A DNA stretch of 64,000 nt from NCBI RefSeq assembly GCF_017948305.1, contig NZ_CP072842.1:2114501-2178500 (forward strand). Reading direction: 5' to 3'. Each line of letters begins with the position of its first letter. Position 1 is the first letter of the stretch. The position numbers and the translations under genes were made by a program. Shown here in pieces: positions 1 to 64,000 of this stretch. Source of the DNA: Faecalibacter bovis (GTDB lineage: Bacteria > Bacteroidota > Bacteroidia > Flavobacteriales > Weeksellaceae). The notes beneath the pieces are model-generated. The model searched no databases and was not told where the DNA came from. It worked only from the letters and a program-made list of their open reading frames with translations.

Positions 1-17
1 TTCAAAATCATTAAATT

Positions 18-1250
18 GTGTTTCAAGAAAGTTTAATAGGATTATTAATCCTAATGTTTTTTGTAGAGATCTACTTATACTGTGCATTTAAATCCTTTAT
101 TAAAAATAAAATTATTTTATTTGGTTGTATTTTATCAACTGTTTTCGTGATGTCATTTATGGCATACAACTTTCTTTTTTTTGATAGAAATATAGGTCAA
201 ACTCCAATGTTTATGTGGAGTGTAGGATTATTTATGCTAATTGCTTTTCCGAGAGCTATATTTTTAATTTTCTTTTTAATAGATGATTTGATTCGTATAA
301 TAGGATGGATTAAAAATCGATTACTTAAAACTCCTGTAAAACCTAAACAATATTTGCCTGCCAGACGCAAATTTATCTATGTAACTGCTGCAGGAATTGC
401 AACTGTTTTATTCTCTAGTTTGGTACATGGAATGACTTTAGGAAAATATAATTACAAAGTTATTCGTGAAAAATTAGGCTATAAACGATTACCAAAGGCC
501 TTCGACGGGTTTAAAATTCTGCATATCACAGATATTCATTCGGGAAGTATTGATAATAAAGAAAAAATTGAGGAAGCGATTCAAATGATTAATGAGCAAG
601 AGTTTGATATTTTGCTTTTTACCGGTGATATTGTGAATAATTTTCATTGGGAAATGGATAAATGGATACCTGTTTTCAAAAAGATAAAAAAAGCTCCTTA
701 TGGAAATTTTGCAGTGTTAGGAAATCATGATTATGGTGAATATTCTGATTGGAAAACTGAAGAAGCGAAACAAGAAAATTTTGAAAAAATTAAAGGTATA
801 TTTCCTCAAATCGGTTTTGAATTACTTTTAAATGAAAATAAAATCATTGAAAAAGATGGTGAAAAAATTGCGTTAATTGGTGTAGAAAATTGGGGAGCAC
901 GATTTAAAAAAGCAGGAGATTTAAATTTAGCATCTAAAGGTTTAGATCAATCAATTTTTAAGATTTTGATGACTCACGATCCATCGCATTGGAATTTAGA
1001 AGTGAAGGATGATCAACGTATTTACGATTTAACGTTATCAGGTCATACACATGGGATGCAATTAGGAATTGAAGTTCCAAGTATTGGGTTAAAATGGAGT
1101 CCATCACAATATATTTATCCGCAATGGGCTGGTTTATATCAGCAAGAAGATAAATGGATAAATGTAAATCGTGGTTTTGGATACCATTTTTATCCTGGAC
1201 GTGTTGGTGTTTGGCCAGAAATTACGGTTCTCGAATTACAATCTCTATAA
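18..1250 (+). CDS. Membrane-anchored metallophosphoesterase (YkuE-like)
   Basis: Calcineurin-like metallophosphoesterase on a membrane anchor. The first ~130 residues hold about three hydrophobic segments and a basic stretch. The catalytic domain follows with the metal-binding blocks in order: DIH near residue 172, GDIVNN near 203, GNHD near 236 and GHTHG near 342. This is the layout of YkuE-type phosphoesterases, which act at the membrane on unknown or lipid-linked phosphoesters. An in-frame TAA lies at 12-14, so the gene starts inside the window. The first candidate start is GTG at 18, and ATG at 54 is an alternative that shortens the first membrane helix. A terminator follows directly. The substrate cannot be told from sequence. 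Confidence 0.88.
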   Translation: MFQESLIGLLILMFFVEIYLYCAFKSFIKNKIILFGCILSTVFVMSFMAYNFLFFDRNIGQTPMFMWSVGLFMLIAFPRAIFLIFFLIDDLIRIIGWIKNRLLKTPVKPKQYLPARRKFIYVTAAGIATVLFSSLVHGMTLGKYNYKVIREKLGYKRLPKAFDGFKILHITDIHSGSIDNKEKIEEAIQMINEQEFDILLFTGDIVNNFHWEMDKWIPVFKKIKKAPYGNFAVLGNHDYGEYSDWKTEEAKQENFEKIKGIFPQIGFELLLNENKIIEKDGEKIALIGVENWGARFKKAGDLNLASKGLDQSIFKILMTHDPSHWNLEVKDDQRIYDLTLSGHTHGMQLGIEVPSIGLKWSPSQYIYPQWAGLYQQEDKWINVNRGFGYHFYPGRVGVWPEITVLELQSL

Positions 1251-1257
1251 TTAAATG

Positions 1258-1284
1258 AAGCAATCCTATTGGATTGCTTTTTTT
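1258..1284 (+). terminator. Rho-independent terminator after the metallophosphoesterase
   Basis: Nine-bp stem (1258-1266 with 1271-1279), TATT loop, then a run of T, 8 nt after the stop codon. Confidence 0.85.
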
Positions 1285-1348
1285 ATTGATCTACGTTAAT
1301 AATAATCATAGATATAAATGCTAAATTTAGATAATAAATTATACAACT

Positions 1349-1666
1349 ATGAATGAAGAATTACAAAATATAGAAGTGGTAAAGAATGATGAAACAAATC
1401 GTTTTGAATTGACTGTTGATGGATTTATCGCCTTTATTGATTTTAAACAAGTTGATCAATTAATCAAATTAATTCATACCGAAGTTCCAGAAGAATTAGG
1501 TGGTAGAGGTGTAGCAGCTGCTTTAGTTGAAAAGACTTTGGTTTATATTGAAACTAATAACTATAAGCTTTATCCGTTTTGTCCGTACGTTTATGCATAT
1601 ATTTAAAGACATCCAGAATGGAAAAGAGTAGTGGATCCTACTTTTGTAAAATATGATGAATTATAA
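1349..1666 (+). pseudogene. YjdJ-like GNAT acetyltransferase interrupted by an in-frame TAA
   Basis: Small GNAT-fold protein of the Gcn5-related 'YjdJ' kind. The acetyl-CoA loop is readable as GGRGVAAALVE (residues ~51-61), followed by the family's C-terminal motif PFCPYVYAYI. The reading frame stops at TAA 1604-1606 after 85 codons. The same frame then continues with RHPEW and runs to a second TAA at 1664-1666, adding 19 residues typical of the family's end (normally YIK-RHPEW). The TAA therefore sits where a lysine AAA codon is expected, which is a single A-to-T change. It may be a genuine nonsense mutation, a sequencing error or a slightly shortened but functional protein. No frameshift is needed. 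Confidence 0.75.
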
Positions 1667-1676
1667 CATTAAGCAT

Positions 1677-1715
1677 AAAAAAAGGTCTGATTTATTTTAA
1701 ATCAGACCTTTTTTT
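1677..1715. terminator. Bidirectional terminator between the GNAT gene and the symporter
   Basis: Perfect 11-bp stem (1684-1694 with 1698-1708) flanked by A7 on the left and T7 on the right. It can serve the + strand GNAT gene and the converging symporter gene. Confidence 0.9.
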
Positions 1716-1735
1716 AATTGTTATATACTTTTTAA

Positions 1736-2995
1736 TTAAGCTTTATCATCTTGAGTAAATTCTTGCTCAACTGCTACATGACCTTCCCATTTGTCAACAG
1801 CTACCGTAGATAAGGCGTTACCTAAAACATTAGTCATAGAACGAGCCATATCACAGAAGTGGTCAATTGGTAAAATTAAAGCAATTCCTTCTGGTGGAAT
1901 TCCGAACATAGAACACGTGGCAACTACAACGATTAATGATGCTCGTGGAACTCCTGCAACACCTTTAGAAGTTAACATTAATACTAAAAGCATTAGTAAT
2001 TGTTTTTCTAATGGCATATCAATTCCATACACTTGTGCAATAAATATAGATGCGAACGTCATATACATCATTGATCCATCTAAGTTGAATGAATATCCAA
2101 GAGGTAATGTAAAGGATACAATCTTCTTTTGTGCACCAAATTTCTCTAATTCTTCCACTAATTTTGGGAATACAGCTTCTGATGAAGTTGTAGAGAAAGC
2201 AATTAGTAAAGGAGCTTTAATATGACGTAATAAATCAATTAATCGTTTACCGATTATTAAATAACCAACGGCTAATAATACAATCCATAATAGGATAATT
2301 CCTAAAGAGAATGCGGCTAAATATTTTAGGTATAAAGCGAAAATACCGAATCCGTAATTAGCAACAGCTGCTGCAATTGTACCTAAAACACCTAATGGTG
2401 CAGTCCACATTACATATCCAACCATGATTAATACTACGTGAGAAATCTTGTCAAAAGCTTTAACTAAAGGTTCTCCTTCTTTTCCGAATGCTGCTAATGC
2501 GACACCAAAAAAGATAGAGAAAACAACAATTTGTAAGATTTCATTTGTAGAAAATGCTTCGAAAACAGATTTCGGAATCATGTGTTCTACAAAGTGTTGT
2601 AGTGATAAGTTTGATTTTGCTTTAAGTAAATCTTCAGCGGAACTGCTGTCTGGTGTTAAATCTAAACCTACACCTGGTTGTGTAATATTTACTACGATTA
2701 ATCCAATCATTAAAGAGATTAACGATGCGGTAATGAACCATCCCATAGCACGACCACCAACGCGACCAACCATCTTCATATCACCCATTTTGGCAATACC
2801 AACAACTAAAGTTGAGAAGACTAAAGGTGCAATAATCATCTGAATTAATCGAATAAAAATCGTACCTAAGATTTTAATGTTCGCAGAGAACGAAGCAATA
2901 AATTCTGGCGAAGTATTGTAGTGGACAAATCCCCCTAGAACAACTCCTAATACAAGCGCAACAATAATTGCGATGAAAAGTTTATTGTTTTTCAT
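1736..2995 (-). CDS. Dicarboxylate/amino acid:cation symporter (DAACS, GltP/DctA type)
   Basis: Sodium- or proton-coupled glutamate/aspartate/C4-dicarboxylate symporter of the SDF (DAACS) family in the inner membrane. Family signatures are present: SSEAVFPKL for the first re-entrant loop, the NLDGSMMY motif, SKGVAGVPRAS for the second re-entrant loop, and DMARSMTNV in the last helix, which carries the substrate-binding Asp, Arg and Asn residues. About eight membrane segments are visible. I chose ATG at 2995 (MKNNKLF...). The longer frame to 3046 starts inside the predicted promoter and adds an atypical 17-residue head. Whether it prefers glutamate or a dicarboxylate cannot be read from the sequence. 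Confidence 0.92.
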   Translation of the reverse strand: MKNNKLFIAIIVALVLGVVLGGFVHYNTSPEFIASFSANIKILGTIFIRLIQMIIAPLVFSTLVVGIAKMGDMKMVGRVGGRAMGWFITASLISLMIGLIVVNITQPGVGLDLTPDSSSAEDLLKAKSNLSLQHFVEHMIPKSVFEAFSTNEILQIVVFSIFFGVALAAFGKEGEPLVKAFDKISHVVLIMVGYVMWTAPLGVLGTIAAAVANYGFGIFALYLKYLAAFSLGIILLWIVLLAVGYLIIGKRLIDLLRHIKAPLLIAFSTTSSEAVFPKLVEELEKFGAQKKIVSFTLPLGYSFNLDGSMMYMTFASIFIAQVYGIDMPLEKQLLMLLVLMLTSKGVAGVPRASLIVVVATCSMFGIPPEGIALILPIDHFCDMARSMTNVLGNALSTVAVDKWEGHVAVEQEFTQDDKA

Positions 2996-3013
2996 TATTA
3001 ATTTTATTTGTAC

Positions 3014-3046
3014 CAAAACTAATGTTTTTTTACAAAATCTTAACAA
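3014..3046 (-). promoter_or_regulatory. Promoter of the DAACS symporter
   Basis: Bacteroidota -7 element TAGTTTTG on the minus strand (3014-3021) with TTG 22 nt upstream (3044-3046). The predicted transcript start is near 3009, upstream of the ATG at 2995. Confidence 0.5.
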
Positions 3047-3137
3047 TAATTAGATACAATTAAATCGAATTAGGATATTGGTTTTCCTAATTGAATAATT
3101 AAGAATAAATTAGTCTAAAACGGATTATCGTAATCTT

Positions 3138-5849
3138 TTATTCTTTGTTATTTTGAAAAGGAATCGATGGATTTAGTATTTCTTCGATTAATAAACTTAA
3201 CGGCTCTTTTGTTAATTCAATAATAGATTGATCGATAATGGTAGATTTATCCAATTTTAATTTGAATAATTCTTTCTTAGGAAATTTAATTGGATAAATA
3301 CAAAGCTCAATTGTTTTATTAAAATTTTCAGGATTTGAGTAAAATAAATGTGCGTAAAAAGCTAATTGTAATTCTTTGGCTTTGTCGCTGTCTTCAAAAA
3401 TAACATTCACTTTTTCTGAGTCAATTTTTACATCTTTTGCAAATCCAGTTTTATAATCGATGATACGAATTTGTCCATCAACTTGATCAATTCTGTCAAT
3501 TACACCTTGTAATTTTATTTTTCTTCCACTAGAAAGTTCGAAATCTATATAATACTTTTGCTCTAACTGTTTGATTATGAATTCAGAATTTTTAGCTGTA
3601 TTTCGGTCTTTTTCTAAAACTCCATTTACAATTCTTTCTGCGATTTTATAAACCAAATAATTTGGACCTTGATCTGTGTGTCCATCTTTATATTGCTCTT
3701 TAAAGAATTTTTGAAGCGATTGATCTTTAATCTTATCAATCATCACAAAATCTTCTTTAATCATTATCTTATTTATAAAAGGCGTATATAATTCCTCTAA
3801 AGTTTCATGTACAATATTTCCCAAAGTCTTAGCAGAAACCATTTCTTCAGCTTCTTCAACTTCCTGAACTCCGAAAACACGTTGTTCGTAAAAATCCAAT
3901 TGATTTCTTAAATATGAAGACAACGAAGAAGGTGAAATCCCTTTTTCGTTCGCCCAAATATTTAATTTTTCCATGGTATGTGGCGTTTTTTCTATTACAA
4001 TTTCCCTTAAAGGTTTCGTAACAAAACTTGGAGCTGCAAATGATTCTTTGATTTGATGATTACTTTCAAATTTGATTTGAGAAATGAATCGAGATTTTTC
4101 TCCAGAACCCATTCCATCAGCTTCGGTATTATAAACTAAATGAATATTTTTTCCGCGTTGAATTAAACGATAGAAGTGATAAGCATAAATTGCATCATTT
4201 TCTGTAAAAGTATTTAGTCCCATTTCCTTGCGAATATCATAAGGAACAAACGTGTTATTTTGTCGTCCTAATGGTAAAATTTCATCGTTTACAGATGTCA
4301 TGATGATATTGTCAAAATTAATCAATCGGGTTTCTAATAATCCCATCAGCTGTAAACCTTTTAAAGGTTCACCGATAAAGGCGATAGATTCTGATTGAAC
4401 AATTTTATTGTATAATAAATACAAAGTTCGATAATCTTTTACATCTGTCACCTCTTTTAAATTATCCGCTAATTGAACAAATACTTTTTTAAAGTAGAAA
4501 AGATATTCTTTTAATAACAGGTACTTAAAATCAGAACCATCGTTTAAATATGTATGTTGAATAATGTCTTCTGTCCAATTTTTTAAGTGATTCACAAAAT
4601 CAGGCAAAGATTGTGGAATGACAAATAAAGATTTGAAAATATTATCTTGTAAACTTCCTTGTAACGTTTTTTCTGCGTTAAAAATTCGATTGTTTTTACG
4701 AATAGTATTGGATGTTTCTCTTGATGATGAAGTAGAAAATTTAGATAAAGTTCTATTTTCTAAAATTTGTAAAACATTTTTGAAATAGAAAGTTTTTCCT
4801 TTTCCTAACTTTTCACGATTCATTTGTAATTCAAATACAGATTTGAAAAACTGAGCTAACGGAACTGATTTCAACGGAATTCCCATCGAAATATTTAAAT
4901 ATGTAATATTTTCAGGTAATGAATTTAAGATTGCTGGTAAAATAGATTCATCTGCTAAAATCAATGCTGTTTTTTTGATTTCATCCTCATCCATTTTTGC
5001 AAGAATATCCGAAATGTATTTTGCTTGTCCAACTTGTTTAGCAACACCTGTTACGTGTATATTTTTTTCTTTAGAAAATTCGTCAAAAGTCCATTTCCAA
5101 TCTTGTACTTTTTGCTTGTAACGGCGCATAAATGCACCAGCTTCTTGATTCGGATTTTCTAAATAGTATTTGTCTGCATCCCAATATATTTTTGCAATAT
5201 GATGTTTATCAAAACTGAATAAAATCTTTTGTTCAGCCTCAGTTAAGGCATTAAAACCAGCAAAAACAAATTGATCTTTTTGTGCAGCGATAATTTCTTC
5301 TACTTTATCAGCCGCTAAACGGAAAACTAAACCAGCATAACCTTGGCTATTCGCAGTTAAATCTTCACGCAATTGAAAATAAAATTTAGTAACAACTTGC
5401 CAAAACAAAATGTGTTTTTGCATGACTTCGTTCTTATTGACAAAGATTTCATCTTTTCCCCATTTTTCAATACGTTCAATAGAAACCAAATAATCTAAAA
5501 TTTTTGCAGGATCAACGAGAGAAGAATCAATATCATCAAAATCTTTTAAAATTGTAGGTCCCCATTTAATGAAATCTTCAAATGTATCAGGTTTTTCAAC
5601 TACTTTTTTATAGGATTGATAGGCTTTAAACCAAAGATTAATTCCAGAAATAATTTCTAATTGTGCTATTTCTGCCATAAAATCTTCGACACTAATCATT
5701 TTAGGTAAAATCAAGGTATGCGCTTGTTTCTGAAACTCTTGTCGAAAGAATAACATTGGGCGTTTACCTGGTAAAACTAGGGTTGTGTTTAAGAAATCAG
5801 TTTTTTGATTTAATAAATCAGCAACTACATTTTCAATAAATTGTGACAT
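3138..5849 (-). CDS. AddB-like PD-(D/E)XK nuclease/inactive helicase
   Basis: Large protein (903 aa) of the AddB/RexB-like group that partners an AddA/RecB-type helicase in double-strand-break end processing. The C-terminal PD-(D/E)XK nuclease domain is recognisable from LQGVIDRID followed by IIDYKTG (catalytic Asp and the D-x-K of motif III, residues ~780-800). The N-terminal part resembles the AddB helicase-like scaffold, but I see no intact Walker A, which fits AddB-type subunits of Bacteroidota. No cysteine cluster for an Fe-S site is evident. It stands alone here, with no AddA-like helicase gene next to it in the window, so the partner must be elsewhere. Confidence 0.8.
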   Translation of the reverse strand: MSQFIENVVADLLNQKTDFLNTTLVLPGKRPMLFFRQEFQKQAHTLILPKMISVEDFMAEIAQLEIISGINLWFKAYQSYKKVVEKPDTFEDFIKWGPTILKDFDDIDSSLVDPAKILDYLVSIERIEKWGKDEIFVNKNEVMQKHILFWQVVTKFYFQLREDLTANSQGYAGLVFRLAADKVEEIIAAQKDQFVFAGFNALTEAEQKILFSFDKHHIAKIYWDADKYYLENPNQEAGAFMRRYKQKVQDWKWTFDEFSKEKNIHVTGVAKQVGQAKYISDILAKMDEDEIKKTALILADESILPAILNSLPENITYLNISMGIPLKSVPLAQFFKSVFELQMNREKLGKGKTFYFKNVLQILENRTLSKFSTSSSRETSNTIRKNNRIFNAEKTLQGSLQDNIFKSLFVIPQSLPDFVNHLKNWTEDIIQHTYLNDGSDFKYLLLKEYLFYFKKVFVQLADNLKEVTDVKDYRTLYLLYNKIVQSESIAFIGEPLKGLQLMGLLETRLINFDNIIMTSVNDEILPLGRQNNTFVPYDIRKEMGLNTFTENDAIYAYHFYRLIQRGKNIHLVYNTEADGMGSGEKSRFISQIKFESNHQIKESFAAPSFVTKPLREIVIEKTPHTMEKLNIWANEKGISPSSLSSYLRNQLDFYEQRVFGVQEVEEAEEMVSAKTLGNIVHETLEELYTPFINKIMIKEDFVMIDKIKDQSLQKFFKEQYKDGHTDQGPNYLVYKIAERIVNGVLEKDRNTAKNSEFIIKQLEQKYYIDFELSSGRKIKLQGVIDRIDQVDGQIRIIDYKTGFAKDVKIDSEKVNVIFEDSDKAKELQLAFYAHLFYSNPENFNKTIELCIYPIKFPKKELFKLKLDKSTIIDQSIIELTKEPLSLLIEEILNPSIPFQNNKE

Positions 5850-5906
5850 GATTTTAGGCTTGAAATATGTTGTAAAATTAGTATTTATAATGACAAAAGA
5901 TGTCGT

Positions 5907-6422
5907 TTAATTTACAGTTTCAGATTTTATTAATTCACCATTTTTAAAATAATCTTTTTGAAATAATTTGCCTTCTTCAGTATAAATGTAAATTTCTCCA
6001 TTTCCCATGTTAAAAGGGCCACAGTACAAAATATTACCTTTTCTATCGTAACAATTTGCTATTTTATTTGGTTTACCATTTATGTACAAAATACGAGCTT
6101 TTGGATTACCATTTTTATAAAAATATTCAAAAACACCTTCCTGTAAATCATTAACCATCATTCCTTTACTTTCTAGTCTTGTATTAGGATGATACGTTTC
6201 AATTATACCATTTATGGCTCCATTAATATAAGGTACGATACTTTGTACAGCGCCGTCTAGATGATAATTAATTGTTTCACCATCTTTTATATTTTGAGCA
6301 TTATAAGTAACGATAGATTTAATTCGGCCATTGTTAAAACGTAAAACTTCTTCGTAATGCGTTTGTGCTTTAACTATATTTCCTATTAGTATAAAAATTA
6401 TTATTGTGATATAATTTCTCAT
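5907..6422 (-). CDS. Secreted MORN-repeat (YwqK-like) protein
   Basis: A 171-residue exported protein. It has a signal peptide (residues ~1-19, ending KAQ) followed by MORN-variant repeats with the spacing seen in YwqK-like proteins, for example FNNGRIKSI, YHLDGAVQS and YYKNGNPKA. The function of such Bacteroidota proteins is generally unknown. Its start overlaps the stop of the upstream gene by 4 nt, so the two are co-transcribed. Confidence 0.75.
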   Translation of the reverse strand: MRNYITIIIFILIGNIVKAQTHYEEVLRFNNGRIKSIVTYNAQNIKDGETINYHLDGAVQSIVPYINGAINGIIETYHPNTRLESKGMMVNDLQEGVFEYFYKNGNPKARILYINGKPNKIANCYDRKGNILYCGPFNMGNGEIYIYTEEGKLFQKDYFKNGELIKSETVN

Positions 6423-6898
6423 GATTTGATTTGTGTGATTTTAGTTTGAAATAAATTCTCGAACGATTCCATAATTTTTGTTCTAGTAATTTCTGTATTT
6501 ACAAAATAAAACATTAATCCAAAAAACAATAATAGAATTGAAAATCCAATACCTATAATTGATAATGTATAAATTGAAAATAAGAGAATTATGCTAATTA
6601 TAGTGAACCAAATTGGAATAAATATTTTTACAAAAGATTTTTGTTTTAAGTGAAATGTAATGATAGTTGAATTGTTTGAAGAAATTTGAAAATCTCCATG
6701 TATTATTGGAATATAGGATTTGTTTCCTGAAGTCACTTTTTCAATTATAAATGAATCTTTGAAAACTTTTCCTTCAAAAATTTTATTAGGTGTAAATAAT
6801 CTAAATTTCTTTTCAATTGTATTTTCGAATAATATTTTAAAAACTTCTTCTTGCGAATAATTTGTTTCTAATTGATAATATTGAGGTTTCAAAAGCAT
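6419..6898 (-). CDS. Two-helix membrane protein of unknown function
   Basis: I do not recognise this 159-residue protein. Residues ~1-90 are polar and rich in beta-type sequence. They are followed by two closely spaced hydrophobic segments (~91-135) and a short charged tail (TRTKIMESFENLFQ). The layout of soluble domain, helical hairpin, cytoplasmic tail resembles small membrane proteins with a PH-like domain, but no motif proves it. It is translationally coupled (4-nt overlap) to the secreted MORN-repeat gene, and a terminator separates it from kbl upstream. Confidence 0.6.
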   Translation of the reverse strand: MLLKPQYYQLETNYSQEEVFKILFENTIEKKFRLFTPNKIFEGKVFKDSFIIEKVTSGNKSYIPIIHGDFQISSNNSTIITFHLKQKSFVKIFIPIWFTIISIILLFSIYTLSIIGIGFSILLLFFGLMFYFVNTEITRTKIMESFENLFQTKITQIKS

Positions 6899-6910
6899 TT
6901 TATAAATATA

Positions 6911-6938
6911 AAAAAAAGCGACTAATTTCTTAGTCGCT
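6911..6938 (-). terminator. Terminator of kbl
   Basis: Nine-bp perfect stem (6917-6925 with 6930-6938), 4-nt loop, T7 on the minus strand, just after the kbl stop. Confidence 0.88.
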
Positions 6939-6964
6939 ACAATATATTATTGAAAAATAATTTC

Positions 6965-8164
6965 TTATTTAATAACACCTAATTCTTTACCTACTTTTGT
7001 GAAAGCAGCAATTGTATGGTCTAATTGTTCTTTTGTATGTGCAGCTGAAAGTTGTACACGAATACGAGCTTTGTCACGAGGAACAACAGGGAAGAAGAAT
7101 CCGATAACATAAACCCCTTCATCCACCAATTTATTCGCCATTTCTTGCGATAATTTTGCGTCGTATAACATAACAGGTACAATAGCAGCATCACCATCAG
7201 GAATATCGAAACCAGCTTCAACCATTCCTTTACGGAAATATTCTGCATTCCACATTACTTTATCACGTAAAGTTGTGTCTTTTTCTAACATTTCTAAAAC
7301 TTGTAAAGCTGCACCAACAATTCCAGGAGCTAAAGAGTTAGAAAATAAATATGGACGTGATTTTTGACGTAACATTTCGATCACTTCTTTTTTACCAGAA
7401 GTAAATCCACCCATTGCACCACCTAAAGCTTTTCCTAATGTTGATGTAATAATATCAACGCGTCCCATCACATCATTGTGTTCGTGAGTTCCGCGTCCGC
7501 TTTTACCAATAAAACCAGTGGCGTGAGAATCATCAACCATCACTAATGCATCATATTTATCAGCTAAATCACAAACACCTTTAAGGTCTGCAACAATACC
7601 GTCCATAGAGAAAACACCATCAGTTACAATGATTTTGAAACGGTGACCTTTTTCTGAAGCAGCGATTAATTGCGCTTCTAAGTCAGCCATATTATTGTTT
7701 TTGTAACGGTAACGAGCTGCTTTACATAAACGTACACCGTCAATGATAGAAGCGTGGTTTAATTCGTCAGAAATGATTGCATCTTCTTCTGTAAATAAAG
7801 GTTCGAAAACACCACCATTTGCGTCAAATGCAGCCGCGTATAAAATTGTATCTTCCATACCAAGAAAGTCAGCAATTTTCTTTTCTAATTGTTTGTGTAT
7901 ATCTTGAGTACCACAAATAAAACGTACAGAAGACATTCCGTATCCACGGTCGTCTAACATTTTCTGAGAAGCTGCGATAATTTCGGCATTATCAGATAAA
8001 CCTAAATAGTTATTCGCACAAAAATTTAATAAAGTTTTACCGTTATCTAATGTTATTTCTGTACTTTGTGGAGAAGCGATGATTCTTTCTTTTTTGAACA
8101 ATCCTTGTTCTTCTAAATCATTCAGTTGAGTTTGTAAATAATCTTGAAATTTATTGCTATACAT
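6965..8164 (-). CDS. kbl: Glycine C-acetyltransferase (2-amino-3-ketobutyrate CoA ligase)
   Basis: PLP enzyme of the alpha-oxoamine synthase family (399 aa, normal length). It cleaves 2-amino-3-oxobutanoate with CoA to glycine and acetyl-CoA, the second step of threonine breakdown. Visible motifs are the N-terminal [30 protein letters not shown] (Asp/His contacting PLP) and [10 protein letters not shown], which carries the Schiff-base lysine. The fold also covers serine palmitoyltransferase and AONS, but the overall match is to Kbl. No threonine dehydrogenase gene is adjacent. The ATG at 8164 lies below a TATATTTG promoter box. Confidence 0.92.
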
Positions 8165-8186
8165 AAAAAATCACTTTTGTTTACTA

Positions 8187-8194
8187 CAAATATA
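8187..8194 (-). promoter_or_regulatory. -7 promoter element of kbl
   Basis: TATATTTG on the minus strand, 22 nt upstream of the kbl ATG. It is divergent to the + strand box at 8217. No clear TTG at the -33 distance. Confidence 0.5.
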
Positions 8195-8216
8195 ATAGTT
8201 TAGCTTAGTTTTTGCT

Positions 8217-8224
8217 TAACTTTG
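8217..8224 (+). promoter_or_regulatory. -7 promoter element of the membrane GNAT gene
   Basis: TAACTTTG (TAnnTTTG), 24 nt upstream of the GTG start at 8249. No convincing -33 TTG. Confidence 0.45.
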
Positions 8225-8248
8225 TAGTTCATAAAAATAAAAGAATTA

Positions 8249-9166
8249 GTGTTTTTAATAATAATATTTTCATTTCAGTATTTTTTTTTAGCAAAAGTTT
8301 TTAAGAAAAATAAACTTAAAGCAATTTTTAGTGCTTTGGGATTATATTTTTTAGGGAATTTTATCTTCGGAATAGGATTGTTTACTTTATTAACTTTTAA
8401 TATTATTAATATTGGGTTTGATTTTACTCAGATTAAGCCAGAAAATATTAATGAATTCTCTCGCTCATTAAACCAATATCTTGTAGATCGTCATATTCCT
8501 ATCATTACAGAAGTTGTTTTATTCATTTTGGTCGGAATGATTTATTATAATTATTTGAAAAATAAATGGATGAAAGAAGTTATTGTTGAAAATCAGTCAT
8601 TTATCCAAGAAATTAAAGAACAAGCATCTAAAATACAGCAATTAGTTCCTGTAAAAACGAATTATTATTTACATTTTCATGATGTGAATGAAAAGAATAT
8701 CCATTTAGTACCTGAATTGGCAACTAAAATTTGGAATGAATGTTATAAAGGTATCATATCGCAAGAACAGATTGATTATATGTTGGATATGATGTATAGT
8801 ACCGATAAAATTAACGAGAATATTACGGAAGGAGATCATTGGAAAATCTTGAAAGCTGATAACGAACCAGTAGGTTATATCCACTTTAAAGAAGAAGAAA
8901 ATAAAATTTTCTTATCAAAAATTTATTTATTGCAAGAGGAAAAATATAAAGGTTTAGGACAATCTTTATTGAACGAAGTTATCAAATTTGCTATTGACAA
9001 TAATTATAAATCGATATACTTAACGGTAAATAAAAACAATGCTAAAGCGATTCGTTTCTACGAGAAAAATAACTTTAAACAAGTTAAATCCGAAACTTTC
9101 GATATAGGAAATGGATACGTAATGGACGATTTTATTTACGAAAAAAATATTGTTCAAATTTCATAA
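8249..9166 (+). CDS. Membrane-anchored GNAT N-acetyltransferase
   Basis: The N-terminal ~110 residues contain about three hydrophobic helices and a short coiled linker. The C-terminal ~165 residues form a complete GNAT acetyltransferase domain: LSKIYLLQEEKYKGLGQSLL holds the acetyl-CoA pyrophosphate loop (Q/R-x-x-G-x-G/A equivalent KGLGQS), and NKNNAKAIRFYEKNNF is the usual motif B. The acetyl acceptor is unknown. A membrane anchor suggests an envelope or membrane-associated target. The start is GTG at 8249; the frame upstream closes at a TAG (8225-8227) and has no ATG. Confidence 0.75.
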   Translation: MFLIIIFSFQYFFLAKVFKKNKLKAIFSALGLYFLGNFIFGIGLFTLLTFNIINIGFDFTQIKPENINEFSRSLNQYLVDRHIPIITEVVLFILVGMIYYNYLKNKWMKEVIVENQSFIQEIKEQASKIQQLVPVKTNYYLHFHDVNEKNIHLVPELATKIWNECYKGIISQEQIDYMLDMMYSTDKINENITEGDHWKILKADNEPVGYIHFKEEENKIFLSKIYLLQEEKYKGLGQSLLNEVIKFAIDNNYKSIYLTVNKNNAKAIRFYEKNNFKQVKSETFDIGNGYVMDDFIYEKNIVQIS

Positions 9167-9168
9167 AC

Positions 9169-9200
9169 AAAAAAGCGAATTATTTTAATTCGCTTTTTTT
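9169..9200. terminator. Bidirectional terminator at the GNAT/MerR convergent ends
   Basis: Ten-bp stem (9173-9182 with 9186-9195), 3-nt loop, A-run and T-run on either side. The left arm includes the stop codon of the minus-strand MerR-like gene. Confidence 0.88.
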
Positions 9201-10094
9201 ATGTGCTAATTCTTCTAAAAAATTCTCGAATTCTTTTAAATCGTAAAATTTCTGCTTTCGAGGAATTTTATATTTTTCAATAGTAATTTGCCTTCCAAGT
9301 AAATAGAATTTATCGATATGATCTGGGAAACTTTCGAAAACTTTATTGTAAGATTTATAATTCGCGCTATTTGCATCAAACGATAAAATTATATCTGGAT
9401 TTATATCTTCAATAAATTGCTTTATTGCAATCGGTTTTTGATTTGATCCTATATAATATGTCTTATAGCCACGTTGTTTTAACAATAAATTTGTGAAAAG
9501 TAATCCAATTTCATAAAACTCATTTTCAGGAAGATATAACAAAACAACTTCATCCTTATCGCAGACAGAACCAGTGGTATGTATTAAATGATGTAATTTT
9601 CTTTCTAAAATATTTATCATGTAATAAAATTGAACAGGAATTTCTTTGGCGTTATGAAAAGTTTCAAAAATCCTAACTAAAAATGGATACATGATGTAAT
9701 TATAGAAATCTTCAGTCGATAGTTTTTTTAAACCCGTGTCAATAATCAAATTAAATCTTGAGCTATCGTAAGTAAGTGTGGAAACAAGTAATTGATTGAT
9801 AATATCATCATTTAACTTATTCTTGATTAAATTAGTTAAAAGTTCAATTTCTACTTTCAGCTCTAAATCACAGCTTTCTAAAATACTTAATTTTTCTAAA
9901 GAATATTTTTTATCTAAATGGAATAGTGTAGTAATATTCAATAATCTATTTAAGTGATTTGTATTGTATTTAAAATCTCTATCTTTTGTAGGGATTATAT
10001 CAGGAAAGACATTATATTTTTTATGCCAAAATAGAATAGTAGTATCGGGTAGTCCAGATAAATGGCTTAATTGATCAATAGTATATCTTTTCAT
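9180..10094 (-). CDS. MerR-family regulator with a degenerate B12-binding-like domain
   Basis: A winged-helix MerR DNA-binding domain (residues ~1-70, YTIDQLSHLSGL then the HTH and wing) is joined to a helical cap and a C-terminal cobalamin-binding-like Rossmann domain (~170-300). This is the architecture of CarA/CarH/LitR light and B12 regulators. In true B12 sensors the cap-proximal motif is E-x-x-x-H-x-x-G with a cobalt-binding His. Here the matching stretch is ENEFYEIG, with Tyr (~residue 193) at the His position, so classical cobalamin ligation is unlikely. Target genes are unknown; no carotenoid genes are nearby. Confidence 0.78.
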   Translation of the reverse strand: MKRYTIDQLSHLSGLPDTTILFWHKKYNVFPDIIPTKDRDFKYNTNHLNRLLNITTLFHLDKKYSLEKLSILESCDLELKVEIELLTNLIKNKLNDDIINQLLVSTLTYDSSRFNLIIDTGLKKLSTEDFYNYIMYPFLVRIFETFHNAKEIPVQFYYMINILERKLHHLIHTTGSVCDKDEVVLLYLPENEFYEIGLLFTNLLLKQRGYKTYYIGSNQKPIAIKQFIEDINPDIILSFDANSANYKSYNKVFESFPDHIDKFYLLGRQITIEKYKIPRKQKFYDLKEFENFLEELAHKKSELK

Positions 10095-10121
10095 TGTGTA
10101 GTTTTAGTTGATTAAATATAA

Positions 10122-10149
10122 TAAAAAAAGCCATCTAATAAGATGGCTT
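10122..10149 (-). terminator. Terminator of the glucosaminidase operon
   Basis: Nine-bp stem (10128-10136 with 10141-10149), AATA loop, T-run on the minus strand, directly after the LysM glucosaminidase gene. Confidence 0.88.
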
Positions 10150-10157
10150 CAAATATA

Positions 10158-11258
10158 TTATGATTTTTTCTTCGATTTTAAAAAGATGTTTTGTCCTTCA
10201 GTTGGCTGATCGCCTGGTTCCATCTTATTAAATTTATATAAACTCGTCAATTTTACTCCAAATTTTTGAGAAATCGTATACATATCATCTCCTGGTTTTA
10301 CTTTGTAACTTGTTTGCGAACCTTTTGATTTCTTCATATCAAAGAAAACTATTTGTCCTTCTCTCAGTTTCGTACCCAGTTTTATTTCGTTGTATTTAGC
10401 TAATTCAGATGGCGCTTTTTTGTATAATTTTCCAATTGTACCTAACGTTTCGCCAGCTTCTACAATGATATATGCAATATTATTTGGATGACGTTTAATT
10501 CTAGAAGTTGGATTCTTCTTACGTGTTTCTATCGTAATAGAAGGTCTAGTTTCGTTAGACGTTTTAGCAATAGTTGTCGTTTTAGTTTCTACATAATCTT
10601 CATCAGCTGTGTGTTTTACAGTCGTGTTTGTTATTGTAGTTTTATCTTTAGTTCTTTCAATCGTTTTTGTAGTTTTATTATTTGCTAAATATTTATCTTC
10701 TTCGTTTCCATATAGTAAATATAATTTAGCAAAAACCTCATCATTCGATATTTTATCAAATTGATCAAGATTATATTTTTCAATTCTTGAAATTAATTTT
10801 GATGCATAGCTAGGATCCGTTGCGTAACCTGCCTTTTTTAATCCATGTGCCCAACCTTTATAATCTGTTGTAGATAAATTGAATAAGGCTTTGTAATAAG
10901 GTCTTAAAGCTAAAAATTCAGAATGATCTCTGTAACTTTCTCCGACTGAGTTGTAACTTCTGAAACATTCTCCTTTTGCATCATCATCATGATAAATGCG
11001 ACCTTTGTGTGAAGGCCATTCTTTTTCAGATTTACATTTAATTCCGAAATGATTGTTTGCTTGTTCAGCTAATCTACTTTGTCCGCCACCAGTTTCCAAT
11101 AAACCCTGTGCAAGAGTAATACTTGCTGGAACTTTGTATAAATGCATTTCTTCTACAGCTAAAATTGCATGTTTTCGGATGTATGTGATATCTCTACTTT
11201 CCTGAGCTTGTAATGTTATAGTCGTTAAAAGACCAAAGATGTATAACAATAATCTCAT
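10158..11258 (-). CDS. Secreted glucosaminidase with two LysM domains
   Basis: Peptidoglycan hydrolase of the GH73/FlgJ-like family. It has a signal peptide (residues ~1-18, ending LQAQ), a glucosaminidase domain (~25-155) with the family's ITLAQGLLETGGG catalytic Glu region and CFRSYNSVGESYRDH motif, a Thr/Lys-rich linker (~175-265), then two LysM modules (~265-310 and ~320-365) that bind GlcNAc polymers. It is the last gene of a three-gene operon: its start overlaps the previous stop by 4 nt (11255-11258), and a terminator follows. It likely trims peptidoglycan during growth or division. Confidence 0.88.
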   Translation of the reverse strand: MRLLLYIFGLLTTITLQAQESRDITYIRKHAILAVEEMHLYKVPASITLAQGLLETGGGQSRLAEQANNHFGIKCKSEKEWPSHKGRIYHDDDAKGECFRSYNSVGESYRDHSEFLALRPYYKALFNLSTTDYKGWAHGLKKAGYATDPSYASKLISRIEKYNLDQFDKISNDEVFAKLYLLYGNEEDKYLANNKTTKTIERTKDKTTITNTTVKHTADEDYVETKTTTIAKTSNETRPSITIETRKKNPTSRIKRHPNNIAYIIVEAGETLGTIGKLYKKAPSELAKYNEIKLGTKLREGQIVFFDMKKSKGSQTSYKVKPGDDMYTISQKFGVKLTSLYKFNKMEPGDQPTEGQNIFLKSKKKS

Positions 11259-12172
11259 TGTATTAAAGTTTTATTTTTCTTGTTTAATAATTTATTCATT
11301 CCATCTATTCCCTGTAAACCACCAGTGTGTACCGCTAAAATTGAAATGTTTGGTTTAAAATAATCTTTTTGGATTAAATCTAAAATTCCGAACATCATTT
11401 TTGCCGTATATATAGGATCTAATGGAATAGATGTAGTTTCTTTAAATGAATTGATAAAATTAATCAATTCTTCTGAAACCTTAGCATAACCACCAAAATG
11501 GTAATTATCTATTATTGTATAGTTTATTTTTTTTGCTAATTTACGAATTTCTTCATCAAAATGCTTACTTTTTAGAGCAGGAAAACCTAATACATGTTGA
11601 TTTTTTGATGTAGAATTTATAATTCCTGTAATTGTTCCGGCTGTTCCAATTGCAGTTGTTATAAAGTCATATTCAAAACAACTGTCGTTTAAAATTTCTT
11701 CACAACCCTTTATTGCTAAATCATTAGTTCCACCTTCTGGAATAATGTAATGATCTGGAAATTCTATTTTTAATTGATTTAGAAATTTTTCTGAATCTTT
11801 TAGTCGATAATCTTCTCTTGAAATGAAATTGAATTTCATTCCTTCTTCTTGAGCAAATTTTAATGTTGGGTTTTGCTCTATTAAAGCTTCAATCTCTTCG
11901 CCACGAATAAATCCAATAGCTTCAAAATTATTTAGTTTAGCCGCCGCCGCCGTTGCTGCAATATGATTAGAAAAAGCACCTCCAAATGTGATTACCTTTT
12001 TGTAGCCTAATCGTTCAGCCTCAGCAAAGTTGTATTTTAATTTTCTGAATTTATTACCAGAAATTTTTGGATGAATTAAATCTTCTCTTAAAACAGAAAG
12101 CTTAATGTTTTTCTGTTTTAAAATCGGTAAATCAACTTCTTGTATGATACTTTTATAATTATCCCAATTCAT
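11255..12172 (-). CDS. ACC deaminase/D-cysteine desulfhydrase-family PLP enzyme
   Basis: Fold-type II PLP enzyme. The PLP lysine lies in KISGNKFRKLKYN (residues ~33-45), followed by TFGGAFSNHIAA, the cofactor-binding Ser/Asn/His block, and the glycine-rich phosphate loop TAIGTAGTITGI. These are the marks of the 1-aminocyclopropane-1-carboxylate deaminase/D-cysteine desulfhydrase group. The two activities cannot be separated reliably by eye, but D-cysteine desulfhydrase is the commoner activity in bacteria that lack ACC use. It is translationally coupled to both neighbours (1-nt overlap upstream, 4-nt downstream). Confidence 0.85.
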   Translation of the reverse strand: MNWDNYKSIIQEVDLPILKQKNIKLSVLREDLIHPKISGNKFRKLKYNFAEAERLGYKKVITFGGAFSNHIAATAAAAKLNNFEAIGFIRGEEIEALIEQNPTLKFAQEEGMKFNFISREDYRLKDSEKFLNQLKIEFPDHYIIPEGGTNDLAIKGCEEILNDSCFEYDFITTAIGTAGTITGIINSTSKNQHVLGFPALKSKHFDEEIRKLAKKINYTIIDNYHFGGYAKVSEELINFINSFKETTSIPLDPIYTAKMMFGILDLIQKDYFKPNISILAVHTGGLQGIDGMNKLLNKKNKTLIQ

Positions 12173-12501
12173 TAAAGATATTTTATAAACGAGTAAAATT
12201 TTCGCTTTTTTAAATAATCTAAATCCTTTTCATTTTCATAAGCTTCACGCTCAAAACTAATATTTCTGTAAGCTTTGTGTGCATCAAATTTGTATTGAAT
12301 CATTCGCAATCCATATTCAGTTAAATACCAAATGAAAAATGGTACAACTAATAATTCTATTTGTTGAATAATATGAATCCTTTCGTGATGAACTAAATGT
12401 TTATCATTTTTATCTTCTTTATTACGCAATAAAATAAATGGAAATATAGCCATACCCACAAAGTTTTTGCGAAATAACCAGCTTAAGGCAACTACGAACA
12501 T
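12172..12501 (-). CDS. Small HExxH-motif membrane-associated protein
   Basis: Protein of 109 residues found as a conserved hypothetical in flavobacteria (my recognition, not a search). It has a hydrophobic N-terminus (~1-25), then HHERIHIIQQ containing HERIH, a canonical HExxH zinc-peptidase motif, a second hydrophobic segment, and FEREAYENE, which supplies acidic residues at the distance expected for a third zinc ligand. It may be a 'minigluzincin'-like metalloprotein. It is first in an operon with the PLP enzyme and the LysM glucosaminidase. Proteolytic activity is inference from the motif. Confidence 0.65.
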   Translation of the reverse strand: MFVVALSWLFRKNFVGMAIFPFILLRNKEDKNDKHLVHHERIHIIQQIELLVVPFFIWYLTEYGLRMIQYKFDAHKAYRNISFEREAYENEKDLDYLKKRKFYSFIKYL

Positions 12502-12518
12502 GAATTATAATTTGTCCA

Positions 12519-12526
12519 CAAAATTA
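12519..12526 (-). promoter_or_regulatory. -7 promoter element of the HExxH/PLP/glucosaminidase operon
   Basis: TAATTTTG on the minus strand, 17 nt upstream of the ATG at 12501. Confidence 0.42.
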
Positions 12527-12630
12527 ATATTATTGATTTAAAACTTTATGTATTTGATTAAATATTAAATAAATTTTGATTTTGTTAGGTAAGAATAGAA
12601 TTTGTAAATTAGAAAAATAAAGTAAAAAAT

Positions 12631-12801
12631 GTGAGTAGGTTTCAGGAAGGTGATTACTATTTATCGCCAGAAGGGTTTAAAATTTTTACCGAGCAATACC
12701 TTAAAAGACGAGGATATTGCTGTAAAAGTGGATGCAAGCATTGTCCTTATGGATTTGATAAAAAGACAGGATTAATAAAAAAGAAAAAAGAAAATAAATG
12801 A
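12631..12801 (+). CDS. DUF5522 small cysteine-rich protein
   Basis: A 56-residue protein too short for most ORF scans. It has the DUF5522 pattern: YYLSPEGFKIFTEQYLKRRGYC near the N-terminus, then C-C-x3-C-x2-C-P-Y-G (CCKSGCKHCPYGF) and a lysine-rich tail. The four cysteines suggest metal or Fe-S binding; the role is unknown. The start is GTG at 12631, because the frame closes at TAG 12610-12612 and has no ATG. Its stop (TGA 12799-12801) overlaps the ATG of the next gene by 4 nt, so the two are translationally coupled, which supports it being real. Confidence 0.85.
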   Translation: MSRFQEGDYYLSPEGFKIFTEQYLKRRGYCCKSGCKHCPYGFDKKTGLIKKKKENK

Positions 12802-13532
12802 AATTTAAAACAACAATTTTAGCATTATTAGTAGCAGGTTTTTCGTATGCACAAATTCAATTTCCACAAGCAAGTTCGAAAGCTGAGGTAGAACAAACAA
12901 TTGGTTATACGGATATTGAAATTGATTATTTCCGTCCGAATTTGAATAATCGTGCTGCTTTTGGTGGACTTGTACCTTACGGAGAAGTTTGGCGTACTGG
13001 AGCAAACAATAATACAACAATTGATTTTTCTACAGATGTTTTGGTAGGAGGTAAGCAATTAGCTAAAGGTAAATACTCTTTGTATACTATTCCAGGAAAA
13101 ACAAATTGGGATATTATTTTTTACAAAACGACAGAAAATTGGGGTAATCCAAAACAATGGGATGAATCTCAAATTGCTTTAAAAGTAAATGTTCCTGTTC
13201 AAACTTTAACGAATAAGGTTGAAACTTTTACAATCAATTTTGATAATGTAAATGTTAATCAAGGAGATTTAGTTATTACTTGGGACAATGTAAAAGTAAA
13301 TGTAAAAGTTGAAGCGCCTACTAAGAAAATTGCACAAGAAAATATTTCAAAAGGTTTAAAGGCTGATTCTTCTGCACGCGATTTTTATGGAGCAGCAAAT
13401 TATTACTTTTTAAATAATTTAGATTTAAAGAAAGCTCAAGAATGGATTAACACAGCTTTAGAAAAAGATGCTAAAGCACCACAGCATTTCAAAGATTTGA
13501 AAGCAAAGATTGATTCTGCATTGAAGAAATAA
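12798..13532 (+). CDS. Secreted DUF2911 protein
   Basis: A 244-residue exported protein with a signal peptide (residues 1-19, ending SYAQ) followed by a DUF2911 domain: PQASSKAEVEQTIGYTDIEI, the GLVPYGEVWRTGANN block and GGKQLAKGKYSLYTIPG. The C-terminal ~70 residues look like a TPR-like helical unit (DSSARDFYGAANYYFLNN...). DUF2911 proteins are common in Bacteroidota and of unknown function. It starts within the stop codon of the DUF5522 gene and is followed by a terminator. Confidence 0.85.
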   Translation: MKFKTTILALLVAGFSYAQIQFPQASSKAEVEQTIGYTDIEIDYFRPNLNNRAAFGGLVPYGEVWRTGANNNTTIDFSTDVLVGGKQLAKGKYSLYTIPGKTNWDIIFYKTTENWGNPKQWDESQIALKVNVPVQTLTNKVETFTINFDNVNVNQGDLVITWDNVKVNVKVEAPTKKIAQENISKGLKADSSARDFYGAANYYFLNNLDLKKAQEWINTALEKDAKAPQHFKDLKAKIDSALKK

Positions 13533-13552
13533 AAACTAAAGGTATAAAAGAC

Positions 13553-13580
13553 AAAAAACCACTTAATAGAGTGGTTTTTT
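13553..13580 (+). terminator. Terminator of the DUF5522-DUF2911 operon
   Basis: Stem CCACT/AGTGG (13559-13563 with 13570-13574) extended by A-T pairs and a G-T pair, followed by T6. Confidence 0.8.
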
Positions 13581-13690
13581 GTGTTTTAGTTTGTTAGTTA
13601 GGTTAGAAGAAGTATAAGGGAGGTTAATTCTTATACTCTCAATATTTACTCTGGAAGTAAATTAAATCTTATAAGCTTTTTTTAGGTTTA

Positions 13691-13751
<61 letters not shown>

Positions 13752-13873
13752 TAGTTTTTCTTTTCTTAACTGATGTAAAATTATACTATCTTACTTTATA
13801 TAATAGTAGGGAAAACAACCAAAAAAAAAATAGGGAAAACCCCTATTCAAATATTCTATCTTATTTTTATAAT

Positions 13874-14536
13874 TTATGTTAAAACATAAATTCCGTTTAA
13901 AATTGCGTAAGTAACCATCCCCACAACGTTTTTACAACCAATCTTTTCCATAATTTTCGATCGATGTGCTTCAACAGTTTTAGTACTTATAAAAAGTATA
14001 TCAGCAATTTCTTTGGTCGAATGTTCTTTACAAATTAAGATTAAAATTTCAATTTCTCTTTCGCTTAGAGAAATCATATTCCATGGATTTGTGTTTTTAT
14101 TTTTCTGTTGTACGAAATCGTTAATTAACTTTTGATTTCCTTCGTTAAAGTAAAAACGGTCTTTATGTATTTTCTCAATGGCTTCAAATAATTCTTCTTT
14201 GTCAGTATATTTTGGTAAAAATCCAGATATTCCATACTTGATCATGTAACCATACATCGAAGGATTGTATAAAGATGATAATACTAAAACTTTAATATCT
14301 ATGTTTTTTTGATGAAATTGATCTAAAACTTCTAAACCATTCATTGGTTCCATGTTCAAATCTAAAAGCATTACATCAGGTAATTGCTCTAATTGTTCAA
14401 GCTCTTCAAGATATTTAACTGGATTTGTATTTTTAATACAAACTTCAAAATTCTCATTAGTTGAAATCAAATTGCTAAATGCTTCAACTAATAACATTTC
14501 ATCGTCTAAAATTCCTATTCTTATTTTCCCGGACAT
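13874..14536 (-). CDS. NarL/LuxR-family response regulator
   Basis: Two-domain regulator (220 aa). The N-terminal receiver has DDE (residues 11-13) and the phospho-acceptor Asp near residue 59 in VMLLDLNM. The C-terminal LuxR/GerE helix-turn-helix reads LSEREIEIL, TKEIADILFISTKTVEAHRSKIMEKIG. It is the last gene of a four-gene operon, overlaps the kinase gene by 16 nt, and is surely that kinase's partner. Target genes are unknown. The gene is followed by the TTAG repeat, with no clear own terminator. Confidence 0.9.
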   Translation of the reverse strand: MSGKIRIGILDDEMLLVEAFSNLISTNENFEVCIKNTNPVKYLEELEQLEQLPDVMLLDLNMEPMNGLEVLDQFHQKNIDIKVLVLSSLYNPSMYGYMIKYGISGFLPKYTDKEELFEAIEKIHKDRFYFNEGNQKLINDFVQQKNKNTNPWNMISLSEREIEILILICKEHSTKEIADILFISTKTVEAHRSKIMEKIGCKNVVGMVTYAILNGIYVLT

Positions 14537-15291
14537 AATTTGATGATTAAACGCGTGCCTTTATTTTTGCTTGATTTATATTTAAATATTGCATTAATTG
14601 CACTAAGTCTTGTTTCTGTGTTATTTATTCCTAATCCTTTATTGATATTGTCTAAATCAATTCCAACACCATTATCAGAAAGAAGAATAGTTACATTATC
14701 TTTTATCTTTTTAATATGAATGTTGATTTGATTCCCTCCTGAATATTTGATAGAGTTTGTGATGAATTCTTGTATAACGCGATAAAGTTGATGTTCAACT
14801 AATTTAGTTCCGAAATCAATATTTTCTTCTGCATATAAATCAATAGAAAAATCTTTACTCGAATAACACAATTCTTTGATACAAAGAAATAAACCTAAAT
14901 TGTCAATCTCAACAGGGAATAAATAGTGCGTAATATCTCTGTTCTTTTTGATTAAAGTTTTGATGTCATCCTTTATAACTGCAATTTCATTATTGAATGA
15001 GTTGGCATCTAAAGCATTTAATTTTAGCACAACTAAATTTAGTTTGTTACTAATTTGGTCATGCAATTCAGAAGCAATTACTTTACGCTCATTTTCTTGT
15101 GTCGTAATAATTGCCTTTTTCATCTCGCGTTCAGATTTTAATTTTTCATTAAAAACCAATTCACGTTTTTCTATATCTTTTTTATAACTAATCTTAATTA
15201 AATAACTGATAAATAATATCAATACAACTAAGAGTATTAGTGTTATAACAATCCATAAGATGATGACGTTTGGGTCTTGCCATTTTTCCAT
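14521..15291 (-). CDS. Membrane sensor histidine kinase (HisKA_3 type)
   Basis: A 256-residue kinase with one N-terminal membrane helix (~10-33), a short coiled coil, a HisKA_3 dimerisation motif with the phosphorylated His near residue 77 (ASELHDQISNKLN), then an HATPase domain (EFITNSIKYSGG as N box, LSDNGVGID as G1). No periplasmic sensor domain is visible, so sensing must come from the helix or a partner protein. Candidates are the polytopic protein encoded just upstream, which overlaps this gene by 49 nt, and the soluble protein before it. The downstream LuxR-type regulator is its partner. Confidence 0.88.
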   Translation of the reverse strand: MEKWQDPNVIILWIVITLILLVVLILFISYLIKISYKKDIEKRELVFNEKLKSEREMKKAIITTQENERKVIASELHDQISNKLNLVVLKLNALDANSFNNEIAVIKDDIKTLIKKNRDITHYLFPVEIDNLGLFLCIKELCYSSKDFSIDLYAEENIDFGTKLVEHQLYRVIQEFITNSIKYSGGNQINIHIKKIKDNVTILLSDNGVGIDLDNINKGLGINNTETRLSAINAIFKYKSSKNKGTRLIIKLCPGK

Positions 15292-15911
15292 AATAAATAA
15301 ACAATATAAGAGTAAAATGCACTTACATTAATGATGTTTGTTAACCATATAACATATATAATATCATTACTATAGGTAACAAAAAAATTCATTGGTAGAT
15401 TAAGAAAAGTGCTGAAAGTAAGATAGATAATTAAAAATATGTATAGTTGATATGTTATACCATATTTTTCTGATTTGATATGTTTTACAAGTTGTGAAAA
15501 ACAGATAATAAGTAAAAAAATACAATTAATACTATTAGAGTAATTTTGATAATTTGTATAATCAATATAGTCTGTAAAAATCAATTCATAAAAATTATAT
15601 AACAATATTGGCAGTAGTAAATATTTTATATATTGATTGAATTTTATACTATTTGCTTTTATGATGGCAAACAGACAGACGACCTCAATAATATTGTATG
15701 TATTGATGAATAATAAGTTGTTTTGAATAAGATGAGATACAACCCGGCTCATCAAATCATTCATTAAACTTAAACCCAAAAATATGATAAACAATTTAAA
15801 ACTTGTTTTGTAAGATTTATTTTTAAAATAAACAAAGATGCCAATAATTAAAATTATCGGAGTGATATAGCTAAAGGCATCAATGGTATGATAAATAAAA
15901 TCTGTATTCAA
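15243..15911 (-). CDS. Polytopic membrane protein, possible sensor partner of the kinase
   Basis: I do not recognise the family. Its 222 residues are mostly hydrophobic with about six or seven membrane segments (from ~15 to ~210) and short loops, similar in shape to small 7TM sensor-like membrane domains. Its 3' end overlaps the kinase gene by 49 nt in another frame, an unusually long overlap that implies tight co-expression. Because the kinase has almost no input domain, this protein may supply signal detection; that is inference from context. Confidence 0.7.
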   Translation of the reverse strand: MNTDFIYHTIDAFSYITPIILIIGIFVYFKNKSYKTSFKLFIIFLGLSLMNDLMSRVVSHLIQNNLLFINTYNIIEVVCLFAIIKANSIKFNQYIKYLLLPILLYNFYELIFTDYIDYTNYQNYSNSINCIFLLIICFSQLVKHIKSEKYGITYQLYIFLIIYLTFSTFLNLPMNFFVTYSNDIIYVIWLTNIINVSAFYSYIVYLLWKNGKTQTSSSYGLL

Positions 15912-15913
15912 TT

Positions 15914-16522
15914 TTATGGTCTAAATGGTGGAACAGGTCTTACACGATCCATGTAAGCATCATTTGCTGTAATCATATCAATAGTTATACTTTGTCCTTT
16001 TTGAGCAGTTGAATTTTCGAAAAGTCCAAAAACTGTATAATTATTCATGTTGTTTTTTAAATTTGCTTGATCTATTATAAAATACTGAATCATAATATTT
16101 CTGTCCAAAGCATCTTGTAACCAACTTTCCTTTTGGTTTTCCCATTTCTTAACACGTTTCTTGTATTCGTCAAATGTAATTTCAGTATTATCAGCAGTTA
16201 ATTTTGTTTTTAATAATTCATTTACTACAAACTTATTAGATTTAAATTCTAATACAATTGGCGAATATTTGTCGATTTGGGTAATATCTGGAGTAGTGGA
16301 ATTGTGTACTAAGATGGCATGTAATTTATTATTTACATCCAATCCTAAAAATAAATAGAAATAACCTTTAATAGAAACATTTAGATTATTAAAATCTACG
16401 TGATTTGCTTCATTAAAAATACTTAATAATTGATTTTTAATTTGTATTTTATTAGTAGTAGAGGCTTTACTATAGCTATTTATTAAATTGCTATAATTGT
16501 TAATTAGATTTTGTGCATTCAT
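15914..16522 (-). CDS. Unknown soluble protein at the head of the kinase operon
   Basis: A 202-residue protein without signal peptide or membrane segments and without a family I recognise. It has a helical N-terminus (MNAQNLINNYSNLINSY...) and an alpha/beta core with LKDAL-like helices, and it ends with a proline/arginine-rich tail (RVRPVPPFRP). It lies 2 nt upstream of the polytopic protein, so it belongs to the operon with the histidine kinase and LuxR-type regulator. It may be a cytoplasmic ligand-binding or output component of that system; nothing in the sequence proves it. Confidence 0.65.
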   Translation of the reverse strand: MNAQNLINNYSNLINSYSKASTTNKIQIKNQLLSIFNEANHVDFNNLNVSIKGYFYLFLGLDVNNKLHAILVHNSTTPDITQIDKYSPIVLEFKSNKFVVNELLKTKLTADNTEITFDEYKKRVKKWENQKESWLQDALDRNIMIQYFIIDQANLKNNMNNYTVFGLFENSTAQKGQSITIDMITANDAYMDRVRPVPPFRP

Positions 16523-16603
16523 GTATTACGTGTTATTTTAAAGTGTTGTTGAGTTTTGTAAAAATAAGATTTTTTGATAAACTAATTGTAAAATAACAAA
16601 CAT

Positions 16604-16632
16604 AAAAAAAGAGCTGAATAGCTATCCAACTC
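16604..16632 (-). terminator. Terminator of the JetABC operon
   Basis: Imperfect 11-bp inverted repeat (16611-16621 with 16622-16632, two mismatches) followed by T7 on the minus strand, 15 nt after the jetC stop. Confidence 0.6.
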
Positions 16633-16647
16633 TTTATTTTATCAAGT

Positions 16648-19600
16648 TTATATTTCAAATAACTCTTTTTGAGCCTTATATTGCGTTATTGGCATATCGT
16701 ATAACCACGAATATTTTTCTTCTTTTCGCTCTACATAATGCACAAACGAAATATGATCTTCTACAATATGGATGTTATCTGCAGGTGTAACCACCAATAA
16801 TTGTAGGTTCAATTGCTCACAAAGTCGCAATAAATACTTCGCTTTATCTTCATCTTGCGCTTTAAAAGCCTCATCAATCGCAATAAAACGGAACGTATTA
16901 GCTTTGTCTTTTCGCATCAACCCAAATTGATACGCAATAGCCGAACCTAAAATCGTATAGGTTAATTGGGCTTTTTCTCCACCAGAAAGCGCTCCCATAT
17001 GTTCGTGGGTTTTCACTTTTTTGTTCGTATCACGACGGAATTCTTCGGCTTTGTAATTGAACCAATAACGAACATCCATAACTTTCGATCGCCATTCTTC
17101 TTTATTCAATTTCTTGATTAATGGCGCAATATGATCATTAAAATGGTCACGTTTTTCCTCAAATAACATCAACGCATCATTTCCATTGGCAATCGCACGA
17201 TTCAATAATGCTTTGAAATCCTGAATCTCGGCTACATAATGCGGATTCGCAACCAATTGAATAAAGGTTGTGTATTCTTTGGTATTGTAATCAATTTCTG
17301 CAAGCGATTCGTTTAATAAACCAATGTTTTCTTGGATATTTTCTGACCAATTCTCGAAGAACATTCGGAAATCTCCAATTTTATTGATGATGGTTTCTTG
17401 TAAATACGATTCAAATTTCGTTTCAAAACGTGGTAAATTATCTTCGCTTAAACGCTGATAGAACTCTTGATATTCAGAAACCAATTCCAAATGAGTTGAA
17501 TCGGGTAGAGCAGAAGCATCCGAACGCCAATCCTTGTATTTTAAGATAATATCTTCTTTTGGATTTTTAAATTCGTTGATTTTTTGCTTGATTTTATCTT
17601 CCACTAATCGTTTCGAATATTCAAAACTTTTGATTTGCGTTTCTAATTCTTTCTGGAATTCCGTTTGTTTCAGCTTAATTGAAAAATAATCAATCGCCAA
17701 TAAATCTTGGTGTTTTTCTTCAAATTCTTCAATTGAAACTACATCCAACGCTTTTAAAATATCTTCGTTACGCTTGATTTCTTTTTGAATCTGTTGAATT
17801 TGTGTTTCAACTTTAAAGGTTTCACGGTTTAAATTATGAATTTCTTTTTCAGACAATAATTTCAACGTTGCCTGAACTTTCTCTAATTCGTTTTGTAAAC
17901 CTTCCGTACGATTGGAACCTGAATTTAAAACATCAATTAAATGTTGTTTTTGAGCAATTTCTTCTTCGATTTCTTTGGTTTCGATAATCGAGAAAGAAGT
18001 ATAAGTATTTTCTACTTTCGAAATCGTTTCTTTGATTTTCTCAATGAATTGAATCTTCTTTTGTGTTTCATTAATCAACAATTCATTCGCTTCAAATTCT
18101 GCCTCAAACTCTTTTAAATCTTGATAAATCGCTTGAATTTTAGAAGTATTTTCCCAACCTAAAACAAAGTTTTCTTTTCGTTTAGTTTCAGTTCTTCCAT
18201 CTTTTTGGATATTTCCATTCGCAAAAACTATCGTTCCGTCCGATAAAATGGTATTAACATTGGCAATGATTTCATCAGAACAAACAAAATTAAATTGTTC
18301 TTCAATCGTTTCTTTGATCCATTTCGCGTAAATACTTTCCGTTTTGAATTTTAGTTGATTCACCAAATGATTTTCTGAAACCGCAGGTTTTAATCCTTCC
18401 ATCGAAGTAAATCCTTTGTAGGCTAAAATTTGTAATAAAGCTTCTAATTGATTGGATTGAACGTATTTTTCGACCTCTGTTAAATATTTTTCAGGAACTA
18501 CAATTTGATGCGAAAATTGATTTAATATTTGTTCAATTGCTGTTTCCCAAGTTGGATTTTTAACTTTAATCAATTCAGCAACAAAAGGAATTTCGGCTTG
18601 TGTAGCATTTGTAAGTTGTACAATCTCATCACGAACCGTTGCAATTGTTCCTGTTATATTATTTTGATGTTTCGTTAAAAAATCAATCGTTTCTTGTGCT
18701 TGCGTAATCTCCGCTTTGATTTGATCTGCTTGATTTTTTAATTGGCGAATTTCTTCGTGTAATACCTCAACATTCGTATTGCTTTCATTTTTAATTTCTG
18801 CAATTCGCGTGATGTTTTGATTAAATTCTTCAGTTGTTGGATTTTCAATTAAACCTAAAATCTGAATCAATGCATTATACGATTGACGTTTTTCTTCAAT
18901 TGCAGCTTTTGATTTTTCCAATTGAGCCAAATCAATTTTAATTTGTTCCAACTGTTTCCCAATATCATCTGACTTAATCTGAACCGTTAAATTTGTTTCT
19001 TGATTTTTTAACGACGCTTCTTTTTCCTTTAATTTTTCCAATTCTTGCTGGAAACCTTGGAAAGTAGTATTGGCTTTCGTTAATTCTTCTTGCGCTAAGT
19101 GTAACCCTTTTTGAGCAAACCAATAAACGGCAGTTTCTTTGGAATGATTTAAGGTTTCAAGCTTTCCGTTTAAATCAATGATTTTGTTGGCGTGTTCGTT
19201 AATCGGCTCCAAATATTTGATTTGGTCTTTGACCTTTTCAATATTGATTTTCGCTTCCATCAACGTGTTGAAACTTTCTTTCAGCTGTAAGAATTCGGCT
19301 TCAGCGTTCCATTCTTCCAGCATATTGGTACGAATAAATTCGTCTAAATCTTCTAAAACTTTTACTCCAACCACTTGGTTGAAAAGCGTCAATGATTTGG
19401 AAGATTTCATTCCGAATAAATCCGAGATTCGATCACCATAAGCAATCGGACCGTCCATGAATTCGATTTTCTTTTTCGTCGAATTCGAATTGTATTTTTT
19501 ATCTAAAGTCTTTTTCCAATTTCCTTTTTGATCGAAATGAGAAAAGTCGGTTTCTATTAATAAAGGAACGTGCGCAATTCCAAACGTACGTTTTAATTCA

Positions 19601-20022
19601 TCACCCGAAAACCATCGAACTTGGAAAATCGTGATTTTCTTTCCGTCTTTGTTATCAAAATGCGCTAAAATAATCGAATATGTATTTTTATCTCGCAATG
19701 ATTTTGTCATCGTACCCAAATCACCTTCACGCTGAATGTGGGCATAATTTCCTAAAACATAAGTTTCTTCCGTACGGTCACCTTTTTTATCGACACCAGA
19801 AGATTGGTTGTAAAAACGGTCTTTTTTTGCCGGAACCAACAAGGTTAAAAGTGCATCGATAAACGTACTTTTCCCAGAAGCATTCGCTCCCGTTAACAAC
19901 GAATTATTCCCTTCGGGCTGAATACGGAAAATGCGATCTGTAAAAGTTCCCCAGTTGAAAACTTCCATATATTGCAGTCTGTATCCCGATTCTTCGGATG
20001 TTGTACTAAATAGATTCAACAT
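16648..20022 (-). CDS. jetC: JetC/MksB-type SMC ATPase
   Basis: SMC-like ATPase of 1124 aa, the motor subunit of Wadjet/MksBEF complexes. The Walker A is GANASGKST (residues 44-52). The ABC signature ALSGGEK is near residue 1011 and the Walker B IAIDEAF near 1047. Long coiled coils run through ~280-480 and ~620-830 around a hinge-like region. The head starts with an FNWGTF motif typical of JetC/MukB-like proteins. It overlaps jetB by 17 nt. In known systems JetC loop-extrudes DNA with JetA (kleisin) and JetB (KITE), and JetD cuts the plasmid. No JetD (DUF3322/DUF2220) gene follows; the next genes are the terminator and the unrelated kinase operon. Confidence 0.9.
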   Translation of the reverse strand: MLNLFSTTSEESGYRLQYMEVFNWGTFTDRIFRIQPEGNNSLLTGANASGKSTFIDALLTLLVPAKKDRFYNQSSGVDKKGDRTEETYVLGNYAHIQREGDLGTMTKSLRDKNTYSIILAHFDNKDGKKITIFQVRWFSGDELKRTFGIAHVPLLIETDFSHFDQKGNWKKTLDKKYNSNSTKKKIEFMDGPIAYGDRISDLFGMKSSKSLTLFNQVVGVKVLEDLDEFIRTNMLEEWNAEAEFLQLKESFNTLMEAKINIEKVKDQIKYLEPINEHANKIIDLNGKLETLNHSKETAVYWFAQKGLHLAQEELTKANTTFQGFQQELEKLKEKEASLKNQETNLTVQIKSDDIGKQLEQIKIDLAQLEKSKAAIEEKRQSYNALIQILGLIENPTTEEFNQNITRIAEIKNESNTNVEVLHEEIRQLKNQADQIKAEITQAQETIDFLTKHQNNITGTIATVRDEIVQLTNATQAEIPFVAELIKVKNPTWETAIEQILNQFSHQIVVPEKYLTEVEKYVQSNQLEALLQILAYKGFTSMEGLKPAVSENHLVNQLKFKTESIYAKWIKETIEEQFNFVCSDEIIANVNTILSDGTIVFANGNIQKDGRTETKRKENFVLGWENTSKIQAIYQDLKEFEAEFEANELLINETQKKIQFIEKIKETISKVENTYTSFSIIETKEIEEEIAQKQHLIDVLNSGSNRTEGLQNELEKVQATLKLLSEKEIHNLNRETFKVETQIQQIQKEIKRNEDILKALDVVSIEEFEEKHQDLLAIDYFSIKLKQTEFQKELETQIKSFEYSKRLVEDKIKQKINEFKNPKEDIILKYKDWRSDASALPDSTHLELVSEYQEFYQRLSEDNLPRFETKFESYLQETIINKIGDFRMFFENWSENIQENIGLLNESLAEIDYNTKEYTTFIQLVANPHYVAEIQDFKALLNRAIANGNDALMLFEEKRDHFNDHIAPLIKKLNKEEWRSKVMDVRYWFNYKAEEFRRDTNKKVKTHEHMGALSGGEKAQLTYTILGSAIAYQFGLMRKDKANTFRFIAIDEAFKAQDEDKAKYLLRLCEQLNLQLLVVTPADNIHIVEDHISFVHYVERKEEKYSWLYDMPITQYKAQKELFEI

Positions 20023-20587
20023 ATTCCTCTAATTTGTTTTTAAATTCTTGTAATTGATCCAACGTCACTTTTTCTTTGATGATACGATGAATTTGATATT
20101 TGGTTTCAAACTCATTTTTATCAATTTCTTTTAAATAACCTAAATCCACAATTCGGCGAATGTTAAGATCTAAGTCTTTTAAAAGTTTGACTTTGTTATA
20201 TGTTTCGGGTAAGAATAATTCGACTTCTTCTTTGATTTCTTGATAGGTGATGAATTTTTCACTTACATCAAATTGCGTAGGATTTTGGTCGAATTCTTCT
20301 AAACTTTGGCGTAAAACCACCAAAATAATCGAAGCTTCGAATCCAATTTTACGTTTAGAAACTAATCCAATTGTATTTCCTTCACGGTCTTCTAATTCGC
20401 GTAAATAAGCAAATCCTTCGTCTTTTTTTACCACTAATTCTAATCCAATTAAATTCAAATAATTCTGAATTTCCACTTGGTAGTTTAAAACATCTTGCCA
20501 AAGGGATTGATGATTCTCAATCGGTTGTTTTAAAAGCTTTACAATCGCTTTAGAATAGGGTTTGATATGTTGTTCTAAATTACTCAT
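20006..20587 (-). CDS. jetB: JetB/MksE-type DUF4194 protein
   Basis: A 193-residue DUF4194 protein, the KITE-type winged-helix subunit of the JetABC (MksFEB) SMC complex. Readable features are the helical N-terminus, FAYLRELEDREG, the basic segment KRKIGFEASIILVVLRQSLEEF, and the C-terminal winged-helix-like segment DLDLNIRRIVDLGYLKEI. It sits between jetA (8-nt overlap) and jetC (17-nt overlap), the canonical order, so the three are translated from one mRNA. Confidence 0.88.
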   Translation of the reverse strand: MSNLEQHIKPYSKAIVKLLKQPIENHQSLWQDVLNYQVEIQNYLNLIGLELVVKKDEGFAYLRELEDREGNTIGLVSKRKIGFEASIILVVLRQSLEEFDQNPTQFDVSEKFITYQEIKEEVELFLPETYNKVKLLKDLDLNIRRIVDLGYLKEIDKNEFETKYQIHRIIKEKVTLDQLQEFKNKLEEYVESI

Positions 20588-22043
20588 ACTTTAAGGTAAT
20601 TGTAGGAATTTGTATTGATTTTTGTTCTGCTTTGTTGAATACAATTTCTTGTAATTCTGCATCGTTTTTGTCGTGATTGTACTCGTTACTTAACGCGATA
20701 AAAGCAAAAAGTTCGGGTAAACCTTTTTGTAAACCACCCGAATTTTCGATGATTTGATTCAAATCTAATTCAGAATTTGTCGCTAATTGTTCGTTGATAC
20801 GATCTCGTATCACTTGTTTATCAATCGCGTATTTATTGAAAATCTTTTCTAAATGTTCAGATTTTGAAATATCAGATTCAGCAACTTTTGGACGCGCATC
20901 ATAAATTACTTCTTGGGCTTGTTCCATCGTTAATTTTCGGTCAAAAGGTAAATGGATATTAATTCCGTCATCCACCATTAACGAAATATCCGGCGATTCT
21001 TTTTGTTGACTAATTTTAATCAATGATTTTTTGATATCCTGAATCGTTTTCTTCGTGGCTTTTGCATTTGACACTTGAGTTTCACGAATCACTTTACTCA
21101 GTTTATCCGCCATTTTATCGTTGGCTTTGTACACTTTTTGCCCAGCCGCGTGCAGATGCTTTTTCATATTTTTTAGATAAGCATCTTGAATCTCAATTTC
21201 TTTTTGCGATAGGGTAGCGTACAATTCTTGCGTTAATTTATCCCATTCGGTTTGAAGCGAAGGATTCAACAAGAAATTCCAGAACGCATAAAAGCTTTTT
21301 CCTTGTGGACTTTCTTTTAAGCTATCCAACGAATTAAAAGTAAAATCTAAAATCTCTGATTTAGATAAGGTTCCTTCGTTATGACGTTGGTAAATTTCTT
21401 TCGTTATGGTTTTGAAATTATCTTCTACTTCCTTAAAGTCAGAAAGTAATTCCTTTGCCGCTTGGGTAATTTGATTAACTCGTGGAATAATTTCAAAATC
21501 TTCGTACACTTTTAAAGATTCACCTAAACGTAAATGAGTCATTTCGTGTTCAATTTCTTTTTTACGTTCTTCCAAAATTGCCAAACGTTGTTCTTTGTTA
21601 TCGTTCGAATATTCGACTAATTCTTTCAATTGAGTAACAATGGTTTTGAATTTCGATTCCGTTCCGACATATTCGTCTTTGTCTAAACTGTTGATCCAAT
21701 CCAATGTTTTACTCGTGTGAGAAGAAAGTTCGTAAAAAACTTCTCCATTTTCGGTCTGAAAGTTGGATAAAAAGCCACGATTGGTCCAATCGGTAATGTA
21801 TTTTTTAGCTTTTAATTCGTACGAATCAAAAACCTGAATGTCTGTTTCTTCGTCATTTTCTACTTGACGATATTCCAAATAATCCGTTAAACGAGAATGT
21901 ATAATCTCTGAAGATAAAATGCGATGTTTCTCTGCGAATTGATCAGCCAAAAAGACCAAAATCAATTCTCTATTTCGCATTTTTAGCAAATCCACGCTGG
22001 GTGAACGTTGTAAAATGGATGAAATTTTTGAACCGTCTAACAT
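20580..22043 (-). CDS. jetA: JetA/MksF-type DUF3375 kleisin protein
   Basis: A 487-residue DUF3375 protein, the kleisin-like subunit of Wadjet/MksBEF complexes that bridges the two SMC heads. The N-terminal winged helix (LLKMRNRELILVFLADQF, residues ~20-38) and the long helical middle (~140-330) fit the family. It is the first gene of the jetABC operon. The DNA of this operon looks slightly less AT-rich by eye than its flanks, which may hint at transfer, but this was not measured. Anti-plasmid activity is known for complete JetABCD systems and is only inferred here. Confidence 0.88.
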   Translation of the reverse strand: MLDGSKISSILQRSPSVDLLKMRNRELILVFLADQFAEKHRILSSEIIHSRLTDYLEYRQVENDEETDIQVFDSYELKAKKYITDWTNRGFLSNFQTENGEVFYELSSHTSKTLDWINSLDKDEYVGTESKFKTIVTQLKELVEYSNDNKEQRLAILEERKKEIEHEMTHLRLGESLKVYEDFEIIPRVNQITQAAKELLSDFKEVEDNFKTITKEIYQRHNEGTLSKSEILDFTFNSLDSLKESPQGKSFYAFWNFLLNPSLQTEWDKLTQELYATLSQKEIEIQDAYLKNMKKHLHAAGQKVYKANDKMADKLSKVIRETQVSNAKATKKTIQDIKKSLIKISQQKESPDISLMVDDGINIHLPFDRKLTMEQAQEVIYDARPKVAESDISKSEHLEKIFNKYAIDKQVIRDRINEQLATNSELDLNQIIENSGGLQKGLPELFAFIALSNEYNHDKNDAELQEIVFNKAEQKSIQIPTITLKYE

Positions 22044-22173
22044 ATAAATGATTAATAATTAAAATCTTAACTAAAACGAGCTAAAATAGAGGATAGACGG
22101 GCAATTTAAGTTTTTAAAATTGTTTTTTAAAACCTAGAAAGCGTTAAAATGAAAAGACTTATAAACAAGAAAA

Positions 22174-22746
22174 TTATTCGATTTTGATTTGGAAATTGTC
22201 CAATAATCCAATGCAATTTTCTTTTGAAAATTTAGCGTTTTTAACTTTGTTTTGTGTCGGATTAATAGAAATGTTATACGATGAGGTTAGATTCGCTTTC
22301 TCTATATTAGTTTGATCAAAAATTGCATTCATTAAGTTACAATTTTCAAAATAAGTTTGCGATAAATCAGCGTAAGCGAAATCTACATTTTCTAATGTAC
22401 AATCTTTGAAATGAGATTTAGAAAGTTGAACTTCATAAAAAGAAGAATCATTCAGAATACAATTATTAAACTTAATTTTTAATCCAAATTTATTACTGGT
22501 TTCCAAATTAAAACCAATCATTTTACAATTCGTAAAACTGACATCTTGAAACGTGGTTCCGTTGATTTGCGCTAAGCTCAAATTACACTCTATAAATTCG
22601 CAGTTGATAAAATTAAAATCATTTAAATCAACTCCGTTAAAATTGCATTGAACAAATTGACATTGTTCATAATCCCCGAAAGATAGAGGAGAAGTTGTGA
22701 AATCTATTTTATCAAAACGTTGATCGGCTGTGTAATTCTTATGCAT
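22174..22746 (-). CDS. Qnr-like pentapeptide-repeat protein
   Basis: A 190-residue protein made almost entirely of pentapeptide repeats A/C-x-F/L-x-x with Phe or Leu every fifth residue (for example CNFNGVDLNDFNFINCEF and FKDCTLENVDFAYADL). These form a right-handed quadrilateral beta-helix that imitates DNA. A short insertion near residues 85-90 and a helical C-terminal tail match the gyrase-protecting Qnr/MfpA group common in flavobacteria. Its promoter box lies in the loop of the upstream terminator hairpin. It is encoded 130 nt ahead of jetA on the same strand; a functional link to topology is possible but unproven. Confidence 0.8.
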   Translation of the reverse strand: MHKNYTADQRFDKIDFTTSPLSFGDYEQCQFVQCNFNGVDLNDFNFINCEFIECNLSLAQINGTTFQDVSFTNCKMIGFNLETSNKFGLKIKFNNCILNDSSFYEVQLSKSHFKDCTLENVDFAYADLSQTYFENCNLMNAIFDQTNIEKANLTSSYNISINPTQNKVKNAKFSKENCIGLLDNFQIKIE

Positions 22747-22787
22747 AAAAAAATCGTATTCGCTCCAAATGTAAGAAAGAATACGAT
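22746..22787 (-). terminator. Terminator of the VOC gene, abutting the pentapeptide-repeat start codon
   Basis: Nine-bp perfect stem (22753-22761 with 22779-22787), 17-nt loop, and T7 directly touching the ATG of the pentapeptide-repeat gene at 22746. The loop carries the -7 box of that gene. Confidence 0.7.
22766..22773 (-). promoter_or_regulatory. -7 element for the pentapeptide-repeat gene, inside a terminator loop
   Basis: TACATTTG (TAnnTTTG) on the minus strand, 19 nt upstream of the start codon at 22746. Confidence 0.4.
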
Positions 22788-22809
22788 GAATTTAATTTTA
22801 AATCTTGGA

Positions 22810-23187
22810 TTAATCTTCGTCTCCGTAATCAAATTCGATGGCTTCACCGAATTGTAAAATGTATCCGTTGTTATCTTCGATTGCAAACTCGCGCATTCCC
22901 CAATCAAACGTTTCGATTTCGTAAACCACTTTGTTGTGTTTTAATTCTTCCCACGCTTCATCCGCATTTTCTACATTAAAGTATAATGTTCCTGTGAATT
23001 GAGGTTGTTTAAAATCAGGATTTGCTTCCGGATTAGCAATGTTGATTTCAATATCGCCATTTTGCATGCATGTCCAAACTAAATCCTCGTTTTCTTCGTT
23101 GATTTTGAATCCTAACTTTTTATAAAAAGTTGTAGTAGATTGTATATCTTTTGTCCAAATAATTGGAGTTAAGCTTTTTAATTTCAT
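22810..23187 (-). CDS. VOC-family (glyoxalase/dioxygenase fold) protein
   Basis: A 125-residue single VOC domain made of two beta-alpha-beta-beta-beta modules: LTPIIWTKDIQSTTTFYKKLGF at the N-terminus and YFNVENADEAWEELK in the middle, ending with MREFAIEDNNGYILQFGE, which supplies the usual metal-side Glu. Members range from glyoxalase I to dioxygenases and drug-binding proteins; the substrate cannot be named. It lies 6 nt after a small secreted-protein gene and is probably co-transcribed with it. Confidence 0.82.
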   Translation of the reverse strand: MKLKSLTPIIWTKDIQSTTTFYKKLGFKINEENEDLVWTCMQNGDIEINIANPEANPDFKQPQFTGTLYFNVENADEAWEELKHNKVVYEIETFDWGMREFAIEDNNGYILQFGEAIEFDYGDED

Positions 23188-23193
23188 ATTGAT

Positions 23194-23598
23194 TTATTTT
23201 TCTGATTTAAAATTACCAAATAGCTGATACTCAAATTTGGCTTGTACGGGTTCTGTTTTTTGTGAGAAAAAAATTAAATTATCCCCTGAAATCGTATAAA
23301 TAGTTTCTCGTTTTGCAGTAGTATAATCAAATTTCGGCGCTTTTCGAATACTGTGTTTATTTTCTGCTTTTTCGCTATGTGACGATTCGGTTAGGATTAA
23401 TTTATTACCATCAATTTTCCATTCTCCACGAACATATTCTTTGATTAATCCATTTAAATTCTGAAAATAAAAAAAGTGATTATTAGATAATTCTAATTTC
23501 AAATTTAATTCATCATTTTTAAATGAATTGGATTGTATTTGTGCAAATATAAAACTTGATTGTAACGCAAATAAAATAAGTAGTATATATTTTCTCAT
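23194..23598 (-). CDS. Small secreted protein of unknown function
   Basis: A 134-residue protein with a signal peptide (MRKYILLILFALQSSFIFAQ, cleavage near 20) and a beta-rich mature part with lipocalin-like strand spacing (YVRGEWKIDGNKLILTES, ETIYTISGDNLIFFSQ). No conserved motif allows a function. It is in a three-gene run with the protein upstream (19-nt gap) and the VOC gene downstream. Confidence 0.6.
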   Translation of the reverse strand: MRKYILLILFALQSSFIFAQIQSNSFKNDELNLKLELSNNHFFYFQNLNGLIKEYVRGEWKIDGNKLILTESSHSEKAENKHSIRKAPKFDYTTAKRETIYTISGDNLIFFSQKTEPVQAKFEYQLFGNFKSEK

Positions 23599-23617
23599 TC
23601 AGCAGTTATTTAATTAT

Positions 23618-24085
23618 TTACCAAATTTTCCACCATTTTTTCTTAGGCACAAAGAATTTGATAGTAGCCATAGAATGTATGTTTTTTGTTGGAATTTCAG
23701 TTTTCGAAAATAAAGAATTCGAGATTGTTATAGGAACTAATTCTTCTAAATCTTCAATTTTATAAGTTTCATTTTTAGAGTTAATTGCAAAAATGTCATC
23801 ATTTATAAAATAGAATTTATAATCAACAGAATTAATAGTTTGATAGCCCTCTATAATCGTTTTACGCTCGGTTGATGGTTTATTTAAATTAATATTATTA
23901 ATCCAATCTAACAATTCTTCAATAGCTAGTTCTTCATTAAATTGAACAAAATACGTTCGAGAATTTTTCATTAGAATATTAACCTCTAATGTAGATTCTT
24001 CCGTGTAATTATTGTTAAAATATTCTTGAACAAGGTTTTGTAACTCTTCAAGAAAATAATTTTTAATGTAAATGTAACTTGACAT
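23618..24085 (-). CDS. Hypothetical cytoplasmic protein
   Basis: A 155-residue polar protein without signal peptide or membrane helix. I do not recognise it. The C-terminus is unusually aromatic and basic (FFVPKKKWWKIW). It begins the short operon that continues with the small secreted protein and the VOC gene. Confidence 0.55.
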   Translation of the reverse strand: MSSYIYIKNYFLEELQNLVQEYFNNNYTEESTLEVNILMKNSRTYFVQFNEELAIEELLDWINNINLNKPSTERKTIIEGYQTINSVDYKFYFINDDIFAINSKNETYKIEDLEELVPITISNSLFSKTEIPTKNIHSMATIKFFVPKKKWWKIW

Positions 24086-24108
24086 TTTTGTTGTTGTGTT
24101 GTTTGTAT

Positions 24109-24134
24109 AAAAAAAGCTCCTAAAAGTAGGAGCT
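24109..24134 (-). terminator. Terminator of the amidase gene
   Basis: Eight-bp stem (24115-24122 with 24127-24134), 4-nt loop and T-run on the minus strand. Confidence 0.88.
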
Positions 24135-24139
24135 CAAAT

Positions 24140-25057
24140 TTACGGATTATATTTTTTGTTTAAAGCTTTTATAATAGCCCAAGTTTCAACATCTAAGTTT
24201 CCGTCGTATTTTGTAGGATTAAAATGATACTGAAAAGCTTGTGTTGTTTTCTTTGTTTTATCATCCCAAATTCCAGTTTCGGTTATATCATAACCGTATT
24301 TTTTTAATTCTTTTTGGAACTCTTTTATCACAACTTCGCCGTCAAAAATAAACGGAGCGGTAGAAATAAACATTTGCTTATCTGCTTCATCATACCATGC
24401 ACCAACTCCATATTCGTAATATAATCTTTTCCATGGAAATAAAGGTCCTGGATCGTGTTTACGTCCTGGAGCAATATCGGAATGTGCAATAACATTAACA
24501 GGTGAAATATTATAGCGATTTACGATATCCTTTGTTAAACTTCCAATTTTTTTAAATTGATATTCAGGATAAGGATAATGTGTCATAAGACCATTATTGG
24601 TAGTATAACCAAGATTTACAATTTCTATCCCGATGGAAGTGAAATTTAAATTATCTAAATTTTTCCATTTACTTGCACCAGCATGCCACGCTCTTTTCGT
24701 TTCATCGACCAATAAATGGATATCATTATCATCTAAATCATTTATTAAATAATGCGAACTTACTTCTTGTTGCGTTAAAACTTGCATCGATTTCTCGTTG
24801 TTTAAAGCAGTATAATGCAAAACTAAGAAGCGAACACGTTCATCTTGCCCAACAGCAGGGTAGTTTATCGCGTTAATTTTGTAATCTTCTAATTTAGCAG
24901 CACGCGTCATTTCGTATTGGTCTGTCTTCGAATTTACGATAATTGTATCGCGAATAATTTTAGTTATGACCTTTTGAGGAATATTTTTTGAACTTGAACA
25001 GCTCGAAAGTGAAAATATTGATAAAATTCCTAAAAACACTAATCCTTTAACATTCAT
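24140..25057 (-). CDS. N-acetylmuramoyl-L-alanine amidase lipoprotein (AmiD-like)
   Basis: Peptidoglycan amidase of the Amidase_2/AmiD type. It is a lipoprotein: the signal ends in the lipobox LSSC at about residue 19. The catalytic domain (~75-240) shows the zinc ligands in FLVLHYTA, the central RAWHAGASKW, IGIEIVN, and VIAHSDIAPGRKHDPGPLFPW with His and the Lys/Asp pair. A C-terminal peptidoglycan-binding helical domain follows (~245-305, FQKELKKYGYDITETG...). This is the domain order of E. coli AmiD, which cleaves MurNAc-L-Ala bonds in recycling. It is monocistronic, with its own promoter and terminator. Confidence 0.9.
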   Translation of the reverse strand: MNVKGLVFLGILSIFSLSSCSSSKNIPQKVITKIIRDTIIVNSKTDQYEMTRAAKLEDYKINAINYPAVGQDERVRFLVLHYTALNNEKSMQVLTQQEVSSHYLINDLDDNDIHLLVDETKRAWHAGASKWKNLDNLNFTSIGIEIVNLGYTTNNGLMTHYPYPEYQFKKIGSLTKDIVNRYNISPVNVIAHSDIAPGRKHDPGPLFPWKRLYYEYGVGAWYDEADKQMFISTAPFIFDGEVVIKEFQKELKKYGYDITETGIWDDKTKKTTQAFQYHFNPTKYDGNLDVETWAIIKALNKKYNP

Positions 25058-25088
25058 TCTTTTACTTGTAATTTAGCTAATGTAGCAC

Positions 25089-25096
25089 CAAAATTA
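25089..25096 (-). promoter_or_regulatory. -7 promoter element of the amidase
   Basis: TAATTTTG on the minus strand, 31 nt upstream of the ATG. Its nearest TTG is 24 nt away (25121-25123), slightly long. Confidence 0.42.
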
Positions 25097-25129
25097 AGCC
25101 AAATTTTTTAATTTTTTTTTCAAAAAGAC

Positions 25130-25160
25130 TTGCGTAAACTGAAATCCCGTTCTATATTTG
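25130..25160 (+). promoter_or_regulatory. Strong promoter of the tRNA array
   Basis: TTG at 25130-25132, 20-nt spacer, TATATTTG at 25153-25160. This is the consensus form of the Bacteroidota housekeeping promoter, placed 44 nt before the first tRNA. Confidence 0.7.
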
Positions 25161-25204
25161 CAACCGCTTAGAACAAGTAATGTATGTTATTTGTAGATAA
25201 GTTA

Positions 25205-25288
25205 GGAGAGGTGCCAGAGCGGTAATGGAGCAGATTGCTAATCTGTCATCGGGAAACCGATGCCAGGGTTCGAGTCCCTGTCTCTCCG
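25205..25288 (+). tRNA. tRNA-Ser(GCU), copy 1
   Basis: Eighty-four nt class II tRNA. Acceptor GGAGAGG/TCTCTCC with discriminator G, long variable arm (TCATCGGGAAACCGATG), anticodon loop TTGCTAA giving GCU for AGC/AGU. T-arm GTTCGAGTC. CCA is not encoded, consistent with the cca gene at 53190. Confidence 0.96.
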
Positions 25289-25330
25289 CAGTAGTTCATT
25301 AAAATTATAATCTTATTACTACCTTAAATT

Positions 25331-25405
25331 CGGGGTGTAGCGTAGCCCGGTCATCGCGCCTGCTTTGGGAGCAGGAGGTCGCAGGTTCGAATCCTGCCAC
25401 CCCGA
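25331..25405 (+). tRNA. tRNA-Pro(UGG), copy 1
   Basis: Acceptor CGGGGTG/CACCCCG with discriminator A, anticodon loop TTTGGGA giving UGG, T-arm GTTCGAATC. CCA is not encoded. Confidence 0.96.
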
Positions 25406-25432
25406 CGAATTTTAGCAATAGAATTTTGGATT

Positions 25433-25506
25433 GGTCCAGTAGCTCAGCTGGATAGAGCAACTGCCTTCTAAGCAGTAGGTCTCAGGTTCGAATCCTGACT
25501 GGATCA
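25433..25506 (+). tRNA. tRNA-Arg(UCU), copy 1
   Basis: Acceptor GGTCCAG/CTGGATC (one G-T pair) with discriminator A, anticodon loop CTTCTAA giving UCU (AGA/AGG codons), T-arm GTTCGAATC. CCA is not encoded. Confidence 0.96.
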
Positions 25507-25546
25507 CAAATCTAAAGTAGATAATAAGATAATTCGAAAGAGTTTA

Positions 25547-25630
25547 GGAGAGGTGCCAGAGCGGTAATGGAGCAGATTGCTAATCTGTCATCGGGAAACC
25601 GATGCCAGGGTTCGAGTCCCTGTCTCTCCG
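25547..25630 (+). tRNA. tRNA-Ser(GCU), copy 2
   Basis: Identical in sequence to the copy at 25205, shifted by 342 nt. Confidence 0.96.
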
Positions 25631-25656
25631 CTTTTTTTGAATTTTGAATTACACCT

Positions 25657-25731
25657 CGGGGTGTAGCGTAGCCCGGTCATCGCGCCTGCTTTGGGAGCAG
25701 GAGGTCGCAGGTTCGAATCCTGCCACCCCGA
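25657..25731 (+). tRNA. tRNA-Pro(UGG), copy 2
   Basis: Identical to the copy at 25331. The spacer before it differs in length and sequence from the copy-1 spacer. Confidence 0.96.
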
Positions 25732-25762
25732 CAAAATTTCTAGTAATAGAAAATTTTGGATC

Positions 25763-25836
25763 GGTCCAGTAGCTCAGCTGGATAGAGCAACTGCCTTCTA
25801 AGCAGTAGGTCTCAGGTTCGAATCCTGACTGGATCA
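25763..25836 (+). tRNA. tRNA-Arg(UCU), copy 2
   Basis: Identical to the copy at 25433. It is the last gene of the array and is followed by a terminator. Confidence 0.96.
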
Positions 25837-25852
25837 CTGATCTTTAATTAAT

Positions 25853-25879
25853 CCACACTTGCAAAAGTGTGGGTTTTTT
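25853..25879 (+). terminator. Terminator of the tRNA array
   Basis: Eight-bp stem (25853-25860 with 25865-25872), GCAA loop, G then T6. Confidence 0.9.
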
Positions 25880-25921
25880 GTTTTATATTGGATATATTCT
25901 TGAAATATCTTGAAAGTAAAA

Positions 25922-26200
25922 CTATTTTATATTGAAAAAAATCAACCCTTTTTCAGATAATTGTCTCCCTTCTTTACTTACATCATAATTACCATCAATT
26001 TTTACAAAATTAGCCATTGAAACTATATCTTCTTTAGTAAATAAAAAACTTGGATAAATTCCAGTTGGAATTTTATCAGAATGATTTTTTAATAAATTGT
26101 ATGTTTTTATATGCTCGACAGGGTTAGATTCCCATAATTGTATTTGTTTGATACCTTTTTCATTGATTAAGACTTTAGCTTCATTTTTTTTAAAATTCAT
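25922..26200 (-). CDS. Small protein of unknown function, related to the next gene
   Basis: A 92-residue soluble protein of no family I recognise. It shares an ordered set of short matches with the 78-residue protein encoded at 26389: an N-terminal (K/E)A(E/K)V, G-x-K, a central Y-x-L-x-K, GIY/GLY followed by F, and the C-terminal QLSEKG. The two are probably diverged paralogs. Located just downstream of the tRNA array on the opposite strand. No partner genes are visible. Confidence 0.6.
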   Translation of the reverse strand: MNFKKNEAKVLINEKGIKQIQLWESNPVEHIKTYNLLKNHSDKIPTGIYPSFLFTKEDIVSMANFVKIDGNYDVSKEGRQLSEKGLIFFNIK

Positions 26201-26361
26201 ATTTTATTTTTAAGTAATTATTAATGATTAATAGATGTATAAAATAAGGCTTTATAAATAAAGTTATTTATATTATTAAAGTTAATGTTTTAAATTTAAA
26301 ACTATAGTGCTTAGCTATATGAATCAAAATATGAGTTTTATATAAAGGAAAGATTAAAAAT

Positions 26362-26387
26362 AAAAAAAACACCCTTATTAGGATGTT
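26362..26387 (-). terminator. Terminator of the 78-aa protein gene
   Basis: Seven-bp stem with one G-T pair (26368-26374 with 26381-26387), 6-nt loop and T-run on the minus strand. Confidence 0.75.
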
Positions 26388-26388
26388 T

Positions 26389-26625
26389 CTATTGTAATGC
26401 TGTTCGGCCTTTTTCGCTTAATTGTTTGTAATTAATAATTGGTTTGTCTAATTCAATTTCAACACTTGGCGTTACAAAAAAATCTAACTCATATAATCCA
26501 TCTTCTACAAACCAATCTTCTTTTATTAAATCATAAATTTTATAAAAAGTAGGCTTACGCTCTAATTTTACTTTTTTATTACCATTTGCATCTGTAAAGA
26601 CTTCCGCTTTTCTTGTATTTGCCAT
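26389..26625 (-). CDS. Small protein of unknown function, paralog of the preceding one
   Basis: A 78-residue soluble protein starting MANTRKAEVF and ending NYKQLSEKGRTALQ. It resembles the 92-residue protein at 25922 in length, pattern and C-terminus. It has its own TATTTTTG promoter box 17 nt upstream and its own terminator, so it is an independent transcription unit. Function unknown. Confidence 0.62.
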   Translation of the reverse strand: MANTRKAEVFTDANGNKKVKLERKPTFYKIYDLIKEDWFVEDGLYELDFFVTPSVEIELDKPIINYKQLSEKGRTALQ

Positions 26626-26641
26626 TGTAAATGAATTTCTG

Positions 26642-26649
26642 CAAAAATA
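26642..26649 (-). promoter_or_regulatory. -7 promoter element of the 78-aa protein gene
   Basis: TATTTTTG (TAnnTTTG) on the minus strand, 16 nt before the ATG at 26625. Confidence 0.42.
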
Positions 26650-26710
26650 AGTGATAATATTTAAAGATAGAATTCCTACATTCGTTTAAAATTTAACAAT
26701 ATTAACCACA

Positions 26711-27106
26711 ATGAAATTTTTTAGTTTTATTATCATTTTATTTACATTAATCACAAGTTGTTCTACATCAAAATTGCCTATACAAACAGCATCTACAGCT
26801 GACACTAAAGTTTTATTAGCAGGGAAGTGGAAGGAAACTAACATGAATGTGAAAGTTTATTTTGAAGAAGAATTAAATAAAGTTGTATTATCTAATGGTT
26901 GTCAGGTTGTATCAGCAAATTATAATCGCTTTGAGCCTGCTATTTTATTTTCAAATATCACATCAACACAAAAAACTTGTGAAGTTCAAGGGATGGATTT
27001 AGACCAAATTTTGAAAGAAACCATACTTATTAAAAATAGAACGAATAAACAAATTGTATTTTTGAATGAAAATCAAGAAGAATTATTGATTTTGAATAAA
27101 AATTAG
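26711..27106 (+). CDS. META/HslJ-like lipoprotein
   Basis: A 131-residue lipoprotein (lipobox LITSC, Cys near residue 17). The mature part has the outline of a META (DUF306, HslJ-like) domain: AGKWKET at the start, then SNGCQVVSANY, ILFSNITSTQKTCEV with the paired cysteines typical of the family, and a final QIVFL/ELLIL strand pair. It is shorter than most META proteins and the assignment is tentative. HslJ-like proteins are linked to heat and novobiocin tolerance in E. coli. Confidence 0.6.
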   Translation: MKFFSFIIILFTLITSCSTSKLPIQTASTADTKVLLAGKWKETNMNVKVYFEEELNKVVLSNGCQVVSANYNRFEPAILFSNITSTQKTCEVQGMDLDQILKETILIKNRTNKQIVFLNENQEELLILNKN

Positions 27107-27129
27107 CAAATCCTTCTATTAATCATTCC

Positions 27130-27158
27130 TTGTAAAGATTTTATTTTAATTAACTTTG
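27130..27158 (+). promoter_or_regulatory. Promoter of the plsC-desaturase operon
   Basis: TTG at 27130-27132, 18-nt spacer, TAACTTTG at 27151-27158. The predicted start of transcription is only ~10 nt before the TTG start codon. Confidence 0.6.
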
Positions 27159-27172
27159 GAAAAAATTTAACA

Positions 27173-27907
27173 TTGAAAAAATTACTTGCTATTCCATTTA
27201 CAATTATTTTTTATCTTTTGTATGGTTTAACGCTAGTTATTATGCATGTAGTGCAATGGTTGGCGTATAATTTAGGTGGTTATCAAGCACATCATCAGTC
27301 TGTTAAAGTATTGAATGGGTTATTGGTAGCTTCTACAAAAGTTTTATTTACAACTTATAAATATTCAGGAAAAGAAAAAATTCCTAAAGGTGTTCCGGTT
27401 ATATTTGTAGCTAATCATCAAAGTATGTATGATGTATCTCCTTTAGAGTATGATTTATCTGAATTCAATCCAAAATTTATTTCTAAAATTGAATTAGGAA
27501 AAGGAATCCCAAGCGTTTCTTATAATTTACAAAAAGGAGGTTCAGCTTTAATTGATCGTAAAAATGGTAAACAAGCCATTGATGCAATTAAAAAATTAGC
27601 GATTTACATCCAAGAAAATAATTACTCAGCAATCATCTTCCCAGAGGGAACAAGGAGTAAAGATGGTACCCCGAGAGGGTTTAAAGAAAGTGGTTTAAAG
27701 GTGCTAACAAAGTATGCGAAAAGTGCTTATGTTGTACCGATAACTATAAATAATACTTGGCAAATTACTAAATGGGGAAAATTTCCTTTAAATTTAGGTT
27801 CGAAAGTTACAATTGAATATCACGATCCAATTAAAGTAAGTGATTACAAATTTGATGAACTTTTCGAAAAAACAGAACAAGTAGTAAAATCTAAAATAAT
27901 TTATTAA
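27173..27907 (+). CDS. plsC: 1-acyl-sn-glycerol-3-phosphate acyltransferase
   Basis: Membrane acyltransferase (244 aa) that makes phosphatidic acid from lysophosphatidic acid. It has an N-terminal hydrophobic segment (~3-30), the catalytic NHQSMYD (H-x4-D, near residue 82), and the substrate-binding motifs IFPEGTRSKDG (~160) and YVVPITI. The start is TTG at 27173, just below the promoter; no ATG precedes it. It lies 9 nt upstream of an acyl-ACP desaturase gene, which suggests an operon that makes and uses unsaturated acyl chains. Confidence 0.9.
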   Translation: MKKLLAIPFTIIFYLLYGLTLVIMHVVQWLAYNLGGYQAHHQSVKVLNGLLVASTKVLFTTYKYSGKEKIPKGVPVIFVANHQSMYDVSPLEYDLSEFNPKFISKIELGKGIPSVSYNLQKGGSALIDRKNGKQAIDAIKKLAIYIQENNYSAIIFPEGTRSKDGTPRGFKESGLKVLTKYAKSAYVVPITINNTWQITKWGKFPLNLGSKVTIEYHDPIKVSDYKFDELFEKTEQVVKSKIIY

Positions 27908-27916
27908 GAAAATATT

Positions 27917-28918
27917 ATGTCAATACACAACGTTAGATTGGAAGTAATGCAGCTTCTTGAAAAGGATGTTGATTCTTTCATGGAGAAATTTTTAGTTCCA
28001 GTTGAAAAAATTTGGCAACCAACAGACTTTTTACCAAATTCTCAGTCAGATACATTTTATGACGAGATTAAAGAATTACAAGAAATATCAAAAGAATTAC
28101 CAGACGATTTTTGGGTTACTTTAATTGGTGACACAATTACAGAAGAAGCTTTACCAACTTACGAATCTTGGTTATTACAAATGCAAGGTATTGTAGATGA
28201 AGAAGGGAAGTATTTAGAAAATGGATGGGCAAAATGGATCAGACATTGGACAGGTGAAGAAAATCGCCATGGTGATGTGTTAAATAAATTTTTATACTTA
28301 TCAGGTCGTATTAATATGCGTGAAGTAGAAATTTCTACACAACATTTAATTAACGATGGTTTTGATATTGGTACATCTCACGATCCTTACAGAAACTTCG
28401 TTTATACGAGTTTCCAAGAGTTAGCAACTTATATTTCTCACAATAATGTATCAAGAATTGCTAAAGATTACGGTGCAAAAAAATTATCTCGTATGTGTAA
28501 AATTATCGCAGGAGATGAAATGCGTCACCATTTAGCTTATTCAGAATTTGTTAGACGTATTTTTGAAGTTGATCCATCAGAAATGATGAAAGCGGTACAA
28601 TACATGTTTAAACTTAAAATTGTGATGCCAGCTCACTTTTTACGTGAATCAGGTCAAGAAAAAGGAAATTTATTTGAACCATTTTCAGATGCTGCTCAAC
28701 GTATTGGTGTTTATACAGCACAAGATTATGTGGACATCATGAGAAAATTAATTTCAATTTGGGAACTAGATAAAGTTACAGGTTTAAATGATGAAGCTGA
28801 AAAAGCACGTGATTACATCATGAAATTCCCAGACCGTATGGAAAGAATTTCACAACGAATTGTAATTCCAGAAGATGCTCCAGAATTTAAATGGTTAATT
28901 CCAGCCACTGGTAAATAA
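27917..28918 (+). CDS. Acyl-ACP desaturase (ferritin-like di-iron type)
   Basis: Soluble stearoyl-ACP-type desaturase of 333 aa (FA_desaturase_2). It introduces a cis double bond into acyl-ACP using a di-iron centre. The ligand motifs are present: the first EENRHG in WTGEENRHGD (residues ~115) and the second DEMRHH near residue 198, plus an additional Glu before the helix. The position of the double bond cannot be told by eye. It is co-directional with plsC (9-nt gap) and followed by a terminator. Confidence 0.9.
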   Translation: MSIHNVRLEVMQLLEKDVDSFMEKFLVPVEKIWQPTDFLPNSQSDTFYDEIKELQEISKELPDDFWVTLIGDTITEEALPTYESWLLQMQGIVDEEGKYLENGWAKWIRHWTGEENRHGDVLNKFLYLSGRINMREVEISTQHLINDGFDIGTSHDPYRNFVYTSFQELATYISHNNVSRIAKDYGAKKLSRMCKIIAGDEMRHHLAYSEFVRRIFEVDPSEMMKAVQYMFKLKIVMPAHFLRESGQEKGNLFEPFSDAAQRIGVYTAQDYVDIMRKLISIWELDKVTGLNDEAEKARDYIMKFPDRMERISQRIVIPEDAPEFKWLIPATGK

Positions 28919-28931
28919 TAATTAATATCAT

Positions 28932-28968
28932 AAAAAAAGGTATTTCGTCAATCGAAATGCCTTTTTTT
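28932..28968 (+). terminator. Terminator of the plsC-desaturase operon
   Basis: Nine-bp stem with one T-G pair (28939-28947 with 28953-28961), 5-nt loop, T7. Confidence 0.87.
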
Positions 28969-29026
28969 AATTTCTAATTTTAAAGAATTTAAACAAACAA
29001 AACATAACAAACAAAACATTTTCCCA

Positions 29027-30364
29027 ATGGATGATTTTATCGCAGCAAGAAGTCAGATGGCATTATCACTAGCATTTCACATCGTATTTTCCTGTATCGG
29101 AATGGTAATGCCTTTTATGATGGCAATAGCTCATTATAAATATTTAAAAACTGAAAAGGAAATTTATAAAGGACTTACAAAAGCATGGAGCAAAGGCGTT
29201 GCTATTTTATTTGCTACCGGAGCAGTTTCTGGGACGATGCTTTCGTTCGAATTAGGATTACTTTTTCCTAAATTTATGGAACATGCAGGTCCAATTTTCG
29301 GAATGCCTTTTTCATTAGAAGGAACCGCGTTCTTTATAGAAGCCATTGCCTTAGGATTTTTTCTTTACGGTTGGAACCGATTCAATAAATGGTTTCATTG
29401 GATATGTGGTGTAATTGTTGGGATTAGTGGACTTTCATCAGGAATATTAGTTGTTGCTGCAAATGCTTGGATGAATTCGCCAAGGGGATTTGAATATGTT
29501 AATGGAGATTATTTAAATATTGATCCTATACAAGCGATGTTTAATGACGCTTGGTTTTCACAGGCTTTGCATATGACAGTAGCTGCATTTTGTGCAACTG
29601 GTTTTGCTGTTGCGGGGTTACATGCATATTTGATTCTGAAGTGTAAAAACGTTATTTTTCATCAAAAGGCTTTTAATATTAGTGCAATGATTGCAGTTAT
29701 TGCGGCAATGTTAGCGCCATTAAGTGGTGATATTTCTGCGAAAGATGTTGCAGATAGACAACCGATAAAACTTGCGGCCATGGAAGCACATTTTCATACG
29801 GAAAAAAGTGCACCTTTTGTTTTAGGAGGAGTTGTTGATGAAGAAAATGAACAGATAAATTACGCAATTAAACTTCCTGGCGTATTAAGTTTCTTGGTAC
29901 ATTCTGATTTTGAAACTCCGGTTAAAGGTTTAAATGAATTTCCGAAAGATGAATGGCCTCCTGTGGCAATTACGCATTATGCTTTTCAGATAATGATTAC
30001 ATTCGGCATGCTGATGATGTTAATTGCAATGATTTATTTATTTTCAAAATTTTTCAAGAAAAAATGGTTAAATACCAGATGGATGTATAAAATTTTTATG
30101 ATTGCGACTCCATTTGGATACATTGCTTTAGAAGCGGGATGGACTGTAACTGAAGTTGGACGTCAACCGTGGATAATTTACGGAATAATGCGAACTGTAG
30201 ATGCAGTTACGCCAATGCCTGGAATACAGTATTCATTTTACATATTTACTGCAGTATTTGTTTCGTTATCAATAATTTTAGCGTTTTTGATGAACAGACA
30301 AATCCAAATGGTTGCAAAATTATACGATCCGAATGATCCTAATTATAATCCTGAAAAACATTAA
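29027..30364 (+). CDS. cydA: Cytochrome bd oxidase subunit I
   Basis: Quinol oxidase subunit carrying hemes b558, b595 and d (445 aa, nine-helix type). His18 in FHIVFSC is the heme ligand near the N-terminus. ALHMTVAAF holds the second heme His near residue 185, and GRQPW and the ETGW-like EAGWTVTEVG signature are intact. The Q-loop after LPGVLSFL is short. It forms an operon with cydB, 2 nt downstream. It gives high-affinity oxygen respiration at low oxygen. Confidence 0.94.
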   Translation: MDDFIAARSQMALSLAFHIVFSCIGMVMPFMMAIAHYKYLKTEKEIYKGLTKAWSKGVAILFATGAVSGTMLSFELGLLFPKFMEHAGPIFGMPFSLEGTAFFIEAIALGFFLYGWNRFNKWFHWICGVIVGISGLSSGILVVAANAWMNSPRGFEYVNGDYLNIDPIQAMFNDAWFSQALHMTVAAFCATGFAVAGLHAYLILKCKNVIFHQKAFNISAMIAVIAAMLAPLSGDISAKDVADRQPIKLAAMEAHFHTEKSAPFVLGGVVDEENEQINYAIKLPGVLSFLVHSDFETPVKGLNEFPKDEWPPVAITHYAFQIMITFGMLMMLIAMIYLFSKFFKKKWLNTRWMYKIFMIATPFGYIALEAGWTVTEVGRQPWIIYGIMRTVDAVTPMPGIQYSFYIFTAVFVSLSIILAFLMNRQIQMVAKLYDPNDPNYNPEKH

Positions 30365-30366
30365 GC

Positions 30367-31377
30367 ATGATTTATGTTGTTATCGCATTTTTATGGACTG
30401 CATTAGGAATGTATGTCATATTTGGAGGAGCAGATTTTGGAGCAGGTATTGTTGAATTATTTTCGACCAAAGATTTTAAAGAGAAAACACAGCGAATTAT
30501 GTATAATTCTATTGGTCCAATTTGGGAAGCAAATCACATGTGGTTAATTATTTCTATTGTGATATTATTTGTTGGATTTCCTAAGATTTATGCAGATTTA
30601 TCTAATTTCTTACATATTCCATTAGTTATAATGTTACTTGGTATTATAGCGCGAGGAACTTCGTTTACTTTTCGTAATTATGATGTGATAAAAGATGAAT
30701 GGCACAAATTATACGCTGTTATTTTTACGATTTCTAGTTTAATTACACCATTATTTTTAGGCATTATTGCAGCTTCTACGGTTTCAGGATCTATTGATCA
30801 TAAGGCTACAGATTTCCTTTCGGCTTACGTATATTCTTGGTTGACTTGGTTTAATATTTCGGTCGGAATCTTTACGGTTTCTATTTGTGGATTTTTAGCT
30901 TCCATATTTTCTATTCATTCTATTGATGATCTTGCCGACAAACAAGCTTTGAGAAATATAGCGAAAAGATATTCTATTGCAATTTTTCTTACTGGTGGAT
31001 TAGTTTTTTTAGTTTCTTTTTGGAAAGAAATTCCATTAACGCAATGGATATATTATGATTGGAGAGGGTATTTAGCCGTAGGATTAGCTACACTATCTAT
31101 TATTGCATTAAATTTTTCATTAAAACAACATCAAGACATTTTAAGTCGTGTCATTGCAGGTTGCATTGTTTTGATGATTTTGTTTGCTGTATCCTATTCT
31201 CATTTTCCAAATTTGATAACATTCAAAGACGGAACATCATATTCTTTATTAGAATCAAATTACTCTGTAAAAACAATACAAGTATTGGGTTGGGCATTAT
31301 TATTAGGTAGTATCATTATTTTGCCATTCTTATTTTATTTAATTTATTCTTTTAACAAAAAAGTTCAAGTTAAATAA
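30367..31377 (+). CDS. cydB: Cytochrome bd oxidase subunit II
   Basis: A 336-residue membrane protein with about eight helices, the structural partner of CydA. Family motifs: GGADFGAGIVEL near residue 20, GPIWEANHMWLI near 50 and RGTSFTFR near 100. It starts 2 nt after the cydA stop. A 46-residue lipoprotein gene follows in the same direction; no CydX-type peptide (one hydrophobic helix) is evident. Confidence 0.94.
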   Translation: MIYVVIAFLWTALGMYVIFGGADFGAGIVELFSTKDFKEKTQRIMYNSIGPIWEANHMWLIISIVILFVGFPKIYADLSNFLHIPLVIMLLGIIARGTSFTFRNYDVIKDEWHKLYAVIFTISSLITPLFLGIIAASTVSGSIDHKATDFLSAYVYSWLTWFNISVGIFTVSICGFLASIFSIHSIDDLADKQALRNIAKRYSIAIFLTGGLVFLVSFWKEIPLTQWIYYDWRGYLAVGLATLSIIALNFSLKQHQDILSRVIAGCIVLMILFAVSYSHFPNLITFKDGTSYSLLESNYSVKTIQVLGWALLLGSIIILPFLFYLIYSFNKKVQVK

Positions 31378-31424
31378 GTTTATTGGTATATAATTTGATT
31401 TATGATTTAATATAAATTATTAAA

Positions 31425-31565
31425 ATGAAAAAATTGTTTGTCTGCCTCGTATTTTTTTTACTTATTAGTTGTAAATACAAGGAAGCTAAAGCAAGTTATT
31501 CCATAATAGAAGTTGATACAATAGCAATTGATCATAAAGTTTTAGATCATAATAAAGTAGATTAA
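31425..31565 (+). CDS. Tiny lipoprotein downstream of cydAB
   Basis: Forty-six codons, starting ATG at 31425: a charged MKK start, a hydrophobic core and the lipobox LISC (Cys16), then about 30 mostly polar residues ending HNKVD. Starts 47 nt after the cydB stop; the cyd terminator lies downstream of it, so it is probably co-transcribed with cydAB. No homologous family is recognised. It is too short for a firm call. Confidence 0.55.
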   Translation: MKKLFVCLVFFLLISCKYKEAKASYSIIEVDTIAIDHKVLDHNKVD

Positions 31566-31623
31566 TTTTAGTTAGTATTTACAATGTTAGATTTAAAAAA
31601 TCTTTGAGTAAATAAAAGTAAAG

Positions 31624-31654
31624 TCCAAAATTTTAAAAATTTTGGATTTTTTTT
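31624..31654 (+). terminator. Terminator of the cydAB transcription unit
   Basis: Nine-bp stem (31624-31632 with 31638-31646), 5-nt loop and T8. Confidence 0.85.
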
Positions 31655-31656
31655 AA

Positions 31657-31694
31657 TAAAAAAAGAAGCTATTTCTCGAAAAGAAATAGCTTCT
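31657..31694 (-). terminator. Terminator of lysS
   Basis: Thirteen-bp perfect stem (31664-31676 with 31682-31694), 5-nt loop, T-run on the minus strand. It lies directly next to the oppositely oriented cyd terminator. Confidence 0.92.
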
Positions 31695-31732
31695 AAAGTA
31701 TCATCTAAATAGATGAAAGGGTTGTATTTTAA

Positions 31733-33433
31733 TTACTCTCCTAAGTATTCAACAGTTTTAGAATCACCGTTTACATTTACTTTAGTTAAGTTATATTTTC
31801 CTAAGTTTTTCATTGATTTATCCCATTTCTTACCACTTAAACCTGATTGGTTTTTTAAGTCAGCTAATTCAATATTATTATTAGCTTTTAATAAATCAAT
31901 AATTGCATTTTCTTCTTCTGTTAATTCGTAAGAAGGAGCAGCCTTTTCTGGACGCATTTGTGGGAAGAATAAAACTTCTTGAATTGAAGGATTATTTGTT
32001 AAATACATGATTAAACGATCCATTCCAATACCTAAACCACCTGTTGGAGGCATTCCGTATTCTAATGCACGTAAGAAATCTTGATCGATGAACATTGCTT
32101 CATCATCACCTTTTTCAGATAATTTTAATTGTTCTTCAAAACGCTCACGTTGGTCAATTGGATCATTTAACTCAGAATAAGAGTTTGCAATTTCCTTTCC
32201 ACAAACCATTAACTCGAAACGCTCAGTTAAATTTGGATTATCACGATGTTCTTTAGTTAAAGGAGACATTTCTTTTGGATAATCAGTAATGAAAGTTGGT
32301 TGGATGTAATTTCCTTCACATTTTTCACCAAAAATTTCGTCAATTAACTTTCCTTTACCCATAGTTTCATCCACTTCGATACCCATTCCTTTAGCAGCTT
32401 CGTATAATTCTGCTTCAGATTTACCTTCGATATCAAAACCAGTGAAATCAATGATCGATTGACGCATTGTTACACGTTTGTAAGGTGCTTTAAAGTTAAT
32501 TTTATGTTCACCAAACTGAGCTTCAGAAGTTCCGTTTACAGCAATTGCACAGTGCTCTAATAATTGCTCTGTGAAATCCATCATCCAGTTGTAGTCTTTG
32601 TAAGCTACATAAATTTCCATCGCTGTAAATTCAGGATTATGCGTACGGTCCATTCCTTCGTTACGGAAGTTTTTAGAGAATTCATAAACCCCTTCAAAAC
32701 CACCAACGATTAATCTTTTTAAGTATAATTCGTTCGCGATACGTAAATATAATGGAATATCTAAAGCATTATGATGCGTGATGAATGGGCGTGCAGACGC
32801 TCCACCAGGAATTGACTGTAATACAGGTGTCTCAACTTCCATGTAACCACGGTCGTTGAAGAAGTTACGCATTGCAGTAAATAACTTAGTTCTTTTGATG
32901 AAAATTTCTTTCACTTGAGGATTAACAACTAAATCCACATAACGCATACGGTAACGTAACTCTGGATCAACAAAAGCATCATAAACTTTACCTTCGTCGT
33001 CAGTTTTAACGATAGGTAAAGGACGTAACGTTTTAGCTAAAACAGTTAATTTTGTAACGTGTACAGAAATTTCACCAACTTTAGTTTTGAATAAATAACC
33101 TTCAATACCGATGAAATCACCAATATCTAATAATTTTTTGAAAACAGTGTTGTATTCTACAGCTTCCTCAGTTGAAGAGATATCTTCACGAGCAACGTAG
33201 ATTTGGATTCTTCCTTCCGTGTCTTGTAATTCAGCAAAAGATGCTTTACCCATTACACGAACGCTCATCATACGACCTGCAAGCTTTACAATCTTACCTT
33301 CTTCGTATTTTTCCTTTATTTCTTTCGAATTAGAAGTTACTACAAATTCTTCAGCAGGATAAGGCTCGATACCTAAATCTCTTAATTGCTGTAATTTTTC
33401 TCTACGAATAATTTCTTGTTCAGACAATTGCAT
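31733..33433 (-). CDS. lysS: Lysyl-tRNA synthetase (class II)
   Basis: Class IIb aminoacyl-tRNA synthetase charging tRNA-Lys. It has an N-terminal OB-fold anticodon-binding domain (residues ~50-150), motif 1 with [10 protein letters not shown], motif 2 with [15 protein letters not shown], and motif 3 GLGIGMDRL. At 566 aa it is about 65 residues longer than E. coli LysS. The additional C-terminal part after MRPEK holds a charged winged-helix-like segment ([17 protein letters not shown]...). This tail occurs in Bacteroidota LysS to my knowledge. It has its own promoter box and terminator. Confidence 0.94.
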
Positions 33434-33462
33434 GATTGTTATGATTTTTTTTAAATAGACTG

Positions 33463-33470
33463 CAAAATTA
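33463..33470 (-). promoter_or_regulatory. -7 promoter element of lysS
   Basis: TAATTTTG on the minus strand, 29 nt upstream of the lysS ATG. Confidence 0.45.
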
Positions 33471-33546
33471 AGAAATTTAATTCGGATTTCCGAAGTAAAT
33501 TATCGCTAATAAATATGATTAAATAAGGGTTTTGAATGATATTGGA

Positions 33547-34467
33547 CTAATCCATTTCAATTCTCCTTACAAGTGTGTAGTTTGTATCCTGAAAGTTGAC
33601 AGTTTTTATTTCGGAACTGTATGTAATCCAACCGTTGTCTTTAATTCTAGAAGTTGTATTTACATTGTAAATAATTTCGTCTTGTAAACGGCTATCATCT
33701 GGTTTTTCAGTTTCTAACTCTTCTGATAATTGCTTTAGGTAGTTGAACCAAGAATTAGCCAACCATTCTTTATCTGCCATTTGTAAAGCATTAATGGTAT
33801 AATTTGTTCCTGTGTAAGCAATCTCATTCAATTTCATTGAAGTTTTAGCTGGAGTAGGAGATGTGCTAAATAAATTATCCATGTACGAATTAAATTCAAT
33901 CGTACTTCCTTTTGTATCAAATTTTCCTTTACCAAAAAACAAATGGAATTGGCGAATATCTTTCTCGAAAATACGCGTAATATTTTCTGGAGTTGAATAG
34001 ATGTTAATTAAATCTTGGATTTTAGATTGTATTTCAGTTTGATTGAAGTATTCATTTTTAATCACTTCAGCAGAAGCTAAATAATCAGTAATAGTTTGAG
34101 GAATATTTTCAAAACGTAAAAATCTACCCTGCGCGTCAATCACGTACTTAATGGTAACTTTGTCAACTAAATATAAAGGATTATTAACGAAATTATTTGA
34201 ATCAAATTTTACGTTTTCATATGTCCATAAAACTGTAGTTTCGTCACCAAAAACATCTAAAATATTAATTCTTACATTGTAAGATATTTCTTCTTGCTGA
34301 AAAGTTTCGGCAGTTTTTTTAGTTTCTTTAGTTTTGAAAATATAGTTTTTTACATCATTTACATTCCAAAATATTTTCGGATTTACAATAGAATCACCTT
34401 CGATTATTTGACCGAAAGACAAAACACTAGTAAAAAATAAAAATAAGTATGTAAAAATGTTTTTCAT
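33547..34467 (-). CDS. Secreted protein of unknown function (second of a tandem pair)
   Basis: Exported protein of about 306 aa. The start is ATG at 34467, giving a normal signal peptide (MKNIFTYLFLFFTSVLSFGQ); an upstream in-frame ATG at 34494 would place nine residues before it. The mature part is alpha/beta, starts with a VNPKIFWNVNDVKNYIF-like segment and ends in YTLVRRIEMD. It resembles the protein encoded next to it at 34553 in size, signal and layout, so the two are probably diverged paralogs. No family name is recognised. Confidence 0.62.
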   Translation of the reverse strand: MKNIFTYLFLFFTSVLSFGQIIEGDSIVNPKIFWNVNDVKNYIFKTKETKKTAETFQQEEISYNVRINILDVFGDETTVLWTYENVKFDSNNFVNNPLYLVDKVTIKYVIDAQGRFLRFENIPQTITDYLASAEVIKNEYFNQTEIQSKIQDLINIYSTPENITRIFEKDIRQFHLFFGKGKFDTKGSTIEFNSYMDNLFSTSPTPAKTSMKLNEIAYTGTNYTINALQMADKEWLANSWFNYLKQLSEELETEKPDDSRLQDEIIYNVNTTSRIKDNGWITYSSEIKTVNFQDTNYTLVRRIEMD

Positions 34468-34552
34468 TAACTTGAAACTGTAATATTGAATCAAAAGTAA
34501 GAAAATTATTAAAAACTAATCGTAATTGAGATTTTAATCAAAGAAAATAAAA

Positions 34553-35488
34553 TTAATTCGTACGCTTAATATTTAAATGATTGATAGTTTTTTTAGAGCC
34601 AATATTCATGACAAAACGATAGTCAGATTCTAATAAAATAGCGTTTTTATCATATTTAGAAACGTATCCAACTTTAAGTTCAACAGTTTCCGAATATTTT
34701 TTAATTTCCTTTTTTATTTGATCTTGGCTTAATTGTAAATTCTTGTCATTCAGCATATAATAAGCCATTTCTTCCCAAAGTTTTTCAAAATCATCCTTAC
34801 TTAAATTTTGATCTGAAGCAACTGTAAAAGTTTCATTCGTTTTATCAATTTCTTTTAAATAAGTTGTAGTTGTAGATGAAATAGGGAAACCAAAAATATT
34901 GTCTTGCACAGTTTTTCCAACATATTGTTCACCCAATTTAAGGTAATATCCGTTGAAAAAATTTAATACTTGAATTTCTTGGTCGAAAACATAAGGAATG
35001 TATCCATCAGAATTAATCATATTTTCTAATTCTGCAATATTATTCTTGTAATCCTTTGATTTTCTTTTTATATTACCTAAATCTTTCGTTACGTTTAAGA
35101 AACTTTTACGAATATCATCAATATTCAGTAACTCTAAAAATTCGCCAGAAAGATTTGTTGTGAATTGATATTTTATTCCACTCGAATTGTTGATGAAATC
35201 TCTATAAAATTCATCTGGATCGTTTGAAGTATTTTTACCATTAATCAATTCCAATTTATACGCAAAATTGTTTTTATCTAAAACATTCAATGATTTTTGT
35301 GAATAATTAATAACATTCATTGTCGTATCATTGACAGAAATAGATATATTCTGATCAGCAAAATCGTATTGATAAATCTTCTTAAGCTCCCAATTAGGCT
35401 TAACTTGCACAGCGTTATTTTCGTAATCTATCTGTCCAAAAACATTAGAGCAAAAGATAGTGGTTACAAAAAGTAAAATATTTCTCAT
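34553..35488 (-). CDS. Secreted protein of unknown function (first of a tandem pair)
   Basis: Exported protein of about 311 aa with a signal peptide (MRNILLFVTTIFCSNVFGQ). The start is ATG at 35488. The frame can be extended to a TTG at 35509, but that codon lies within the -7 promoter box at 35507-35514, so the ATG is preferred. The mature region begins with VKPNWELKKIYQYDF and includes GEFLELLNID and FFNGYYLKLGEQ, matched in order by segments of its neighbour (GRFLRFENIP, LFFGKG). Function unknown. Confidence 0.62.
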   Translation of the reverse strand: MRNILLFVTTIFCSNVFGQIDYENNAVQVKPNWELKKIYQYDFADQNISISVNDTTMNVINYSQKSLNVLDKNNFAYKLELINGKNTSNDPDEFYRDFINNSSGIKYQFTTNLSGEFLELLNIDDIRKSFLNVTKDLGNIKRKSKDYKNNIAELENMINSDGYIPYVFDQEIQVLNFFNGYYLKLGEQYVGKTVQDNIFGFPISSTTTTYLKEIDKTNETFTVASDQNLSKDDFEKLWEEMAYYMLNDKNLQLSQDQIKKEIKKYSETVELKVGYVSKYDKNAILLESDYRFVMNIGSKKTINHLNIKRTN

Positions 35489-35506
35489 TCTTAATAAAAG
35501 ATTGTG

Positions 35507-35514
35507 CAAATATA
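35507..35514 (-). promoter_or_regulatory. -7 promoter element of the secreted pair
   Basis: TATATTTG on the minus strand, 18 nt before the ATG at 35488. Confidence 0.5.
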
Positions 35515-35520
35515 GGACGT

Positions 35521-36891
35521 TTATTGATAATCTGTCTGATTTATTGCACGAATCATTGTGTCTATTGGTTTAGTTTCATTTATTTCTTTTTCCATTAAAG
35601 TTCCGCCAATTTCTTTCAGTTTTTTAACTTGAGGAATGAAGCGACTTTCTAATGAACCAATTGCCTTATTATAACTTTGTGTTGCTTGATTTAAATTGTG
35701 TCCTACACTTGAAAAATGCTGTATTAGTACATTTACACGATTGTATAATTCTATTCCGGCATCACGCATTTGATAAATATTATCAGCGACATGAATTTGT
35801 TGCCAGCTAAAAGCAATCGTTCTAAGCATTGTAATTAATGTAGTAGGAGTTGCTATAATAATTCTATTGTTTAATGCATCTTCAATCAAAGTTCGGTCCA
35901 ATTCTAACGCAGAACCGAATGAACTTTCAATTTGTAAATACATCACAACATAATCCGGTGCATCATTGTATTGATTCCAATAAGCTTTTGAACTTAAATT
36001 TTTCAAATGTTCTCTTACAGCTTTTGCATGATTGATTAAATGATGTTTTCTTAAGTCTTCATCTTCTGTTTCAAAAGCTTGCATATATTGGTTCAGAGGA
36101 ACTTTTGAATCAATAATAACTTTTCTACCGCCTGGAAGATTTACAATTAAATCTGGACGAAGTAATCCATTTTCAGATTGTACAGAAGTTTGTTCTTCAA
36201 AATCACAAAATGAAGACATTCCAGCAAATTCAACCACACGTTTTAACCCAATTTCACCGTATTTACCACGAGTGTGCGAAGTTTTTAAAGCAGAAACTAA
36301 CGTGTTTGTTTCTTTTTGCAATTTATCTGTTGTTCCTTTCATGGCATCAAGGAATACTTTAATTTCAGAATAAGCACCTTCACGAGCTTTTTCAATTTCT
36401 TGAATTTTACCATCAAATTTAGATAAGCTTTCACTCAAAGGTTTTACGATCGAATCTATTGCTTGTTGTCTTTTTTCTAAATCATTTTTAGACTCGTTGA
36501 TGTGATTATCTAAAGCTGTTTTGGCTAAATCTAAGAATTGTTGGTTGTTATTTTGTAAAACTTTAGAAGATAAAGCTTCAAATTGTTCTTTTAATCTTTC
36601 ATTTGTTTCCGCAAGGAAATTTTTCTGTTCTTCAGCAGATTTTAAAACTTCTTGGTATTTTGTATTCAGTTCAGTATTACGTTCTTTTTCTTTGAACCAC
36701 TCAAACTGTAATTCATTCGCATTGTCTTTCGCTTCAGATAATTCAGAACGTAATGCTATGTTTGATTTTTCTAATTCTTCAAATCGAATTTGATTAGAAA
36801 TTTGTTCAGAAGATAATTTGCTCTTAGTAAATAAATGAGCGATTACACCTCCTAATACAAAAAATACTATTGCTACTAAAATCGTTGTCAT
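35521..36891 (-). CDS. rmuC: DNA recombination protein RmuC
   Basis: A 456-residue RmuC homolog. It has an N-terminal membrane anchor (~5-22), a long coiled coil (~25-190), then the RmuC core with KYGEIGLKRVVEFAGM, DLIVNLPGGRKVIIDSKVPL (PD-(D/E)XK-like restriction-fold residues) and MYLQIESSFGSAL. The family limits inversions at short inverted repeats in E. coli and is thought to be a nuclease. It ends only 7 nt from the promoter box of the secreted pair. Confidence 0.92.
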   Translation of the reverse strand: MTTILVAIVFFVLGGVIAHLFTKSKLSSEQISNQIRFEELEKSNIALRSELSEAKDNANELQFEWFKEKERNTELNTKYQEVLKSAEEQKNFLAETNERLKEQFEALSSKVLQNNNQQFLDLAKTALDNHINESKNDLEKRQQAIDSIVKPLSESLSKFDGKIQEIEKAREGAYSEIKVFLDAMKGTTDKLQKETNTLVSALKTSHTRGKYGEIGLKRVVEFAGMSSFCDFEEQTSVQSENGLLRPDLIVNLPGGRKVIIDSKVPLNQYMQAFETEDEDLRKHHLINHAKAVREHLKNLSSKAYWNQYNDAPDYVVMYLQIESSFGSALELDRTLIEDALNNRIIIATPTTLITMLRTIAFSWQQIHVADNIYQMRDAGIELYNRVNVLIQHFSSVGHNLNQATQSYNKAIGSLESRFIPQVKKLKEIGGTLMEKEINETKPIDTMIRAINQTDYQ

Positions 36892-36989
36892 AGTGTTTAA
36901 AATTGCTATTGTTTTACAAAAGAAAGTATTTTGTGCGACAATTTATGGCGTTTTATAATATGTTTAAATATAAATTTTTGTCAATATAA

Positions 36990-37012
36990 AAGGGCTACAA
37001 TCAAGAGCCCTT
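36990..37012 (-). terminator. Probable terminator of the PH-like membrane protein gene
   Basis: Seven-bp stem (36990-36996 with 37006-37012), 9-nt loop, weak T-run on the minus strand. Confidence 0.5.
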
Positions 37013-37016
37013 ATTT

Positions 37017-37484
37017 TTATTTCTTTATATTCTTAATAAATTCAGATAATTCGTCTGGTCGTCTAGTTCCGATTAAAAGGTGTGTACCATCTTTAAAATA
37101 AATTTTAAGTCCGAATTTTCCTGAAGGATTAATTGCTTTACCAGTTTTACTTCTTCGGTATCCCCAACCGCCATATTCTTTAATAGCAGAATACTGTACA
37201 ACTTCAACCTTTTTGGTATCACTCCATAAAATAGTTTGATTTGTTAAATTGAATGGAACTATTTTGACATTTATACTTTCTTTTGTGATTTTAGTTTTAA
37301 CCTTAAACAAAACAAATAATATAATACAAAGTGGTAATAATATAAAGGACAAAATGGATGAAGTTTGAAAACCTTCTGTAATATTAGTGTATAAAATTTT
37401 TCCTAATAATATGACAACTAATAAAATAATAATTTTGTTGAAAGTTGAATCAAACATTCTTTGACTCTCTGTATATGTATTCAT
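37017..37484 (-). CDS. Membrane protein with PH-like domain
   Basis: A 155-residue protein with two membrane segments (~18-37 and ~43-63) and a C-terminal domain of beta strands ending in a helix (DELSEFIKNIKK). That domain carries EYGGWGYRR and GLKIYFKDGTHLLIGTRRP, the recurrent signature of a Bacteroidota family of bacterial-PH-like membrane proteins. Function unknown. It is downstream of the cvpA-family gene (25-nt gap), probably the same operon. Confidence 0.68.
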   Translation of the reverse strand: MNTYTESQRMFDSTFNKIIILLVVILLGKILYTNITEGFQTSSILSFILLPLCIILFVLFKVKTKITKESINVKIVPFNLTNQTILWSDTKKVEVVQYSAIKEYGGWGYRRSKTGKAINPSGKFGLKIYFKDGTHLLIGTRRPDELSEFIKNIKK

Positions 37485-37509
37485 GTGTTAAATTTAAACA
37501 AATTATATT

Positions 37510-38049
37510 TTATAAATAATTTTCTGATTTAATTTGATCTTGTTCTCTTAATGCATCTTTGGTTTCGTACAATAAGTTTTTTACAAATTCAGCAGAATCA
37601 ATCAAATAAGGATATAAAATACTATTTTCTTTGGTTTCTTTAAAACCAATTTCCAAGATAGGATCTATGTAGAAAAGAACTGATGACACTAAAAGTAATA
37701 AAATAATCAAACCTAATGTGGCTCCTGCTATTCGATTGACGAAACCAAGTCCAATCATTTGAACGGTTTTTTCGGTCAGAGATGATAATAATTTGATTGA
37801 GAAAAATGCAATTGCAAAGGTTAAAATCAGAGAAACAATAGATACAAAACCATCTGCAACAATGTTTTGACTTCCTACGAAAATGCTGACAAGTTGATAG
37901 AATTTAAAACTGATCCAAATCGCAATAAAAAATCCAAATAATCCAATTAATTGTGAAATAAAACCTTTAAATAACCCATTTATAATCCCAAATGCAAGAG
38001 CAATTGCGATTAAAATATCTAAACTATTAAATGTTGATGCTTGATCCAA
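37510..38049 (-). CDS. CvpA-family membrane protein
   Basis: A 179-residue protein with four membrane helices and the CvpA pattern (NSLDILIAIALAFGIINGLFKGF, the G-F/L-x-G motif at the first helix boundary, and FVNRIAGATLGL). CvpA proteins are connected with envelope stress and colicin V production; the mechanism is unclear. The start is TTG at 38049, as the frame offers no ATG; the -7 box is 19 nt upstream. Confidence 0.82.
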   Translation of the reverse strand: MDQASTFNSLDILIAIALAFGIINGLFKGFISQLIGLFGFFIAIWISFKFYQLVSIFVGSQNIVADGFVSIVSLILTFAIAFFSIKLLSSLTEKTVQMIGLGFVNRIAGATLGLIILLLLVSSVLFYIDPILEIGFKETKENSILYPYLIDSAEFVKNLLYETKDALREQDQIKSENYL

Positions 38050-38067
38050 ATTATAATATTAAAGATG

Positions 38068-38075
38068 CAAATATA
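38068..38075 (-). promoter_or_regulatory. -7 promoter element of the cvpA-family gene
   Basis: TATATTTG on the minus strand, 18 nt before the TTG start. Confidence 0.48.
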
Positions 38076-38133
38076 TCTAAATACATTAATTTTTGAAACG
38101 AATGAGAATTGTAGGTGTCATAAAAAAAAGCAT

Positions 38134-38158
38134 AAAAAAACCTCCTTATTAGGAGGTT
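38134..38158 (-). terminator. Terminator of the cysteine desulfurase gene
   Basis: Eight-bp stem (38139-38146 with 38151-38158), TATT loop, T7 on the minus strand. Confidence 0.9.
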
Positions 38159-38165
38159 TATATGA

Positions 38166-39326
38166 TTAAGCGTTAATAGCTAAATGTTTACTTGCAATTT
38201 TTTCTAAAGTCGAAACTAACGCATCAATATCTTCTTTAGTATTCATGTAACTAAATGAAACACGTAACGGCGTCATTTTATTAATTTCTTCTTCAGAATA
38301 TAAAGTTTCAATTACTTTAGAAACTTTAGCCGCGCCAGAACTACAAGCAGAACCTTGAGAAACTGCAATCCCAGCTAGTTCTAATTCGAAACCAATTAAA
38401 GTGTCATGGAAAGGTAATTTGATACTTAAAACAGTGTATAAACTTTTGTCAAAATCACTGCTTAAACCATTAAATCCAACACCTGGAATTTTTGAAGTTA
38501 ATTCGTCAATTGCATATTTTTTTAATTCTTTAATATGCTTTGTATGATTTTCTAATTCTTCTAAAGAAATATCCAATGCTTTAGATAAACCAACAATTCC
38601 ATATACATTTTCAGTTCCTGATCGTAAACCTCTTTCTTGTCCACCACCAGCAATTAATGGTTTGATGTGTGTTGATTTACGTGCGTATAAAAATCCAGCT
38701 CCTTTTGGTCCATGAATTTTATGTGCTGAACATGAAGCGAAATCGATTCCTAAATCTTCAACATCAATTGGGTAATGTCCTACAGTCTGAACTGTATCTG
38801 TATGAAATAATGCATTGTTAGCTTTAGTTAAAGCAGAAATTCTTTTTACGTCTAACAAATTTCCAATTTCGTTGTTAGCGTGCATTAACGAAACTAATGT
38901 TTTCTTAGATTGATCTTTGATTAATTCTTCAAATTGATCGTAATCAATAGATCCGTCTTTTAATATATTTAGTCGAATAACTTCAACTTTTTCTCTATTT
39001 TCTAAGTCACTAACACTTTCCATTACACATTTGTGTTCCATGTAAGTTGTAATGATTCGCGTTACACCTAAATCGTTTACACAAGAACGTATAATTGTGT
39101 TGTTTGATTCAGTACCACAAGAAGTAAAGTAAATTTCTGCAGGTGTAGCATTCAGTTGTTGAGCAATTTTTTTCCTCGCAAATTCTAATAATGCTTTAGC
39201 TTCTCTACCAAAAATATGTGTAGAAGAAGGATTACCATAGCAATTTTTCATCACTTTTATCATCTCTTCAATTACTTGTGGATGAATTGCTGTTGTAGCT
39301 GCATTATCTAAATAAACTCTTTGCAT
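38166..39326 (-). CDS. Cysteine desulfurase (NifS/IscS-like)
   Basis: PLP enzyme (386 aa) that takes sulfur from cysteine for Fe-S clusters or tRNA thiolation. Visible are the N-terminal VYLDNAATT, HTDTVQTVGH, CSAHKIHGPKG with the Schiff-base Lys, the phosphate-contacting region, and a catalytic-Cys loop SQGSACSSGAAKVS that is long, as in group I (IscS/NifS) enzymes. No iscU, iscR or SufE genes are next to it. It could also be an accessory desulfurase, since Bacteroidota often use SufS for Fe-S assembly. Confidence 0.9.
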   Translation of the reverse strand: MQRVYLDNAATTAIHPQVIEEMIKVMKNCYGNPSSTHIFGREAKALLEFARKKIAQQLNATPAEIYFTSCGTESNNTIIRSCVNDLGVTRIITTYMEHKCVMESVSDLENREKVEVIRLNILKDGSIDYDQFEELIKDQSKKTLVSLMHANNEIGNLLDVKRISALTKANNALFHTDTVQTVGHYPIDVEDLGIDFASCSAHKIHGPKGAGFLYARKSTHIKPLIAGGGQERGLRSGTENVYGIVGLSKALDISLEELENHTKHIKELKKYAIDELTSKIPGVGFNGLSSDFDKSLYTVLSIKLPFHDTLIGFELELAGIAVSQGSACSSGAAKVSKVIETLYSEEEINKMTPLRVSFSYMNTKEDIDALVSTLEKIASKHLAINA

Positions 39327-39421
39327 GTTGTTAATTTTTCCCTATCAGTAGGATGTCCGTGTTTGTTTTATATTTTATTCTATACAAATGTAATAATTCA
39401 AATAGATTTATTCAATAAATT

Positions 39422-40252
39422 CTAATTAAAGCGAACTAAATCAGAGGAAATAAAACGCCATTCAGGTGTTAAAAGATTCCCTTCTTTTACTTTGTACCAA
39501 GGAGAAAGATTTTCATCGGATGGATTAGCTAAAATTTGTATGTCTTGACCTGGATAGTAGCTTTGAGCTAATAACATGATTTTTTCTCCTTTATTATTTA
39601 CTGCCATATCCATCACTATAACTGCATGACTTTTTGTTGAAGATTTTTGCATGAAAACATCTCCAATAGTTATATCTTTTAATTTTATAGGTGATGTTAT
39701 ATGACTTAAACTATTCGTTGAAGTGGCTGTAAGAAATTTATCCATGTACTCTAAAAGCTTGGCATAAGAAAAGTCTCCATTGGCATATTTCGAGTAAGAT
39801 ACATAAGATAATTTATTCGAGATTTTAAAATCAATTTCATCGTATCTTTTATTATGATACAAAAATTCTGCTCTTAAACGAAAAATTGCATTGGTATGAA
39901 ATTGTACATTATTTGTAAACGGTTGCAAATCTAATACACCTACATAGGAATTACGGTTTAATTTATCAGTTCCATCATACAGTTTAACAGTTCCGTTTTG
40001 ACCTTTTAGTGGTATGTGATTCAAATAAACCGCAAATGGAGTAGTGGGATTAACTCTAGTAAATCCACTTGGAGTATTAAATTTTGTTGTTAATGTACGT
40101 TTAGGTTCATTTACAAGATTAGAAACTTCAATTGTACCTAAATTTTGGGTTTCGATTACATCGTTATCAGAAATATATACGTTACAACTTCCAAGTAAAA
40201 ATGGAAACATAAGTATAATGTAATTGAAAATTTTCATTATTGCTTTGTTCAT
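39422..40252 (-). CDS. DUF4846 lipoprotein
   Basis: A 276-residue lipoprotein (lipobox LLGSC at about residue 23) with the DUF4846 domain. In order: TPSGFTRV, FAVYLNHIPLKGQNG, VKLYDG, LRAEFLYHNKRYDEIDFK, KSHAVIVMDMAVNN, LLAQSYYPGQDIQIL and TPEWRF at the C-terminus. The segment with His and the paired SY suggests a cysteine-peptidase/NlpC-like fold, but function is unknown. An alternative start five codons downstream (MKIF...) also gives a good signal peptide. Confidence 0.85.
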   Translation of the reverse strand: MNKAIMKIFNYIILMFPFLLGSCNVYISDNDVIETQNLGTIEVSNLVNEPKRTLTTKFNTPSGFTRVNPTTPFAVYLNHIPLKGQNGTVKLYDGTDKLNRNSYVGVLDLQPFTNNVQFHTNAIFRLRAEFLYHNKRYDEIDFKISNKLSYVSYSKYANGDFSYAKLLEYMDKFLTATSTNSLSHITSPIKLKDITIGDVFMQKSSTKSHAVIVMDMAVNNKGEKIMLLAQSYYPGQDIQILANPSDENLSPWYKVKEGNLLTPEWRFISSDLVRFN

Positions 40253-40278
40253 TTGTAAAGAATCACTAAAATAAAATA

Positions 40279-42267
40279 TTATTCTTTTAATGCATTTATT
40301 TTATCTCGAAATTCAGCTGCTTTTATAAAATCAAGATTTTTTGCAGCATTTTCCATCTCTTTTTGTAATTTTTCGATTAATTTTTCCTTTTCATCTTCCG
40401 AATAATTTACTTTTTCTTCAGCTGCAACTGCAACCAAAGTTTTTTGTTCGTATGGATTGTTTTCAAAATCAGCTGCGGCTAAACTTAGTTTTGTGATTTT
40501 TTTATTTAAAGCTTGAGGAACTTTCCCGTGATCTTCATTGTATTTTATTTGTATTTCACGACGACGTTCTGTTTCATCAATCGTTTGGCGCATACTGTCT
40601 GTAATTTTATCGGCATACATAATTGCTAATCCGTTAATATTTCGCGCAGCACGACCAACAGTTTGCGTAAGGGAGCGATTGCTTCGTAAGAAACCTTCTT
40701 TATCAGCATCTAAAATTGCGACCAAAGAAACTTCAGGTAAATCTAAACCTTCACGAAGAAGATTAACACCAACTAAAACATCAAATAATCCAGCACGTAA
40801 ATCAGCCATAATCTGTACACGCTCTAATGTATCTACATCAGAATGTATATAACGACAGCGAACGCCATATTTAGTTAAATATTTGGTCAATTCTTCAGCC
40901 ATACGTTTTGTTAACGTCGTAACTAAAACACGTTCATCAACTTCTACACGTTTATTAATTTCTTCCATCAAATCATCGACTTGATTTTGTGTAGGACGAA
41001 CTTCTATGATTGGGTCTAATAATCCAGTAGGTCTAATGACTTGTTCAACAACGATACCTTCAGATTTTTCAAGTTCGTAATTCGCAGGTGTAGCAGAAAC
41101 GTGTATCACTTGGTTCTGTAATGCCTCAAACTCTTCAAATTTTAATGGTCGATTGTCCATTGCTGCAGGTAAACGGAAACCGTATTCAACTAAATTCTCT
41201 TTACGAGAACGATCGCCACCATACATGGCATGAACCTGAGAAACAGTAACGTGAGATTCATCTATGACCATTAAATAATCTTCAGGAAAATAATCTAACA
41301 GACAGAAAGGACGTGTACCTGGTTCGCGACCATCTAAATAACGAGAATAATTTTCGATTCCAGAACAATAACCTAGTTCTTTAATCATTTCTAAATCAAA
41401 TTCGGTACGCTCTTTTAAACGTTTTGCTTCAAGAAATTTTCCAATATCATGAAAATAAGATTCTTGTTTTCCTAAATCGATTTGAATATCTTTTATAGCG
41501 CCATTTAAAGTATCTTTCGAAGTAACAAATAAATTGGCAGGATAAATATTGATTTTATCTAGTCGAGAAGTGGTTTCTCCAGTTTCTGTATTAAAAATAG
41601 TGATTTCTTCAATTTCATCACCAAAAAAACTAACTCTAATTCCATCATCAGCATAAGCTGGAAAAATATCTAAGGTATCTCCTTTAATTCTGAAATTTCC
41701 ACGCTGAAAAGCACCTTCTGTTCTTGAATATAATGCTTGAACAAGTTGATGAAGAAATTTAGTTCGAGAAATGATTTGTCCTGTTTCAACTTGTATTAAA
41801 TTTTTATGAAATTCAGCTGGATTTCCAATTCCGTATAAACAAGAAACAGATGCAACAACAAGAATATCTCTTCGACCTGATAAAAGGGAAGATGTGGTGC
41901 TTAAACGAAGTTTCTCAATTTCTTCGTTAATAGATAAATCCTTTTCGATATAAACACCAGATGAAGGGATATAAGCTTCTGGCTGATAATAGTCGTAGTA
42001 TGACACGAAGTATTCGACTGCATTATTTGGGAAAAATTCTTTAAACTCCATAAATAATTGTGCAGCTAATGTTTTGTTGTGTGCCAAAACAAGAGTTGGT
42101 CGTTGTACCTCTTGTACTACATTTGCAATAGTAAAAGTCTTACCTGAACCAGTAACACCTAAAAGTGTTTGGTATTTATCTCCGTCTAAGATTCCTTTAG
42201 CTAATTGTTCGATAGCTTTTGGTTGATCTCCTGTAGGATCAAATTCTGAATTAATTTGAAATTGCAT
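40279..42267 (-). CDS. uvrB: UvrABC excision-repair subunit B
   Basis: DNA damage-binding helicase-like subunit (662 aa). Helicase motif I is GVTGSGKT, the beta-hairpin region reads YYDYYQPEAYIP, motif II is in VIDESHVTV, motif V/VI ends in RSLTQTVGRAARN, and the C-terminal UVR domain (~620-655) recruits UvrC. I start at ATG 42267 (MQFQINSEFDP), the conserved N-terminus; the frame continues upstream to 42339 but the TAnnTTTG box at 42273 and a terminator lie there. The box is 5 nt from the ATG, so the mRNA is predicted to be leaderless. Confidence 0.95.
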   Translation of the reverse strand: MQFQINSEFDPTGDQPKAIEQLAKGILDGDKYQTLLGVTGSGKTFTIANVVQEVQRPTLVLAHNKTLAAQLFMEFKEFFPNNAVEYFVSYYDYYQPEAYIPSSGVYIEKDLSINEEIEKLRLSTTSSLLSGRRDILVVASVSCLYGIGNPAEFHKNLIQVETGQIISRTKFLHQLVQALYSRTEGAFQRGNFRIKGDTLDIFPAYADDGIRVSFFGDEIEEITIFNTETGETTSRLDKINIYPANLFVTSKDTLNGAIKDIQIDLGKQESYFHDIGKFLEAKRLKERTEFDLEMIKELGYCSGIENYSRYLDGREPGTRPFCLLDYFPEDYLMVIDESHVTVSQVHAMYGGDRSRKENLVEYGFRLPAAMDNRPLKFEEFEALQNQVIHVSATPANYELEKSEGIVVEQVIRPTGLLDPIIEVRPTQNQVDDLMEEINKRVEVDERVLVTTLTKRMAEELTKYLTKYGVRCRYIHSDVDTLERVQIMADLRAGLFDVLVGVNLLREGLDLPEVSLVAILDADKEGFLRSNRSLTQTVGRAARNINGLAIMYADKITDSMRQTIDETERRREIQIKYNEDHGKVPQALNKKITKLSLAAADFENNPYEQKTLVAVAAEEKVNYSEDEKEKLIEKLQKEMENAAKNLDFIKAAEFRDKINALKE

Positions 42268-42272
42268 AACAG

Positions 42273-42280
42273 CAAATTTA
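42273..42280 (-). promoter_or_regulatory. -7 promoter element of uvrB, 5 nt from the ATG
   Basis: TAAATTTG on the minus strand. The predicted transcription start coincides with the uvrB start codon. Confidence 0.5.
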
Positions 42281-42318
42281 CGAAATAGTATAGGAAAAAA
42301 ATAAAGTATGAAGTAGAT

Positions 42319-42351
42319 AAAAAAATAAAAAGGCGACATAAGTCACCTTTT
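42319..42351 (-). terminator. Terminator of the candidate small RNA
   Basis: Ten-position stem with one mismatch (42328-42337 with 42342-42351), ATAA loop, followed by T-rich sequence on the minus strand (T5, A, T7). Confidence 0.65.
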
Positions 42352-42436
42352 CATCAAAACCACAAAAAAATGAGAAAACTGTTTACATAGTAAACAAACT
42401 TCCTTCCATTATTACAAGCTATTGCCCGCTATAACC
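42322..42436 (-). ncRNA. Candidate small RNA between mazG and uvrB
   Basis: A stretch of ~115 nt with its own consensus promoter (TTG-N21-TATATTTG at 42441-42472) and its own terminator, lying between two protein genes and not part of the uvrB transcript, which has a separate promoter. Two further hairpins are visible. One pairs 42428-42434 with 42412-42419 (one bulge). The other is a 7-bp perfect stem (42380-42386 with 42390-42396) that can extend on both sides to about 14 positions. This three-hairpin layout is typical of a stable regulatory RNA. The family is not identified; the flavobacterial 'Flavo-1' motif and 6S RNA are candidates for comparison. Confidence 0.55.
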
Positions 42437-42440
42437 ATTG

Positions 42441-42472
42441 CAAATATAGGCCTGTTTTTTTAGCGAGCGCAA
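42441..42472 (-). promoter_or_regulatory. Strong promoter of the candidate small RNA
   Basis: TATATTTG at 42441-42448 on the minus strand with TTG 21 nt upstream at 42470-42472. It is of the same quality as the tRNA-array promoter. Confidence 0.6.
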
Positions 42473-42588
42473 TGTTTTCTTATACTTTCTTTAATCGGTG
42501 TATATAAAAACTATTTATATAGTTTGTAACATATTAATAATCAGTATTATAGTGTTGATGAATATTGAGTTATAGTGTTTGTTTTACA

Positions 42589-43353
42589 CTAGCGAATTTT
42601 CGCTAAATTCCAAAGTTCTTCTAATTCTGAAAGTGTCATTTCGCCTAAAATCAACCCTTTTTCTTTAGCTAATTCTTCTAAAATTTGAAATCTTGAAATG
42701 AATTTCTTGTTAGATCTTTCTAAAGCATCTTCAGAATTTATACCAACAAATCGTCCATAATTAATTAATGAAAACAAAATATCACCAAATTCCATTTCAC
42801 GATCAGTAGGATTTGTTTCATTTTTAAATTCAATAATCTCTTCTTGGATTTTTTCGAAAACTTGCTCAGCATTTTCAAATTCGAATCCAACACCTTTTAC
42901 TTTGTCTTGTATACGATAGGCTTTGACCATTGCTGGTAGGGAAGTGGGAACACCAGAAAGAACAGATTGATTACCTTCTTTCAGTTTTAATTTTTCCCAA
43001 TTTTGAAGTACTTTTTCTTCGGTGTCTGCGACGGTGTTACCATAAATATGAGGATGTCTGTGAATTAATTTATCACAAATAGAATTCAGTACATCAGCAA
43101 CGTCGAATTGACCTTTTTCTGATGCTATTTTAGAATAAAAAACTAGGTGAAGAAAAACATCACCTAGTTCTTTTTTTATTTCATCTGAATCATTTTCGAT
43201 AATTGCGTCCGATAGTTCGTAGATTTCCTCAATGCTTAACGTTCGTAACGTTTCATTAGTTTGTTTACGATCCCAAGGACACTTTTCACGTAACTCATCC
43301 ATTATATCCAACAAACGATTGAAGGCTTCTAATTGATTTTTACGTGTATTCAT
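42589..43353 (-). CDS. mazG: Nucleoside triphosphate pyrophosphohydrolase MazG
   Basis: A 254-residue protein with two MazG (all-alpha NTP-PPase) domains. The first has CPWDRKQTNETLR, EEIYELSDAI and KKELGDVFLHLVFYSKIA, supplying the E-E-x-x-E/E-x-x-D magnesium sites. The second has EIIEFKNETNP and EMEFGDILFSLINY. It hydrolyses non-canonical or excess NTPs to NMP and PPi. It is downstream of DUF5606 (9-nt gap), same strand. A short inverted repeat covers the stop codon. Confidence 0.93.
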   Translation of the reverse strand: MNTRKNQLEAFNRLLDIMDELREKCPWDRKQTNETLRTLSIEEIYELSDAIIENDSDEIKKELGDVFLHLVFYSKIASEKGQFDVADVLNSICDKLIHRHPHIYGNTVADTEEKVLQNWEKLKLKEGNQSVLSGVPTSLPAMVKAYRIQDKVKGVGFEFENAEQVFEKIQEEIIEFKNETNPTDREMEFGDILFSLINYGRFVGINSEDALERSNKKFISRFQILEELAKEKGLILGEMTLSELEELWNLAKIR

Positions 43354-43362
43354 ATCAAAAGA

Positions 43363-43941
43363 TTATTCTTCAGTTTTTTTCTTTGTAGTTTTTTTAGCAG
43401 CAGTTTTCTTAGCTGGTTTTTCTTCAGCGTCTGCTTCAGTTGCTTTTGCTTTTTTAGGAGCTGCTTTTTTCTTAGGTTTTTCTTCAACAACTTCTTCTGC
43501 TTGAGCAGCTTCTACATCTGCTTGTTGAGCAGCCATAGCAGCTTCTACAGCAGCTAAATCAATGTTTAATAATCCTTTAGATTGTAAAATGTTATACCAT
43601 TGGAATAACTTTTTTAAATCAGAATCATAAACTCTTGAATCGTCATATTCTGGTAAAACTTGCTCCATATATGCACGTAATTCAGTTCCAGATGATTTGT
43701 GGTCGATAGAAGCACCACCGTTCTCTTTTTTATAAATTCTAAAGAAAACTTCAGCTAAAGGGTATTCTTGAGCTACACCGTAAATAGCAACATTGTCTAA
43801 TAAACTTACGTTGTAGTTAGCAGCGATTGAAACTTTTTTTCCTTTGTCTAAATCTTCAACTACGAAACCGTTTCTAGTTTGAGAAACTAAACGGTATAAA
43901 CCTGGTTTTCCTGAAATTGCGATAACTCTTGATAAATCCAT
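43363..43941 (-). CDS. DUF5606 protein with Lys/Ala-rich tail
   Basis: A 192-residue protein typical of Bacteroidota. The folded N-terminal part (~1-130) begins MDLSRVIAISGKPGLYRLVSQT and contains YPLAEVFFRIYKKE. The C-terminal ~55 residues are a low-complexity Ala/Lys/Glu tail (EEKPKKKAAPKKAK), probably disordered and possibly nucleic-acid binding. Function unknown. It lies between def (22-nt gap) and mazG. Confidence 0.85.
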   Translation of the reverse strand: MDLSRVIAISGKPGLYRLVSQTRNGFVVEDLDKGKKVSIAANYNVSLLDNVAIYGVAQEYPLAEVFFRIYKKENGGASIDHKSSGTELRAYMEQVLPEYDDSRVYDSDLKKLFQWYNILQSKGLLNIDLAAVEAAMAAQQADVEAAQAEEVVEEKPKKKAAPKKAKATEADAEEKPAKKTAAKKTTKKKTEE

Positions 43942-43963
43942 ATTCTAATTTATGTTTAAGGGA

Positions 43964-44539
43964 CTATATAGGGAATTTCATCTTGTAAGATGTTTTCACG
44001 TTCCCTTTTGTTATGTTTTTTAATTTATTACTTATTAATTTCTTTTTGAAGCTCGAAATATAATCAATAAAAAGTTTACCTTCCAAATGATCAAATTCGT
44101 GTTGAATAACTCGAGCGCGAATATCCGAAAAAGTTTCGGTATGTTTATTCCAATTTTCGTCGTAATATTCTAATGTGATAGAAGCTGGTCTAGAAACCTC
44201 TTCGTGAATGTGTGGAATACTTAAACATCCTTCTGAGAATTTCCATTCATCACCTTCAGATTCACTGATTTTTTTAGGATTGATGAAAACTTTTTTGAAA
44301 GATTCTAATTCCTTCTCAATATCTTCATAATCTTCGTCATCAGCGAATGGACTACAATCTACAATAAATAAACGAATGTCGCGACCGATTTGTGGAGCAG
44401 CAATTCCAACACCATTAGAGTCGTACATTGTCTCGAACATATTGTCGATTAACTCTTTTAAGTTTTTGTAATCCTGATCTATATCTTGTGAAACTTTACG
44501 AAGTACAGGATCTCCGTAAGCTACAACTGGTAATACCAT
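43964..44539 (-). CDS. def: Peptide deformylase
   Basis: Metallo-enzyme (191 aa) removing the N-formyl group from nascent proteins. All three motifs are intact: GVGIAAPQIG (residues ~44-53), EGCLS (~109) and QHEFDHLEG (~150) with the HExxH-like zinc site. Its own TATCTTTG box is upstream. The downstream genes DUF5606 and mazG follow closely and may share its transcript. Confidence 0.95.
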   Translation of the reverse strand: MVLPVVAYGDPVLRKVSQDIDQDYKNLKELIDNMFETMYDSNGVGIAAPQIGRDIRLFIVDCSPFADDEDYEDIEKELESFKKVFINPKKISESEGDEWKFSEGCLSIPHIHEEVSRPASITLEYYDENWNKHTETFSDIRARVIQHEFDHLEGKLFIDYISSFKKKLISNKLKNITKGNVKTSYKMKFPI

Positions 44540-44567
44540 TTAATTTTATTTTTTATTAAATAATGGG

Positions 44568-44575
44568 CAAAGATA
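44568..44575 (-). promoter_or_regulatory. -7 promoter element of def
   Basis: TATCTTTG on the minus strand, 28 nt before the def ATG. Confidence 0.45.
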
Positions 44576-44583
44576 CAATTTTG

Positions 44584-44997
44584 TTATAGTTTATGAGATA
44601 AAAATGATTGTAAAATTATTACAGCACTTACTTTATCTACCATTCCCTTCTCTTGTCTTTTTTTCTTTTTAAGCCCTCCTTCAAACATTGCTCTAGAAGC
44701 CATTTTGGATGTGAACATCTCGTTTTCGCGATGAATTTTAATAGTAGGAAATTTAGCTGAAAATTTTTCTATAAATTTTTTTATCTCAATTTCTATGTCA
44801 TTTACTTCACCTGAAAAACGCATTGGAAGTCCAACTACTAAATCAGAAACATTTTCGGTAAATAAATATTTTTCAAAGAAATCCATTAATTTACTTGTCT
44901 CGATTGTGTCGATAGGAGAGGCGATGATTTGTAATTCATCTGTCGCTGCTACTCCTGTTCTTTTGCCTCCAAAATCTATTGCTACGATTCTTGCCAT
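44584..44997 (-). CDS. ruvX: Putative pre-16S rRNA nuclease YqgF/RuvX
   Basis: RNase H-fold protein of 137 aa. The N-terminal AIDFGGKRTGVA is the hallmark first motif with the catalytic Asp. VVGLPMRFSG and the C-terminal DKVSAVIILQSFL complete the family. It matures the 5' end of 16S rRNA in E. coli, and older annotation as a Holliday-junction resolvase is doubtful. The -7 box ends 4 nt before the ATG, which predicts a leaderless mRNA. It is divergent to dapD. Confidence 0.9.
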   Translation of the reverse strand: MARIVAIDFGGKRTGVAATDELQIIASPIDTIETSKLMDFFEKYLFTENVSDLVVGLPMRFSGEVNDIEIEIKKFIEKFSAKFPTIKIHRENEMFTSKMASRAMFEGGLKKKKRQEKGMVDKVSAVIILQSFLSHKL

Positions 44998-45001
44998 TCT
45001 G

Positions 45002-45009
45002 CAAATTTA
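45002..45009 (-). promoter_or_regulatory. -7 promoter element of ruvX, 4 nt from the ATG
   Basis: TAAATTTG on the minus strand; the predicted start point is at the start codon. Confidence 0.5.
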
Positions 45010-45040
45010 TAAAAAGGTTTATTTAAACGCAGATATATTT

Positions 45041-45048
45041 TATATTTG
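45041..45048 (+). promoter_or_regulatory. -7 promoter element of dapD
   Basis: TATATTTG, 19 nt before the dapD ATG. No clear TTG at the -33 distance. Confidence 0.5.
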
Positions 45049-45067
45049 TACCTCATTAGTTGAAGAA

Positions 45068-45883
45068 ATGGAAAATTTAAGAGAAATAATCGAAAAAGCT
45101 TGGGATAACCGTGAGTTATTACAAGAAGATGCTACACAAGCAGCTATTCGTGAAGTAATTGAATTAATAGATAACGGACAATTACGTTGTGCTGAGCCAG
45201 TTGATGGTGGATGGCAAGTGAATGAATGGGTGAAGAAAGCTGTTGTTATGTACTTCCCGATTCAAAAAATGGAAACATTAGAAGCTGGTATTTTCGAGTA
45301 CCATGATAAAATGGAATTAAAACGTAACTACGCAGAAAAAGGTATTCGTGTTGTTCCTAATGCTGTTGCTCGTTATGGTGCATATATTTCTTCGGGTGTT
45401 ATTTTAATGCCTTCTTATGTAAATATTGGGGCTTATGTAGACGAAGGTACAATGGTTGATACTTGGGCTACTGTAGGTTCTTGTGCGCAAATTGGTAAAA
45501 ATGTACACTTATCAGGAGGTGTAGGTATTGGTGGAGTATTAGAGCCATTACAAGCTGCTCCAGTAATTATCGAAGATAATGCTTTCTTAGGATCACGTTC
45601 TATTGTTGTAGAAGGTGTAAGAGTAGGTAAAGAAGCTGTATTAGGTGCAAATGTAGTTTTAACTGCTTCTACTAAAATTATCGATGTTACAGGTGATGAG
45701 CCAGTAGAAATCAAAGGTTACGTTCCTGAGCGTTCAGTTGTAATTCCAGGTTCTTACACTAAAAAATTCGCTGCTGGAGAATACCAAGTTCCATGTGCAT
45801 TAATTATTGGTAAAAGAAAAGAAAGTACAGATTTAAAAACTTCATTAAACGACGCGTTACGCGAACATAATGTTGCTGTTTAA
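45068..45883 (+). CDS. dapD: Tetrahydrodipicolinate N-succinyltransferase
   Basis: Left-handed beta-helix acyltransferase (271 aa) of the succinylase branch of lysine/diaminopimelate synthesis: succinyl-CoA plus tetrahydrodipicolinate to N-succinyl-2-amino-6-ketopimelate. Hexapeptide repeats run from about residue 95 to 215 (IGAYVDEGTMVDTW, GSCAQIGKNVHLSGGVGIGG). The C-terminus has the PGSY-type segment VVIPGSYTKKF. The start is ATG 45068 (MENLREII), below the promoter; the frame extends upstream to 44795, but that would read antisense through ruvX. A terminator follows. Confidence 0.95.
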   Translation: MENLREIIEKAWDNRELLQEDATQAAIREVIELIDNGQLRCAEPVDGGWQVNEWVKKAVVMYFPIQKMETLEAGIFEYHDKMELKRNYAEKGIRVVPNAVARYGAYISSGVILMPSYVNIGAYVDEGTMVDTWATVGSCAQIGKNVHLSGGVGIGGVLEPLQAAPVIIEDNAFLGSRSIVVEGVRVGKEAVLGANVVLTASTKIIDVTGDEPVEIKGYVPERSVVIPGSYTKKFAAGEYQVPCALIIGKRKESTDLKTSLNDALREHNVAV

Positions 45884-45910
45884 TCTATTTCTTTATAAAT
45901 AAGAATTATA

Positions 45911-45936
45911 GGAGTTGAGTTTTCAACTCCTTTTTT
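45911..45936 (+). terminator. Terminator of dapD
   Basis: Eight-bp stem (45911-45918 with 45923-45930), GTTT loop, T6. Confidence 0.92.
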
Positions 45937-45984
45937 GTTGCTTATTGATTGATATCAAATAGAATTTAAGTAAAGAGTTAAATC

Positions 45985-46015
45985 TTGTAAATAAGCTATA
46001 AAATAGATACTTTTG
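45985..46015 (+). promoter_or_regulatory. Promoter of the GT9 glycosyltransferase gene
   Basis: TTG (45985-45987), 20-nt spacer, TACTTTTG (46008-46015), 43 nt before the ATG. Confidence 0.58.
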
Positions 46016-46058
46016 TATTTGCCTTTTTATCAAAAAAGGTTTTCATGTAGCTTACGAA

Positions 46059-47123
46059 ATGAAAAGAATTTTAGTTATCCAACATAAAATGATTGGAGAT
46101 GTTTTAATCACATCTTTGCTTTGCGAAAACTTGAAGAAAAGTTATCCAAATGCAACGATTGATTATTTAGTGAATAGTAATACGTTACCTGTTTTAGAAA
46201 ATAATCCTTACATTGATAATCTTATTGTATTTAATGAAAAGGAACAAAAAGGATTTTTAAAATTAGTAATGTTTTCTAACGAGGTTAGTAAAAATAATTA
46301 CGACGTGATTGTAGATGTATATTCTAAATTACAAAGTTGGGTAAACGTTTTTATTAATAAAGCTCCAGTTAAAATTTCTTATAAAAAACCAGGAAGAGAA
46401 TTTCTTTATACTAATAATATAGAAAAACACAATGTTGCGAAAACACATTTGGGTTTATCTATCGAACATCGTTTAGCATTATTAGAACCTTTTGGAATTA
46501 CAAATCCTGAAGCTACAGAACCAAAATTATACCTGACTGAGAAAGAGATTAAAGCAGCAAAACAAACTTTTATTAAACATAAAGTTGACTCATCTCGCAA
46601 AACTGTAATGATAAGTTTATTAGGATCAGACGAAACTAAAACTTATCCTTTAAACCAAATGGCAAAATTGGTAAATCATATTGGAGAAAATTACAACGTG
46701 AATATCTTATTCAATTATTTTCCAAATCAGAAAGATCAAGCATTAGAAGTTTATAATCAATTATCTGAGCATACAAAATCAAAGGTTTATTTTGATCTTT
46801 TAGGTGATGATTTACGTTCTTTTATTGCCATTGCAAATGAATGTGATATTATTGTAGGGAATGATGGTGGCGCCATAAATATGTCGAAAGCAGTAGGGAA
46901 AAAATCATTTATTATTTTTTCGCCCTGGATTGATAAAAATGTTTGGGCAACTTTTGAAGACGGAATTAATCATGTAAGTGTACATTTAAAGGATTATTTC
47001 CCAGAGAAGTTTAAAGATTTAAGTAATCGTGAAATTAAAAAAGTTGTGAATTCTTTTTACTCTTTATTTGATTTTGAGTTGTTTACATCAAAGCTAGATC
47101 AATTCCTAAAAAAACATATATAA
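46059..47123 (+). CDS. Glycosyltransferase family 9 (heptosyltransferase-like)
   Basis: GT-B fold enzyme of 354 aa that uses ADP-sugar donors in lipooligosaccharide core synthesis. It has the N-terminal ILVIQHKMIGDVLITSLLCENLKKSYP (heptosyltransferase signature), the central KTVMISLLGSDETKTYPLNQM, and the donor-binding C-terminal segment IVGNDGGAINMSKAVGKKSF. Sugar specificity (heptose or other) cannot be told. It opens the ~6-kb region of LOS-related genes. Confidence 0.88.
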   Translation: MKRILVIQHKMIGDVLITSLLCENLKKSYPNATIDYLVNSNTLPVLENNPYIDNLIVFNEKEQKGFLKLVMFSNEVSKNNYDVIVDVYSKLQSWVNVFINKAPVKISYKKPGREFLYTNNIEKHNVAKTHLGLSIEHRLALLEPFGITNPEATEPKLYLTEKEIKAAKQTFIKHKVDSSRKTVMISLLGSDETKTYPLNQMAKLVNHIGENYNVNILFNYFPNQKDQALEVYNQLSEHTKSKVYFDLLGDDLRSFIAIANECDIIVGNDGGAINMSKAVGKKSFIIFSPWIDKNVWATFEDGINHVSVHLKDYFPEKFKDLSNREIKKVVNSFYSLFDFELFTSKLDQFLKKHI

Positions 47124-47174
47124 TAAATAGTTTATTTTTCTGTTTAAATATTAATTAATCGTATTTTAAAATAA

Positions 47175-47182
47175 TATATTTG
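47175..47182 (+). promoter_or_regulatory. -7 promoter element of the GT2/fabD unit
   Basis: TATATTTG, 28 nt before the GT2 ATG at 47211. Confidence 0.45.
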
Positions 47183-47210
47183 AGATACGAAATGAACAAA
47201 ACCAATCTAA

Positions 47211-47993
47211 ATGCAGAAGATCTCGGCACTACTGATTACTTACAACGAGGAAAAAAATATTAAGCGTTTCTTAGATGATGCTGATTATGCTGATGAGATT
47301 ATTTTAGTTGATTCTTACAGTACAGATCGTACCATCGAAATTGCTAAAACTTATCCGAAGGTAAAATTATTTCAAAGAGAATTTACAAACTTTTCTGATC
47401 AAAAAAACTTTGCGATTCAGCAAGCTTCTTACGAATGGATTACATTCTTTGATGCTGATGAACATATTCCAGCAAGTTTAAAAGAGGAAATTTTAAATAC
47501 TATAAAAAGTAACACTTCTGCTGATGCATACTACGTTTATCGTAAATTTTATTTTAAGAATAAGGTTTTGAATTATTCAGGTATGCAGAATGATAAAGCT
47601 ATTCGAGTTTTTAAAAAATCTAAAAATAGATACAAAAATAATAGATTAGTGCATGAACTAATTCAATGTGATGGAGTAGTTTCAAAACTGAGAAATAAAT
47701 TAGATCATTATACCTATTCATCTTCAGAAGAATATAGAAATAAATTAACATCATATTCAAAACTTAGAGCACAAGAGTTGAGGATGAAAAATTTGAAACC
47801 AAATTTCTTTCATTTTCAAGTCAAACCAGCTTATAGATTCTTTAATCATTATATCCTACGATTAGGATTTTTAGATGGAAAAGAAGGATATGTTATTTCA
47901 AAACTACATGCTGATTCAGTTAAAAACAGATATGTATTTTTGAATAAAATTTACGAAGCTGAAGCTTCACAACTTATTAATAAAAACGCATAA
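47211..47993 (+). CDS. Glycosyltransferase family 2 (WaaE/LgtF-like)
   Basis: GT-A fold enzyme (260 aa) of the WaaE/KdtX kind that adds a glucose to the LOS inner core. It begins ISALLITYNEEKNIKRFL, with the DXD-type motif in TFFDADEHIP (near residue 84), and the characteristic DQKNFAIQQA and KFYFKNKVLNYSG segments. It is followed 9 nt later by fabD, so a glycosyltransferase and a fatty acid gene share an operon. Confidence 0.85.
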   Translation: MQKISALLITYNEEKNIKRFLDDADYADEIILVDSYSTDRTIEIAKTYPKVKLFQREFTNFSDQKNFAIQQASYEWITFFDADEHIPASLKEEILNTIKSNTSADAYYVYRKFYFKNKVLNYSGMQNDKAIRVFKKSKNRYKNNRLVHELIQCDGVVSKLRNKLDHYTYSSSEEYRNKLTSYSKLRAQELRMKNLKPNFFHFQVKPAYRFFNHYILRLGFLDGKEGYVISKLHADSVKNRYVFLNKIYEAEASQLINKNA

Positions 47994-48002
47994 ATCACAA
48001 TA

Positions 48003-48881
48003 ATGAAAGCTTATGTTTTTCCAGGTCAAGGAGCTCAATTCACAGGAATGGGTAAGGACCTTTATGACAATTCAGCAATTGCAAAAGAATTATTTGAGAA
48101 AGCAAACGAAGTTTTAGGATTTGATATTACTAAAATTATGTTTGAAGGATCTGCTGAAGATTTAAAACAAACAAAAGTTACGCAACCTGCTGTATTTTTA
48201 CATTCAGTTATTTTAGCTAAAACTTTAGAGGATTTTAAACCAGAAATGGTTGCAGGACACTCTTTAGGTGAAATTTCAGCTTTAGTTGCTGCAGAAGTTT
48301 TGGATTTTGAATCAGGATTAAAATTAGTTTACAAACGTGCATTAGCAATGCAAGACGCATGTGAAGCAAATCCATCAACAATGGCTGCTATTTTAGGATT
48401 AGAAGACGAAATCGTAGAAAAAGCTTGTGAAGAAATTGATGGTGTTGTAGTAGCGGCTAATTATAACTGTCCAGGTCAATTAGTGATTTCTGGAGAGATT
48501 GAGGCTGTAAATGCTGCTTGCGAAAAATTAAAAGAATTAGGTGCAAAACGTGCATTAGTTTTACCAGTTGGTGGAGCTTTTCACTCGCCTTTAATGAAGC
48601 CAGCAGAAGAAGAATTAGCAAAAGCTATTGAAGAAACAACTTTTAATACACCTATTTGTCCAGTTTATCAAAATGTAACGACAACAGCAGTTACAGATCC
48701 GGCTGAAATTAAAAAGAATTTAATCGCACAATTAACAGCTCCAGTAAAATGGACACAATCTGTACAAAATATGATTGCTGATGGTGCAACAGAGTTTATC
48801 GAAGTTGGTCCAGGTAATACACTACAAGGTTTAGTAAAAAAAGTTAGTCGTGATGTTGCGACTTCTTCAGCACAAATCTAA
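48003..48881 (+). CDS. fabD: Malonyl-CoA:ACP transacylase
   Basis: A 292-residue enzyme that loads malonate onto ACP for fatty acid synthesis. FPGQGAQFTGMG at the N-terminus, the nucleophile elbow GHSLGE (Ser near residue 88), the malonate-binding Arg in the following helix (KRALAMQ), and AFHSPLM carrying the catalytic His near 196 are all intact. It sits between a GT2 gene and the GYDIA kinase gene (3-nt gap). Confidence 0.95.
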   Translation: MKAYVFPGQGAQFTGMGKDLYDNSAIAKELFEKANEVLGFDITKIMFEGSAEDLKQTKVTQPAVFLHSVILAKTLEDFKPEMVAGHSLGEISALVAAEVLDFESGLKLVYKRALAMQDACEANPSTMAAILGLEDEIVEKACEEIDGVVVAANYNCPGQLVISGEIEAVNAACEKLKELGAKRALVLPVGGAFHSPLMKPAEEELAKAIEETTFNTPICPVYQNVTTTAVTDPAEIKKNLIAQLTAPVKWTQSVQNMIADGATEFIEVGPGNTLQGLVKKVSRDVATSSAQI

Positions 48882-48884
48882 AAG

Positions 48885-49793
48885 ATGAAAACATTCCGTT
48901 CTAATGGAAAATTATTCCTTATCGGGGAATATATTGTAATGGATGGAGCGAAAGCATTTGCATTGCCCACTAAGTTTGGGCAATGTTTATTTGTAAAAGA
49001 TTCGTCCGAATATTCAAATCAAATCAATTGGAGTGCATATAAAGCTGATAATTCGTTATGGTTTGATGTTCAATTTAAATTAGATTCGCTAGATATAATT
49101 GCTACTTCTAATGAAAAATTAGCAAAATCTCTTCAAAATATTTTGATTCAAGCTAAATCATTAAATCCAGATTTTTTCAATTCAAAGCAAGGTTTCAGTT
49201 GTGAAACCAAGTTAGAATATCCGCAAGAATGGGGATTAGGAAGTAGTTCGACTTTAATTGATTTGATTAGTCAATGGATTGAAATTAATCCTTTCGAATT
49301 AAATCAATTAACTTTTAACACGAGTGGATACGATATTGCTTGTGCACATCACAATAAGCCGATATTGTTTTCGAATCATCCGCAAATTAATGTGGAAGAA
49401 TTGGAATTGAATTGGAATTTTAAAGACCAATTGTTTTTTGTATATCTTAATCAAAAGCAAGATACGCAGGCAGTTGTTGGAAATCATTATAAAAATAAAC
49501 TGAAAGATTGGGATTTAATTAATGAATTGTCGCAATTAGTTTTAGATGCAACAAACGTTCAAGAATTAGCTGATTTTGAATTAATTTTAACAGATTATCA
49601 AGATAAATTAGGTGCTTTTATGCAACTTCAACAACCAAAAGAAATGTATTTTAAGGATTATGAAGGATGCGTGAAAAGTCTTGGTGCTTGGGGCGGAGAT
49701 TTTGTTTTGGTGACTTACCGAGAAGGAATGGAAACTTATTTTAAAGAGAAAGGTTACAATGTTATAATTCCTTTTTCTGATATGATATTATAA
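48885..49793 (+). CDS. GYDIA-family GHMP kinase
   Basis: GHMP-fold small-molecule kinase of 302 aa. Motif 1 is in GKLFLIGEYIVMDGA (residues 8-22), motif 2 is WGLGSSSTLIDL (P-loop-like GLGSSS), and the diagnostic GYDIACAHHNKP follows. This marks the Bacteroidota 'GYDIA family', related to mevalonate and phosphomevalonate kinases but with an unknown substrate. It is translationally close to fabD. Conserved proximity in this operon suggests a role in lipid or isoprenoid supply; that is inference. Confidence 0.85.
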   Translation: MKTFRSNGKLFLIGEYIVMDGAKAFALPTKFGQCLFVKDSSEYSNQINWSAYKADNSLWFDVQFKLDSLDIIATSNEKLAKSLQNILIQAKSLNPDFFNSKQGFSCETKLEYPQEWGLGSSSTLIDLISQWIEINPFELNQLTFNTSGYDIACAHHNKPILFSNHPQINVEELELNWNFKDQLFFVYLNQKQDTQAVVGNHYKNKLKDWDLINELSQLVLDATNVQELADFELILTDYQDKLGAFMQLQQPKEMYFKDYEGCVKSLGAWGGDFVLVTYREGMETYFKEKGYNVIIPFSDMIL

Positions 49794-49825
49794 AAAAAAG
49801 CACTTCAATCGAAGTGCTTTTTTTT
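49792..49825. terminator. Bidirectional terminator between the GYDIA kinase and WaaP-like genes
   Basis: Nine-bp stem (49798-49806 with 49811-49819), AATC loop, A8 on the left and T8 on the right. It serves both convergent genes and touches both ends. Confidence 0.92.
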
Positions 49826-50603
49826 ATTTTTTACCAATCATTGCTTTTAATTTCTTTTTTCGAGCTTGTTTTTGATGAAATTTAAACTGAAATTCTTTTG
49901 TTTCATTCCACATGGCATCAATTACTTCATCACTAGGTTTGTTAATTAATTTCGCATATTCTGTCGCCATAATTTCTACCATTTCTTTATGAGGTGTTAA
50001 ACGCGAAAAATTCTTCATTCTAGTTTCAAAATCCATCGAATCATGGAAATTCATTCGATTCAAATCAACTAAATAAAAATTATATTTATTTTCAGAAACT
50101 TTTTCTATCAGCGTGTTTCCTGGCGAATGATCTAAAAATTCAATCCCTGCTTCGTGTAATTGATAGGTGAAATGAGTAAATTGTTTTAAGATCTCTGTTC
50201 GATTTGGCCAATTAAAATCATGAACCATTTCACGATATGTTAAATCAGCATATACTAATTCGCATAAATAGTAACTTTTTAAAAATTGTAAAGCCGTTTT
50301 TTCTTCTACATATGCTATTGGATATGGTGTAAGAAATCCTAAATCAATCAATTTTTTTGCATATTCGTAAGAACGTTGCGCTTTAGATTCTCTAAAGAAA
50401 CGATAAACAAATTTGTTGACGATATTTGGAATTTTAAACGATTTAATTGTCGCAATTTTATCGTTTTTTAATGTAATTTTTTTAATTGAATTACGATCAC
50501 CTTTAGCTACATAATCTGTAATCGAATCATATTGATCAATAATAGGTTTAATTTCTTGCGAAGTTGTATTATAGCTCGGATTTATTACAATTTTTTGACT
50601 CAT
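49824..50603 (-). CDS. Kdo/heptose kinase-like protein (WaaP/InaA family)
   Basis: Protein-kinase-fold LPS core kinase of 259 aa. It shows the catalytic loop FLDHSPGNTLIE (HxD...N pattern) near residue 150 and the metal-binding LVDLNRM near 175, in place of HRD and DFG. The N-terminal ~35 residues are polar, and residues ~60-100 hold the ATP lobe. It probably phosphorylates Kdo or heptose in the LOS core. It is divergent from the GT2 genes on the right. Confidence 0.85.
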   Translation of the reverse strand: MSQKIVINPSYNTTSQEIKPIIDQYDSITDYVAKGDRNSIKKITLKNDKIATIKSFKIPNIVNKFVYRFFRESKAQRSYEYAKKLIDLGFLTPYPIAYVEEKTALQFLKSYYLCELVYADLTYREMVHDFNWPNRTEILKQFTHFTYQLHEAGIEFLDHSPGNTLIEKVSENKYNFYLVDLNRMNFHDSMDFETRMKNFSRLTPHKEMVEIMATEYAKLINKPSDEVIDAMWNETKEFQFKFHQKQARKKKLKAMIGKK

Positions 50604-50670
50604 TTTTTACAAATTTCAAAGAGAATAAATTTTAATCTCTTTTTCTATTTTACAATGCCAAAGATATGTT

Positions 50671-50678
50671 TATTTTTG
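50671..50678 (+). promoter_or_regulatory. -7 promoter element of the GT2 gene at 50684, 5 nt from the ATG
   Basis: TATTTTTG, leaving 5 nt before the ATG. The ATG at 50666 lies upstream of this box, so it is not used. Confidence 0.45.
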
Positions 50679-50683
50679 TTGAT

Positions 50684-51475
50684 ATGAAGATTAATACCAG
50701 CTTAGTTTTATCGACTTATAATTGGCCAGAAGCTTTAGAACTGGTTCTGAAAAGTATAGCAAACCAAACGACTTTACCGGATGAGGTTCTCATTGCCGAT
50801 GATGGATCGAAAGTGGAAACCAAAAAATTGATTGATGCAATTAAAATGGATTTTCCTGTACCAATCAAGCATATTTGGCATGAAGATAATGGAAATCGTA
50901 AGGCAATTATTATGAATAAAGCAATTGCTCAGGCTTCTTCAGACTATATTATTAGTATTGATGGTGATGTGATTTTGCATCCAAATTTTGTGGCAGATCA
51001 TTTAATGCTGGTAGAAAAAAATGTTTATCTGTATGGTTCTCGTGTAACGATTAAAGAAAGTAAATTATCAGATTTATTTACTTCAAAAAATATCAACTTT
51101 AATATTTTTTCGAAAGGAATCAAAAAACGTGGTAGAACTTTACATCTTCCATTTTTAGCTAAAAATCAAAAAAAACATCCAAATTATTCATCTAAAATGA
51201 GAGGTTGTAATTTTTCTTTTTGGAAAGAAGATTTTATAAAAGTCAATGGCTATAATGAAGAATTTTCAGGCTGGGGAAGAGAGGATTCAGAATTAGTTTT
51301 GCGCATGCATAATGCTGGTATTGAAGCAAAGCGATTAAAATTTGCAGGAATTGTGTATCATATTTATCATCACGAACAAAGTAAATCATTTTTGGATCGC
51401 AATGATAAAATACAATTACGAACGATCAACGAAAAATTAAAATTCGCCGAAAAAGGCATCAATCAATATATTTAA
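50684..51475 (+). CDS. Glycosyltransferase family 2
   Basis: GT-A enzyme of 263 aa. It opens NTSLVLSTYNWPEALELVLKSI, carries the nucleotide-binding ADDGS, and has ISIDGDVIL (DXD-like, near residue 92). A later GWGREDSELVLRMH motif gives the catalytic Glu-Asp pair of the galactosyltransferase-type C-terminal module. The start is ATG 50684; six codons upstream another ATG (50666) precedes the promoter box. Its stop overlaps the ATG of the next GT2 gene. Confidence 0.86.
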   Translation: MKINTSLVLSTYNWPEALELVLKSIANQTTLPDEVLIADDGSKVETKKLIDAIKMDFPVPIKHIWHEDNGNRKAIIMNKAIAQASSDYIISIDGDVILHPNFVADHLMLVEKNVYLYGSRVTIKESKLSDLFTSKNINFNIFSKGIKKRGRTLHLPFLAKNQKKHPNYSSKMRGCNFSFWKEDFIKVNGYNEEFSGWGREDSELVLRMHNAGIEAKRLKFAGIVYHIYHHEQSKSFLDRNDKIQLRTINEKLKFAEKGINQYI

Positions 51476-52398
51476 TGTTAGATTTAAGCATCGTAACGAT
51501 AAATTTTAATACAAGCAACGCTACAATTGCCTGCGTAAAAAGTATTATAGAAAAAACAACATTACTTAATTACGAAATTGTAGTTATTGATAATGCTTCT
51601 GAAAGAGATGATTATCTAAATTTAGAAAATGAAATCAAAAATCTAAATTTAGAGAATCTAAAATTAGTTCGTAGTAATTTGAACACAGGCTTTGGGACTG
51701 GTAATATGATTGGATATGCCGAAACTTCGCCAAGTAAATATGTTACTTTTATAAATAATGATGTTGAATTAATTGATGATTGTTTTTCGGTTTTAAAGCA
51801 ATATTTAGATCAAAATCCTGATGTTGGAGTTGTTTCTCCACAATCAGTGAATGAACAATTAGATTTTGTGCCTACAATTGATCATTTTGCATCTTGGCAA
51901 CGTGAAATTTTTACCAGAAAAATTCTAGAAATTGTAAATCCTAAAAGATTTCCAAAACGTAAAAAAAGTTACACAAAACCTATAGAAGCCGATTTTATTG
52001 CAGGTTCGTTTATGTTTTTACGCCGCGAAGATTTTGATACAATCGGAGGCTTTGATCAAAATATTTTCTTGTATTATGAAGAAACAGATTTATCTCGCCG
52101 ACTAAAAGCTATTGGCAAAAAAACAGTTTTGATTCCAACGATTCAATACAAGCATTTCCATGGATTAAGTACAAAAAAATCCATAGCAATTAAATTAGAG
52201 CAAAAGCTTTCATTAATATATGTCGTAAACAAGCATCAAGGTTGGCTAGCTTCAAAAGTTTTATTGATTTATTTCGGTATTAAATACTTTTTCTCAACTT
52301 TAGTTAGTCCAAAAAAATGGCCTTTGTTTAAAGCAACGTTAGTAGGAATGCCAATGTTTTTATCTCTAAAACATAAGCAAAAAATAAAGGAAATCTAA
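51475..52398 (+). CDS. Glycosyltransferase family 2 (rhamnosyltransferase-like)
   Basis: GT2 enzyme of 307 aa in the WcaA/rhamnosyltransferase style. It begins LSIVTINFNTSNATIACVKSI, has VIDNASE, the donor motif FINNDVELID (near residue 100), and AGSFMFLRRED ... GGFDQNIFLYYEETDLSRRL, the conserved C-terminal acceptor region. A short hydrophobic segment lies near residues 260-275. It overlaps the preceding GT2 stop by one nucleotide (TAATG), so both act together, presumably on LOS or another surface glycan. Confidence 0.88.
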   Translation: MLDLSIVTINFNTSNATIACVKSIIEKTTLLNYEIVVIDNASERDDYLNLENEIKNLNLENLKLVRSNLNTGFGTGNMIGYAETSPSKYVTFINNDVELIDDCFSVLKQYLDQNPDVGVVSPQSVNEQLDFVPTIDHFASWQREIFTRKILEIVNPKRFPKRKKSYTKPIEADFIAGSFMFLRREDFDTIGGFDQNIFLYYEETDLSRRLKAIGKKTVLIPTIQYKHFHGLSTKKSIAIKLEQKLSLIYVVNKHQGWLASKVLLIYFGIKYFFSTLVSPKKWPLFKATLVGMPMFLSLKHKQKIKEI

Positions 52399-52403
52399 TC
52401 TTA

Positions 52404-52438
52404 AAACTTCATTTAGAAGTTTCATGATGATATTTTTA
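52404..52438 (+). terminator. Weak terminator after the GT2 pair
   Basis: Seven-bp stem (52404-52410 with 52416-52422), 5-nt loop, T5 only 10 nt later. A weak signal. Confidence 0.35.
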
Positions 52439-52527
52439 ATAAACCTTTAATTTTTTTATAGTTTATTATAATAAGAACTACTTGTAATATCGAAAATTAT
52501 TATAACGTTTTAGATAAAACTTGAATA

Positions 52528-52535
52528 TAATTTTG
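52528..52535 (+). promoter_or_regulatory. -7 promoter element of tsaC
   Basis: TAATTTTG, about 65 nt before the tsaC ATG, in an otherwise featureless ~200-nt gap. Confidence 0.38.
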
Positions 52536-52600
52536 AAATTTGCACTCAAATCAAAAAAGATATCTATTAAATTAGATTCACATCAAATAAATCAAAATCA

Positions 52601-53158
52601 ATGTCTAATATTCACGAAATCGTAGAACAATTAAACGAAGGAAAAACAATGCTATATCCTACTGATACTATTTTAGGTATTGGATGTAGTGCAAAAAACG
52701 AAGAAGCAATTCAAAAGATTTTTGATATCAAAAATAGGCCTTCGTCTAAGTCATTAATCATTTTGGTTGATTCTCCTAAAATGTTACAAGATATTGTTGA
52801 GGTTCCTGAATTAGCTTGGGATTTAATGGATTTTAATGAAAAACCAATAACAATAATATATGATAACCCAAAAGGGTTACCTAAATCTTTAATTGCAGAA
52901 GATAATACCATCGCAATTCGTTTAACAGACGATTTGTTATGTAAAAAAATTATCGGTCGATTAAAAGCGCCAATTGTTTCTACTTCAGCAAATCTTTCTG
53001 GTGAAGCTTCGCCAAAAATATTTTCAGAAGTGAATCCGGCAATTGTAGAAGGAGTTGATATCGTTTTAAATGAATGCAAAACCTTTGATCCTCAGTTTAC
53101 TGCATCTACCATAATAAAATTAGGGTTAGATAATCAAGTAAAAGTAATAAGAGAGTAG
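52601..53158 (+). CDS. tsaC: Threonylcarbamoyl-AMP synthase (TsaC/YrdC type)
   Basis: A 185-residue Sua5-YciO-YrdC domain protein that makes threonylcarbamoyl-AMP for the t6A modification of ANN-decoding tRNAs. It has LYPTDTILGIGCSA at the N-terminus, the KNRPSSKSLIILV segment and APIVSTSANLSGE, the substrate-binding SAN motif. It lacks the C-terminal Sua5 domain, so it is TsaC-type. Upstream of cca in the same direction (31-nt gap). Confidence 0.92.
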   Translation: MSNIHEIVEQLNEGKTMLYPTDTILGIGCSAKNEEAIQKIFDIKNRPSSKSLIILVDSPKMLQDIVEVPELAWDLMDFNEKPITIIYDNPKGLPKSLIAEDNTIAIRLTDDLLCKKIIGRLKAPIVSTSANLSGEASPKIFSEVNPAIVEGVDIVLNECKTFDPQFTASTIIKLGLDNQVKVIRE

Positions 53159-53177
53159 TTTTTTTAGTCAAATCTTT

Positions 53178-53185
53178 TACTTTTG
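53178..53185 (+). promoter_or_regulatory. -7 promoter element of cca, 4 nt from the ATG
   Basis: TACTTTTG, leaving 4 nt before the cca ATG at 53190. Predicts transcription starting at the start codon. Confidence 0.5.
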
Positions 53186-53189
53186 CAAA

Positions 53190-54611
53190 ATGAAAATCCA
53201 AGAAGCTGTAACATTACCATTATTTAAAAACGTATGTGAAGTTGCTGATCAAATAAATCAGGAAACATATGTTGTAGGTGGTTTTGTGCGCGATTACTTA
53301 TTAGGAAGGGAACAAAAAAAGGATATTGATTTTGTTACGGTTGGTAATGGAATATTATTGGCCAAAGAATTATCAAAATCTTTAGGTAATACATCACAAG
53401 TTTCAGTATTTAAACGTTTCGGAACAGCAATGTTTCGTTATAATGATATAGAATTAGAATTTGTTGGTGCAAGAAAAGAAAGTTATTCAGAAGATAGTAG
53501 AAAGCCTCATGTAGAAGATGGTTCATTAGAAGACGACCAAAAACGTCGTGATTTTACCATCAATACATTAGCTATTTCTATGAATAAAGAAACATTTGGA
53601 GATTTAATTGATCCATTTAATGGAGTAGAAGATTTAAGAAATGGAATTATTCGTACACCATTAGATCCAAATATTACATATTCTGACGATCCATTACGTA
53701 TGATGCGCGCAATTCGATTTGCGGCTCAATTAAATTTCGTGATCGAAGAAAAATCTTTTCAAGCAATCATTGATAATGCATCTCGTTTAGAAATTGTTTC
53801 TTTTGAACGTGTGATGGACGAGTTTCAAAAAATAATGATGACTGATAAACCTTCTTTCGGTTTAAGTTTATTAGAGAAAGCTGGTTTATTACAATATATT
53901 TTGCCTGAATTAACTGCTTTAAAAGGAATTGAAGAAGTTGAAGGTCAAAGACATAAAGATAATTTTTATCATACCTTAGAAGTGGTAGATAACATATCAT
54001 TATATACAGATAACATTTGGTTACGTTGGGCAGCTTTATTGCATGATATTGGTAAAGCAGTAACTAAAAGATTCGATAAAAAAGTTGGATGGACATTCCA
54101 TTCGCACGAATTTGTTGGTTCAAAAATGGTAGTTAAACTGTTTAGAAGACTAAAATTACCATTAGGACCACAAATGAAATATGTTCAGAAATTGGTAATG
54201 ATGAGTTCAAGACCAATTGCAGTTGTGGATGAAGACGCTACAGATTCTGCATTAAGAAGGTTGTTGTTTGACGCTGGAGAAGATTTTGAAGATTTAATCA
54301 AACTTTGTAAAGCAGATATTACAACGAAAAACGAACGTAAACAAAAACGATTCAAACAAAATTTTGAATTAGTTGAAGAAAAGATAAAAGACGTCGAAGA
54401 ACGTGATCGTGTTCGTAATTTTCAACCACCAATTTCAGGTGAGCAAATTATGGAAATGTTTGGATTAACGCCTTGTAAAGAGGTAGGAATAATTAAAAAC
54501 GCCATAAAAGAAGCTATCTTAGAAGGTGAAGTAGAAAATAATTATAATTCTGCATATAATTATGTTGTAGATTTAGGAAAAAAGTTAAATTTGGAATTGA
54601 AAAATAGTTAA
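53190..54611 (+). CDS. cca: CCA tRNA nucleotidyltransferase with HD domain
   Basis: Class II polymerase-beta-like nucleotidyltransferase (473 aa) adding or repairing the CCA tail. The head has VVGGFVRDYLLG and KDIDFV with the catalytic aspartates (residues ~24-48). The neck carries RRDFTINTLAI, and DPLRMMRAIRFA follows. An HD phosphohydrolase domain (WAALLHDIGKAV) lies near 280. The enzyme is essential here, since none of the six tRNAs in the window encodes CCA. Predicted leaderless mRNA. Confidence 0.94.
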   Translation: MKIQEAVTLPLFKNVCEVADQINQETYVVGGFVRDYLLGREQKKDIDFVTVGNGILLAKELSKSLGNTSQVSVFKRFGTAMFRYNDIELEFVGARKESYSEDSRKPHVEDGSLEDDQKRRDFTINTLAISMNKETFGDLIDPFNGVEDLRNGIIRTPLDPNITYSDDPLRMMRAIRFAAQLNFVIEEKSFQAIIDNASRLEIVSFERVMDEFQKIMMTDKPSFGLSLLEKAGLLQYILPELTALKGIEEVEGQRHKDNFYHTLEVVDNISLYTDNIWLRWAALLHDIGKAVTKRFDKKVGWTFHSHEFVGSKMVVKLFRRLKLPLGPQMKYVQKLVMMSSRPIAVVDEDATDSALRRLLFDAGEDFEDLIKLCKADITTKNERKQKRFKQNFELVEEKIKDVEERDRVRNFQPPISGEQIMEMFGLTPCKEVGIIKNAIKEAILEGEVENNYNSAYNYVVDLGKKLNLELKNS

Positions 54612-54614
54612 AAA

Positions 54615-55130
54615 GTGATATATAAAATTCGTGTTTTCCTTGATGCAAAGGAGGATGTTTTCAGGGATATTGAAATTAAAGAAAAGCAAACATTATTTAC
54701 TTTATACAAAGGTATTATTAGTGCTTTTAGTTTACAAGGTGAAGAGTTAGCATCTTTTTACGAAATTGACGAAGATGGTGTAGAATTAAAAGAAATTCCA
54801 TTAGAGGACATGTCTGATGACGGTACTGACGAAACAATGGCAGATTTCTACATTAAAGAGGTTTTCAAATTACAAGGAGATCGTATCAAATTTGTTTACG
54901 ATTTTATGGAAATGTGGACTTTTGTTGCTGAATTAATTTCAATCGAAGATAAACCAGCAGTTTTAAATTATCCTTTAACTGTTTACCGTTTTGGGTCTAT
55001 GCCATTAAAAGCGCCTAAACGTGAAATTGATATTATCGATTTAGAAGGTGATGAAGATATTGATTTTGCTGAAGATGCAGGATTAAACGACTTACAAATC
55101 GATGAAGATCTTGACTTAGAAGATTTATAA
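54615..55130 (+). CDS. pRiA4b ORF-3/IS1096-passenger-like protein
   Basis: A 171-residue protein of the 'plasmid pRiA4b ORF-3' (IS1096 TnpR-passenger) family, here embedded in core genome. It starts IYKIRVFLDAKEDVFRDIEI and has the family's YDFMEMWTFVAELISIE segment. The last ~35 residues are very acidic (IDLEGDEDIDFAED...). The start is GTG 54615, 3 nt after the cca stop, so it may be co-translated. No transposase is nearby; the protein is probably domesticated. Confidence 0.72.
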   Translation: MIYKIRVFLDAKEDVFRDIEIKEKQTLFTLYKGIISAFSLQGEELASFYEIDEDGVELKEIPLEDMSDDGTDETMADFYIKEVFKLQGDRIKFVYDFMEMWTFVAELISIEDKPAVLNYPLTVYRFGSMPLKAPKREIDIIDLEGDEDIDFAEDAGLNDLQIDEDLDLEDL

Positions 55131-55150
55131 AATTTACTTTTATATATTTA

Positions 55151-55188
55151 AAAATCCGAATGTTACTTAGTAGTATTCGGATTTTTTT
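55151..55188 (+). terminator. Terminator of the tsaC-cca unit
   Basis: Long stem (about 12 bp including G-T pairs, 55151-55165 with 55171-55185), CTTAG loop, T-run overlapping the stem end. Confidence 0.85.
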
Positions 55189-55244
55189 ATGTTTATAACC
55201 AACCATTTTTAATTAACTTGCATCTAGCATATAAATCCATGATT

Positions 55245-58200
55245 ATGAGAAGCTACTATATATTTTTAACGCTATTATTCCCATTTTTTGCTATGGCCCA
55301 AAACCAACAATTAGATAAATTATGGAAAGAAGTTGACCAGTCTATGAACAACGGTCAATTCAAATCATTAGAACCAAATGTTCTTAAAATAAAATCTCTT
55401 GCACAGTCGCAAAAGGACGATGCCAATTACATCAAAGCATTATTTTACGAAGCTAAAATTAAGATAGCTACAATGGAAAATACAGATGATGTAAATTTTG
55501 TGATTGAAACATTTGCCAAGGAAATTAACGGAAAATCAAAAATTAGAGATGCAGTTGTACAAATGTATTTGGCCAAATTGTATTTTTTATATTTTCAGGA
55601 AAACGAATACAAAATAAATAGTAGAACTTCGTTAGAGAACGCTTCATCTGAAGATATTCGTTTTTGGGATTTTAATGCGTTTGAAAAAAGAATTGAAGAA
55701 TTATACCAAAAAGCAATTCAACCAAAGAAAGAATTAATTCAAGAAAACTTATCGAATTGGGCTCCTTTAATCGATGATAATAATTCTTTTGAGAAAGGAA
55801 GAGATTTAACGCCTACATTGTATGATGTAATTGTGCACGAGTATATTTCGTATTTAGATCATGGATTTAATTTTTCAATTTCTGATGAAAATGATAAAAA
55901 AGCCAATCAATACAATCAAGAATTAGCTGAGTTTAATATTCAGAAAGGCGAGTTTAACGCTTTCTTATATAATCAACATGAGCAATTAGTAAGATTAGAA
56001 AGCTCGATTACTCAAGAGGAATTTAATAAAGAAATCAATCAACTTGCTTCAATTTATGAAAAAGATGCTTGGTATAGTGCTGTTATTTATTCTGCTATTG
56101 TAGAGCGATTAATGCACGAGGACGAACTAAAAAAAGGTAGTTACAATAAGATTTTTGAGATTGAACAAAAATTAAAAAAATTATACCCAAATTCAGATCA
56201 AACAAAATATGTATTAGCACAGGCCGATAAAATCAGAGCGAAAGAATTTAGAATTAATTCAGAGCAATATTTACTTCCAAATGAAAATATTCCTGTCAAT
56301 ATTTTTCATAAAAATGTTGATCAACTTTATGTTCGAGTTTATAAATACAAAACAAGTTTTTATGAAAAAGATGCAATTCATCTTGAGTCGTATCATTCAT
56401 CAACTTTAAAAAATGTAGAAAAATATCTAAAAGGTTTAACGCCTGTAGACGAATATACAATTGATATTAAATCTTTTGACGATTATCAAACACACTCTTC
56501 GGTTTATAAATTAAATCCTTTGGCTTCAGGAAATTATATTGTTTTAATTTCTACGGATAAATTATTTGATGTCAATAAAAAGGATGAGACAAAATTTATG
56601 TTACTGTCAGCGTCTAATTATATGATAAATTCTATTCAGAATAAGTTTTATGTCTTGGATAGAAAATCGGGAAAACCTATAAAAAATCAAGAGATTGAAT
56701 ATGTAAATTTGAATAACTCATCAAATCAACCAAATAAAATAATTACAGATGATTTAGGAAGAGTTAAAATTGATGGATATAATCAATATCACAATTTAAA
56801 AGTAAAGGTTAAAGGCGATGATCTTATTTACAATTTTTACTTGTACAACAGTAATAACATAAAAGGAGATCAAGCAGTTAATACTGCAAAAATTCTTACA
56901 GATCGTGCGATTTATCGACCAAGTCAAACGATTTATTATAAATCAATTCTGTATAAGACCATTAACAAAGAAAGTGAAGTTATTCCAAATACACCGATTA
57001 CGATCATTTTAAATGATGTAAATGGGAAGGAAGTCGCTAAAACAACAGGGCAAACGAACGAATTTGGTTCTTTTAATGGTAGTTTCCAAATTCCGGCAAG
57101 TGGTTTAACAGGTAATTTTCAAATTTATGTTTATTCCTCAGACCAATCAATAAGAGGAAATCAATGGGTTAGAGTAGAAGAATACAAGCGACCAAAATTT
57201 GAAGTTAAAGTTGATGATCAAAAAGGTATTTATAAAATAGATGATCTTATCGAAGTAACAGGAAAAGCAGAAGCATTTTCTGGAGCTTCTATCGATCAGG
57301 CAGTTGTTAAATATAACATCACACGTCAAGAATTATTTACTTATTGGCCATGGTACAGAAGTATTCCGTACGGACGATCTTACAAGGAAGTAATGGCGTT
57401 TGGCGAAATAAAAACCGATGCTGAAGGTAAATTCAATTTCAATTTTATTGCAAAACCAAAAGAACAGCGCAAAGATGTTGATCGTTTATACAACTATACG
57501 ATTGAGGTTTCTGTGACAGATATTAATGGAGAAACACAATCAACAACATCAAATGTAAAAGTAGGTGATAAGCGACTAGTTCTTTCTTTTGATTTGAATG
57601 AGCGAATTACAATCAAAGATGTAGAATCATTTAATATTTCGATTAAAAATGTAAATGATGTAAAGCAAGAAGGGAAAGGAAAAGTTGAAGTATATCGTTT
57701 AAAATCGCCTGATCGTGTTTTAAAATCGAATAGTTGGGAAACGAGCTATAATTACTATACAGAAAAACAATTCAATCAGTTATTTCCAACTTATTCTTAC
57801 GCTTCGAATGATATTCCTAAAAATTGGGAGCTCGGAGAAAAAATAGCTGAACACTCTTACGATACATCGATTTCGTCTAAGGTTAGTTTTAATAATTTAA
57901 AAAATTTAGAGGAAGGTTACTATGTAATCAAAGGTTTTGTAATGGATGGGAACGATAAAGTTGAAAATGAACAAATCGTTTTTATTGCTAATCCAAAAAA
58001 GCCAAATAAATATACTTTGATCACTGCAAGTACAGATAAATCGAGTTATAAAGTTGGAGAGGAAGTGAAAATAACTTTTCAATCTCCAATTAAAGATGTA
58101 TTTGTATTTTATTCGATTAATGAAAATAATCAATCAATTCGTGAAGGAGTTTTAGATTTAAAACACGCTAAAACAGTAAAATTTAATGTTTCTAAAGAGC

Positions 58201-61145
58201 ATTTAGGAGGCACTGCTTTAAGTTATTTTGTAGTTAATAATAATGATTTTAAAACTGATAAAGTTGATGTTGCTGTCCCAATGGAATCGAAAGATTTAAA
58301 GATAACAACTTCTGTTATTCGTGATAAATTAACTCCAGGTTCTTTAGAAAAATGGCAAATTAAAATTACTGGCGATCAAAAAGACAAATTTTCGTCTGAA
58401 GTTTTAGCTGCTATGTATGATGCTTCGTTGGACCAATTCGTAAAGCATTCATTAAATTTTAATCCAAATATTTATCGAACAAATTATGTAAGTAACTATT
58501 TCAGTCAAATGAATACAGGTATAAATTCTACATTCTCTAACTCGATTAATAGTATTTGGGATAATGAAATTGGTGGATTATATCATGCCCATGGATTAAA
58601 CTTTAAAGTATTTAATTTTGGTTTCAACAGAAACTATATTTCTTATAATAGAGAAAATGTTTATCATGACGCTGTACTCACAGCTGGAGTTGCTATGAAT
58701 AAAGCTGAAGTTTATCCTGAAGCGAAGAGTTTAAGGCAAAAAGATTATGCTGAGGCAAAGAAAGAAGATATTACTTTAAATGAAGTTTCAGTTGTAGATG
58801 AACCAAAGTTAGACCAAGTTCAAGCGCGTAAAGTTTTAAATGAAACTGCATTTTTCTATCCAAATTTAATGACAGATAAAGATGGAAATGTAATCATAGA
58901 ATTTACGGCTCCGGAATCTTTAACGGAATGGAAATTTATGACATTAGCGCATACAAAAGATTTGAAAATTGGGTATCTAGAACAACGTGTAAAAACACAA
59001 AAAGAATTAATGGTTGTACCTAATGCTCCTCGTTTTTTAAGAGAAGGAGATCAAGTGGCAATTTCAACTAAGATTAATAATTTATCAGATAAAGTTTTAA
59101 ATGGCTCGGCTAAATTAATGTTGTTTGATCCGTTTACAAATGAACCAATAGATTCAAAATTCAAACTAAATCAACCAACTCAGAATTTTAATGTAGCCAA
59201 AGGAAATTCAGATCAAGTAACTTGGATTTTAGATGTTCCTAAAAATATTCAAGCGGTTGTTTATCGTGTTGTCGCAGTTGCAGGAGATTTTTCTGATGGT
59301 GAAGAATCTGCATTACCGATTTTAACGAATCGTATGTTGGTTACAGAAACGATGCCGATTTATATCAAAGAAAATCAAAATAAAACATTCAATTTTAAAA
59401 ATTTAGAACAAAATAAATCTGAAACATTAGATCATTTTAAATTAACTTTTGAAATGACAGTTAACCCAATTTGGAATGCAATTTTCGCGTTGCCTTATTT
59501 ACGAGAATATCCGTATGAGTGTGCTGAACAAGTTTTCTCTCGTCTGTATGGAAATATGGTTTCTGAAAAAATTATCAATTCGAATCCAAAAATTAAAGCA
59601 GTTTTTGATCAATGGAATGCGAAAGGTGATTTAAAATCAAAACTTCAAGTAAATGAAGAGTTAAAAAATATCATTTTAGAAGAAACACCTTGGGTTCGTT
59701 CGGCTGAAAATGAAGAAACGCAAATGAAACAAATCGCGACTTTATTTCAGATGAATCAAATGCAAAACGAAATGAAATCGGCATTTGAAAAATTAAGTGC
59801 TAAACAACAAGCAAATGGTGCTTTTGCATGGTTTGAAGGTGGAAATCCTAATGAATATATTACAACTCATATTGTTGCTGGATTTGGGAATTTGAAGAAA
59901 ATGAATGTGAATTTCAATTCGATGGGTATTCAACCAATTAATTTAGTTGGAAATGCGATTCAGTATATGGATCAAGAAAATTTGAAACGCTACAACGAAT
60001 TTAAAAAGGATTTAAAATCATTTAAGAATATTATTTATTCAGACGGAATTCATTATTTATATGCTCGTTCGTTTTTCTTAGATCAATTTCCGATGGATAA
60101 AAATTTAGAAGAAATGAAAAATGTGATGTTAAAAAATCTGAATGAGAAAAAGTTAGATTTATCATTACAGCAAAAAGCAATTGCTGCATTGGTTCTTAAA
60201 CGTTTTGGAATGGAATCAGCTGCTAAACAGGTACTAATTTCAACAAGAGAAACGGCAGTTCTTTCGGACGAAATGGGAATGTATTGGAAAAATAATCAAC
60301 CAGGTTGGTTTTGGTATAACGCACCTGTGGAAACACAAGCAATGTTGATTGAAGCGTATGATGAGGTTTTAAATGACGTAAAATCAGTTGAAGAAATGAA
60401 AGTTTGGTTAATAAAAAATAAACAAACGAACCAATGGAATTCGACTAAAGCTACAACGAAAGCTGTTTATGCATTAATGAATACAGGTAAATCGTGGATA
60501 GATGCTGAAAAAGGAATAAATGTTAAAATAGGTAATGAAAACTTCGACATTGAAAAGAATTCACAAGCAGGTTCGGGTTATGTAAAAACGATTTGGAATT
60601 CAGACGAAATAAAACCAGAATTAGGTAAAGTTGAGGTTTCTAAAACGTCGCCAGGTGTAGCTTATGGAGCAATGTATTGGCAATATTTTGAAGATTTAGA
60701 TCAAATAAAATCTGCTGAAACAGGAATCAAATTCAATAAAAAATTATATGTAAAATCAAATTCTGCGAATGGTCCAGTTTTACGAGAAATTACATCTCAA
60801 ACTCCAATAAAAATAGGTGATGTTGTGACGGTTCGTTTAGAAATTTCAATTGATCGAAATATGGAATTTGTTCACATTAAAGATATGAGAGCGAGTGGTT
60901 TTGAACCTGTAAATGTTTTATCTGGTTACAAATGGAAAGGTGAATTTGGTTATTATGAAAGCACGAGAGATGCTTCTACAAATTTCTTTGCCGATTTTAT
61001 GCGCAAAGGAACATATGTTTTTGAATATGATTTAAAAGCAAATAATGCAGGTAATTTTTCGAACGGTATTACTTCAATGCAAAATATGTATGCACCAGAA
61101 TTAAGTGCGCAAAGTGAAGGAATACGTGTGGAAATTAAAAATTAA
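55245..61145 (+). CDS. Secreted alpha-2-macroglobulin family protein
   Basis: Very large exported protein (1966 aa; signal peptide MRSYYIFLTLLFPFFAMAQ). An N-terminal TPR-like helical part (~20-380) is followed by MG1/MG2-type immunoglobulin domains (~640-900, including TDRAIYRPSQTIYYK, the macroglobulin MG2 signature), then the A2M domain (ETAFFYPNLMTDKDGNVIIEF near ~1200). The thioester domain holds ECAEQVFSRL; CAEQ near residue 1426 fits the C-x-E-Q thioester motif of bacterial protease traps. Alternative ATGs at 55239 and the frame to 55218 give longer heads without a signal-like start. It probably guards the periplasm or surface against proteases. Confidence 0.88.
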   Translation: MRSYYIFLTLLFPFFAMAQNQQLDKLWKEVDQSMNNGQFKSLEPNVLKIKSLAQSQKDDANYIKALFYEAKIKIATMENTDDVNFVIETFAKEINGKSKIRDAVVQMYLAKLYFLYFQENEYKINSRTSLENASSEDIRFWDFNAFEKRIEELYQKAIQPKKELIQENLSNWAPLIDDNNSFEKGRDLTPTLYDVIVHEYISYLDHGFNFSISDENDKKANQYNQELAEFNIQKGEFNAFLYNQHEQLVRLESSITQEEFNKEINQLASIYEKDAWYSAVIYSAIVERLMHEDELKKGSYNKIFEIEQKLKKLYPNSDQTKYVLAQADKIRAKEFRINSEQYLLPNENIPVNIFHKNVDQLYVRVYKYKTSFYEKDAIHLESYHSSTLKNVEKYLKGLTPVDEYTIDIKSFDDYQTHSSVYKLNPLASGNYIVLISTDKLFDVNKKDETKFMLLSASNYMINSIQNKFYVLDRKSGKPIKNQEIEYVNLNNSSNQPNKIITDDLGRVKIDGYNQYHNLKVKVKGDDLIYNFYLYNSNNIKGDQAVNTAKILTDRAIYRPSQTIYYKSILYKTINKESEVIPNTPITIILNDVNGKEVAKTTGQTNEFGSFNGSFQIPASGLTGNFQIYVYSSDQSIRGNQWVRVEEYKRPKFEVKVDDQKGIYKIDDLIEVTGKAEAFSGASIDQAVVKYNITRQELFTYWPWYRSIPYGRSYKEVMAFGEIKTDAEGKFNFNFIAKPKEQRKDVDRLYNYTIEVSVTDINGETQSTTSNVKVGDKRLVLSFDLNERITIKDVESFNISIKNVNDVKQEGKGKVEVYRLKSPDRVLKSNSWETSYNYYTEKQFNQLFPTYSYASNDIPKNWELGEKIAEHSYDTSISSKVSFNNLKNLEEGYYVIKGFVMDGNDKVENEQIVFIANPKKPNKYTLITASTDKSSYKVGEEVKITFQSPIKDVFVFYSINENNQSIREGVLDLKHAKTVKFNVSKEHLGGTALSYFVVNNNDFKTDKVDVAVPMESKDLKITTSVIRDKLTPGSLEKWQIKITGDQKDKFSSEVLAAMYDASLDQFVKHSLNFNPNIYRTNYVSNYFSQMNTGINSTFSNSINSIWDNEIGGLYHAHGLNFKVFNFGFNRNYISYNRENVYHDAVLTAGVAMNKAEVYPEAKSLRQKDYAEAKKEDITLNEVSVVDEPKLDQVQARKVLNETAFFYPNLMTDKDGNVIIEFTAPESLTEWKFMTLAHTKDLKIGYLEQRVKTQKELMVVPNAPRFLREGDQVAISTKINNLSDKVLNGSAKLMLFDPFTNEPIDSKFKLNQPTQNFNVAKGNSDQVTWILDVPKNIQAVVYRVVAVAGDFSDGEESALPILTNRMLVTETMPIYIKENQNKTFNFKNLEQNKSETLDHFKLTFEMTVNPIWNAIFALPYLREYPYECAEQVFSRLYGNMVSEKIINSNPKIKAVFDQWNAKGDLKSKLQVNEELKNIILEETPWVRSAENEETQMKQIATLFQMNQMQNEMKSAFEKLSAKQQANGAFAWFEGGNPNEYITTHIVAGFGNLKKMNVNFNSMGIQPINLVGNAIQYMDQENLKRYNEFKKDLKSFKNIIYSDGIHYLYARSFFLDQFPMDKNLEEMKNVMLKNLNEKKLDLSLQQKAIAALVLKRFGMESAAKQVLISTRETAVLSDEMGMYWKNNQPGWFWYNAPVETQAMLIEAYDEVLNDVKSVEEMKVWLIKNKQTNQWNSTKATTKAVYALMNTGKSWIDAEKGINVKIGNENFDIEKNSQAGSGYVKTIWNSDEIKPELGKVEVSKTSPGVAYGAMYWQYFEDLDQIKSAETGIKFNKKLYVKSNSANGPVLREITSQTPIKIGDVVTVRLEISIDRNMEFVHIKDMRASGFEPVNVLSGYKWKGEFGYYESTRDASTNFFADFMRKGTYVFEYDLKANNAGNFSNGITSMQNMYAPELSAQSEGIRVEIKN

Positions 61146-61160
61146 ATAAATTTATAAAAG

Positions 61161-61191
61161 AAAAGCTTCAACATTTGTTGAGGCTTTTTTT
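61161..61191. terminator. Terminator between the A2M gene and the LytTR gene
   Basis: Eight-bp stem with one T-G pair (61165-61172 with 61177-61184), ATTT loop, A4 and T7 flanks. It reaches into the 3' end of the LytTR gene. Confidence 0.8.
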
Positions 61192-61918
61192 ATTTTTTAA
61201 GGATTATAATTTTATCTAAAATAGATTGGATTTTGTCCGTAGCAATTGGTATTTGTATGTCATTAATTAAATGCAGCGTTCCACCGTTTGTTTTACTTAC
61301 AGAAACAATATAATCAAAATTGACAATATAGGATTTTTGAACTCTGATAAAGCGAGAATCTGAACCTAAAACTTCTTCAAAATTCTTTAAATTTTTACTG
61401 ACCAAAATGTTCTTTTTATCTTTTAAAATAAGGTCAGAATAAGCGCCCTCTCCTTTAATATAAATGATGTTTTTAGTTTCTATAAACAGCAAGTTATTTG
61501 CCGTAGGAACAGCAATTTTTTCAATTGGTGCGTTGGTTTGAGGAATTATTTGTGTGGTTTGTTTTAGTTTAATCCTTTCAACTGTATTGATTAAATCTTC
61601 GTGATTAATTGGCTTTAATAAATAATCAAAAGCGTTTAATTTAAATGCTTTTAAGGCATATTCTTCATACGCTGTTGTAAACACAAGAAAGAAATCAATT
61701 TTATTGATATCAAAGAATTTATCAATATCTAAACCGCTAAAATTTGGCATTTCAATATCAAGAAAAACAATATCCGGTTTTTGTTTATTTATAGCTTGTA
61801 TTCCTTCATTTAAATTCTCGCAAGATGAAATAATTTCCACTTCAGGACAAAATTCTTTCAGCATCATTTCTAAAGAAATTCTAGCTCGGTTTTCATCATC
61901 AATTATTATCGCTTTCAT
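61190..61918 (-). CDS. LytTR-family response regulator
   Basis: A 242-residue regulator. The receiver domain has DDE (7-9), the phospho-acceptor Asp54 in VFLDIEMP and the conserved TTA and Lys. It is followed by a LytTR DNA-binding domain (~140-240; LLFIETKNIIYIKGEGAYSDLIL, FIRVQKSYIVNFDYI). It overlaps the kinase gene by 20 nt and forms a LytS/LytR-type pair. It is convergent with the macroglobulin gene; regulation of that gene is possible but unproven. Confidence 0.92.
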   Translation of the reverse strand: MKAIIIDDENRARISLEMMLKEFCPEVEIISSCENLNEGIQAINKQKPDIVFLDIEMPNFSGLDIDKFFDINKIDFFLVFTTAYEEYALKAFKLNAFDYLLKPINHEDLINTVERIKLKQTTQIIPQTNAPIEKIAVPTANNLLFIETKNIIYIKGEGAYSDLILKDKKNILVSKNLKNFEEVLGSDSRFIRVQKSYIVNFDYIVSVSKTNGGTLHLINDIQIPIATDKIQSILDKIIILKK

Positions 61919-64000
61919 AGGTTATTTTTAAGAGTTTTATATCAACTTGTGTTCCAGAAGGTTCGTTCTTTTGATTGTATAAATCAATATATGTTATACT
62001 TAAATCAAGATGATAAGATTGGTTTAAAATATTTACTCTGTTTTCAATAGCTTTTGTGGCAAAAGATTCGTGGTTTTGCCTTGATTTATTTATTTTTTCA
62101 CTTGTAATTCGGCCAACTCCATTATCAATTATATGAATGATTAAATGAGTTTCGTTTTGATCAATAATTATCTCAATTTTTTTATCTCCATTTTTATGTA
62201 AAAGACCATGTTTTATAGCATTTTCAATAATTGGTTGCAGTAAAAGTGATGGGAATTTCCACAAGTGTGTTTCTACATCATTTTTAATTTCTATTTTATA
62301 TTCAAAATTATCATCAAATCGTGCTTTTTCAATATCTAAATAAATTTCATTTGTTTCAATTTCTTCCTTCAAACTAATAAAATCCTTTTCGCTTAGTTTA
62401 AGAATTTTGCGTGTTAATTTTGAGAATTTTGATAAATAAAATAAAGCTAATTTTTTGTCTTCTGTTAAAATATAGGACTGAATTGTATTTAACGCATTAA
62501 AGAAAAAATGCGGATTCATTTGTGATTTAATTGACTTTAATTTTTGAATATTCAGTTCGTTTTTTAAATTAATTTGATCAATATTTGACTGATTAATTTC
62601 TTTAATTTTCTTGATTCTAATTCGTGTATAATAGAATATAAAAGCAATAATTGAACTGATTAATAATGCATTAAACCAAAATTTTACCCAAAAAGGTTTA
62701 TCAATGGTAAAATTAATTTCTTTTGAAATGACACTTTTATAATCTCCTTCAATTAAAATTTTAACGTTATAATTACCTGGTGCTAACGAAGAAAGATTAA
62801 TTATTCTTGATTTATGATCTTTCTTAATCCAATTAGAGTTATTGATTTTGTAATATATGTTATAAACCTCATTTGGTGTTTTACTAATTACCTTGAAATG
62901 AATGTCTATATTATTTTCGTTATGATGTAATTCTTTAATAATCGGCAGATCAATTTCTTTAGAATTAATGATAATTTTATCAATATCTAACCAAGGATGA
63001 AAGTTCGAAGTAAAATTGTATTTATTCTTTTTTAAAATTCCTAAAGTTGTAGCAAAATACAAGTACGATCCAATTCTTTCTACATCTGTTGCTTTGAAAG
63101 TTGGAGTCAAATTGATCATTTTCGAACTCGAATTATGAATTAAATCGTATTCATAAACCGCATTTGATGTGAAAATGAATAACAGATTATCTAAAACTTT
63201 AATTTTTTCAACGGTCGCATTTTTAATATAAGAAGGCAAAACAAAATTAGAAATTTGATTTGTTTCGTTTAATTTAACAATCACATCATCATTAGTTAAT
63301 CCAATGATGAAATCTTGGAAAGCATATAAATCTTTAAGATATATTGATTTTCCATTGGAATCTTTAATTTCCGAATAAATGTCGTTTTTAACTGTTATTA
63401 AGCCGTAATTCGTGGCAAAATACAACAGGTTGGATTTTGGAAGGTATAAAACACTTCTCGAATTTAGTTCTGACAAAATGTAAGTAAAATATAATCCATT
63501 CTGTATTAGCTCATCAGCTTTCGGGTATTGCGCTTGATTCTTTCGATGTATTTCTGGATCATTCGTCACTAAACCCGAACGAATACTTCCTGCAAATGCA
63601 TAATTATTTTTCGAGATTTTAGTTAAGTCTTTTACAGCGATATAATTTTCATAAATTTCGTCAGGATCAATCCATTTAAAAGTTGATGAAGTCGCTAAAA
63701 TTCGATTTTCGCTTTCATCAAATTTGTTCATTAAAAAACCATGGTTCGATGTAAAACTATGAATCAATTTGTACTGATCATTATCCGATGAAAATATTTT
63801 TTCGTCTTCTGTACTAATGATTAAATTATCACGATTTTTTGATAAAAGTGTAGGAATAGACTTTAAATCAAATACTTTGGTTTTAAAACTTTCAACGAAC
63901 AGAATTCCTTCATTCAAAGTAGAAATCCAATAATGATTGTGTTTATCCTTGAAAATTTGAGAGATATTTTTCTTAGGAAAATAAACTTCCGTATTCTTTC
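61899..64000 (-). CDS. LytS-type histidine kinase with two-component propeller sensor (5' end outside window)
   Basis: Kinase running off the right edge. No stop occurs in its frame up to position 64000, and the TTG at 63917 (STLNEG) is an internal codon, so at least 700 residues are seen. The visible part starts with beta-propeller repeats of the two-component-regulator type (HNHYWISTLNEGILF, LYFATNYGLITV). A Y_Y_Y domain follows (LAPGNYNVKI), then one membrane helix, the His_kinase motif QMNPHFFFNALNTIQSY with the phosphorylated His, and an HATPase domain (PIIENAIKHGL). It overlaps its response regulator by 20 nt. Such extracellular-propeller kinases usually sense glycans. Confidence 0.9.
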   Translation of the reverse strand, partial: KNTEVYFPKKNISQIFKDKHNHYWISTLNEGILFVESFKTKVFDLKSIPTLLSKNRDNLIISTEDEKIFSSDNDQYKLIHSFTSNHGFLMNKFDESENRILATSSTFKWIDPDEIYENYIAVKDLTKISKNNYAFAGSIRSGLVTNDPEIHRKNQAQYPKADELIQNGLYFTYILSELNSRSVLYLPKSNLLYFATNYGLITVKNDIYSEIKDSNGKSIYLKDLYAFQDFIIGLTNDDVIVKLNETNQISNFVLPSYIKNATVEKIKVLDNLLFIFTSNAVYEYDLIHNSSSKMINLTPTFKATDVERIGSYLYFATTLGILKKNKYNFTSNFHPWLDIDKIIINSKEIDLPIIKELHHNENNIDIHFKVISKTPNEVYNIYYKINNSNWIKKDHKSRIINLSSLAPGNYNVKILIEGDYKSVISKEINFTIDKPFWVKFWFNALLISSIIAFIFYYTRIRIKKIKEINQSNIDQINLKNELNIQKLKSIKSQMNPHFFFNALNTIQSYILTEDKKLALFYLSKFSKLTRKILKLSEKDFISLKEEIETNEIYLDIEKARFDDNFEYKIEIKNDVETHLWKFPSLLLQPIIENAIKHGLLHKNGDKKIEIIIDQNETHLIIHIIDNGVGRITSEKINKSRQNHESFATKAIENRVNILNQSYHLDLSITYIDLYNQKNEPSGTQVDIKLLKITYESDNN

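Follow-up and report, generated by a model that had tools for sequence, protein, structure and literature searches.

A JetABC operon without the JetD nuclease in Faecalibacter bovis, and related nuclease-less operons of the Bacteroidota

What does a Wadjet motor do when its nuclease is missing? The question is raised by a locus in a window of 64,000 nucleotides of the Faecalibacter bovis genome (RefSeq assembly GCF_017948305.1, contig NZ_CP072842.1, positions 2,114,501 to 2,178,500), where jetA, jetB and jetC form an operon with no jetD beside them. The original prediction left three options: that the complex works with a distant nuclease, that it uses a different effector, or that it serves chromosome organisation. 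The reading we favour, at a probability of roughly 0.55, is that this is a type I Wadjet motor whose JetD was lost or never acquired before Faecalibacter and Algoriella diverged and which has been kept working, most likely in a condensin-like use; the machine now probably folds or handles DNA instead of destroying it.

The operon and its place in the genus

The features of the locus, with the evidence for each gene, are as follows.

22174..22746: pentapeptide-repeat gene, a neighbour 130 nt upstream of jetA
20580..22043, minus strand: jetA (DUF3375; kleisin, MksF/MukF-like), 487 aa; open reading frame, Pfam, PADLOC, PDB sequence matches
20006..20587, minus strand: jetB (DUF4194; KITE, MksE/MukE-like), 193 aa; Pfam, PADLOC, AlphaFold2 model
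16648..20022, minus strand: jetC (SMC ATPase, MksB/MukB-like), 1124 aa; Pfam, PADLOC, PDB matches
16608..16635, minus strand: intrinsic-terminator-like hairpin and T run, 12 nt past the jetC stop codon

All three genes are intact and overlap by 8 nt (jetA/jetB) and 17 nt (jetB/jetC), and the predicted DUF3375/DUF4194/SMC operon is borne out by open reading frames, Pfam and PADLOC. Pfam searches identify jetA as DUF3375 (E 1.6e-87) and jetB as DUF4194 (7e-33) with an additional match to MksE (1e-10), and jetC carries AAA_29 (P loop) and SbcC_Walker_B; the PADLOC type I models JetA1, JetB1 and JetC1 score 629, 198 and 966 bits, respectively. Solved JetC structures match JetC (9qxt, E 3e-41; 8as8, 2e-40; 8dk2, 2.5e-38) and solved JetA relatives match JetA (8q72, 8as8 and 9qxt, E 5e-11 to 7e-11), and JetC and JetA chains are the sole PDB sequence relatives of the two proteins (at E up to 0.001 and up to 1, respectively). 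JetB has a weak match by sequence (E 0.94), and its AlphaFold2 model (mean pLDDT 86.1) matches two solved JetB structures (8dk1, 8as8) as well as MukE (3rpu), each with E ~2e-7. The JetC motifs GANASGKST, LSGGEKAQ and FIAIDEAF, which we take to be the Walker A, signature and Walker B motifs, are intact, as had been claimed, and do not differ among the five copies in the genus. JetA (DUF3375), JetB (DUF4194) and JetC (SMC) thus stand in the order of a type I Wadjet, with the SMC ATPase, kleisin and KITE genes intact and no MksG/JetD, as in the JetD-less members of the Wadjet group.

Terminator-like sites number five in 7.5 kb, where chance alone would give 3.8. The predicted terminator at 16608-16635 is credible because it lies directly 3' of jetC and because a hairpin with a T run, differing in sequence, recurs shortly past jetC in all five genus copies; the transcription unit seems to end there. 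The other boundary needs correction. The operon had been drawn to 22746, which takes in the pentapeptide-repeat gene, and since this gene is found in 14/14 genomes of the genus it is a neighbour and not part of the operon. It was also rejected as a JetABC partner or immunity protein, being present whether JetABC is there or not.

JetABC is found in five of the 14 genomes of the genus (the Faecalibacter/Algoriella group) and is lacking in nine. The carriers are F. bovis (G000, the window), G004, Faecalibacter macacae (G001), F. rhinopitheci (G012) and Algoriella xinjiangensis (G007); Halpernia frigidisoli (G019) served as outgroup. All five carriers share its position, behind the pentapeptide-repeat gene and with glyoxalase and amidase genes near, and gene content varies downstream of jetC. 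In Algoriella the pentapeptide gene is followed by jetABC, a terminator and a 728-aa gene, presumably pnp. Two JetABC-free genomes read base by base (G013 and G010) have the pentapeptide gene followed by a near-identical terminator and the same 728-aa gene, and Algoriella jetABC therefore occupies this gap and finishes with the jetC stop codon, leaving no space for jetD. In the other JetABC-free genomes the gap holds a single gene (G002, G008) or several (G003, G006, G009), or the surroundings differ altogether (G005, G011). What follows the pentapeptide gene is thus variable, seven of the nine JetABC-free mates having other genes there.

A tree built from six flanking genes in 13 of the 14 genomes (all but G005, five rows having fewer than half of the columns) contains one branch that splits carriers from non-carriers with support 93/92, and Algoriella is the first branch on the non-carrier side. 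Midpoint rooting, which is an unproven choice of root, means that a JetD-less operon was ancestral and was lost once. Between G000 and G004 the dS of JetABC is 0.34-0.45, and that of the genes on both sides is 1.4-1.8 or saturated, which suggests that the two lineages probably exchanged a block made up of the glyoxalase gene, the pentapeptide gene and jetABC; if so, the block is still able to move.

The nuclease and possible substitutes

The remaining component of a type I Wadjet, the JetD nuclease, is found neither in the operon nor in the genome. PF09983 (JetD_C) and PF11795 (DUF3322) have no match in G000, which is a single contig of 2,835,235 bases at 99.99% completeness. Over six genomes each model matches one, the Halpernia outgroup G019, which together with C. 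glutamicum served as positive control. By the same two models JetD is absent from the four other carriers of the genus, three of which are drafts of 99% completeness. An unfiltered HMM search found no remnant of jetD, with a best E of 1.4 within the window and of 0.38 across the window plus 22 loci (23 sequences); the same HMM gives E 8e-139 to 4e-203 for four loci that have jetD, but these had been among its training sequences. The predicted lack of a JetD-like gene nearby therefore stands, and the genome-wide search that had been proposed leaves a distant JetD ruled out as far as the two Pfam models can tell. No jetD was found to co-occur with the operon across the relatives, and jetC is not inactivated.

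A replacement effector encoded at the locus is unlikely. Comparison of the jetA neighbourhoods, as had been suggested, shows no neighbour that is present in all five genus copies and nowhere else among the flanks of the genus genomes, and no downstream gene common to different JetD-less clades was seen by eye among those listed. Two candidates, a downstream 202-aa gene and a cluster of membrane protein, kinase and regulator genes, were rejected, as neither was found near the operon in the stretches compared from G012 and G007. JetABC might instead be paired with a nuclease or topoisomerase other than JetD encoded elsewhere (OLD-type or type IIA, for example), much as MukB binds topoisomerase IV (PMC10123090), but with no exclusive neighbour and no positive evidence we regard this as improbable.

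We also looked for a lost JetD docking surface, taking columns that are conserved in 35 JetD-bearing copies and in which a change is fixed in at least two of five JetD-less groups and at most one control. Only 2, 1 and 8 scattered columns emerge in JetA, JetB and JetC, respectively, which form no coherent set, and the idea was dropped. In JetB rows trimmed to the part matching the window's JetB, and so stripped of any N-terminal extension, inspection by eye did not show the IFDR contact motif reported at the JetB N-terminus of another Wadjet (PMC10586767), whether JetD was present or not.

Nuclease-less operons across the Bacteroidota

A contig scan with six JetA rows yielded 102 confirmed loci, of which 80 were kept: jetD is present in 51 and absent in 19, and 10 are cut by contig ends. 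The 19 JetD-less loci comprise four from Faecalibacter/Algoriella and a metagenome-assembled genome labelled Myroides (L015-L017, which are G001, G012 and G007, and L014, whose contig ends ~200 nt past jetC), seven from Pedobacter, two from Arenibacter, four from Phocaeicola/Bacteroides, and L076 and L091. No JetD was found in 13 of the 14 genomes with JetD-less loci that were searched, some of them metagenome-assembled (L073 and L075 were left out); the exception is Phocaeicola faecicola (G108), in which JetD lies behind a different jetC. When the class was sampled evenly, DUF3375 exceeded the cut-off in 18 of 395 genomes, 13 of which have JetD_C. The five without are G000, G488 (JetABC intact), G160 (small genes between jetB and jetC), G360 (a contig end) and G471, in which the jetC frame is merely 439 aa. 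Only seven plasmid records match as plasmid-borne JetA relatives, all at 24-25% identity.

In a mixture-model tree the JetD label changes six times, at least four of the changes being forced by starred branches; the tree comes from a quick search on 48 of the 76 rows of a first tree (L019, L029, L040 and L064 omitted) and carries a long-branch warning (L081). The Faecalibacter, Arenibacter and Bacteroides groups are separate in it. The first tree, with nine label changes and these three groups together (97% SH-aLRT), warned of long branches and counted the four omitted loci, which are cut off, as JetD-less; we rely on the mixture-model tree. We infer that the label changes are losses; the nuclease-less operons fall in separate clades, which suggests that the stripping happened several times.

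Selection on the motor was assessed by dN/dS. JetA, JetB and JetC of the window give 0.028-0.092 against G004, G001 and G012, and 0.10-0.19 against Algoriella at dS > 1.2. Among the neighbouring genes, cydA gives 0.05 and a desaturase 0.07 (each against G012 alone), similar to JetABC, and the amidase 0.04-0.20. These values bear on the possibility that the operon is a decaying remnant, with jetD gone and jetABC disappearing. The sporadic distribution, with five of 14 genus genomes, would fit, and decay is seen elsewhere: G471 has its short jetC and no JetD, and Halpernia has jetD and a stop within jetC. However, none of the three reading frames is interrupted in any of the five genus copies, whose identity goes down to 67-79%, purifying selection is evident against the three genus mates, and no trace of jetD was found, so that we strongly disfavour this explanation and consider it very improbable.

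Across the wider set, the median dN/dS is 0.037 for JetD-less pairs (seven pairs, four clades) versus 0.100 for JetD-bearing pairs (11 pairs; Mann-Whitney p = 0.011), as estimated by a simple counting method on few pairs from different lineages, the JetD-bearing pairs often spanning families. Excluding pairs with a split jetC changes little (0.037, n = 7, versus 0.100, n = 9; p = 0.016). The pairs are non-overlapping nearest pairs at dS 0.05-1.3 and use 14 of 21 JetD-less and 22 of 51 JetD-bearing rows; two JetD-bearing pairs are partly dependent, as they use L030 and L034, whose JetABC are identical. There are exceptions: the JetD-less pair L015/L017 (dS 1.19) has the highest dN/dS of all 18 pairs, 0.187, and one subunit of the JetD-less pair L010/L011 is at 0.121. 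Lineage or horizontal transfer may account for part of the contrast.

The flanks were compared in a second pair set. All seven JetD-less pairs, two of which have a row in common, share 2-11 flanking orthologues; their flank synonymous distances are of the same order as the operon's, and 19 of 21 JetABC dN/dS values lie under the flank median. Eight of ten JetD-bearing pairs share no flanking orthologues, three of the eight involving a contig of < 8 kb. In the two that do, JetABC of a Capnocytophaga pair has dN/dS 0.07-0.09, above three neighbours (median 0.037), and jetA and jetC of L023/L080 have dS 0.01 versus 0.47 in the flanks. From shared flanks and synonymous distances together it therefore appears that JetD-bearing operons tend to move and JetD-less ones to stay. 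By both dN/dS and synteny the JetD-less operons are retained under selection without the nuclease, and because purifying selection is stronger and shared neighbours are kept, we regard them as a conserved motor and not a wreck.

A different function for an intact motor would be defence without cutting, in which JetABC extrudes and traps small circular DNA and hinders its replication, expression or partition, comparable to the silencing of extrachromosomal DNA by eukaryotic Smc5/6. Smc5/6 silences some viral genomes (PMC7617805), and the nearest relatives of the operon are plasmid-defence operons; its patchy occurrence in the genus, its variable spot and the likelihood that two lineages exchanged the block all suit such a role. 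Against it, suppression of plasmid transformation in B. subtilis requires all four subunits (PMC10586767), the neighbours resemble ordinary housekeeping genes by eye, shared neighbours are retained in every JetD-less pair, and selection is tighter than in nuclease-bearing operons. We consider this function rather unlikely.

A proposed condensin-like role and its precedents

Of the three options originally left, the distant nuclease and the other effector fare poorly, and chromosome organisation is the best supported because of purifying selection, stable synteny and the precedent of MksBEF and MukBEF. With the solved JetABC and MukBEF as guides, the JetABC dimer of dimers would entrap DNA and extrude loops on ATP; in the absence of JetD, extrusion that completes or stalls would lead to no cut. 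Most likely, the complex would then serve the chromosome in the manner of a condensin, forming loops, compacting DNA and aiding segregation as MukBEF and the MksBEF of P. aeruginosa do; searches of the F. bovis genome detected neither a canonical Smc nor ScpA. The role in chromosome folding is one that we infer.

Smc-ScpAB and JetABC have an SMC-kleisin-KITE architecture in common, although the families differ. ScpA (PF02616) was found in none of the 14 genus genomes, G000 included, and in one of 28 genomes overall; the SMC hinge (PF06470) was likewise found in none of the 14 and in seven of 45 overall, and JetC itself scores 17 bits against it (E 0.008), under the cut-off of 22.5. The best SMC_N matches listed for G000 are open frames of 556, 362 and 690 aa, and the longest listed is a weak match of 1015 aa, versus a frame of 1179 aa in the control Pedobacter puniceum (G113); we take the frames of 556, 362 and 1015 aa to be RecN-, RecF- and SbcC-sized, respectively. 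Many of the Bacteroidota genomes searched show no Smc-ScpA, which agrees with a Hi-C study of gut bacteria, passages of which describe two Bacteroidetes without a known condensin and a weak chromosome-arm alignment signal in a Bacteroides that has none known (PMC10197239). Among genomes with JetD-less loci the hinge is missing from 17 of 20, against 7 of 11 with jetD and 14 of 14 that are JetABC-free. A restriction of the JetD-less operon to Smc-free genomes was rejected as a rule, since a hinge occurs in G110, G471 and G488 and is missing from many genomes that carry jetD or have no JetABC. As these Bacteroidota often lack Smc, with or without JetABC, JetABC is no simple Smc replacement.

Some observations count against the condensin reading. 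The nine genus mates without JetABC also lack any detected Smc, yet live, and JetABC is therefore helpful and not essential. The insertion spot is variable, a block exchange between G000 and G004 is probable, and the JetD-less copies have no substitutions in common that would mark a lost docking surface.

The operon shares three subunit families, gene order and overlaps with type I Wadjet (JetABCD of E. coli GF4-3 and P. aeruginosa PA14; MksBEFG of C. glutamicum), but lacks JetD in operon and genome and keeps to one chromosomal place within the genus. P. aeruginosa MksBEF, a condensin, is likewise a nuclease-less JetABC/MksFEB complex and provides the precedent (PMC10586767); P. aeruginosa also has SMC (PMC7485682), whereas none was found in F. 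bovis, and the function that has been shown for MksBEF is proposed for the F. bovis operon. MukBEF of E. coli and several other members of the Wadjet group also lack JetD (PMC7617805). The predicted JetB fold matches MukE, but no MukB is among the PDB sequence relatives of JetC at E up to 0.001, and JetABC is missing from most of the genus. A counter-precedent is MksBEFG of C. glutamicum, which has the nuclease and does not fold the chromosome (PMC7083940).

JetD-less operons are already known as a class, because > 250,000 genomes were searched for Wadjet-group operons with the nuclease gene optional (PMC7617805); the string 'Bacteroid' is absent from the main text of that paper. In a literature search mostly confined to sources other than subscription papers and preprints, we found no account of operons with and without the nuclease differing in mobility and selection, and this part may be new.

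Defence systems have been proposed as the ancestors of MukBEF and MksBEF (PMC10586767), but that transition is ancient. Here it seems to have been repeated in lineages with nuclease-bearing relatives, so that the states before and after can be compared and the transition from defence to housekeeping becomes testable. We tentatively propose, as a possibility short of an even chance, that in the Bacteroidota a mobile plasmid-cutting Wadjet has been domesticated several times through loss of the nuclease, the motor then becoming immobile, coming under selection of housekeeping level and taking up condensin-like work. If this is true, these operons are a replicated natural experiment in turning a defence SMC into a chromosome organiser. 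They also bear on the weak arm-alignment signal of a Bacteroides without a known condensin (PMC10197239).

Probable exchange of the block that carries jetABC

The window was compared between positions 16648 and 23187 with locus L009 of the Faecalibacter bovis genus mate G004. The JetABC genes differ at synonymous sites by dS values of 0.34–0.45, with 0.66 for the pentapeptide gene and 0.48 for the glyoxalase gene, whereas genes on either side of this glyoxalase–pentapeptide–jetABC block have dS values of 1.4–1.8 or are saturated. In the tree of six flanking genes the F. bovis genome groups with Faecalibacter macacae, although the row for G004 there fills only 24% of the columns. Because dS is low in the block and high on both sides, and because of this grouping, the block was probably swapped between the F. 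bovis and G004 lineages.

A gene downstream of jetC and a search for SMC and ScpA

Immediately downstream of jetC lies one gene without a Pfam match:

15914..16522, gene of 202 amino acids

Its counterpart in F. macacae has 71% identity, and one at the same position in G004 has only about 32–35%; none was found at the corresponding place in Faecalibacter rhinopitheci or Algoriella xinjiangensis. Judged from these sequences, the gene is evolving unusually fast.

Neither the SMC hinge nor ScpA was found by whole-genome search in any of the 14 genus genomes (F. bovis and 13 mates), nor in most other Bacteroidota searched.

JetD-bearing and JetD-less loci in other genomes

The genome of Phocaeicola faecicola contains a JetABC locus that lacks jetD, and at another site in it a JetD follows a second jetC (L072 and L099); the two forms may coexist. 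In genome G160, jetB and jetC of a JetD-less locus (L146, 6559–13240) are separated by several small genes that, by eye, resemble toxin-antitoxin genes.

The JetABCD locus of the outgroup Halpernia frigidisoli (L013, 1501–4920) has an internal stop that splits jetC into two open pieces. Here the motor is apparently broken and the nuclease retained, the reverse of the window's operon, in which jetC is intact and no JetD was found.

The JetABC copies of L071 and L073–L075 are very near each other on the tree, but jetD is present in L071 and absent from the other three, all Bacteroides caecigallinarum records, a difference that would represent a recent loss or gain.
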